A DNA stretch of 38,503 bases, from contig PWTO01000198.1 of NCBI GenBank assembly GCA_003562815.1, forward strand, positions 1 through 38,503. Direction: 5' to 3'. This DNA comes from Chromatiaceae bacterium. GTDB taxonomy: Bacteria > Pseudomonadota > Gammaproteobacteria > Chromatiales > Chromatiaceae. Shown in pieces: positions 1 to 38,503 of the stretch. The notes below the pieces were generated by a model. It saw only the letters and a program-made list of their open reading frames with translations. It searched no databases and was not told where the DNA came from. Within the stretch, counting starts at the first letter, position 1, and every line of letters starts with the position of its first letter. The position numbers and the translations under genes are program-made.

Positions 1-225
1 CAGTTCGGCCCGAAGACCTATGGGGTTGGGGCGGCGAGCTGGCGTTTCTTCAATCGCCCGGTCTCCACGCTCGGCACGCCCGAGGCGGTCTTGCTTGCCG
101 CCGTGCTGCCGAATCCGACGCTCTATCAGGTCACATCACCCTCGCCCCATGTGCGCCGTCGGGCGGCCTGGATCGAGCGCCAGATGCGCAATCTCGGCGG
201 CCCGGCTTATCTGGATCGGCTGTAG
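1..225 (+). CDS. mtgA: Monofunctional peptidoglycan glycosyltransferase, C-terminal end (partial)
   Basis: The window opens inside this gene; 74 C-terminal residues are visible, reading in frame 1 to a TAG at 223-225. The piece has the features of the end of a GT51 glycosyltransferase of the MtgA type: an alanine-rich LLAAVLPNPT helix, then a VTSPSPHVRRR stretch and WIERQMRNLGG. From memory this matches the tail of E. coli MtgA closely (VSSPSGYVRSRQAW, ILRQMYQLGG). MtgA is an inner-membrane enzyme that polymerises lipid II into glycan strands without a transpeptidase domain. The protein stops right after this motif, so no penicillin-binding domain follows, which argues against a bifunctional class A PBP. 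The catalytic glutamate and the membrane anchor lie outside the window. It converges on ribF, with 51 bp between the stop codons. Confidence 0.85.
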   Translation, partial: QFGPKTYGVGAASWRFFNRPVSTLGTPEAVLLAAVLPNPTLYQVTSPSPHVRRRAAWIERQMRNLGGPAYLDRL

Positions 226-276
226 TCTTTTCTCGAGAACGGCCCGCCGTCCGCTCGGGCAGGGTCCAAGGCCGGA

Positions 277-1236
277 TCAGTCCAACGGCTGGTTGCACTG
301 GAGCCACTGGCGTGCCACTGCGGCATCGCGCGCGATCTGTGCCTTGAGCGCCTCGAATGAGTCGAAGCGCTGCTCGTCGCGCAGTCGTAACAGGAATTCG
401 ACCTGCAGATGCGCCCCGTACAGATCGCCCTCGAAATCGAACAGGTGGACCTCGAGCCGCTCATTGGTGCCGGCGACCGTGGGCCGGCGCCCGATATTCG
501 CCACGCCGGGCCAAGGCGCATCGCTCACCCCATGCACCCGCACCGCGTAGACCCCGCGCAGCGGGCTCACGCGCCGATGCAGATTGATGTTGGCGGTCGG
601 AAAGCCGATGGTGCGTCCACGCTGGTCGCCATGTCCGACGCGACCGCAGATCCGATAGCCTCGACCGAGCAGATGCCGGGCTCGCTCGAAATCGCCCGCC
701 GCCAGTAGCTGGCGGATACGGGTACTGCTGATGCGCTCATCCTGGTGCTTGATGGTGCGCAGATTGGCGACCTCAAAGCCCTGCTCGGGCGGCAGTTCGG
801 CGCCGATGCGTTCGAGCAACGCATAGTCGCCCGAGCGGTTGTGGCCGAAGCGAAAATCGTCGCCGACCAGCAGGAAGCGCACTCCGAGTCCATCGACGAG
901 CACGCGCCGGATGAAGTCGCGCGCATCCATCGCGGCCAGCCGGGGGCCGAACTCGAGCAGCAAGATGCGTTCGATCCCATCGGTGGCGATCGCGGCCACC
1001 TTCTCGCGCAGTCGGGTCAATCGGGCTGGCGCGAGCGCCGGGGCGAAAGACTCCATCGGCTGCGGCTCGAAGGTGATCACGGTGGCCGGTAGCCCGAGCG
1101 CCTTGCCCTGCGCGAGCAAGCGCTCGAATACCGCGCGATGGCCAAGGTGCACGCCATCGAAGTTGCCGATGGTCGCCACGCAGCCACGATCCTGGTCGCG
1201 CAGATTATGAAGGCCTCGAATCAGCCGCATGCCCAT
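277..1236 (-). CDS. ribF: Bifunctional riboflavin kinase / FAD synthetase
   Basis: A 319-residue protein, the usual length for bacterial RibF, which phosphorylates riboflavin to FMN and then adenylylates it to FAD. The N-terminal half carries the nucleotidyltransferase motif GNFDGVHLGH (residues about 24-33), whose HxGH element is typical of the FAD synthetase domain. The C-terminal half is a flavokinase domain with RTIGFPTANI, GVYAV, VANIGRRPT and NERLEVHLFDF. Two starts are possible: ATG at 1236 and ATG at 1230 (MRLIRGLHNL); the second resembles the usual family start, and neither has a strong ribosome-binding site. It lies 73 bp downstream of murJ on the same strand, a conserved gammaproteobacterial order in which ileS and lspA often follow. 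Here the next gene downstream is the convergent mtgA, so that order stops at ribF. Confidence 0.95.
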   Translation of the reverse strand: MGMRLIRGLHNLRDQDRGCVATIGNFDGVHLGHRAVFERLLAQGKALGLPATVITFEPQPMESFAPALAPARLTRLREKVAAIATDGIERILLLEFGPRLAAMDARDFIRRVLVDGLGVRFLLVGDDFRFGHNRSGDYALLERIGAELPPEQGFEVANLRTIKHQDERISSTRIRQLLAAGDFERARHLLGRGYRICGRVGHGDQRGRTIGFPTANINLHRRVSPLRGVYAVRVHGVSDAPWPGVANIGRRPTVAGTNERLEVHLFDFEGDLYGAHLQVEFLLRLRDEQRFDSFEALKAQIARDAAVARQWLQCNQPLD

Positions 1237-1309
1237 CCGTCCATCGGTTCAGTGAGCGAGAGGCGTTGATTATAGGGGGCGTCGTTATGCACTGTGCAGC
1301 GGGAAGCGA

Positions 1310-2854
1310 TCAGGCCGCTGGATTCATCCGCAGCAGATGCCGTGGTCGGAGGCCGAGGGCCAACGCGAGCAGCAGATAGCAGAGCCCGCCGCTCAGGATC
1401 AGCCCGAGCAGGCGCAGCGCACGCTCACCGAAGCCCCAGACGGTCCAAAACGGCGTCGGGCCGCTCAGGAACCAGAGCGCAAGTCCCATCGCGAGGCTGG
1501 CGAGCAGGCCCTTGGCAAGCAGTAGCCACCAGCCCGGCAGGGGCCGATAGATGCCCTGCTTGAGCAGGCCGATCAACAGGAGCAGCGCGTTGACGCTGGC
1601 GGCGACGATGGTCGCCAGCGCGAGACCGGCGTGGCCGAGCGGGAACATCAGGAGCAGATTGAAGCCGATGTTGGTCAGCATCGCGATCACGGCGATCTTC
1701 ACCGGCGTCTTCACGTCCTGACGGCTGTAGAAGCCCGGCGCGAGCACCTTGACGCCGAGAAAGGCCATCAGCCCGAGCGAATAGGCCATCAGACTGCGCT
1801 CGGCCATGAGCACATCGTAGGCGGTGAATTCACCGGAATAGAACAGAGTGGCGATCATCGGGCCGGACAAGACGAACAGCCCCACCGCTGCCGGCAACCC
1901 GAGCAGCAGCACCCAGCGCAAGGCCCAGTCCAACGTCTGCGAAAAGGCCTCCGGCGAGGCCGCCGCGTGCTGGCGCGAGAGCTTGGGCAGGATCACGGTG
2001 CCGAGCGCAACCCCGAGGATGCCGAGCGGAAACTCCATCAGCCGGTCGGAATAGTAGAGCCAGGAGATGCTGCCGGTGGTCAGGAAGGAGGCGAGCAGGG
2101 TGTCGATGAGCAGGCTGATCTGGGTGACCGAGACGCCGAAAAGCGCCGGGATCATCAGCCGCACGATTCGTCGTACGCCCTCGTTGCGCGGGCTGAACCG
2201 CAGCCTGGGCAACAGCCGTAGCTGATGCAGGAAGGGCAATTGGAACAGTAGCTGGACGATGCCGGCGAGGAGCACGCCCCAGGCCAGCGCCATGATTGGC
2301 CGTTCCATCTGCGGCGCCAGCCAGAGCGCGCAGCCGATCAGCGAGAGATTGAGCAGCACCGGCGTGAAGGCGGGCACGCCGAAGCGATCGTAGGTATTGA
2401 GGATGCCGCCGGCGAGCGCGGTCAGCGAGATGAACAGCAGGTACGGGAAGGTCAGCCGCAGCATGTCCGTGGCCAGCAACTGCTTGTCCGGGTCATCGGC
2501 AAAGCCGGGCGCGAAGATCAGCACCAGAATCGGCGCGCCGAGCACCCCGAGCGCGGTGATCACGAACAGGATCGCCCCGAGGGTGCCGGCGACATCGTCG
2601 ACGAAGCGTTTTAGCGCAGGGAAGCCGCGTTGCGTCTTGTACTCATTGAGCACCGGCACGAAGGCCATCGAAAACGCGCCCTCGGCGAACAGCCGGCGCA
2701 TGAAATTCGGGATCTTGAAGGCGACGAAGAAGGCATCGGTGCCGGCATCGGCGCCGAACAGGCGCGCGACGATGAGATCCCGCACGAAGCCCAGGATGCG
2801 CGAGAGCAGGGTATTGCTGCCGATCTTCGCGAGGGATGCGGCCAGCGATGCCAT
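1310..2854 (-). CDS. murJ: Lipid II flippase MurJ
   Basis: A polytopic membrane protein of 514 residues (E. coli MurJ has 511) that moves lipid II across the inner membrane for peptidoglycan synthesis. The N-terminus MASLAASLAKIGSNTLLSR, followed by GFVRDLIVARLFGA, is characteristic of the MurJ/MviN family. About fourteen hydrophobic segments can be followed, for example in the ILFVITALGVLGAPILVLIF and LLFISLTALAGGI regions. The reading frame is open upstream to 2983, but I chose the ATG at 2852-2854 because AGAGG stands 8 nt before it and the protein there starts like its relatives. Transcription diverges from rpsT across a 189-bp gap, and ribF follows on the same strand. Confidence 0.95.
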   Translation of the reverse strand: MASLAASLAKIGSNTLLSRILGFVRDLIVARLFGADAGTDAFFVAFKIPNFMRRLFAEGAFSMAFVPVLNEYKTQRGFPALKRFVDDVAGTLGAILFVITALGVLGAPILVLIFAPGFADDPDKQLLATDMLRLTFPYLLFISLTALAGGILNTYDRFGVPAFTPVLLNLSLIGCALWLAPQMERPIMALAWGVLLAGIVQLLFQLPFLHQLRLLPRLRFSPRNEGVRRIVRLMIPALFGVSVTQISLLIDTLLASFLTTGSISWLYYSDRLMEFPLGILGVALGTVILPKLSRQHAAASPEAFSQTLDWALRWVLLLGLPAAVGLFVLSGPMIATLFYSGEFTAYDVLMAERSLMAYSLGLMAFLGVKVLAPGFYSRQDVKTPVKIAVIAMLTNIGFNLLLMFPLGHAGLALATIVAASVNALLLLIGLLKQGIYRPLPGWWLLLAKGLLASLAMGLALWFLSGPTPFWTVWGFGERALRLLGLILSGGLCYLLLALALGLRPRHLLRMNPAA

Positions 2855-2953
2855 GGGCGTTGCCTCTGACGGTGCGCGGACGCGCGATGAGTGAGCCAAA
2901 GAGGCGCGATTATAGGGGATCGCTCGAGCGATGCGTCTTGCCAACGCTCGGTA

Positions 2954-2983
2954 TTGACAACGGAGCCTGTTGCGAGAGATCAT
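2954..2983 (+). promoter_or_regulatory. Probable sigma-70 promoter of rpsT
   Basis: A perfect -35 hexamer TTGACA (2954-2959) is followed after 18 bp by GATCAT (2978-2983), which matches TATAAT at four of six positions. It lies in the gap between divergent murJ and rpsT and points at rpsT, whose TTG start is about 60 bp further on. The -10 match and spacing are ordinary rather than strong; no transcript start is known. Confidence 0.55.
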
Positions 2984-3043
2984 AGCCGGCTAGGCGTTTG
3001 AGCGCCACCGAACATTTGATCCGCCAAGCTTAGGAGATCACTC

Positions 3044-3310
3044 TTGGCCAACACCGCACAAGCACGCAAGCGCGCCCGTCAGGCGGAAAACCATCGCCAA
3101 CGCAATGCCGCGCAGCGCAGTACCTTGCGTACTGCGATGAAGAAGGTTTTGAAGGCGGCAGCCGCTGGCGATCACGCCACCGCTGCTGACGCTTACCAGA
3201 AGGCCGTTCCTGTAATCGACCGCGCCGCCGGCAAGGGGCTGATCCATGCCCACAAGGCCGCGCGTCACAAGTCCCGGCTGAATGCCCGCGTCAAAGCGCT
3301 GGCTTCCTAA
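3044..3310 (+). CDS. rpsT: 30S ribosomal protein S20
   Basis: An 88-residue basic protein of the size and sequence type of S20, which binds 16S rRNA in the body of the small subunit. The start [19 protein letters not shown] and the segment [19 protein letters not shown] are family hallmarks. The start codon is TTG (3044-3046), preceded by AGGAGA at 3032-3037. An unusual start codon is common for rpsT; in E. coli it is UUG and takes part in autogenous translational control, so the same may hold here. It is divergent from murJ. A cupin-coding frame begins within a few bases of its TAA stop. Confidence 0.97.
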
Positions 3311-3318
3311 TTCCTGGC

Positions 3319-3651
3319 CTGATCCAACGCGGTAACCTGTTCGCTGACCAGCCAGCACCAGCGACCGGTGAGGTCTTCGAAGAGCTGCTTCGTTGTCGAA
3401 ACCTGCGCATCGAGCGCATCGTCAGCAGCGGCGAGCCTGAGCCAGTCCTCTACGATCAGGCCCAGGACGAATGGGTTCTGCTGCTGAGCGGTGAAGCGCG
3501 ACTTGAGATCGCAGGTGAGACGCTCGCGCTGACCGGCGGCGATTACCTCTTCATCCCGGCTCACACTCCGCATCGCGTGTTGCAGACCTCAGCCGAGCCG
3601 ACCTCGGCCGAGCCAGCCTGCACCTGGCTGGCGATCCACATCGAGGCCTGA
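3319..3651 (+). CDS. Small cupin-domain protein with a non-canonical start
   Basis: An open frame ending at TGA 3649-3651 encodes a clear single-cupin protein of about 110 residues. It includes GNLFADQPA, LRIERIVSSGEPEPVLYDQ, EWVLLLSGEARLEIAGETL and GGDYLFIPAHTPHRV, then a TWLAIHIEA end. The first cupin motif lacks the usual HxH, having a Q/D-rich YDQAQDEW instead, while the second keeps the IPAxxxH histidine. Between the in-frame stop at 3187-3189 and the middle of the domain (GTG at 3577) there is no ATG, GTG or TTG. Candidate starts are ATT 3310, which overlaps the rpsT stop, CTG 3319 and CTG 3337; I list CTG 3319 as a compromise. Relatives of this family commonly begin just before an NLF motif, here at 3334. 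The glycosyltransferase gene starts 1 nt after its stop, so the two are probably co-translated. Function unknown. Confidence 0.7.
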   Translation: MIQRGNLFADQPAPATGEVFEELLRCRNLRIERIVSSGEPEPVLYDQAQDEWVLLLSGEARLEIAGETLALTGGDYLFIPAHTPHRVLQTSAEPTSAEPACTWLAIHIEA

Positions 3652-3652
3652 C

Positions 3653-4732
3653 GTGCCCCATCTCTTCGTCGCCGTGACCGCCCATGGCTACGGCCATCTC
3701 GCACAGGTCGCGCCGGTCGTCACCGAGCTGAAGCGCCGTCTCCCTGATCTCGAGATCAGTCTGCAGGGCCACATGGCCCCGGCCTTCGCCAAAGCCAGGC
3801 TGCCGGCGGGCTATCGCCACATCCCCTTGGCGGCCGACGTGCCGCTGCCGATGGACGGCCCGCTGACGACGCGCTGGGCCGAGGGGCTTGCCGACTATGT
3901 GGCGTTCGACCTGGACTACCCAACGCATCAGGCACGACAGCGTCGGCTGTTCGAGCAGACGCGCCCCGATCTCGTGCTCGCCGATATCCCCTGGCTGCCG
4001 CTGGATGTCGCCCGATCGATGGGCATTTCCTGCGCCGGACTCTGCTCGCTGAGCTGGTACGACATCCTTGTCGAAAGCCCGGTTGGCGATCAGCTGCCGG
4101 CGGCATTGGCGCAGCGAATGCAGCGTGCCTATAGCGGGGCTGACCTCTTCTTGCGGCCCGCGCCCTCGATGCCGATGAGCTGGCTGCGGAATGGGTGCGA
4201 CATCGGGCCGATCGCGCAGCCGCACTCGCGCGATCCGCAGCGGTTACGTGAGCGGGTCGGGCGACCCGTCGTTAATGAGCGGCTGGTGCTGATGCAGTTC
4301 GGTGGTACCGGCTGCTTGCAGCTCGGCGGCGCTCCGCGACTGATGGATGGCGTGCACCTGCTGAGCCCAGATGCCGACGCTGGGCGTGGACGCGATGACC
4401 TGACCCTGATCGATGCCGAAGGCGGCACTGTCCTCGAGGTGCTCGCGAGCTGCGATGCACTGATTACCAAGCCCGGTTACGGCACCTTCGCCGAGGCCGC
4501 CTGCAACGGCATCCCGGTGCTGTCGGTCGAGCGCAAGGACTGGCCCGAGAGCCGTTGGCTGGTCGACTGGCTGGCCGCTCAGGTGCCGATGCGCGAGATC
4601 AGCGCGAGCGACTTCGCTGCCGGCCAGATTCGCGAGCCGCTGGCTGAGCTGCTCGCCGAGGGCATCGCCGAGCCCGTTGCGCCGACCGGGGTCGCTGAAG
4701 CTGCCGATCTACTCATCGACCTTCTCAAGTAG
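3653..4732 (+). CDS. GT-B fold glycosyltransferase, MurG/UGT-like
   Basis: A 359-residue cytosolic protein with a GTG start 1 nt after the upstream cupin stop. The N-terminal half begins HLFVAVTAHGYGHLAQVAPV, the glycine-rich acceptor-side loop of GT-B enzymes that start with a GHGH/GYGH-type motif. The C-terminal half has LASCDALITKPGYGTFAEAA followed by CNGIPVLSVERKDWPE, the donor-binding region in which a KPG(Y/G)xT loop and a later glutamate hold the nucleotide sugar. This resembles GT28/GT1 family members. The acceptor and sugar are unknown. No signal peptide or membrane segment is visible. Its 3' end overlaps by 24 bp the 3' end of the convergent carotenoid oxygenase gene. A role in glycosylating a carotenoid-derived or lipid product is possible but rests only on proximity. 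Confidence 0.8.
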   Translation: MPHLFVAVTAHGYGHLAQVAPVVTELKRRLPDLEISLQGHMAPAFAKARLPAGYRHIPLAADVPLPMDGPLTTRWAEGLADYVAFDLDYPTHQARQRRLFEQTRPDLVLADIPWLPLDVARSMGISCAGLCSLSWYDILVESPVGDQLPAALAQRMQRAYSGADLFLRPAPSMPMSWLRNGCDIGPIAQPHSRDPQRLRERVGRPVVNERLVLMQFGGTGCLQLGGAPRLMDGVHLLSPDADAGRGRDDLTLIDAEGGTVLEVLASCDALITKPGYGTFAEAACNGIPVLSVERKDWPESRWLVDWLAAQVPMREISASDFAAGQIREPLAELLAEGIAEPVAPTGVAEAADLLIDLLK

Positions 4733-6184
4733 AGAGGAGTCTGCGGGAACCCAACAACCATGAAATCCAGGCGGGATGGCGTGAGGTAGCTCGATCGTCG
4801 CTTGGATCGCCAGATCCGCCGCGCGGAGTACCAGCAGATCGGAGCGCCGCTCGGCGCCGCGATAGACCAGGCTCAGTAGCCAATCCTCCTGATCCGGGTG
4901 CGTCGCGGTTGGGATTGGCTCCCCTGGTAGGTCTGCGCCGAGATCCTGCTGGATCAGCTTGCCGGTTTGCGTATCGAAGCGCTGCACTGCGCTGAAGAAC
5001 GGGAGCCGGCGACCGACTGGCGTGCCGATGCCATAGATCTGCCGCCGCTCGGCGCCGAGTCGGCCCGGGTTGACGGATGGCAGCTCGAATCCGACCTCTT
5101 CAGTGCAGGGACTGAGCAAGCAACGATTGGCTGCGGGATCGATCTGAAGACGTTCTAGTCGCGGCAGCCCATCGCTCTGCTCGACCTCACGAAAAAAGCC
5201 TTCGACATCCCCCAGGGCCGGAAAGCTCGGATAACGGATCACCCGCAGATCGAGACCGCCGTCGTCGCGATCGTTGGCTGTGGCGATGTGGAAGATGAAG
5301 CCCGGCACCGCATCGATCAGCTGCGTGGGTCCGCCCATACGCGGGATCAACAGCGCCTGCATCGACCGATCCGTCTTCAGCTTCAATGACGCCGCCGGGC
5401 TCTTGAGCCCAAGCAAGGCGCGCGGGATGTCGAAGTCGGCAAACGGCAGTAACACACAGATCCAGCGCGCGGTGACGGCGATATCGTGCACGAAGCTGAA
5501 GCGATCGAGCTGATGGACCTCGGGGGTCGCCATCACCCCTTGGGCATCGACCCGATACAACAGCAGCCGGCTCGGATGCCCGAGCACCAGCCCGAAGTTG
5601 ATCAACTCACCGGTCTCCGCATCGAGCTGCGGATGCGCCGAGAACGGCAGCAGCGGCGAACTCCAGCGTGAGAGCGGATCGAACCGATTGCGGAGCTGGC
5701 CGGCAAAATCCTCTTCGCCCTGAGTGGTCAGCGTCACCGGGTCCAGGCGATGCGGCGCGCCACCTTCCCATAGCGCCAGCAGCCGCTGGCCATGCCAGAT
5801 CATGTTGGTATTGGCGGCGTTCTTGAAGCGCAGCCGGAGACCGTTCGACCAGAGTCCGCCGGGCTTCTGCGTGCCGAAGCCACGCCAGAGCATGTGTCCG
5901 GCGGCCTCCTCTGCGCAAAAAGCCTGAGTGCGAACGAAGCGATTGGTGTAGCGCACGCGCCCATGCGCGAAGTCGAAGCGACAAACATGGCCATCACCGT
6001 CGAAGGCATGGCCATAGGGCACACCGCCGCGCTCGAAGCGTCCCGGCCCGTTGCGATAGAGCACACCATTCAACGCAGGGGGTAGCGTCCCCGAGACGCT
6101 CAGCTCAAGATCGGTATACTCGCGCTCCACCGGCGTCATGGCCTGCGCCAGTCTCTTCAGCATCTCTGCGCGATGGATGGTCAT
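4709..6184 (-). CDS. Carotenoid (apocarotenoid) cleavage oxygenase, RPE65/CCD family
   Basis: A 491-residue protein of the typical length for this family of seven-bladed beta-propeller, non-haem iron oxygenases, which split carotenoid or apocarotenoid double bonds to aldehydes. The four iron-binding histidines are all present in family context: H184 in PFSAHPQLD, H233 in FSFVHDIAVT, H299 in PGFIFHIATAND and H475 in the C-terminal IPPGFHGCW. Early motifs LNGVLYRNGPGRF and HAFDGDGHV also fit. The start is ATG at 6184; a second ATG at 6163 is possible. Which carotenoid is cut cannot be read from the sequence, and stilbene-cleaving relatives exist. The gene lies downstream of parC on the same strand and overlaps the glycosyltransferase tail-to-tail by 24 bp. 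Confidence 0.92.
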   Translation of the reverse strand: MTIHRAEMLKRLAQAMTPVEREYTDLELSVSGTLPPALNGVLYRNGPGRFERGGVPYGHAFDGDGHVCRFDFAHGRVRYTNRFVRTQAFCAEEAAGHMLWRGFGTQKPGGLWSNGLRLRFKNAANTNMIWHGQRLLALWEGGAPHRLDPVTLTTQGEEDFAGQLRNRFDPLSRWSSPLLPFSAHPQLDAETGELINFGLVLGHPSRLLLYRVDAQGVMATPEVHQLDRFSFVHDIAVTARWICVLLPFADFDIPRALLGLKSPAASLKLKTDRSMQALLIPRMGGPTQLIDAVPGFIFHIATANDRDDGGLDLRVIRYPSFPALGDVEGFFREVEQSDGLPRLERLQIDPAANRCLLSPCTEEVGFELPSVNPGRLGAERRQIYGIGTPVGRRLPFFSAVQRFDTQTGKLIQQDLGADLPGEPIPTATHPDQEDWLLSLVYRGAERRSDLLVLRAADLAIQATIELPHAIPPGFHGCWVPADSSLLEKVDE

Positions 6185-6265
6185 GAGGGTCTCGAGTTCC
6201 AGCGGCTGTCACAGGTGGCGCTCTGGGGCTGTGTGTTGGTCGTCGCCTCCTGGGATGAAGCGCTT

Positions 6266-8515
6266 CTATCCAGCCTCCATCCCCTCAACCCGCTGGAAGC
6301 CCCGCGGCACCAAGGCACCCCGGCGCCCACGCTCGGCCTGATAACGTGCGATATCAGCCGGCTTCAGCGTTAGCTGGCGCTTGCCGCTGAGGATGCTCAG
6401 GCCAACCCCAGGCGGCAAGGTGCAGAGCGCGGCGACCACCTCCTCGCGCGCCTTCACGCGGGCGCTTGGGATGCCGATCAGCTTATTGCCCTTGCCGCGC
6501 GTCAGCTCGGGCAGCTCTGCGGCTGGAAAGACCAACAGATGGCCGGCGGTCGTCGCGATCGCGACCAGCGCGTCCGGCGCGTTCACCAACGCCACCGGCG
6601 GCAGTACCCGAGCGCCCTCGGGCAACGTCAACACCGCCTTGCCTCCACGCGGCTTGGCGATCAAGGCATCCAGGGTGCAGATAAAGCCATAGCCTGCATC
6701 CGAGGCCAGCAATAAGCGCTGGGCCGGATCCCCTCCCAGCAGCGCGACGAAGCTCGCCCCCTTCGGCGGATCGAGCCGCCCGGTCAAGGGCTCTCCCTGA
6801 CCCCGCGCCGAGGGCAGCGAATGCGCTGGCAGCGAATAGCCGCGCCCGGTGCTATCTAGGAAGACCGCCGGCTGGTTGCTGCGCAGTCGAGCCGCCGCCA
6901 AGAATCGGTCCCCAGCCTTATAGGAGAGACTGGCGCCGTCGATCTCGTGGCCCTTGCCCTGACGCACCCAGCCCTTCGCCGAGAGCACCACGGTCACCGG
7001 CTCGCTCGGTGCCAGTTCGGCCTCGTTCAACGCTGCGGCCAGCGGCCGCTCGGTCAGCGGTGAGCGGCGCTCATCGCCGTACTGCTTGGCGTCTTGCTTG
7101 ATCTCGTCGATGATCAGATCGCGTAGCTTGGTCTCGTCACCGAGGGTCGCTTGAATGCCATCGCGCTCCTTCGCCAGCGCGTCCTGCTCGGCGCGGATCT
7201 TCATCTCCTCGAGCCGCGCGAGCTGGCGCAGCCGGGTATTGAGCACATACTCGGCTTGGACCTCGGTGAGTTCAAAGCGCGCCATCAACACCGGCTTGGG
7301 CTCGTCCTCGGTGCGGATGATGTGGATCACTTCGTCGATGTTGAGGAAAGCGATCAGCAGCCCGTCGAGCAGATGCAGCCGCTCGAGCACCTTGTCGAGC
7401 CGATGTTGCAGCCGACGCCGCACCGTGGTGCGCCGATAGCTCAGCCATTCGCTCAGGATCTCGCGCAGGTTCATCACCCGTGGTCGGCCGTTGAGCGCGA
7501 TCAGATTCATGTTGACCCGATAGCCGCGCTCGAGATCGGTGGTCGCGAACAGGTGCGACATCAGCCGCTCGACATCGATGCGGTTCGAGCGCGGCACCAG
7601 CACCAGGCGCGTCGGGCACTCGTGGTCCGACTCGTCGCGCAGGTCTTCGAGCATGGGTAACTTCTTCGCCTGCATCTGCGCGGCGATCTGCTCCATCACC
7701 CGGCTGCCGGAGACCTGATAGGGCAGGGCGGTGATGATGATGTCGCCCTGCTCCAGCTCGTAGCGGGCGCGCTGCTTCACCGAGCCATGCCCGGTCTCGT
7801 ACATCCGCCGCAGCTCGGCCGCAGGCGTGATGATCTCGGCGGCGGTCGGGAAGTCGGGGCCGGGGATGTACCGCATCAAGGCATCCAGCTCGGCATTCGG
7901 ATGCTTGAGCAGGTGGATGCAGGCACGGGCGACCTCGCGCAAATTGTGCGATGGGATGTCGGTGGCCATGCCAACCGCAATGCCGCTTGTGCCGTTTAAC
8001 AGCAGATTCGGCAGCCGGGCTGGCAGGGTCTTCGGTTCTTCCAGGGTGCCGTCGAAGTTCGGCTGCCAGTCGACGGTGCCCTGCGCGACCTCGGCGAGCA
8101 GCACATCGGCATAGGGCGTGAGGCGCGACTCGGTGTAGCGCATCGCCGCGAACGACTTGGGATCATCCGGCGAGCCCCAGTTGCCCTGGCCATCGATCAG
8201 CGGATAGCGATAGCTGAACGATTGCGCCATCAGCACCATCGCCTCGTAGCAGGCGCTGTCGCCGTGCGGATGGAACTTGCCGAGCACATCGCCGACGGTA
8301 CGCGCCGATTTCTTGAACTTGGCCGTCGCCGTCAGCCCGAGATCGGACATCGCATAGAGGATGCGCCGCTGCACCGGCTTGAGCCCGTCGCCGATGTGCG
8401 GCAGGGCCCGATCCAGGATCACGTACATCGAGTAATCCAGGTAGGCCTTCTCGCTGAACAGGTGCAGCGGCAGGCGCTCGAGGCCTTCGGGGCTGTAGAG
8501 TGGGTTATCGCTCAT
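6266..8515 (-). CDS. parC: DNA topoisomerase IV subunit A
   Basis: A 749-residue protein (E. coli ParC has 752), the breakage-reunion subunit of topoisomerase IV that decatenates daughter chromosomes. The catalytic tyrosine is Y127 in [11 protein letters not shown]. The quinolone-determining loop reads [13 protein letters not shown], with Ser87 and Glu91 corresponding to Ser80 and Glu84 of E. coli, that is, the wild-type susceptible state. The C-terminal third is the beta-pinwheel DNA-wrapping domain. The frame is open to 8638, but the ATG at 8513-8515 gives the family start [18 protein letters not shown]. The partner parE is not in the window. It follows pgpA on the same strand after a 97-bp gap that contains an inverted repeat. 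Confidence 0.97.
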
Positions 8516-8537
8516 GCAATGACCGCATCGGGCGGCA

Positions 8538-8556
8538 GCCGACAGCGGCTGTCGGC
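8538..8556 (-). terminator. Inverted repeat between pgpA and parC (possible weak terminator or leader hairpin)
   Basis: GCCGACAGC at 8538-8546 and its exact complement GCTGTCGGC at 8548-8556 form a 9-bp palindrome around one base, in practice a 7-bp stem with a 5-nt loop. It lies in the 97-bp gap between the pgpA stop and the parC start. On the minus strand no T-run follows, so an intrinsic terminator is doubtful; a 5' leader hairpin of parC or a protein site fits equally well. Confidence 0.35.
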
Positions 8557-8612
8557 GCTTTGATGGCAACCTGGGGCGGCAACTGTGGTAGCAACGGGGT
8601 GGCGGAGGCTCA

Positions 8613-9152
8613 TCAGTGCGCGATCGGTGCCACGCCATGGCCGAGCGAGGCGCTGACGATCATCGCCATGACCGTCAATACCACCCAGGTCATGGCGCCG
8701 GCGATTAGGTCATCGGCAATGATGCCAATGCCGCCACGGAAGCGATTCTCGGCCCAGCTCACCGGCCAGGGCTTGTAGATGTCGAACAGGCGGAACAGCA
8801 GGAAGCCCATGATGATCCAGGCCAGGCTGATCACGGGGGCCGCCGCCATCGCGACCAGGAAACCAACCACCTCGTCCCAAACGATGGCCGAGGGATCATC
8901 CTCGCCGAGTTCGCTGGCGACCTTGTCGCAGGCCCAGACGCCGACACCGATCATGGCCGCGACAGCGAGCAGGTAGACCAGGCCCGGCAGGTTGGCGAGC
9001 AGCAGATAGATCGGGATCGCGACCAGCGTGCCCATGGTGCCCGGCGCCTTTGGCGAGAGACCGGCGCCGAAGCCATAGGCGATCAGGTGCTCGGGGCGAT
9101 TGGGCTGAAAGGTCGGGCTTAGGGTCGCGTCGGAGGTCGGGGGCGTGCTCAT
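8613..9152 (-). CDS. pgpA: Phosphatidylglycerophosphatase A
   Basis: A 179-residue integral membrane protein that dephosphorylates phosphatidylglycerol phosphate to phosphatidylglycerol. The family motifs are [17 protein letters not shown] near the N-terminus, IVWDEVVGF in the middle, then [15 protein letters not shown] and [13 protein letters not shown]. Three to four hydrophobic helices are visible. I chose the ATG at 9150-9152 because GAGGAGAG precedes it at good spacing. An in-frame ATG at 9176 overlaps the thiL stop (TGATG) and would add eight residues by translational coupling, so both starts may be used. The nusB-thiL-pgpA order is widely conserved in Gammaproteobacteria. Confidence 0.95.
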
Positions 9153-9175
9153 GGGATCTCTCCTCAAAGTAGACA

Positions 9176-10129
9176 TCAGGGGGCAAAGTGATCGTAGCCG
9201 AGGTGGTCAGTGTGCCATTGATGGCCGTCGGCGGTCATCCAGCGCAGCCCTGGCTGTGCTTCGATCTCGCCGATCCGGGTCAGCGGACAGCCGGCGGCGG
9301 CCGCGAGCACCTTCAGCTCGCCGATGTGCGTGGGCGGCAGGGTGAAGCAGAGTTCGTAGTCATCGCCGGCGGTGAGCGGCAGCGTCCAGTCGTGCTCGGC
9401 AGCGACCTCGCCGGCGACCTGATCGGCGAGCGGCAGCCGGTCGAGTTCGATGCGCGCACCGCAGGCCGAGGCGTTGAGGATGTGGCCCAGGTCCGAGGCC
9501 AGCCCGTCCGAGAGGTCGATGGCGGCGCTGGCGACGCCACGCAGCACCTCGCCGAGGGCCACCCGTGGCGTCGGGCGCTCGAGGCGCTGGCGCAGGTAGT
9601 CGCCGAGCGGCTCGCCGCGCTGCAGATGGCGTAGCGCGAGCCCGGCGTCGCCGAGCGCGCCGCTGACGCAGACCAGATCGCCGGGCCGCGCACCGGCACG
9701 GCGCAGCGCGTGACCTTGGGGCACCAGTCCATGCGCCTGGACCGAAATCGTCAGCGGTCCGCGCGTGAGATCGCCGCCGACCAAGCGCACATCTTCCTGG
9801 CGGGCCAGCTCGGCGAAGCCGCGCGCGAAGGCGGCCAGCCAGGCCTCGTCGGGCGTCGGCAGGGTCAATGCTAGCGTGGCCCAGGCCGGCTCGGCGCCGA
9901 CCGCCGCCAGATCGCTGAGACCAACCGCCAGCGACTTGTGACCCAGCCCCTCGGGATCGGCCTCGGGCAGGAAATGCACGCCGGCGACGAGCGTATCGAT
10001 GCTCAAGGCCAGCTCGCGGTCGGCCGGCACCCGCAGCAGGGCGCAGTCGTCGCCGACATCGAGCAGGACATCGTCGCGCGCCGCGCCGAGGCCGGCGAGG
10101 TGGCGCTGGATGAGGTCGAATTCGGACAT
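9176..10129 (-). CDS. thiL: Thiamine-monophosphate kinase
   Basis: A 317-residue ATP-dependent kinase that converts thiamine phosphate to the active cofactor thiamine diphosphate. It belongs to the PurM/ThiL fold. The start MSEFDLIQRHLAGL, the aspartate-rich metal motifs LLDVGDDCALL and LSIDTLVAGVHF, the DLSDGLASDLGHI segment and the AGDDYELCFTLPP motif are all present in order. The frame is open to 10273, but the extra 48 residues have no family similarity and contain the product of a short tandem repeat, so the ATG at 10127-10129 with AGGATCC upstream is chosen. Its TGA overlaps by one base an ATG of pgpA. Confidence 0.95.
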   Translation of the reverse strand: MSEFDLIQRHLAGLGAARDDVLLDVGDDCALLRVPADRELALSIDTLVAGVHFLPEADPEGLGHKSLAVGLSDLAAVGAEPAWATLALTLPTPDEAWLAAFARGFAELARQEDVRLVGGDLTRGPLTISVQAHGLVPQGHALRRAGARPGDLVCVSGALGDAGLALRHLQRGEPLGDYLRQRLERPTPRVALGEVLRGVASAAIDLSDGLASDLGHILNASACGARIELDRLPLADQVAGEVAAEHDWTLPLTAGDDYELCFTLPPTHIGELKVLAAAAGCPLTRIGEIEAQPGLRWMTADGHQWHTDHLGYDHFAP

Positions 10130-10178
10130 CGCGAGGATCCTGTTTTTTTGCTCTCGTGAAAATACGCCGTGCGCGGCT

Positions 10179-10236
10179 GGGCTCTCAAACGGGCTTTCAA
10201 ATGGGCTCACAGCCGGGCTGGCTCGGGGCTGGCTCC
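10179..10236. repeat. Degenerate 11-12 bp tandem repeat in the nusB-thiL gap
   Basis: Five head-to-tail units, each beginning GGGCT on the plus strand, run from 10179: GGGCTCTCAAAC, GGGCTTTCAAAT, GGGCTCACAGCC, GGGCTGGCTCG and GGGCTGGCTCC (12, 12, 12, 11 and 11 bp). They fill most of the 109 bp between the nusB stop and the thiL start. If transcribed as part of the run they lie in the thiL leader. Repeat number could vary by slippage; no known repeat family is recognised. Confidence 0.7.
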
Positions 10237-10238
10237 GG

Positions 10239-10817
10239 CTAGGACGAGCCCTTGGCCTTGCGGGCCAGCTCATCGGTGCGTGCCGAGCGCGCGACCCGAT
10301 CCAGGACCGCGTTCACATAGCGATGACCCTGCTCGGCACCAAAGGCCTTGGCCAGCTCCACCGCCTCGTTGATGACGACTCGCACCGGTAATTCCAGGCT
10401 GAACAGCAGCTCGTAGGTACCGATGCGCAGGATGCTGCGCTCGACCGGGTCCAGGCTCTGCAGCGAGCGATCGAGGTTGCCGCGCAAGGCGTCGTCGATC
10501 TGGTCGGCCTTTTCTGGCACCCCACGCAGCAGGCTACTGAAGAGCTGATGATCATAGGGGCGGGCGCAGCTTGAGCGGGCCGTTTTGCTCGGTTGCTGAC
10601 CTGAGCCTGCACCGGCCGTCGCTAGCCCCGGCACGGAATTCGGGGAGGAGGATGCGCCCTCGGCGTTGTCCTCGGACATGCCCTCGGCGAGCGCCTCCAT
10701 CCAGGCTGGATCATCGAAGAAGTGCCCGGCGATCTCGGTCGGCGATTGACCGCTGACCTGCCATTGGTACAGTGCGAGCACGGCATAGCGGCGCGCCTCG
10801 CTGCGGCGTCCGGCCAT
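10239..10817 (-). CDS. nusB: Transcription antitermination factor NusB with an internal insertion
   Basis: NusB forms a complex with S10 (NusE) on boxA RNA and supports antitermination of rRNA operons. The conserved blocks are RRSEARRYAVLALYQWQVSG at the N-terminus and DPVERSILRIGTYELL, VVINEAVELAKAFGAEQGHR and YVNAVLDRVAR in the C-terminal half. The protein has 192 residues against 139 in E. coli. The excess is mainly a low-complexity Ser/Gly/Ala/Pro-rich stretch at about residues 49-88 between the two helical subdomains, plus a charged tail. The ATG at 10815-10817 lies 1 nt after the ribH stop, so translation is probably coupled. Both conserved halves are in one frame, so it is likely functional. 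Confidence 0.93.
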   Translation of the reverse strand: MAGRRSEARRYAVLALYQWQVSGQSPTEIAGHFFDDPAWMEALAEGMSEDNAEGASSSPNSVPGLATAGAGSGQQPSKTARSSCARPYDHQLFSSLLRGVPEKADQIDDALRGNLDRSLQSLDPVERSILRIGTYELLFSLELPVRVVINEAVELAKAFGAEQGHRYVNAVLDRVARSARTDELARKAKGSS

Positions 10818-10818
10818 C

Positions 10819-11286
10819 TCAGGACAACCCGCGCAGCAGATCGACCATCTCGATCGCCGAGAGCGCCGCCTCGGCGCCCTTGTTGCCGGCCTTGGTGCCG
10901 GCGCGCTCAATGGCCTGCTCGATGGTATCCACGGTGAGCACGCCGAAGGTCACCGGCAGCCCATGCTTGAGGCTGACCTGGGCCATGCCCTTGACGCATT
11001 CGCTGGCAACGTACTCGAAGTGCGGCGTGCCGCCGCGGATCACCGCGCCAAGGGCGATAATGGCGTCGTAGCCGCCCTTAGCCGCAAGGCGCTCGATGAC
11101 CACCGGCATCTCGAAGGCGCCCGGCACGCGCACGATGCTCAAGTCCGCGTCCTCGGCGCCGTGGCGTTTGAGGGCATCGAGCGCGCCTTTCTCAAGGCTC
11201 TCGACGATGAAGCTGTTCCAGCGCGAGACCACCAGGCAGTAACGCGCGTTGTCGGCGCGCAGCGCGCCTTCGTAGGTCTTGATCAT
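10819..11286 (-). CDS. ribH: 6,7-dimethyl-8-ribityllumazine synthase
   Basis: A 155-residue enzyme of the penultimate riboflavin step, condensing 3,4-dihydroxy-2-butanone 4-phosphate with the ribitylamino-uracil. Family motifs are [27 protein letters not shown], and [17 protein letters not shown] with the catalytic His89, followed by [12 protein letters not shown]. Length and motif spacing fit the usual icosahedral or pentameric enzyme. It lies 19 bp after ribBX and 1 bp before nusB on the same strand, in the common gammaproteobacterial order, so both riboflavin genes and nusB are probably transcribed together. Confidence 0.97.
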
Positions 11287-11305
11287 CTGTTGGTTCTCTC
11301 AAACG

Positions 11306-12493
11306 CTAGCCACCGAGGTACTCGACGACCTCGAGGTCGAATCCGGAGATGCCGTGCATGGCCTTGGGCGCGCTCATCACGCGCATCCGGTGCACGCCGA
11401 CATCGGCGAGGATCTGCGCGCCGATCCCGTAGGTGCGCAGTTCGTTGCGGGCGCTGTGCGGGCCAGGCATGTTCGTTTGCCGAGCCGCTTCCGGGGCCTT
11501 TTCTTGGGCTGCCTCCGGAGCTGTTCCCTGAACTGTTTCCTGAATGGGGTCGCAGTTGGGTGGCTCGCTGATCGCGGCCAGTTTGGCCAGCACATCGTCG
11601 CCTTGATCGCGATTGCGCAGCACCACGATCACGCCCTCCCCGGCCCCGGCGATCTGGCGCATCACATCATCGAGCGGCCAGCCACAGGCCGGGTGCTGGG
11701 CGCCGAACAGGTCGCAGAGGGTGTTTTGCAGATGCACCCGCACCAAGGTCGGCCGCTCGGCATCGATTTCACCCATGACCAGCGCCAGGTGAATGTCGTT
11801 CTCGATGGTATCGCGATAGGCGGTGACCTCGAAGGTGCCGAACGCGGTCGGCAGGCGACCTTGCGACTCGCGGATCACGGCTTTCTCATTGGCCACCCGA
11901 TAGTGGATCAGGTCGGCGATGGTGCCGATCTTCAGACCATGGGCCTCGGCGAAGCGCTCGAGATCCGGGCGCCGCGCCATGGTGCCGTCCTCGTTCAGGA
12001 TCTCGACGATCGCCGCAGCCGGCTCGAAACCGGCGAGCCGGGCCAGGTCGCAGCCGGCCTCGGTGTGGCCTGCGCGCACCAGCACCCCGCCCGGCTGCGC
12101 CATCAGCGGGAACACATGGCCGGGCTGGACCAGATCGCTCGGCTTGGCCTCGGCGGCGACCGCAGCGGCGATGGTGCGCGCGCGGTCGGCCGCCGAGATG
12201 CCGGTGGTCACGCCGCGCGCGGCCTCGACCGAGACCGTGAACGCGGTCGAATGCGGGGCGTTGTTGGCATTGACCATCAGCGGTAGGCGCAGGCGCTCAC
12301 AGCGCTCCTTGGTCAGGGTCAGGCAGATCAGTCCACGGCCATACTTGGCCATGAAGTTGATCGCCTCCGGCGTGACGCTGTCGGCGGCGAGCAGCAGATC
12401 GCCCTCGTTCTCGCGATCCTCGTCGTCCATGATCACCACCATGCGCCCGGCGCGGAGTTCGTCGATGATCTCGTCGGTGGAATTGAGGGCCAT
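11306..12493 (-). CDS. ribBX: 3,4-dihydroxy-2-butanone 4-phosphate synthase with degenerate GTP cyclohydrolase II domain (RibBX type)
   Basis: 395 residues. The N-terminal domain (about 1-205) is an intact RibB: IMDDEDRENEGDL with its acidic metal ligands, NAPHSTAFTVSVEA, GISAADRARTI and RAGHTEAGCDLARLAG. It makes the four-carbon precursor of riboflavin from ribulose 5-phosphate. The C-terminal part resembles GTP cyclohydrolase II but has lost its zinc site: the CxxxD...RCDCG pattern is replaced by NTLCDLFGAQHPACG (258-271), keeping one of three cysteines, and the RQEGRNIGL motif is reduced to RDQGDD. Such proteins are known as RibBX; the domain should not cleave GTP. Residues about 308-347 are a repeat-rich insertion. 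The ATG at 12491-12493 gives the family start; the frame is open to 12655 but overlaps lipA there. No FMN riboswitch precedes it. Confidence 0.92.
   Translation of the reverse strand: MALNSTDEIIDELRAGRMVVIMDDEDRENEGDLLLAADSVTPEAINFMAKYGRGLICLTLTKERCERLRLPLMVNANNAPHSTAFTVSVEAARGVTTGISAADRARTIAAAVAAEAKPSDLVQPGHVFPLMAQPGGVLVRAGHTEAGCDLARLAGFEPAAAIVEILNEDGTMARRPDLERFAEAHGLKIGTIADLIHYRVANEKAVIRESQGRLPTAFGTFEVTAYRDTIENDIHLALVMGEIDAERPTLVRVHLQNTLCDLFGAQHPACGWPLDDVMRQIAGAGEGVIVVLRNRDQGDDVLAKLAAISEPPNCDPIQETVQGTAPEAAQEKAPEAARQTNMPGPHSARNELRTYGIGAQILADVGVHRMRVMSAPKAMHGISGFDLEVVEYLGG
11483..11542. repeat. 24-bp tandem repeat inside ribBX
   Basis: Two 24-bp units (11483-11506 and 11507-11530) match at 16 of 24 positions, and a 12-bp partial unit (11531-11542) matches the second at 10 of 12. 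On the minus strand they encode two copies of an octapeptide, QGTAPEAA and QEKAPEAA, in the insertion near residues 322-337 of RibBX. The unit length is a multiple of three, so copy-number change would keep the frame. Confidence 0.65.
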
Positions 12494-12643
12494 AGCAGGG
12501 GACAACGTCGGGGTGGGCGAGGCGGAATCAAGCCGACAAGCATAACGCAGCAGTGACACACCGTCACTCAGTGGCGACGCAATCGCGGCCACCGCCGATG
12601 ATAGACTGCCATCATCATTCTGCTTTTGGAGAGGTTCTCGAAC

Positions 12644-13618
12644 ATGGCCGAGCACAACCCGCTGACCCCGCCGTCACGCTTCAGCCCGCACACCCATGAG
12701 CGCGGCTTGGACAAGGTCGCGCGCATCCCAGTCAAGGTCGAACGGCTCTCCGAGGTGCCGCGCAAGCCGGCCTGGATTCGCGCCAAGGCGCCGACCGGCC
12801 CGGGGGTCGCCCGCATCAAGCGGCTGCTGCGCGAGAATCGACTCGCGACCGTCTGCGAGGAGGCACAATGCCCCAATCTCGGCGAGTGCTTCAACCATGG
12901 CACCGCGACCTTCATGATCCTCGGCGATGTCTGCACCCGGCGGTGTCCGTTCTGCGATGTCGCCCATGGCCGACCGCAACCGATCGACGAGGCCGAGCCC
13001 GAGCTGCTCGCCGAGTCCATCGAGCGCATGGGACTGGGGTACGTCGTCATCACCTCGGTCGATCGCGACGATCTGCGCGATGGCGGGGCCGGGCACTTCG
13101 CGGCCTGTCTGCGCGCGGTGCGGGCGCGTTGCCCGAACACCCAGCTTGAGGTCTTGGTGCCGGACTTTCGTGGGCGCGAAGAGCGGGCCCTGGCCGCGTT
13201 CGCGGGCGCGGCGACGCCGGATGTGTTCAACCACAACCTCGAAACCGTGCCGGCGCTCTACCGCGAGGCGCGCCCAGGGGCCGATTACGCCGGCTCGCTG
13301 GCGCTGCTGCAACGCTTCAAGGCGCTGTATCCGCAGGTGCCGACCAAGTCCGGGCTGATGCTCGGGCTCGGCGAGATTTCGGAACAGGTGCTGGCGGCGA
13401 TGGCCGATCTACGCGCGCACGGCTGCGACATGCTGACGCTGGGTCAGTACCTGCAGCCGAGCCGCGAGCATCTGCCGGTGCGCCGTTATTGGGAGCCGGC
13501 CGAGTTCGAGGCGCTGCGCGTCGCCGGCGAGCGGATGGGCTTCGCCAATGTGGCCAGCGGCCCGATGGTGCGCTCCTCCTATCATGCCGATCGGCAGGCG
13601 TTGGGTGCGCTTGGCTGA
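12644..13618 (+). CDS. lipA: Lipoyl synthase
   Basis: A 324-residue radical-SAM enzyme that inserts two sulfurs into octanoyl groups on lipoate-dependent enzymes. Both iron-sulfur sites are complete: the auxiliary cluster cysteines C71, C76 and C82 in [13 protein letters not shown], and the radical-SAM cysteines C97, C101 and C104 in CTRRCPFC. The C-terminal RSSYHA supplies the serine that ligates the auxiliary cluster. The ATG at 12644 follows GGAGAGG (12628-12634) at good spacing; a TTG at 12626 would add six residues but lies on that ribosome-binding site. It is divergent from ribBX, with 150 bp between the two starts. No lipB is adjacent. Confidence 0.97.
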
Positions 13619-13880
13619 GAGCGGTGAATGCGGACCCCGTGCGGAAAGTTGCCCACAGCGCCCAAAGGCATCGAAGACGGCCGGCGTATCGCTGTGTCGC
13701 TCTGCAGTCGATGCGTTGGGTTAGAAACAAGTGATTGTTTTTTAAGCACAAGGATATGAAGGCCAAGACCCGACCGGGTTGACGCAAACACTAAAAAGTC
13801 ATGTATTGAGCAAGGACGTCGATAATGTATCCACCGACTTATCCACAGATCGTTTGGATCAACGTCGATTGGAGTGAGCC
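13619..13880. other. Intergenic region between lipA and ribE
   Basis: 262 bp without a supported gene. Its second half is more AT-rich than the surroundings and contains a consensus DnaA box and a weaker look-alike. I see no T-rich hairpin terminator for lipA and no FMN riboswitch core ahead of ribE. Confidence 0.6.
13839..13847 (+). promoter_or_regulatory. Consensus DnaA box upstream of ribE
   Basis: TTATCCACA, an exact match to the bacterial DnaA-box consensus, lies 33 bp before the ribE start. A weaker relative, GTATCCACC (13827-13835, two mismatches), is immediately upstream, and TTGCCCACA (13649-13657, two mismatches) is further up. An exact 9-mer is expected by chance only occasionally in a GC-rich window this size. 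Binding is untested. Confidence 0.4.
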
Positions 13881-14543
13881 ATGTTTACCGGAATCATTGA
13901 AGCCATTGGTCGGGTCGAAGCGCTCGAAGAGCGCGGTGGCGACCGACGCATTCGGATCGATGCTGGTGCTGGTGCGTTCGATCTCAGCCAGGTGTCGATA
14001 GGCGATAGCATTGCCGTCAATGGGGTCTGCCTGACCGTCGTCGAGCTGAGCGCGCGCGGGTTCGCAGCCGATGTCTCGCGCGAGAGTCTGTCGCTCACTA
14101 CCCTGGGCACGCTCAAGGCTGGCGCGCGCGTCAATCTGGAGCAAGCGCTGCGCCTCTCGACCCCGCTCGGCGGGCATTTGGTGAGCGGCCATGTCGATGG
14201 TGTCGGCACTCTGCTCGAAGTGCGCGAGGATGCCCGCTCCTGGCGGTTGCAAATCCACGCGCCCGGGGAGCTTGCGCGCTACATCGCCTTCAAGGGCTCG
14301 ATCTGCGTCGATGGCGCGAGCCTGACTGTCAATCAGGTCAAAGGCGCCGTTTTCGACCTGAACATCGTTCCGCACACCCTCGGCGCGACCATCGTCGGTG
14401 AGTATCGCGTCGGTACTCAGGTGAATCTCGAGGTTGACCTGATCGCGCGCTATCTGGAGCGGCTACTGCTCGGCGAGCAGGCGTCGGAGCACGCGGGCAT
14501 GGGTCTCACTGAAGAATTCTTGCGCCGCCATGGCTTCGCTTGA
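13881..14543 (+). CDS. ribE: Riboflavin synthase alpha subunit
   Basis: 220 residues; dismutates two lumazine molecules to riboflavin. It has the internal two-fold repeat of the lumazine-binding domain: MFTGIIEAIGRVEALE with VNGVCLTVVEL in the first half, and GHLVSGHVDGVGTLLE with DGASLTVNQV in the second. A short C-terminal helix for trimer formation follows. The ATG at 13881 has GGAG at 13871-13874. The gene is separated from ribBX and ribH by lipA and reads on the opposite strand. Its TGA overlaps a TTG that could start mnmA, so the two genes are probably one transcript. Confidence 0.97.
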   Translation: MFTGIIEAIGRVEALEERGGDRRIRIDAGAGAFDLSQVSIGDSIAVNGVCLTVVELSARGFAADVSRESLSLTTLGTLKAGARVNLEQALRLSTPLGGHLVSGHVDGVGTLLEVREDARSWRLQIHAPGELARYIAFKGSICVDGASLTVNQVKGAVFDLNIVPHTLGATIVGEYRVGTQVNLEVDLIARYLERLLLGEQASEHAGMGLTEEFLRRHGFA

Positions 14544-14548
14544 GACAG

Positions 14549-15667
14549 ATGATCGGCGAAGCATTCGGTCGCGTTAAGGACAGCGAGCGGCTCATCGTCG
14601 TCGGCCTCTCCGGCGGTGTCGATTCGGCCGTTGCCGCGCATGTGCTGATCGAGCAGGGGCATCGCGTCGAGGCCCTGTTTATGAAGAACTGGGAGGAGGA
14701 CGACGAGCCCGGTTACTGCGCGGCGGCCGAAGACCTGGCCGATGCCCAGGCGGTGGCCGAGCGGCTTGGTATCCGGCTGCGCACGGTGAACTTCGCCAGC
14801 GAGTATTGGGATCGGGTGTTCGAGCATTTTCTTGCCGAGTATCGCGCCTTGCGCACGCCGAACCCGGATGTGCTCTGCAACAAGGAGATCAAGTTTCGCG
14901 CCTTTCTCGAACATGCGCAGACCCTGGGCGCGGCGCAGATCGCGACCGGCCATTACGCCCGCCTGACCCAGGATACTGCGGGCCTGCATCTGCGGCTGGC
15001 GGCCGATGCCAATAAGGATCAGACCTATTTCTTGCATCTGTTGGATCAGGCGCAGCTCGAGCGGGCGCTGTTCCCGCTGGCCGATCTGAGCAAGGCCGAG
15101 GTGCGGGCGATGGCGCGCCGGCTCGGGCTCGCCAACGCCGAGAAAAAGGACAGCACCGGTATCTGCTTCATCGGCGAGCGGCGCTTCGGCGATTTTCTCG
15201 CGCGCTATCTCCCGCGCACGCCGGGGCCGATCATGACGCCCGAGGGGCGGGTGCTCGGCGCCCATCGCGGGCTCGCTTGGCACACTATCGGTCAGCGCCA
15301 AGGGCTCGGCATCGGTGGTGTGACCGACGCCGACGAAGCGCCCTGGTTCGTGGCCCGCAAGGATGTCGCGCGCAATGCGCTGATCGTGGTGCAGGGCGGC
15401 GAGCATCCGCTGCTCTATGCCGATCAACTCGCGGGCGAGCAGTTGCACTGGATCGCTGGACAGGCCCCCGCAGCCGCGCCCATCGACTGTCTGTGCCGGT
15501 TGCGACACCGGCAACCGCTGCAGCGTTGTACCATCGTCGGTTACGATAGCAAGACCTGCCAGGTTCGCTTCGACGTGCCGCAGCGCGCCGTCGCGCCTGG
15601 CCAATCGGCGGTGTTCTATCAGGGCGACGAATGCCTGGGTGGTTGTGTGATCCTTGGCCTTGACTGA
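14549..15667 (+). CDS. mnmA: tRNA-specific 2-thiouridylase
   Basis: 372 residues; adds sulfur to U34 of glutamate, lysine and glutamine tRNAs, receiving it from a sulfur relay. The ATP-binding PP-loop is VVGLSGGVDSAVAAHVL. The two catalytic cysteines are C110 in NPDVLCNKEIKF and C206 in STGICFIGERRF, matching C102 and C199 of E. coli. The conserved FMKNWEEDD and GHYARL are also present. I start at ATG 14549; an in-frame TTG at 14540 overlaps the ribE stop (TTGA) and would add three residues. Downstream is hflD, the conserved partner in gammaproteobacterial genomes. Confidence 0.97.
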   Translation: MIGEAFGRVKDSERLIVVGLSGGVDSAVAAHVLIEQGHRVEALFMKNWEEDDEPGYCAAAEDLADAQAVAERLGIRLRTVNFASEYWDRVFEHFLAEYRALRTPNPDVLCNKEIKFRAFLEHAQTLGAAQIATGHYARLTQDTAGLHLRLAADANKDQTYFLHLLDQAQLERALFPLADLSKAEVRAMARRLGLANAEKKDSTGICFIGERRFGDFLARYLPRTPGPIMTPEGRVLGAHRGLAWHTIGQRQGLGIGGVTDADEAPWFVARKDVARNALIVVQGGEHPLLYADQLAGEQLHWIAGQAPAAAPIDCLCRLRHRQPLQRCTIVGYDSKTCQVRFDVPQRAVAPGQSAVFYQGDECLGGCVILGLD

Positions 15668-15693
15668 CACCGGTTTTCGAGACATTAAGATCC

Positions 15694-16335
15694 ATGCCCT
15701 ATAGCGACCAAGACCGCATCATCGCCCTCGCCGGACTCCATCAGGCGGCCCACTGTGTGCTGCGGATCGCCAACCGTGGCAGTGTCGATATCGATCAGAT
15801 GGAACCCTGCCTGCACAGCCTGTTTCAGATCGATGCCGAGGATGTCCCCTCGGTGTTCGGCGAACCCGGCGCGGTGGCGACCGGGGCGCGGCAGATCGTC
15901 GCTCAGCTCACCGGTCAGCCCGAGCGCAACATGGAGATGACGCGCTATGTCATCACGCTGCTCAAACACGAGCGTATCCTAGCCGAGCGCGGCGACATGC
16001 TGGCGGTGATCGGCGAGGGCATCGAGGCCGCGCGTGAGGCGCGTGGAGAGGCGCCGTTGATCGACCGCGACGTGATTGCCCGCTTCGCTAGCCTCTATTC
16101 GGCGACCATCAGCAAGCTCGAGCCGCGCATCCTCGTGCGCGGCAATCCGCTCTATCTGCAGAACGAGGAGAATCAGGAGCGCATCCGTGCGCTGCTGCTA
16201 GCCGGCCTGCGTGCGGCGATCCTCTGGCGGCAGTGCGGTGGGCGGCGGATGCAGATCCTGTTCGGCCGGCGCAAGCTGCTCGATGCCGCGCGCGCTTATC
16301 TGAGCCCGACCGCGAGTACGCATCAACCAAGCTAG
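15694..16335 (+). CDS. hflD: High frequency lysogenization protein HflD homolog
   Basis: 213 residues, the normal length of HflD, a peripheral inner-membrane protein of Gammaproteobacteria. In E. coli it binds phage lambda CII and limits lysogeny; its cellular role is poorly known. Recognisable stretches are DRIIALAGLHQAAHCVLRIA at the N-terminus, RYVITLLKHERIL in the middle and NPLYLQNEENQERIRALLLA, followed by LRAAILWRQCGGRR, near the end. The position between mnmA and purB matches the E. coli order mnmA-hflD-purB, except that acnA has been placed between hflD and purB. The start ATG at 15694 is 26 bp after the mnmA stop. Confidence 0.95.
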   Translation: MPYSDQDRIIALAGLHQAAHCVLRIANRGSVDIDQMEPCLHSLFQIDAEDVPSVFGEPGAVATGARQIVAQLTGQPERNMEMTRYVITLLKHERILAERGDMLAVIGEGIEAAREARGEAPLIDRDVIARFASLYSATISKLEPRILVRGNPLYLQNEENQERIRALLLAGLRAAILWRQCGGRRMQILFGRRKLLDAARAYLSPTASTHQPS

Positions 16336-16378
16336 AATCCTATCCGTTCTGCTGTAAACGATTTTTCCGGAGCCCTTC

Positions 16379-20431
<4,053 letters not shown>

Positions 20432-20546
20432 AAATCAGCGATGAAGCTCAGCGATGTCGATGACACAGGCAGGCCTTACATCGCGTTGATCGATGGCGCG
20501 GCTCTCAGCCAGCTGACCTGCGAGGGGCTCGCGGCCTGAGTCTCGC

Positions 20547-21683
20547 GTGCCATCCACCAGCCGAATCCGTGGTGGCGAGTCGCGTCCCCAGTCGTTGTTG
20601 CTTGGCGCGGCCTTCATCGTGCTCGGTGAGTGCTGCTTTGCGTCGATGGGGGTCGGCATTCGCGTGGTCTCGGCCGAATTGCCGAACGCCATGATCGTGT
20701 TCGGGCGCAATCTGATTGGGTTGATGCTGCTCGCGCCCTGGCTGCTGCGCCACGGCATTGGCGATGTCAAAACCAGGGGGCCGGGCCTGCATCTGCTGCG
20801 CGCGGTAGCGGGTATCGCCGCGATGTACTGTTTCTTCCATGCGATCGCCGAGCTGCCCCTGGCCGAGGCCATGCTGCTCAAGCTCACCGCGCCGATCTTT
20901 ATCCCGTTGATCGCCATCGCTTGGCTGCATGAGCGAGTCACCGGTCTGCTCTGGGTCGCGCTCGGGATCGGCTTCGCCGGCGTGATCCTGATCCTAGAGC
21001 CCGATCCGAGCCGGGCTTGGGCTGGGATCTCGCCGGTGGCGTTGATCGGTCTGCTGGGGGGCGTGCTGGCGGCGGTGGCCAAGGTCACGGTACGCCGACT
21101 TTCGCGCAGCGAGTCCACCGGGCGCATCGTCTTCTACTTCGCGCTCATCGGTGGCTCGATCTCGGCGCTGCCGTTGTTCTGGAGCTGGCAGACGCCGACG
21201 CCGAGCGCGCTGCTCTGGCTGCTCGGCATCGGCATCGCCGCGACCCTGGGCCAGTTGGCGCTGACGCGCGGCCTGTCCTTGGCGCCGGCCTCGCGCATGG
21301 GTGCCTTCGGTTATTTTTCGGTGGTGTTTGGCGCCGGCTATGGCTGGCTGCTGTGGGACGAGCCGGTCACGCTGGCGGTCGCGCTGGGCAGCCTGTCGAT
21401 CGCCGTCGGTGGTCTTCTGGCAAGCCGCTCGTGGCAGCCGCGGGCGCTTGAGGCCATGCGCCCACGCGCCTCATCCACCGACAGCGCGACGACAAAGGCG
21501 GCGGCAAAGAACAGCGCACAGAATAGGATCGCGCCCTGGAGTCCGATCCAGGCCTGCAGCAGCCCAACTCCGACGAGGCCGATCGCCCCGGCCAGCTTGA
21601 GCGACAGCCCCCAGAAGCCGAAGAACTCAGCGGCCCGTTGCGGCGGCGACAGGAGCCCGACGAGCGTGCGCCCGGCCGACTGA
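20547..21683 (+). CDS. EamA/DMT-family transporter with a read-through tail
   Basis: Inner-membrane protein with about ten hydrophobic helices and the duplicated EamA domain of drug/metabolite exporters, such as the RhaT or YdcZ-like S-adenosylmethionine and amino-acid exporters. Helices include SLLLGAAFIVLGECCFASMG, LPLAEAMLLKLTAPIFIPL (a typical EamA segment) and GYGWLLWDEPVTLAVALGS near the end. The start is GTG 20547 with only a weak ribosome-binding site. The membrane domain ends near residue 297 (about 21440). The frame then continues about 80 residues as a hydrophilic Ser/Pro/Ala/Arg-rich tail, lying antisense to the convergent UMF1 transporter, before TGA at 21681-21683. The tail has no family similarity that I can see. 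Substrate unknown. Confidence 0.85.
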   Translation: MPSTSRIRGGESRPQSLLLGAAFIVLGECCFASMGVGIRVVSAELPNAMIVFGRNLIGLMLLAPWLLRHGIGDVKTRGPGLHLLRAVAGIAAMYCFFHAIAELPLAEAMLLKLTAPIFIPLIAIAWLHERVTGLLWVALGIGFAGVILILEPDPSRAWAGISPVALIGLLGGVLAAVAKVTVRRLSRSESTGRIVFYFALIGGSISALPLFWSWQTPTPSALLWLLGIGIAATLGQLALTRGLSLAPASRMGAFGYFSVVFGAGYGWLLWDEPVTLAVALGSLSIAVGGLLASRSWQPRALEAMRPRASSTDSATTKAAAKNSAQNRIAPWSPIQACSSPTPTRPIAPASLSDSPQKPKNSAARCGGDRSPTSVRPAD

Positions 21684-22762
21684 CAGGAGCCGAGCGCCAG
21701 GCCGGCGACGCCTCCGGCGAGCAGGAACAGATGCTGCGCCTGCCAATCGCTGCCACTGAGACGGTTGACCGCCTCGGTGAGCGGCGGGGTGGCCCAGATC
21801 AACAGGATGGCGACGATCCAGATCAGCAGCGTCGCGAGGTAGGTGCGTTTCGCCCCCCAGCGATCCTGGAGCAGACCGAAGGCAATCGCCCCGAGCGCAG
21901 CGCTGATCTGGGTGGTGATGAACATCAGCGTGCGTACCGACTCATCCCAGCCGATGACCTGGGCGCCGTAGATGAAGGCGTAGGCGATGATGACGTAGAG
22001 CCCTGCCATCGCCAGCAGCAGGGAGACGAGGAAGCGGGCGAGGTCGCGCAGCTCGCCGAGGCTGCGCAGCGTTCGCAGGAGCCGACGCCGGCCGATGGCC
22101 GCGTAACTGGTGCCGAACGGCAGGGGCTGCGGCCGTCCGCGCTCACGCAGCCAGAGGAAGGTCGGAATCGCGCAGACCAGGAAGAAGGCGGCGGCGAAGG
22201 GGCCGACCCAGCGCATGCGCTCGACGTTCTCGGCGCTGACCTCGCCGAGCACGACGAGCGCAAAGGCGGTCGCGCAGAGCCCACCGATGTAGCCGAGCGA
22301 CCAGCCCAGCCCCGAGACCCGCCCCATCTCCCCAGGCCCGGCGATATCGGGCAGGAAGCCAGCGACGAAGGACTCGCCCATCGAGTAGGCGTAGTTGGAC
22401 AGCGCGATGAGCAGCAGACCAAGGACGACAAAGCCCGGCTCGACCCAGTACAGCGCTGCGGTCGCCACGACGGTGGTGATGTAGCTGACGAACAGGAAAC
22501 GCTTCTTGGCCGCAGCGTAGTCCATGATCGCCCCGCACAGGGGTGCGGTCACGACCACGGCCAGGTAGCTGAACGCCAGCGCGGCGCTCCACAGCAGGTT
22601 GCCGAGCCGGTAGTCGTCGCCGCTGTCGCCGACGATGACGCGGGTGAAGAGATCGCCATAGATGACGGTGATGATCAACAGGGTGTAGGCCTGGTTAGCG
22701 AAGTCGAACATCGCCCAGCCGAAGACCTCTCGCCCTGACGCTCTACTTGTTGCCCAGATCAC
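21338..22762 (-). CDS. MFS transporter of the UMF1 (Atg22-like) family
   Basis: 474 residues with about twelve membrane helices. The N-terminus EVFGWAMFDFANQAYTLLI is the signature of the UMF1 family, which includes fungal vacuolar Atg22 and many bacterial MFS permeases; further family segments are GESFVAGFLPDIAGPGEMGR and GLGWSLGYIGG. The start is GTG 22762, preceded by GGAGGG at good spacing. The conserved part ends at VDEARGRM (about 21458). About 40 more residues then run into the 3' region of the convergent EamA gene before the stop at 21338. Amino-acid efflux is the usual guess for this family, but nothing here fixes the substrate. It is divergent from the RoxA-like gene. Confidence 0.88.
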   Translation of the reverse strand: MIWATSRASGREVFGWAMFDFANQAYTLLIITVIYGDLFTRVIVGDSGDDYRLGNLLWSAALAFSYLAVVVTAPLCGAIMDYAAAKKRFLFVSYITTVVATAALYWVEPGFVVLGLLLIALSNYAYSMGESFVAGFLPDIAGPGEMGRVSGLGWSLGYIGGLCATAFALVVLGEVSAENVERMRWVGPFAAAFFLVCAIPTFLWLRERGRPQPLPFGTSYAAIGRRRLLRTLRSLGELRDLARFLVSLLLAMAGLYVIIAYAFIYGAQVIGWDESVRTLMFITTQISAALGAIAFGLLQDRWGAKRTYLATLLIWIVAILLIWATPPLTEAVNRLSGSDWQAQHLFLLAGGVAGLALGSCQSAGRTLVGLLSPPQRAAEFFGFWGLSLKLAGAIGLVGVGLLQAWIGLQGAILFCALFFAAAFVVALSVDEARGRMASSARGCHERLARRPPTAIDRLPSATASVTGSSHSSQP

Positions 22763-22827
22763 AGTTGCCCTCCGTTCTCGGTTGAATGATTTCGCATCCG
22801 CTCACCGCACACAGGAACGTCTTTGCC

Positions 22828-24030
22828 ATGACCGATGACATCCGCTTCCCCGAACTCAGATTCCCCGACGGGCTGAACGCCGCGTCCTTCCTGCAGCGCT
22901 ACTGGCAGCGCGCGCCTCTGCTGATGCGTCAGGCCTTGCCCGGCCTTGCCAACCCGTTGCCCGGCGACGAACTGGCCGGCCTCGCGTGCGAGCCCGATGT
23001 CGAGTCACGGATCGTGCTGGAGGGCACGGAACAGGGGTCGTGGCAGGTGCAGCACGGGCCGTTCGATGCCGAGCGCTTTGCCGCGTTGCCGCCGAGTCAC
23101 TGGACGCTGATGGTGCGGGATGTCGATAAGCATATCCCCGAGATCGGCGCCTTGCTCGAGCGCTTTGGGTTTCTGCCGCGCTGGCGGATCGACGACCTCA
23201 TGGTCAGCTATGCCGAGGATCAGGGCTCGGTCGGCCCGCATGTCGTTGATGACGATGTGTTTCTGATCCAGGCCGAGGGGCGTCAGCGCTGGCGCATCGC
23301 GACCGATCCGCAACCGCCGCTGGCGCCGATTCCAGGGCTTGAGAGTCGGGTACTGCAGCCGTTCCAGGCAGATCGGGCGTGGCTGCTGGAGCCAGGCGAC
23401 ATCCTCTATCTACCGCCTGGCGTTCCTCATTGGGGGATTGCCGAGGGGGCTTGTCAAACCTGGTCGGTGGAGTTGCGTGCGCCGGCCTGGCGCGAGCTGG
23501 CCGATGAGTGGCTCGCGCAGGTGGCCGATCGGTTCACACCCGCCGGGCGTTGGCGCGATCGCCAGCCCGTCGTGGCGCCGCAGACCCCGGCCGAACTCGA
23601 TGCCGAGACGGTCCACGCGCTGCGGGCGAGCATCGAAGCCGGTCTTGCTGCGGCCAGCAGCGACGATTTCCAGGCTTGGCTTGGTGCTTGGCTGACCGAA
23701 CCGAAGCTCAATCTGGACTTGGAGCCGTCCGATCCGCCTTGGTCCGTTGACGATGTCGTCGCGATGTTGGAGACCCACGGGCGGGTTGAACGCGACGGGC
23801 GCTCGCAGCTGTTATTCGCCGGCCCAAGCGCCGACGGCACGGCGGTGTCGCTATTCGCCAATGGGCAAGCGCACCGCCTGCCGAGCGATCTCTTGCCGTT
23901 GGTCTCGCTGTTGGCCAACAGTCGGGTCGTGGAACGCGAGCGCATCGGGCACTGGCTAGGGCGCGAGGAGGTCAGGGGGCTCTTGGGCGCATTGTTCAAT
24001 GCTGGCCACTTTCTGCAGCCGCAGCCCTGA
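22828..24030 (+). CDS. roxA: RoxA-like (YcfD) ribosomal oxygenase, JmjC/cupin family, with altered iron motif
   Basis: 400 residues (E. coli YcfD/RoxA, 373). RoxA hydroxylates an arginine of ribosomal protein L16 using Fe(II) and 2-oxoglutarate. The order of features matches: FLQRYWQRAPLLMRQALPG near the N-terminus, the WTLMVRDVDKHIPE region, the first iron motif near residue 138, PPGVPHWG with H201, and a winged-helix-like C-terminus. In E. coli the first motif is GPHLDQYDVF with ligands H125 and D127. Here it is GPHVVDDDVF, so the aspartate position is Val140 and acidic residues come one to three places later. The distance H138-H201 (63) agrees with E. coli (62), so this is not a misalignment. 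I start at ATG 22828 (AGGA at 22812); an earlier ATG at 22786 has no ribosome-binding site. Confidence 0.85.
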   Translation: MTDDIRFPELRFPDGLNAASFLQRYWQRAPLLMRQALPGLANPLPGDELAGLACEPDVESRIVLEGTEQGSWQVQHGPFDAERFAALPPSHWTLMVRDVDKHIPEIGALLERFGFLPRWRIDDLMVSYAEDQGSVGPHVVDDDVFLIQAEGRQRWRIATDPQPPLAPIPGLESRVLQPFQADRAWLLEPGDILYLPPGVPHWGIAEGACQTWSVELRAPAWRELADEWLAQVADRFTPAGRWRDRQPVVAPQTPAELDAETVHALRASIEAGLAAASSDDFQAWLGAWLTEPKLNLDLEPSDPPWSVDDVVAMLETHGRVERDGRSQLLFAGPSADGTAVSLFANGQAHRLPSDLLPLVSLLANSRVVERERIGHWLGREEVRGLLGALFNAGHFLQPQP

Positions 24031-24049
24031 GCGAAATCGCGACCGGCCT

Positions 24050-24628
24050 TTAACGATCGACCTTGGTGATGACGACGCGCCGCTGCTCGACCGAGAACGG
24101 ACTGTATTGCCGGAGTAACTCGCGCTCGCCGCGGCTTTCGGGCGGAGCGAGCAGTGCTTCTGGATAACCTTGGGCGATGAAGTAGTCACGCACCGCCCGC
24201 GCTCGCCGCATGCCCAGTTCCATGTTGTAGGCATCGGAACCCCGCGCGTCGGTATGGCCGACGATGGTCACGTATTCGCGCGCGGGAGAGCGCTGCAACC
24301 GATCGATATAGCGGTCGAGCGTGGCGATCGCCCAGCGATTGACCACCGTATCTGGAACGATGTACTCATCGAACTCGAAGAGCAATTTGACTGTGATCTC
24401 TTCTGGCACCCGGGCATCGCCGCAGGCTGGTAGGCGCTGCCTGTTGGGGTCTTCCCAGCAGTCGCCAAAGCTGGGTTCTGGTCCCCAAAAGCTTGTCGAA
24501 GGTGAAGCTGCGCGCGGCGCCTCGGCGCCGGCCGTGCCGTCGTAGAATCCCGCGCCTGTCGTCGCTGGGAAGAGCAGCGTTGCGCAGGCGACACAGGCGG
24601 CGATGACGACGGTTGGAAAGGGCTTCAC
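24050..24628 (-). CDS. OmpA-domain envelope protein, copy 1
   Basis: About 192 residues with an N-terminal signal peptide (MKPFPTVVIAACVACATLLF) and a C-terminal OmpA-type peptidoglycan-binding domain. The domain is shown by ITVKLLFEFDEY, VTIVGHTDARGSDAYNMELG and MRRARAVRDYFIAQGYPE, with the Asp and Arg that hold diaminopimelate. A short linker with two cysteines (FGDCWED and LPACGD) precedes it. No beta-barrel and no lipobox are present, so it is probably a periplasmic, wall-binding protein. The start is uncertain: GTG 24628 gives a regular signal peptide, while an upstream TTG at 24643 lengthens it by five residues; neither has a clear ribosome-binding site. It lies downstream of a close paralogue and converges on roxA with a 19-bp gap. 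Confidence 0.88.
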   Translation of the reverse strand: MKPFPTVVIAACVACATLLFPATTGAGFYDGTAGAEAPRAASPSTSFWGPEPSFGDCWEDPNRQRLPACGDARVPEEITVKLLFEFDEYIVPDTVVNRWAIATLDRYIDRLQRSPAREYVTIVGHTDARGSDAYNMELGMRRARAVRDYFIAQGYPEALLAPPESRGERELLRQYSPFSVEQRRVVITKVDR

Positions 24629-24663
24629 GGCGATTGAGGCCAAGGCGGGCTGGAACGGGGGAA

Positions 24664-24688
24664 GCCGGCTAGAGCGAGGCTAGCCGGC
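24664..24688 (-). terminator. Strong hairpin between the two OmpA-domain genes
   Basis: Perfect 9-bp inverted repeat: GCCGGCTAG (24664-24672) and CTAGCCGGC (24680-24688) with a 7-nt loop. On the minus strand it begins 10 nt after the stop of the upstream OmpA gene and is followed by TTCCCCCG rather than a T-run. It may be an imperfect terminator or an RNA-stabilising hairpin that lowers expression of the second gene relative to the first. Confidence 0.5.
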
Positions 24689-24697
24689 AAAAGCGCG

Positions 24698-25291
24698 TTA
24701 CTGACCGACAACCTCGCTGCGCAACACTACGCGGCGCTGCTCGAGTGCAAACGGGTCGTACTGCGGCAGGAGATTACGTTTGCCGACGCTTTCGGCTGGG
24801 GCGAGCAGGCGCGACGGGTAGCCCTGGGCGATGAAGTAGTCACGCACCGCATTGGCGCGGCGCTGGCCCAACGCCATGTTGTAGGCGTCCGAACCCTTGG
24901 CGTCGGTATGACCGATGATGGTGATGTATTCATCGAACGGGGACGCCTTGATCTTGGCGATATAATCGTCGATCTCGGCCAAGACGTTACGGTTGACCAC
25001 GGTCTCCGGTACCTGGTAGCGATCGAACTGGAACAGCAGTTGTACGCTGATCTCGGGCGGAACCGCCATTTCACGCTCACAGGGCGGCAGGTTGCTCGGG
25101 CCGCCGGCACTCTGCCAGCATTCGCCATAGCTGGTCGCCCACAGCTGACCATTTGGGGTGTTCTGATCGCCGGCGGCATACCAGTAGTTTTCGTCGTAGT
25201 CTTGAGCGGTTGCGGCGCTGCCAAGGACCAGGGCGGCGGCAGCGGTACAGGCAACTGCGGCGTTGCGGAAGGAAGTCGTGGTGATGAACAT
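24698..25291 (-). CDS. OmpA-domain envelope protein, copy 2
   Basis: 197 residues. A signal peptide with an AATAQ-type cleavage site near residue 29 is followed by a short acidic, aromatic region (DYDENYWYAAGD). A two-cysteine linker (YGECWQ and LPPCERE) comes next, then an OmpA peptidoglycan-binding domain with ISVQLLFQFDRY, ITIIGHTDAKGSDAYNMALG and QRRANAVRDYFIAQGYPS. The ATG at 25291 has AGGAG upstream. The downstream gene is a clear tandem duplicate, sharing both cysteines, the domain and the terminal EQRRVV(L/I) motif; the sequences between these points have diverged. This copy, with its own leader and ribosome-binding site, is likely the better expressed. Probably periplasmic; partner proteins unknown. 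Confidence 0.9.
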   Translation of the reverse strand: MFITTTSFRNAAVACTAAAALVLGSAATAQDYDENYWYAAGDQNTPNGQLWATSYGECWQSAGGPSNLPPCEREMAVPPEISVQLLFQFDRYQVPETVVNRNVLAEIDDYIAKIKASPFDEYITIIGHTDAKGSDAYNMALGQRRANAVRDYFIAQGYPSRLLAPAESVGKRNLLPQYDPFALEQRRVVLRSEVVGQ

Positions 25292-25612
25292 TCAGTGGCT
25301 CCTGTCGAAAGTTAGAGGTGCGGACGACGCAAGGACGGCCTCGGGAAAATTCAGCAGCTGGCGATGATCTGGCATCGACGAATCAACTGCTGCCGTGGAA
25401 CAATGATAGCGTGTTGTCGGTAAAATGAAACAGGAAAAGCGAAAAAACCGCAGTCATGCGCAGACTATACCATAGTAGTGCCGCTTGAACACTCGGTTAG
25501 CGTTGCGTTGTGAATCCGCAACAGCTGTATCAAAGGCCGCGAAGTTAAAGAGGATCGGCCGCCCGGGCAAGGCGTTTGGAGCTATGCTGGAAACGATGAT
25601 CGAAGCGTTGTG
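25292..25612. other. Intergenic region between divergent ompA-like and SMUG1 genes
   Basis: 321 bp, clearly more AT-rich than its neighbours in the middle (about 25400-25470), which fits a promoter region for the OmpA-domain pair. I found no convincing -35/-10 pair. A small inverted repeat, GTTGCG (25503-25508) and CGCAAC (25518-25523), is present. No RNA gene or open frame is supported. Confidence 0.5.
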
Positions 25613-26347
25613 ATGAGGCTGCAAGCGGTCGCGCAAGCGCTGAGTGCCGAGACCGCCGCGCTGGCCTTCGGTGGGCCGGTGGCGTTGGTCTATCACCCGC
25701 TCTCCTATGCGTGGGAGGCGCACGCGGCCTACCTGGAGCGCTACGGTCAAGCGCGCCGCTCGGTGCTCCTGCTCGGAATGAACCCAGGGCAGTTCGGTAT
25801 GGCGCAGACCGGCGTTCCCTTTGGCGATGTTGACATGGTGCGCGATTGGCTCGGCATCCAGGCCCGGATTGAGGCGCCGCCGAACGTGCATCCGAAGCGA
25901 CCGGTGCTCGGGTTCCAATGTCCGCGCCGCGAGGTCAGTGGCCAGCGGCTGTGGGGTTGGGCGCGCGCGCGCTTCGGGACGCCGGAGCGCTTCTTTGCTC
26001 AGTTTTTTGTCGCCAATTACTGTCCGCTGGCGTTCATGACCGACACCGGGCGTAACCTGACGCCGAATGCGCTGCCAGCTGCCGAGCGCGCGCCGCTCTT
26101 CGCGGCCTGTGATCAGGCACTGCGGGCGACCGTCGATGTGCTCGCGCCGGACTATCTGGTGGGCATCGGGCGTTTCGCCGAAGAACGGGCGTTGGCCGCG
26201 CTCAGCGGGCGCAAGCTGTGCATCGGGCGCATCCTGCATCCAAGTCCAGCCAGTCCAGCGGCGAATCGGGACTGGGTCGGCCAAGCCGAGCAGGGTTTGC
26301 GCCAGCTCGGGATTTCACTGCCAGACGCCGGCGCAGCCGCCGATTGA
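25613..26347 (+). CDS. SMUG1-type uracil-DNA glycosylase
   Basis: 244 residues with both active-site motifs of the SMUG1 (family 3) branch of the uracil-DNA glycosylase superfamily: LLLGMNPGQFGMAQTGVPFG, with Asn57 as the activating residue, and LHPSPASPAANRDW near the C-terminus, which forms the helix-and-loop that enters the DNA. The enzyme removes uracil and oxidised pyrimidines from single- and double-stranded DNA to start base-excision repair. Human SMUG1 has almost the same first motif. The ATG at 25613 follows an in-frame GTG at 25610; the ribosome-binding site is weak. SMUG1 is patchy in bacteria, so acquisition by transfer is possible, though codon use does not stand out by eye. It precedes the V-ATPase operon with a 113-bp gap. 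Confidence 0.93.
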   Translation: MRLQAVAQALSAETAALAFGGPVALVYHPLSYAWEAHAAYLERYGQARRSVLLLGMNPGQFGMAQTGVPFGDVDMVRDWLGIQARIEAPPNVHPKRPVLGFQCPRREVSGQRLWGWARARFGTPERFFAQFFVANYCPLAFMTDTGRNLTPNALPAAERAPLFAACDQALRATVDVLAPDYLVGIGRFAEERALAALSGRKLCIGRILHPSPASPAANRDWVGQAEQGLRQLGISLPDAGAAAD

Positions 26348-26460
26348 GGCGCTGGATTGATCAACGGGCTTGCCGTCCGGCTCGGGTCGGATTAACGTAG
26401 GCCTTGCCCGCAACTCGGGCGCCTTGTCCTCCCCAAACGACTGAGCCAAGAGGGACGTCG

Positions 26461-27804
26461 ATGGCCCACACCCTGACTCGCTATACCGACATCCTCGAGA
26501 TCGTTGGCGATCTGCTCAAGGTGCGCGTGGGGCAGGCCGGCGACGAGGCGCCGACCATCGCCTACGACGATCTGGCGCTGGTCGAGGGAGTTGACGGCTT
26601 CCGCTCGCTGGCGCGGGTGATCAGGATCGACCGGGATCTGGTCTCCCTGCAGGTGTTCTCGGGCACCAAGGGCGTCTCCACCGCCTCGACGGTGCAGTTC
26701 CTCGGCCACTCGATGCGCGCGGCCTATTCGGCGAATATCCTCGGCCGGGTGTTTCGCGGCGATGGCGGCCTGCTCGATGCTGGCCCAGAGCTGGATGACG
26801 AGCCCAAGATTGCCACCGGTGGCCCGTCGGTGAATCCAGCCCGGCGGCTGCTGGCCTCGAAGATGATCCGCACCGATGTGCCCATGATCGATGTCTTCAA
26901 TGCACTGGTCGAGAGCCAAAAAATCCCGATCTTCTCGGTCGCCGGCGAGCCCTACAATCAGCTCCTAGCGCGCATCGGCATCCAGGCCGATGCCGATATC
27001 ATCGTCTTTGGCGGTCTCGGGCTGATCTTCGACGATTACTACTTCTTCCGCCGCCAATTCGAGGATGCGGGCATCTTCGCCCGCACCGTGATGTTCGTGA
27101 ACCTCTCCGCCGATCCGGTGGTCGAGCGCCTGCTGGTACCGGACATGGCCCTGGCGGTGGCCGAGAAGTTCGCGCTCGAGGAAGGCAAGCGCGTGCTGGT
27201 GTTGCTCACCGACATGACCGCCTACGCCGACGCGATGAAGGAGGTCGGCATCGCCATGGAAGCGGTGCCCTCGAACCGCGGCTACATGGGCGATCTCTAC
27301 TCGCAGTTAGCGCGCCGCTACGAGAAGGCCGCCGACTATCGCGAGGGCGGCTCGCTGACCATCCTCACCGTCACCACCATGCCGGGCGGCGATGTGACCC
27401 ATCCGGTGCCGGATAACACGGGCTACATCACCGAGGGGCAATTCTATCTGCACGATGGCGTCATCGACCCGTTCGGCAGCCTGTCGCGACTCAAGCAGCA
27501 TGTGATCGACAAGGTCACGCGAGAGGATCATGGCCAGGTAATGAATACCATGATCCGCTTCTATTCCGGCGCCAAGGATGCGCAGCAAAAGCAGGCGATG
27601 GCGTTCGAGCTGAGCGACATCGACCAGAAACTGCTGCGCTTCGGCGCGCTGTTTAAGGCGCGCTTCATGGACATCGATATCAGCCTGCCGCTGGAGCAAG
27701 CGTTGGACCTGTGCTGGCAGACCATGGCCGAGTGCTTCGAGCCCGAGGAGTTGCTGATGAAGCAGTCGTTGATCGATAAATACTTCCCGCGCGAGACCGT
27801 CTGA
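26461..27804 (+). CDS. V-type ATP synthase/ATPase subunit B
   Basis: 447 residues, the non-catalytic nucleotide-site subunit of the V1 head that alternates with A. Typical B features are IVGDLLKVRVG at the N-terminus, VFSGTKGVSTASTVQFLGH, MIDVFNALVESQKIPIFSV and VLLTDMTAYADAMKEVG, with no Walker A loop, as expected. The ATG at 26461 follows AGAGGG; the frame extends upstream to 26404 without support. In this operon B comes first and A last, the reverse of the usual A-B order. Downstream D begins 16 bp after the stop. Confidence 0.96.
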   Translation: MAHTLTRYTDILEIVGDLLKVRVGQAGDEAPTIAYDDLALVEGVDGFRSLARVIRIDRDLVSLQVFSGTKGVSTASTVQFLGHSMRAAYSANILGRVFRGDGGLLDAGPELDDEPKIATGGPSVNPARRLLASKMIRTDVPMIDVFNALVESQKIPIFSVAGEPYNQLLARIGIQADADIIVFGGLGLIFDDYYFFRRQFEDAGIFARTVMFVNLSADPVVERLLVPDMALAVAEKFALEEGKRVLVLLTDMTAYADAMKEVGIAMEAVPSNRGYMGDLYSQLARRYEKAADYREGGSLTILTVTTMPGGDVTHPVPDNTGYITEGQFYLHDGVIDPFGSLSRLKQHVIDKVTREDHGQVMNTMIRFYSGAKDAQQKQAMAFELSDIDQKLLRFGALFKARFMDIDISLPLEQALDLCWQTMAECFEPEELLMKQSLIDKYFPRETV

Positions 27805-27820
27805 GCCGCACGACTCAGCC

Positions 27821-28426
27821 ATGGCCAAGGTCGCGCTCAGCAAATCCTCGCTCTCGCAGCAGTCGCAGAAGCTCAAGAGCTATCGGCAGTTTCTGCCCTC
27901 GCTCGATATGAAGCGCAAGCAGCTGATGGGCGAGCGCGCGCGCGCGCTGGCCGAGCGGCGCGCGCTCGAGGCCGAACTCAAGGCGCTGCGCCAACGCGTC
28001 GCCGAGACCCTGCCCATGCTCGCCAACCAGGAACTGGACCTCAGTCAACTGGTACGCATCGAGCATGTCGAACTCGGCCGCGAGAACCGCATGGGCACCT
28101 GGTTACCGACCTTGGCCAGGTTCGAGACCAGCGTGCGCCCCTACGGCTACCTGTCGAAGCCGCATTGGATCGAGCCCCTGGTCGCCGCCCTGCGCGAGGC
28201 GGCGCGCCTGCGCATCGCGCTGATGCTGGGCGAGCGTCGGGTGGCGCTCCTGGACCAGGCGGTGCGCACCGTCACCCAACGCGTCAACCTGTTCGATAAG
28301 GTGTTGATCCCGCGTACCCGCGACAACATCAAGCGCATCCGCATCGCGCTCTCCGATGCCGAGCGCGCGGCGGTGGTGCGCTCGAAGATCGCGAAGAAGA
28401 AACGCGCCGCAGAGGGGCTGATCTAA
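27821..28426 (+). CDS. V-type ATP synthase/ATPase subunit D
   Basis: 201 residues, largely alpha-helical and charged, fitting subunit D, the central rotor shaft that couples A3B3 to the membrane ring. The N-terminus VALSKSSLSQQSQKLKSYRQ and the C-terminal KVLIPRTRDNIKRIRIALSD followed by ERAAVVRSKIAKKK are family features; the two terminal helices should form the coiled-coil shaft. Start ATG 27821. Subunit I begins 2 nt after the stop, so translation is likely coupled. Confidence 0.95.
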   Translation: MAKVALSKSSLSQQSQKLKSYRQFLPSLDMKRKQLMGERARALAERRALEAELKALRQRVAETLPMLANQELDLSQLVRIEHVELGRENRMGTWLPTLARFETSVRPYGYLSKPHWIEPLVAALREAARLRIALMLGERRVALLDQAVRTVTQRVNLFDKVLIPRTRDNIKRIRIALSDAERAAVVRSKIAKKKRAAEGLI

Positions 28427-28428
28427 AG

Positions 28429-30243
28429 ATGGCCATCGAACCGCTGAAACGCCTATCGCTGATCGGCAGCCACGCGCAAAAGCAGGCTGTCATGGAGCAT
28501 CTACAAGCACTCGGTTGTCTGCATCTGGTGCCGCTCGCGCCCGCCTCGGCGCAGCCCGAAACGCTCCCACCCGAGCATGCGGTGGAAGCGCGACAGGCAT
28601 TGCGCTACCTGCTCGATGAGCCGGAAAAACGCCGCCAGGTTCATAACGAAGCCGGCTTCGACCTCGCCGCGACGATCCAATTGGTGCTCGCCAACAAAGA
28701 CCGGATACGCGCCACCCTGGACCGCCGCGATGCCCTCGCGCAGCGCGTCAAGGATCTGGCGCCCTGGGGTGACTTCAGCCTGCCGCCAGAGGCGGCGCTG
28801 GCCGGTCACAAGCTCTGGTTCTACTGCGTGCCACTGCGAAGGCTGAAGGAACTCGATGACCTCGAGCTGCCCTGGCAGGTGGTGCATCGCGATAACCGCC
28901 AGGCCTTCCTGGTGGTGATCGCGCCCGATGAACCGCCCGCCGACGCCCTGCCGGTGCCGCGCACCCACACCGGCGCCCGCTCGCTGAGCGAGGTTGAGCA
29001 GCAGCTCGAGACCGCCGAGCTGGAACTCGAAGCGCTTGAGGCCGAACGGCGCGCGCTGACGCGCTGGATCTTTCTGCTGCACAAGCACTTCGCGCGCGCC
29101 GAGGATCAGGCCGTGCTGCGGCACGCGCAGAGCCAGACCTACGACGGCGAGGGGCTGTTCGCGATCCAGGGCTGGGTCGCGGTGCGACAGGTGCCCGCGC
29201 TCGAGGCGTTGGCCGCCGAGCAGGGCTTGGCACTGCTCATCGAAGCCCCAGCACCCGGCGATGCGCCGCCGACGCTGCTGATCAATCCGGTGGCGCTGGA
29301 GGCCGGCGAGGATCTGGTCAACTTTTATCAGATGCCGTCCTACGACAGCTTCGACCCCAGTCGGGTGTTGTTCTTCTCCTTCGCGCTGTTCTTCGCGATG
29401 ATCCTCTCGGATGCCGGCTACGCCGCCCTGCTCGGGGTCGGGCTGCTGCTGTTCTGGCGCAAGCTCGGCGGCTCGCCGCACGGTCGGCGCCTGCGCCTGC
29501 TCGCCGCCACCATCACCGCCGCCGCGTTCGCCTGGGGCGTTATGGTCGGCAGCTACTTCGGGGTGACTCCGGTGCCCGATAGCCTGCCGGGGCAGCTGCG
29601 GTTCTTCGATATCCACGATTTCGATACCATGATGCGGCTCTCGGTCGGGGTCGGCGTGCTGCATCTGGTGCTGGCAAATCTGGTGCGGGCCGGCAGCCTC
29701 TGGCCGCGGCTGCAAGCCTTGGCGCCGCTCGGCTGGGTTCTCGTTGCGCTCAGCGGCTTCGGGCTCTGGCTTGGGCTCGGTCTGGCCTTGGAGGCGCAGA
29801 TCGCGACGGTCGAGTGGCTCGGCTACGGCGGCATCGCGACGGGGCTGGCGCTGGTCTTCTTCAGCACCAGCGCGCGCCCGCTCACCGGGTTCCGCGCGGT
29901 GCTGATGCGCGGCGTCGATGGGCTGCTGGCGCTGACCCAGGTCACCAAGATCTTCGGCGATAGCCTGTCGTATCTCAGGCTGTTCGCGCTCGGCCTCGCC
30001 TCGGCCTCGTTGGCGCTCACCTTCAACGATCTGGCCGTACAGGTCGACGCGGGGGTGCCGGGGCTCGGGCTGCTGCTGCAGCTGCTACTGCTGTTGATCG
30101 GGCATGGCCTGAACCTAGTGTTGGCCCTGATCAGCGGCTTGGTCCATGGCCTGCGCTTGAACTATATCGAATTCTACAACTGGGCCTTGTCCGGCGAGGG
30201 CTATCCCTTCCGCCCCTTCAAGAAAACGGAGATCAGCGAATGA
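28429..30243 (+). CDS. V-type ATP synthase/ATPase subunit I (a-subunit)
   Basis: 604 residues. The N-terminal half (to about 300) is cytoplasmic and partly coiled coil. The C-terminal half has seven to eight membrane helices and forms the stator half-channels for ions. The conserved motif SLSYLRLFALGLASASL carries the essential arginine (R517), which faces the ring glutamate of subunit K. Other segments are FFSFALFFAMILSDAGYAAL and LNYIEFYNWALSGEGYPFRP at the end, which from memory resemble spirochaete, chlamydial and archaeal I subunits. The stop overlaps the K start by 4 bp (ATGA). Confidence 0.95.
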   Translation: MAIEPLKRLSLIGSHAQKQAVMEHLQALGCLHLVPLAPASAQPETLPPEHAVEARQALRYLLDEPEKRRQVHNEAGFDLAATIQLVLANKDRIRATLDRRDALAQRVKDLAPWGDFSLPPEAALAGHKLWFYCVPLRRLKELDDLELPWQVVHRDNRQAFLVVIAPDEPPADALPVPRTHTGARSLSEVEQQLETAELELEALEAERRALTRWIFLLHKHFARAEDQAVLRHAQSQTYDGEGLFAIQGWVAVRQVPALEALAAEQGLALLIEAPAPGDAPPTLLINPVALEAGEDLVNFYQMPSYDSFDPSRVLFFSFALFFAMILSDAGYAALLGVGLLLFWRKLGGSPHGRRLRLLAATITAAAFAWGVMVGSYFGVTPVPDSLPGQLRFFDIHDFDTMMRLSVGVGVLHLVLANLVRAGSLWPRLQALAPLGWVLVALSGFGLWLGLGLALEAQIATVEWLGYGGIATGLALVFFSTSARPLTGFRAVLMRGVDGLLALTQVTKIFGDSLSYLRLFALGLASASLALTFNDLAVQVDAGVPGLGLLLQLLLLLIGHGLNLVLALISGLVHGLRLNYIEFYNWALSGEGYPFRPFKKTEISE

Positions 30244-30686
30244 ACGAGTTGGTTGTCGCACTCGGCTGGGCGGGCATGTATGGCGCCCTGGCGCTCGGTG
30301 CCATCGGCAGTATTATCGGCTGCGCCATTGCCGGCCAGGCCGCGATTGGCGCCATGGTCGATACCGAGACTGGCCTGGGCCGGTATCTGGGCGTCTCGGT
30401 GATGCCCTCGACCGGTGTCATCTACGGCATCGTGATCATGTTCACGTTGCAGCGCGAGGTGACCGTCACCTCGGCGCCGGGCCTGTTTGGCATCGGCCTG
30501 CTGGCCGGCATCGCGTTGCTCTACGGCGGCGTGTTGCAAGGGCGCACCTGCGCCTCGGCGATCCAGGCGATGAAGGTCAAGCCCGAGATCTTCGGCCTGT
30601 CGCTGGCGCCGGCGGCCATCGTCGAAGGCTTCACGGTGTTCGTGTTCGTCTTCGCGCTGGTGCTTGCCGGCAACATCCCGGCCTGA
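30240..30686 (+). CDS. V-type ATP synthase/ATPase subunit K (rotor-ring proteolipid)
   Basis: 148 residues forming four membrane helices, that is, two fused hairpins as in E. hirae NtpK (156). The ion-carrying glutamate is E129 in PAAIVEGFTVFVF, aligning with E139 of NtpK. Gln100 in LQGRTCASAI aligns with Q110, Thr58 with T64 and Tyr62 with Y68. The residue matching the sodium ligand Q65, however, is Gly59 (MPSTGVIYG against LPGTQGLYG). The start codon overlaps the subunit I stop. Because only the second hairpin has a carboxylate in the ion position, the ring should carry one ion per four helices. Confidence 0.95.
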   Translation: MNELVVALGWAGMYGALALGAIGSIIGCAIAGQAAIGAMVDTETGLGRYLGVSVMPSTGVIYGIVIMFTLQREVTVTSAPGLFGIGLLAGIALLYGGVLQGRTCASAIQAMKVKPEIFGLSLAPAAIVEGFTVFVFVFALVLAGNIPA

Positions 30687-30698
30687 GGTGCGTTCCCC

Positions 30699-31427
30699 AT
30701 GACTCAACCCAAGCGCGATACCGCCCGCGACGCCCCGCGCGAGACGCCCCCAGGCAACACGGCCTCGGCCGGGGTCGATGCGTTGATCAGACGCCTACGC
30801 GACGAAGGCGTCGCCCAAGGCCGCGCGGAGGCGACCAAGATTGAGCAGGAGGCGCGGCAGATGGCCACGCGCATCCGCGCCGAGGCCGAGATCGAGGCCG
30901 AGCGCTTGATTGCCGAAGCGCGCCAGGAAGCGGCCGCGCTCAAGGCCGCCGGCGAGGATGCCTTGCGCCTGGCGATGCGCGATACGGTGCTGCGGATGAC
31001 TGCGGTGCTGACGCGCGCGGTCAACGAGAAGGTGCAGCGACTGATCACCACCGAGCTTGAGCGAGAAGAGTTCCTGCAGCAGTTGATCCTCGAGGTTGCG
31101 CGTCGGGGCCGCGACGAGGCCGGCTTCGAGCCCGGCGAGGCGATGGAGATCGTGCTGCCGCGCGAGCTGATTGGGATCGAGGAGCTGCGCCGCAATCCGC
31201 TCGAGTTGCGCGAAGGCTCGCTCTCGCATTTCGTCCTCGCGGTCGCCTCCGAGGTGCTCGAGGCCGGCGTCCACTTCAGCGTCGCCGAGGATGAGGCGCA
31301 TGGTATCCGCCTGCGCCTGCTCGACAAGCAGATCGAGATCGATCTCACCGACGAGAAGGTCGCCGAGGTCATCCTGGCCCATCTGCAGCCGCGTTTTCGC
31401 GCCATCCTGGAAGGCACGGTGAAATAG
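30699..31427 (+). CDS. V-type ATP synthase/ATPase subunit E (peripheral stalk)
   Basis: 242 residues; subunit E is part of the peripheral stalk that keeps the A3B3 head from rotating. A long Ala/Glu/Arg-rich helix (about residues 30-95, including ATKIEQEARQMATRIRAEAE) is the family hallmark, followed by a globular alpha/beta C-terminal domain that contacts the head. The first 25 residues are low complexity and may be a disordered extension. It lies 12 bp after K and 3 bp before the next gene. No separate G or H partner gene is seen. Confidence 0.88.
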   Translation: MTQPKRDTARDAPRETPPGNTASAGVDALIRRLRDEGVAQGRAEATKIEQEARQMATRIRAEAEIEAERLIAEARQEAAALKAAGEDALRLAMRDTVLRMTAVLTRAVNEKVQRLITTELEREEFLQQLILEVARRGRDEAGFEPGEAMEIVLPRELIGIEELRRNPLELREGSLSHFVLAVASEVLEAGVHFSVAEDEAHGIRLRLLDKQIEIDLTDEKVAEVILAHLQPRFRAILEGTVK

Positions 31428-31430
31428 CGC

Positions 31431-32162
31431 ATGCAGTCCGCCGATCGCTATCTGACGCTGCTGACCTCGTTGCCAGCGCATGGTTCGCTGTTCGGTGCCA
31501 CGCAGACGCCACTCTCGCGTCTGCGCCTGGAGATGCGCCTGCGCTGGCTGGAAGCCGAGGATGCCGAGGATCTGGCGCGGCTCTCGGCCGTCGTCGATTG
31601 GTACGACCAGCGCTTCGGCATCGACGACGAGACCGTGGTCCGCCAGGCCGAACAGCGCATCGCCGAAATCCACAACGACTTCGTCCGCGAGCTGGCTCGC
31701 TGGCGCCTGGAGATGCGTACCCTGGTCGCCGCGCTGCGCTTGCGCCGAGATGGGGCGCCGGCGCCTTCCAGTCGCCGGCGCTGGGGCTTCGGGCGTTGGG
31801 TACCGCAGATCACGCGCCACTGGGGCGAGCCCCAGTTCCGTCTCGAACGCGTCTTTCCCTGGCTGCCGCAGGCCAGGCGTCTGCTCGACAGCGGCGATGC
31901 GCTGGGCCTGGAACGGCTCCTGTTCGGCACCGTCTGGACGCATCTCGAGCGTATCGGCGCGGAGCATTATTTCGACTTCGAGGCCGTGGTGGTCTACGTC
32001 GGCTGCTGGGATCTGGTCGCGCGCTGGACCCGTTACGAGGCCGACGCGGCGCTGGCGCGCTTCGATGACTTGCTCGACGTGACGCTCGCCGGTGCCGGCG
32101 ACATCCTGGTCGATGCCGGCTTCGCGGCCCTTGACGACGCGACCGAGGAGGTCGCGGCATGA
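31431..32162 (+). CDS. Putative V-type ATPase C-like subunit (DUF2764 family)
   Basis: 243 residues, mainly helical, with no signal peptide or membrane segment. The start YLTLLTSLPAHGSLFG is the feature that suggests DUF2764, the family found in V-type ATPase operons of spirochaetes, chlamydiae and Bacteroidetes next to E and A. In those operons it is thought to replace subunit C, the link between the rotor and the ring. The assignment rests on position between E and A, length and that N-terminal motif; I could not check it against a profile. Subunit A follows after a 28-bp gap. Confidence 0.7.
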   Translation: MQSADRYLTLLTSLPAHGSLFGATQTPLSRLRLEMRLRWLEAEDAEDLARLSAVVDWYDQRFGIDDETVVRQAEQRIAEIHNDFVRELARWRLEMRTLVAALRLRRDGAPAPSSRRRWGFGRWVPQITRHWGEPQFRLERVFPWLPQARRLLDSGDALGLERLLFGTVWTHLERIGAEHYFDFEAVVVYVGCWDLVARWTRYEADAALARFDDLLDVTLAGAGDILVDAGFAALDDATEEVAA

Positions 32163-32190
32163 CATCACCGAGAGGAAGAGGACGCTGATC

Positions 32191-34062
32191 GTGGCTGAGA
32201 CAAGAGAGGCAACGGCAGGCGATACCCCGACCCGCGTCGTCGCGGTACAGGAATCCCTGGTCACCATCAAAGGCGGCAGCGTCGAGGGCGCGCTACTGCC
32301 GCTGGTCAAAAACGAGGTAGTCTACATCGCCCCACGGCGTCCATCCGAGAGCGGTGTCCAGGAGCGGCTCAAGGGCGAAGTGCTGCGGGTGCGGGGTCGC
32401 TTCGCCGACGTGCAGGTGTTCGAGGACACCGCTGGCGTCTCGATCGGCGACCCGGTGCTGCAAAGCGGCGACTTGCTCTCGGTGACCCTCGGCCCGGGGC
32501 TGCTCGGCCAGGTCTACGACGGACTGCAGAACCCGCTCGAGAGCTTGGCCGTGCGCCATGGCACCTTCCTGCCACGCGGGGTCGAGTTGCCGCCGTTGGA
32601 TTTGACCAAGAAGTGGTCCTTCGTGCCGCGGGTGCAGGTCGGCGCTCGGCTCAAGGCCGGCGGCGTGCTTGGCAGCGTCCAAGAGGGGCGGTTCAGCCAT
32701 AAGATCATGGTGCCCTTCGACCAGCTCGGCGAGGTCGAGGTGACCTGGATTCGCGAGGGCAGCGTCACCGTCGATACCCCGGTGGTGCGCATCCGCGATC
32801 AACACGGCCAGGAGCGCTCGCTCGATCTGACCCGGCGCTGGCCGGTGCGCCGCCCGCTGACCGAGCGCATGCTGCGCACCCGCGCCATCGAGCGGTTGTA
32901 TCCGTGCGAACCGATGATCACCACCATCCGGCTGGTGGATACCTTTTTCCCAATCGCGCGCGGCGGCACCGGTTGCATCCCTGGGCCCTTCGGCGCCGGT
33001 AAAACGGTGCTGCAGCATCTCATCGCCAAGCATTCGGCGGTCGATATCGTGCTCGTGGTCGCCTGCGGCGAGCGCGCCGGCGAGGTGGTCGAGACCCTGA
33101 CCGAATTCCCGGGCCTGTCCGATCCGATGACCGGCGGCTCGCTGATGGATCGCACCATCATCATCTGCAATACCTCGTCGATGCCGGTGGCGGCGCGCGA
33201 GGCCTCGATCTACACCGGCATCACGCTCGGCGAGTACTACCGCCAGATGGGCTATCAGGTGCTACTGCTGGCCGACTCCACCTCGCGCTGGGCGCAGGCG
33301 ATGCGCGAAACCTCGGGGCGGCTCGAGGAGATCCCGGGCGAGGAGGCCTTTCCGGCCTATTTGGATTCGTCCATTCGTGGCGTCTACGAGCGCGCCGGGG
33401 CGTTTCGCACCACCGATGGTAGCAACGGCAGTCTGACGATGATCGGCACCGTCTCGCCGGCGGGCGGCAACTTCGAGGAGCCGGTCACGCAATCGACGCT
33501 GGCCACGGTCAAGACCTTCCTCGGTCTCTCCTATGAGCGCGCCTACAAGCGCTTCTACCCGGCCATCGATCCGCTGATCTCCTGGTCGCGCTATCTCGAC
33601 CAGCTCGCCGACTGGTACGCCGCGCACATCGATCCGAGCTGGGTGCCACGGGTCAAGCGCATACAGGAGCTGCTGCGCCAGGGCGACCGCGTACAGCAGA
33701 TGATGCAGGTGACCGGCGAGGAGGGTGTCACGCTGGCCGATTACCTCGTCTACCAGAAGGCCCTGTTCGTCGATATGGTCTTCCTGCAACAGGATGCCTT
33801 CGACAAGGTGGATGCCTCGGCACCGCTGGAGCGACAACAGCTCACCTTCGAGCGGGTCCATGAGCTGGTCCATCGCGACTATGACTTTGCCAGCAAAGAG
33901 ACCGCGCGCGAGTTTTTCGTCAAGCTGACCGGCTTGTTCAAGAACTTCAACTATGCCGCGCCCGAGAGTCCCGATTACAAGCGGCTGCTGAGCGAGATCG
34001 GTGCGTTGGCCGATCAGGTTGCCCTCGCGCCCGCAGGTGCGGCCAGCGCCGAGGTGCATTGA
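32191..34062 (+). CDS. V-type ATP synthase/ATPase subunit A (catalytic)
   Basis: 623 residues, the catalytic nucleotide-binding subunit. The Walker A loop is GPFGAGKT (265-272), identical to the usual A-subunit sequence. The A-specific non-homologous insert precedes it. The Walker B region is VLLLADSTSRWAQAMRE, followed by EEIPGEEAFPAYL. I use GTG 32191 because GAGG stands upstream at suitable spacing and the N-terminus matches; an ATG frame from 32092 overlaps the previous gene and has no family similarity in its first 33 residues. It is the last gene of the operon, converging on a DUF1028 gene with 106 bp between the stops. I see no clear terminator there. Confidence 0.96.
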   Translation: MAETREATAGDTPTRVVAVQESLVTIKGGSVEGALLPLVKNEVVYIAPRRPSESGVQERLKGEVLRVRGRFADVQVFEDTAGVSIGDPVLQSGDLLSVTLGPGLLGQVYDGLQNPLESLAVRHGTFLPRGVELPPLDLTKKWSFVPRVQVGARLKAGGVLGSVQEGRFSHKIMVPFDQLGEVEVTWIREGSVTVDTPVVRIRDQHGQERSLDLTRRWPVRRPLTERMLRTRAIERLYPCEPMITTIRLVDTFFPIARGGTGCIPGPFGAGKTVLQHLIAKHSAVDIVLVVACGERAGEVVETLTEFPGLSDPMTGGSLMDRTIIICNTSSMPVAAREASIYTGITLGEYYRQMGYQVLLLADSTSRWAQAMRETSGRLEEIPGEEAFPAYLDSSIRGVYERAGAFRTTDGSNGSLTMIGTVSPAGGNFEEPVTQSTLATVKTFLGLSYERAYKRFYPAIDPLISWSRYLDQLADWYAAHIDPSWVPRVKRIQELLRQGDRVQQMMQVTGEEGVTLADYLVYQKALFVDMVFLQQDAFDKVDASAPLERQQLTFERVHELVHRDYDFASKETAREFFVKLTGLFKNFNYAAPESPDYKRLLSEIGALADQVALAPAGAASAEVH

Positions 34063-34168
34063 GCGCCGGCACCCGCGCCGGGGTAATCCCGATACCCCAT
34101 ACCCGCGCCCAGCGGCCTACGCCCAAGGCGCGCTTGCGGAGCATCGGGCGCGACCTCCCCAGAGGCAC

Positions 34169-35065
34169 TCAGGAGCGCTCCGGCAGCAACCGATCGATCA
34201 GCGCCTGGTCCATCAATCCCGCCTCGCCGAATCGGCGCGCGGCGGCGACGAAGCGCGGCGCATCCACCAGCAACCGCTCGGCGATGCGCGTCGCTTCGTC
34301 TTCCTCGCCGGCGCTCGCCAAGACCACCGCGCGCCACCAGCTAATATCCGGGTCGATGGCGGGATCGACGACCTCATCGGGCAAGGCCGCCAAACCCTCG
34401 CGGGCTTGCCCGTTCAACGCCAGCTCGAACGCCTCGACCGTGCGGTGATAGCGCCAGGTGTGCTCGACCATGCGTCGCAGTTCGACCAGTGGCTCGGGAT
34501 GATCGTCGACGCGCAGATCGACGACGTGATCCTGCCAGGGTCGCCCCGAGCGTTGCGAGCGCACCACCCGGATGGCCGCCGAGCGCTGGCCACGCACATC
34601 GCCGCCGGCGGCTTCGGCGGCATCTAGCGCATCGAGCAGGCGCCGGGGGAACCAGCCGGAACTGGCCTCGAAGGCCGTCAACATTGCGGTCCACACCGTT
34701 GGCGAGCAGACCAGATTGCCGAGCGTCGCGCAGCCGTCGCCGAGACAGTGGCCGGCGGCGGCAACGCAGGCGGAGCCGGTGTAGGCGGCGATATTGCCGT
34801 GACCATCGACCATCGCCACCTGTCGGCGCTCCGGGTGCGGGTCGACGCTGCGCAGCGCCGCGAGCGCCTCGTGCGCGGTCAGTCCGGCACTCAAGCCGGT
34901 GAGGCCGAGTTCGCCGTACATCGGCTCGCCCATCGATTGGGTCGCGATCACCCCGTGGCCCGGTGCAGCCCAAGATACGCTGCTACCGACCGAGAAGGCT
35001 TGCGACTGGGTCGCGACCCCCATGTGGCCATCGACAGGATCCCGGGCGACGATCGAATAGGTCAT
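34169..35065 (-). CDS. DUF1028 family protein
   Basis: 298 residues. The N-terminal two thirds is a DUF1028 domain: MTYSIVARDPVDGHMGVATQ at the start, VSWAAPGHGVIATQSMGEP, then ALRSVDPHPERRQVAMVDGH and YTGSACVAAAGHCLGDGCAT. The C-terminal 80 residues form a helical, TPR-like tail. DUF1028 proteins resemble Ntn-hydrolases in fold, and their activity is unknown to me. The ATG at 35065 has GAGGAG 10 nt upstream. It is transcribed toward the V-ATPase operon. No signal peptide is visible. Confidence 0.88.
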   Translation of the reverse strand: MTYSIVARDPVDGHMGVATQSQAFSVGSSVSWAAPGHGVIATQSMGEPMYGELGLTGLSAGLTAHEALAALRSVDPHPERRQVAMVDGHGNIAAYTGSACVAAAGHCLGDGCATLGNLVCSPTVWTAMLTAFEASSGWFPRRLLDALDAAEAAGGDVRGQRSAAIRVVRSQRSGRPWQDHVVDLRVDDHPEPLVELRRMVEHTWRYHRTVEAFELALNGQAREGLAALPDEVVDPAIDPDISWWRAVVLASAGEEDEATRIAERLLVDAPRFVAAARRFGEAGLMDQALIDRLLPERS

Positions 35066-35278
35066 GATTGAAACTCCTCGATGCAGGTTCGGTGATGAAC
35101 GCCGTTGCCGGCACCAGCATAGCAGCCAGCACGACCTTAACAGGAGCCCTGTGCCGGTAGCGACGTGGTGCGCAGCGCGGCGGGTCAGGTTGCGGCGGCC
35201 TGTTCGCAGACGATAGACTCATTTTCATCGTCTTCGCTGGGTACCGCCACGTACCCCTCCTAACCCGTGCTCGTTGTT

Positions 35279-38089
35279 ATGGCATTACGTTTGTATTTTC
35301 TGATCTTGTGTGTCTGTCTCTCGCTGTTGTTGTCAGGGACGGTTGTGGCTCAAACCGATTCGGTTTCGGAGCCTGATGCGGATGCTCCCCCGGAGGCTAC
35401 CTTGGAAGGGGCAACGCAGACGGACTCCAGCGCCGAGCCATCTGAACAGGCGCCAGACACGTCGGTTAGGGATGATCGCCAACCCCTAGCGTTCGACCCA
35501 GCCCTGGTTGGGCTTCCAGAACTTCCGCAGCCGATAGCATCGTCTGACGATTTCCAGAAAGCGCTGGCGTTGATCGACGCGCGCATCGCCGAGAAGAGCG
35601 CCGCGCTCGAGGCGGCGATGGCCGAGGCGGCGGCCGCAGAAGCGCCGTCCGCTATGGACGGCGAGTCGGCTGCGGAGGCCGCTGAAGAGGACGGGTCGGA
35701 TGCCGATGCCGAAAGGGGCGACGCCGACATCGATGAGACCGAGGAGACGGCCGCGCCGCAACCTGCGCTCGCGGCGCGGATCGCCAGGATCGAGCAACGC
35801 ATCGAGCTGCTGAGGGAGCTGCGGCTCGTTGTTCAACGCAATGCCACGCTCGTCGAGCGTCTCGGCGAATCCGAGCGCGAACTGGCCAGCCTGCAAGATC
35901 GGCTAGACACCCTGGAGACAGAGGGCTTGTCGCTGGAACCACCGCTGCAGGTCTCGCTCTTGGACCAAGCGCGGGCGGAACTGACACTGCGACAATCGCT
36001 CGCGGAGGTCGCCTTGACCAGAGCCGCGAGCGCCGAACGGCGCCAGGTCAGCGCCGAGCGGGCGTTGAGCACCGCGATCAGAGAGCGCCGCGCCGCGCGT
36101 GATCGATTCGCTGCGGCCGAGGCGGATGCCGAGAACCGAGCCGTGACGGAACGCGATGACCTCGCCGAGGCGCTTGAGCGGGCACGCCTCGGCGAGCTGC
36201 TGGCGCGACAACAGCTCGCCGCCACAGAACGGGCGCTCGAGCTGGCGCGACAGCAAGGTCGTCTGGCCGAGCTGGAGCAAGCCTTGTTAATCACGCGCAT
36301 CGCCTATCTGGAGGAGCGCGTGGAGCTACCGCGCGACATCCTCGAGGCGCAGCTCGAAGAACTCAACGCCACCAAGAAGGAGATGCGGGCTCAGATCGAC
36401 GCCCTGCAACGCACCGGCGATCAGGCGGAAGCCGACCTCTACCGCACGCGCCAGCAGCTCGCCGGTGCCAACGGAAACGCCGAGCAAGCGGCATTGGAGG
36501 AATGGGCCGCCGCGCGCCAAGCTGAGCTGGCGGCGGCCCGCACCGGGGTCGATAGCTTGGTCTCGGCGATCGCCAACCTCGAACAGATGGCCCGTCTGTG
36601 GGAACAGCGTTACCAACTGATGCATGACCCGGAAGCGCTCGACCTGTCTGGCTTGATGCGCCAAATCATCATGGAGACGACCACGGCCATCAACGAGAAG
36701 GATGCCATCGAGAGTCGGTTGAATGCACTGCGCTCGATCCAACTGGCACAGACACGGCGCTTGCGCGATGCCGGCCTCGATGCGTCGGTGCGCGAAGCGA
36801 TGGCGGTGCGCAGTGCCGCGCATGAGCTGGCCGAGCGTTACGGGCGCGAGCTGCTCGAGACGCAGGAGGAGCTGATCGCGCTGCTGCAGGGCATGCGCCC
36901 GCAGGCCGAGGCGCTGGTTGAGCAACGGAACCTGTCACTGCAGTTGCTACAGGCGCAAGAGACCTTGGCGAACTGGTGGGAGGCCGAGGTGCTGGTGATC
37001 GACGATCAGAGCATCCGCGTGCGCGATCTGATCACGGCGCTGGCGATGTTTCTCGTCGTGCTCCTCATCGTCTCGCTGATTCGCATGGGTGCGCGTCGAG
37101 CGCTCAATCGGCGTCGAGTGAGGAGTTCAACCATGGATGCGGGCGACCTGCGCCTCGCGCTGTCGGCCATCGCTGGCAATACCAGCCAGTTGTTCGTGCT
37201 GATTGCCGCCTTCTTCGTCGCCATGACCTTCTCCGGGCTGGCGAGCCCAACGGTCAAGGACTGGCTCTGGAACCTGCTGATCGTTGCCTTCTACATCCAG
37301 CTCGGCATCTGGGCCAACGCGGCGATGTCGGACTACTTCAACCGCAAGCGCACACGCCAAGAGATGCGCGATCCGTCCACCGTCACCGGCTACGGCGTGA
37401 TGATGGTGTTCTTCCGCGTCGGTATGTGGATCACCGTCGTCGTCTCGCTGCTGGCCTACTTCCAGTATCCGGTCGCTGGACTGCTCGGCGCCCTCGGTGT
37501 TGGTAGTGTCGCGGTCGGCTTTGCGTTGCAGAACATCCTCGGCGATGTCTTCAGCTCGATGGCGATCATCCTCGACAAGCCGTTCCGGGTCGGCGACTTC
37601 GTCAAGGCCGGCGACACCCTCGGGGTGATCGAGTACACCGGCGTCAAGACCACGCGCATCCGCAGCCTCTCCGGCGAGCAGGTGGTGCTATCCAACAGCG
37701 ACATCCTCAGCAGCCGCATCCATAACTACAAGCACTTCAAGGAGCGGCGCATCGCGTTTAGCATCGGCGTCGTCTACCAGACCCCCCGCGCGCTGCTAGA
37801 GCGCATTCCCGACATGCTGCGCGAGGCCGTCGAAGAGCAGCCACGCACGCGTTTCGATCGGGCACACTTTGCCGAATACGGCGACTTCGCGCTCATGTTC
37901 GAGGTGGTCTACTACGTGCTGAGCCCGGATTACGTGATCTATATGGATGTCCAGCAAGGGATCAATCTCGGTATCCACCGCCGCTTCGAGGAGGCGGGTA
38001 TTAGCTTCGCTTACCCAACGCAGGAGCTGATCCTGCGCCGCGGGCCGCCGTTGGTGGCTGACCGCGAAGCCGGGCATGCTGGCATCTAA
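35279..38089 (+). CDS. MscK-like mechanosensitive channel (MscS family)
   Basis: 936 residues. A signal peptide (about 1-24, cleavage after VVA) is followed by an acidic Ala/Glu/Asp-rich stretch (27-170), then a long periplasmic coiled coil (to about 570) like the N-terminal part of MscK/MscM. Three or more membrane helices come next (near 580, 637-680 and 703-735), then the MscS pore helix LGALGVGSVAVGFALQN (about 737-755) and the beta domain starting IILDKPFRVGDFVKAGDTLG. This large type opens under high membrane tension and protects against osmotic downshock. The frame opens with GTG 35267, but ATG 35279 gives a regular signal peptide; neither has a good ribosome-binding site. It is divergent from the DUF1028 gene. 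Confidence 0.93.
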   Translation: MALRLYFLILCVCLSLLLSGTVVAQTDSVSEPDADAPPEATLEGATQTDSSAEPSEQAPDTSVRDDRQPLAFDPALVGLPELPQPIASSDDFQKALALIDARIAEKSAALEAAMAEAAAAEAPSAMDGESAAEAAEEDGSDADAERGDADIDETEETAAPQPALAARIARIEQRIELLRELRLVVQRNATLVERLGESERELASLQDRLDTLETEGLSLEPPLQVSLLDQARAELTLRQSLAEVALTRAASAERRQVSAERALSTAIRERRAARDRFAAAEADAENRAVTERDDLAEALERARLGELLARQQLAATERALELARQQGRLAELEQALLITRIAYLEERVELPRDILEAQLEELNATKKEMRAQIDALQRTGDQAEADLYRTRQQLAGANGNAEQAALEEWAAARQAELAAARTGVDSLVSAIANLEQMARLWEQRYQLMHDPEALDLSGLMRQIIMETTTAINEKDAIESRLNALRSIQLAQTRRLRDAGLDASVREAMAVRSAAHELAERYGRELLETQEELIALLQGMRPQAEALVEQRNLSLQLLQAQETLANWWEAEVLVIDDQSIRVRDLITALAMFLVVLLIVSLIRMGARRALNRRRVRSSTMDAGDLRLALSAIAGNTSQLFVLIAAFFVAMTFSGLASPTVKDWLWNLLIVAFYIQLGIWANAAMSDYFNRKRTRQEMRDPSTVTGYGVMMVFFRVGMWITVVVSLLAYFQYPVAGLLGALGVGSVAVGFALQNILGDVFSSMAIILDKPFRVGDFVKAGDTLGVIEYTGVKTTRIRSLSGEQVVLSNSDILSSRIHNYKHFKERRIAFSIGVVYQTPRALLERIPDMLREAVEEQPRTRFDRAHFAEYGDFALMFEVVYYVLSPDYVIYMDVQQGINLGIHRRFEEAGISFAYPTQELILRRGPPLVADREAGHAGI

Positions 38090-38285
38090 GGCGCTTGCAT
38101 CACTCAGCCGCGTTTGCGGCCCTAAATACATACCCACCGGATGCAGGCCAGCCGCGCTGGCATGCCCCGGTGCATCTCTCACTGCAAGCGTACCGCCTGG
38201 TCGCCTACGGACTCTGCGGGATAACAAACGTTTTGCGGATGTTCAGTGCAGACTTAACAACCACCGGCCAGCCCTTTTAAGGTGC
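38090..38285. other. Gap between the channel gene and a transposase end
   Basis: 196 bp with two hairpins: GCCGC-GTTT-GCGGC (38107-38120), a possible weak terminator of the channel gene, and GCCAGC-CGC-GCTGGC (38147-38161). It should contain the end of the IS4-type element, but I could not identify its terminal repeat because the other end lies outside the window. Confidence 0.4.
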
Positions 38286-38503
38286 TCAGGGAGCGAGCGC
38301 TCCAGCTAAGAGTTTAGCCGTCGAGATATGAGGCTTATCCTTGTGCTTCGTGCGTGGTGTGCGCGGTTTCTTCGCCCCTCGGGTGGTCTTGCGCAGCTTC
38401 TTCAGATTGACCTGCTGAGCCAGGGCCAGCAGCAAGGCGCAGAGCTGAGCCCGATCCGCCTGCGCAAAGACGTCCCAGTGTTGCGTCTCGACGGCGATGT
38501 CGA
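38286..38503 (-). mobile_element. IS4-type transposase, C-terminal end (partial)
   Basis: On the minus strand, reading from 38501 to the TGA at 38286-38288, 71 residues are open and have the character of the end of an IS4-family DDE transposase. The pattern is a WDVFAQADRAQLCALLLALA helix, then the basic segment LRKTTRGAKKPRTPRTKHK and PHISTAKLL. The remaining N-terminal part with the DDE residues lies beyond the window. The 71 residues are in one frame without stops, so the element may be complete. I base the call on memory of similar transposase tails that end KKPRxxRxxxxKxPHVSTARLL. Confidence 0.65.

Follow-up and report, generated by a model that had tools for sequence, protein, structure and literature searches.

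YcfD, also called RoxA, is the uL16 Arg81 hydroxylase of E. coli (structures 4LIT, 4NUB and 4CCL). The solved relative that is closest to the protein described here is YcfD of R. marinus (4CSW, 4CUG). Iron is bound in this protein by the triad H133, D135 and H196, and R148 is predicted to bind the C5 carboxylate of 2OG (PMC5862935, accessible part). The pocket receiving the target arginine is walled by Y137 and M120, with D118 and S208 as the hydrogen-bond partners of that arginine (PMC5862942, accessible part). A review from 2015 described the function of Arg81 hydroxylation as unknown (PMC4682802, in its accessible sections), and a binding role of RoxA beside catalysis has been suspected (PMC4295552, accessible portion). 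In E. coli, RoxA additionally shows epistasis with YcaO, the uL16 thioamidase (PMC13063428, available portion). In a literature search covering partial texts and few subscription papers, no description of a catalytically inactive RoxA from bacteria turned up. Natural RoxA proteins whose residues for iron, 2OG and substrate are gone while the fold is kept, and of which one set is under purifying selection, could make it possible to separate binding from catalysis without engineering.

The roxA gene of the window and its relatives

The window, i.e., the whole stretch of 38,503 nucleotides that was analysed, contains the only roxA copy of its genome. The gene and its domains are located as follows.

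22828..24030, + strand: roxA (ycfD) homologue, 400 aa from the ATG at 22828, with JmjC_2 and ROXA-like_wH domains (Pfam); best solved match 4csw_A
23152..23499, + strand: JmjC_2 domain, residues 109-224 (Pfam, 101 bits)
23656..24009, + strand: ROXA-like winged helix, residues 277-394 (Pfam, 56.5 bits)

An additional in-frame ATG is present upstream at 22786, and a start at this codon would add 14 amino acids. In phmmer searches the protein matches YcfD of R. marinus (4csw, E 2.8e-87, 40% identity) and of E. coli (E ~1e-57) over almost the full length. The AlphaFold model, built on an input alignment of 22 sequences (the window protein plus 21 of 23 loci from a pattern search), has a mean pLDDT of 88.2 and superimposes on 4csw with TM scores of 0.85/0.88 and on E. 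coli YcfD with 0.81-0.83 by query. The model carries no metal and is thus silent on iron. The window protein has, in other words, both domains and the fold that are expected of an active RoxA. The NCBIfam search of the protein assigned no family. The reading frame is free of internal stops over its 400 codons, as the preliminary description had held in calling the gene otherwise intact, and shows no indel relative to the roxA of the nearest relative.

For comparison, RoxA sequences were gathered from the family, from an even sample of the class and from close matches in the pattern search. From 253 loci, 15 were excluded (eight uL16 loci, three pieces of the gene of genome G143 and four neighbourhood stretches), leaving 238 loci and 235 distinct rows. 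The 23 pattern-search loci favour close matches, and some species occur twice via two collections. The alignment stands without the matches from G034, G052, G158 and G159 (family) and from G393 and G572 (class). A search at order level covered 210 genomes, as many as the family search, and contributed no further matches. Within the genus, five of the seven other genomes have roxA and two have no match. Named relatives with roxA are Halochromatium salexigens, H. roseum and Lamprobacter modestohalophilus, whose RoxA proteins are orthologues with 70-79% identity. In the tree, the window protein pairs with L025 (genome G004) with support values of 99/97.

Active-site positions

The nine codons at 23233-23259 encode residues G136-P-H-V-V-D-D-D-V144. 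The phmmer alignment is gapless at this motif, GPHVVDDDVF facing GPHLDQYDVF of E. coli YcfD and GAHIDNYDVF of R. marinus YcfD. The preliminary description had stated that the aspartate of the HxD motif is replaced by valine while both iron histidines remain, and this is borne out by the phmmer and the enlarged alignments alike. It had also proposed looking among relatives for a fixed valine; the valine is not fixed, as all five genus relatives with roxA read GPHVDDYDVF, together with GRRRW. Four further departures came to light, i.e., Y142D, R153Q, G215E and Q97R, each at a column whose conservation in the first set of sequences is 95% or higher. The positions concerned are listed below.

23116..23118, + strand: R97 replacing a common Gln; Arg in 3 of 235 rows (window, L046 and L049)
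23239..23241, + strand: H138, first iron ligand position, retained
23245..23247, + strand: V140 (GTT) replacing the HxD Asp
23251..23253, + strand: D142 replacing the substrate-pocket Tyr (R. marinus Y137; role from PMC5862942, in part); Tyr in 231 of 235 rows
23284..23286, + strand: Q153 (CAG) replacing Arg, the predicted binder of the 2OG C5 carboxylate (R. marinus R148; role from PMC5862935, in part); Arg or Lys in 230 of 235 rows
23428..23430, + strand: H201, second iron His, retained
23470..23472, + strand: E215 replacing a conserved Gly two residues past S213; Gly in 227 of the 231 rows with a letter

Column 140 is nearly invariant. Asp is found in all 109 other distinct rows of the first set and in 233 of the 235 rows of the enlarged set, window included, the two remaining rows having Val (window) and Asn (L227). 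Column 97 is less conserved in the wider set (Gln in 181 of the 229 rows with a letter). R. marinus numbering is converted to window numbering by adding 5, and all eight positions land on the expected residues: H133, D135, H196 and R148 correspond to 138, 140, 201 and 153, and Y137, M120, D118 and S208 to 142, 125, 123 and 213. Compared to the R. marinus enzyme, the residues matching D135, R148 and Y137 have been replaced; compared to the E. coli enzyme, D127 has become Val, R140 Gln and Y129 Asp (numbering counted from H125), and the Gly two residues past the strand Ser has become Glu. The iron triad is therefore reduced to H138 and H201, with V140 between them, the basic residue for the C5 carboxylate is Gln, and the arginine pocket keeps D123, M125 and S213 and has Asp at position 142. 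At the DNA level, two or three substitutions are one way to derive the motif, and a GTT insertion combined with a TAC deletion is another; in either case the motif keeps its length, and V140 still occupies the Asp position.

As judged from these alignments, damage extends to the iron site as well as to those for co-substrate and substrate, and the protein has very probably lost its activity as a uL16 hydroxylase. The substrate is present in the same genome, uL16 (L121) reading EVRMGKGKG, and its Arg81 would be unhydroxylated in this organism.

Whether the departures concentrate in the active site was evaluated against eight literature-defined pocket sites, the four dead rows being excluded when column conservation was calculated. 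At 90% conservation (56 columns) the window protein departs at five columns, three of which are pocket sites (P 0.017); at 95% (43 columns) three of four departures are pocket sites (P 0.016); at 97% and 99%, two of three are (P 0.10 and 0.19). This pattern leans, though not strongly, to an active site freed from constraint in a protein that retains its fold. It also counts against decay, because random decay would not favour pocket sites.

Gene neighbourhood and selection

Upstream of roxA, the window differs from its relatives. Two genes are concerned.

20547..21683, + strand: eamA-type transporter gene; DNA homology to relatives ends at 21430, and from 21449 the sequence is that of the locus of the transporter gene below
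21338..22762, - strand: Atg22-like MFS gene between eamA and roxA (Pfam ATG22); 89% identity over residues 1-438 to G004:C74

In L002, L003 and L004, the loci of the three named relatives, the gene order is purB-eamA-roxA-ompA-ompA-UDG, and the Atg22-like gene is absent from the eamA-roxA junction. Their RoxA proteins also differ from that of the window in having the canonical motifs. The stop codon of eamA and the start codon of roxA overlap as ATGA in L002 and L003, and lie about 100 bases apart in L004. In the nearest relative, the 89% identical orthologue of the Atg22-like gene is on a different contig. DNA homology between the window and L002 ends at 21430 and restarts at 22846, and the stretch 21449-22761 matches the transporter locus L255; the former upstream surroundings of roxA, down to the bases ahead of its start codon, are therefore gone. 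The transporter gene appears to have moved into the eamA-roxA junction. Its 3′ end runs into antisense eamA sequence, and the eamA tail is replaced. A sigma-70 scan of 22500-22900 gave no match, with 0.1 expected by chance. On the other side, roxA is adjoined by a tandem pair of OmpA-family genes on the - strand (24050-25291), each encoding 197 aa, and the genes are likewise paired in L002, L003 and L004.

Selection was estimated with our own codon model of the GY94 type with F3x4 frequencies. The omega of the window roxA branch is 0.276 vs. 0.118 for the rest of the tree (6 taxa, 399 codons; 2dlnL 9.4), 0.25 vs. 0.12 without the five changed codons (2dlnL 6.8) and 0.241 vs. 0.110 in a 389-codon fit (2dlnL 7.3). 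Residues 1-220 have an omega of 0.156 vs. 0.078 (t 1.61, 2dlnL 4.6) and residues 221-400 of 0.685 vs. 0.157 (t 0.44, 2dlnL 7.5). All roxA omegas are rough, given the large synonymous distances and the disagreement of the two halves on branch length (t 1.61 vs. 0.44). For the same branch, the control genes gave 0.029 vs. 0.045 for purB (4 taxa), 0.131 vs. 0.119 for ompA1, 0.066 vs. 0.063 for ompA2 (a fit that is degenerate for the sister branch), 0.097 vs. 0.051 for eamA (2dlnL 3.7) and 0.158 vs. 0.081 for the UDG-family gene (4 taxa, 2dlnL 2.6). The sister branch of roxA itself reaches 0.194 vs. 0.116 (2dlnL 2.4). The window roxA is under relaxed selection.

This affects the reading of the preliminary description, which had taken the intact gene as a sign of changed function rather than decay. 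With selection relaxed and the upstream junction broken, early decay is at least as likely. Several observations do speak against decay: there is no stop or indel, omega = 1 over the whole branch is rejected (2dlnL 12.3), and the omegas of the sister branch, eamA and the UDG-family gene are somewhat raised as well. The rejection of omega = 1 is, however, equally expected if the branch was functional for most of its length. In a simulation with 15% of the branch evolving neutrally, a share obtained by arithmetic from the omega excess, 26% of the runs stayed stop-free, and the intact frame is therefore compatible with recent neutrality.

RoxA in phototrophs and competing explanations

Photosynthetic reaction-centre genes are present in 77 of the 210 family genomes, including that of the window and three genomes of a second genus, g48, in which roxA is dead or broken. 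A roxA match of any length, fragments included, was found in 17 of these 77 phototrophs vs. 80 of the 133 other genomes (Fisher p 8e-8, uncorrected for kinship). The dead RoxA proteins of the window and of g48 suggest that phototrophs of the family are repeatedly abandoning a ribosome modification that depends on oxygen. Simple loss of aerobic metabolism is ruled out as the cause by a haem-copper oxidase in all eight genomes of the window's genus; that this lineage still uses oxygen also weighs against the explanation preferred below. The Arg81 motif of uL16 is likewise retained in all eight, two of them without roxA. As for YcaO, TIGR03549 was discarded as a model, since the E. coli control falls below its cut-off and 68 of the 69 matched genomes match only in the first 180 positions. 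PF18381 (YcaO_C, E 1e-10) matched the E. coli control and none of the 210 family genomes. The RoxA-YcaO pairing of E. coli is not apparent in the family by the PF18381 model, though RoxA is common.

In genus g48, a RoxA match is present in three of eight genomes, all three with H138Q and R153H, and five genomes have none. L046 and L049 have intact reading frames and share Q97R, M125T, H138Q, Y142V, R153H and G215A, to which L049 adds H201R. The third copy, L110 (G143, an assembly of 670 contigs), lies in pieces with stops and retains M125 and Y142. A single origin of the dead forms is ruled out: uniting the window protein with L046 and L049 in one clade lowers the log-likelihood by 77 (p-AU 9.6e-12, for a grouping picked after the first tree). 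By this topology, the site loss in g48 is independent of that in the window. The window protein and the L046/L049 pair both lost Q97, Y142, R153, G215 and an iron ligand, yet g48 lost H138 and not D140, and its intact copies are under strong purifying selection towards each other. L046 and L049 differ at 51 codons and 19 residues of 401 codons, with an omega of 0.114 (2dlnL 58 vs. omega = 1) that is alike in both halves (0.096 and 0.130). Because the two copies have the dead site in common, this selection most likely acted after the loss.

The explanation to which we give somewhat better than even credence is that of a catalytically dead RoxA in a lineage no longer needing uL16 hydroxylation, the window gene probably being in early decay. 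The protein would have kept the RoxA fold and lost Arg81 hydroxylation through D140V (iron), R153Q (2OG) and Y142D (substrate pocket). The organism, a phototroph in a family in which most phototrophs have no roxA match, may no longer need this oxygen-dependent modification; relocation of the transporter gene would have uncoupled roxA from eamA, and roxA would now be at an early stage of decay. Site loss, relaxed selection and junction change are observed together in the window lineage, in whichever order they arose.

A dead RoxA may instead be kept as a pseudoenzyme for uL16 binding, holding or delivering the protein for late 50S assembly, with only the constraint on the active site released. 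This is possible but distinctly less probable for the window. The catalytic motif is indeed lost in the aligned set while the frame is intact; in E. coli, RoxA is copurified with tagged uL16 (PMC13063428, available portion), and sequestration of uL16 has been put forward as a role of the protein (PMC4295552, accessible portion). Moreover, the same conserved columns were hit in both lineages: the window protein and L046 share departures at columns 95, 142, 153 and 215 at 90% conservation (P 9e-4) and at 142, 153 and 215 at 95% (P 0.006), but only at two columns at 97% (P 0.03) and at 99% (P 0.06). Purifying selection after the loss is seen in g48, whereas the window gene is relaxed, most strongly in its C-terminal part; g48 in turn lacks a match in five of eight genomes and has one broken copy. 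A non-catalytic role is accordingly better supported in g48 than in the window, where early decay after loss of need and coupling is likelier than non-catalytic retention. The broader proposal that phototrophic purple sulfur bacteria at least twice made RoxA a non-catalytic uL16-binding protein, selected for ribosome assembly once hydroxylation had been abandoned, is tentative and seems rather doubtful.

An oxygenase with altered chemistry is improbable. Both histidines are retained and three aspartates follow directly, so that H138 and H201 might hold iron together with a shifted Asp (141-143), or on their own with an open site as in the HxA/G halogenases. Centres with two histidines and chloride are known, and some 2OG hydroxylases tolerate loss of the Asp. 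The HxA/G halogenase centre has a small residue at the Asp position and keeps 2OG binding, whereas the window protein has Val and R153Q. The phmmer alignment offers no gap to shift the register. A shifted ligand restoring hydroxylation is unlikely, and would hardly restore the RoxA reaction because R153 and Y142 are lost too; nor is there a common new ligand set, because in the g48 lineage it is a His that is missing and not the Asp. A sequencing or assembly error in a normal roxA is scarcely credible in spite of the 321 contigs of the window assembly, considering five separate substitutions at conserved codons over about 350 bases, 400 stop-free codons, normal-looking uL16 and neighbouring genes, and the matching loss pattern of other genomes.

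A few other RoxA sequences deviate from the canonical form. L227 (G472:C468) has D140N and L107 (G009:C16), a gene split over two contigs, has H138N, the other catalytic positions examined being canonical in both. L210 (G543:C50:73100-74270) has an intact iron triad together with A97, A123, R142, Q153 and T213. Here the pocket and the 2OG arginine have changed together, which possibly points to a different substrate.
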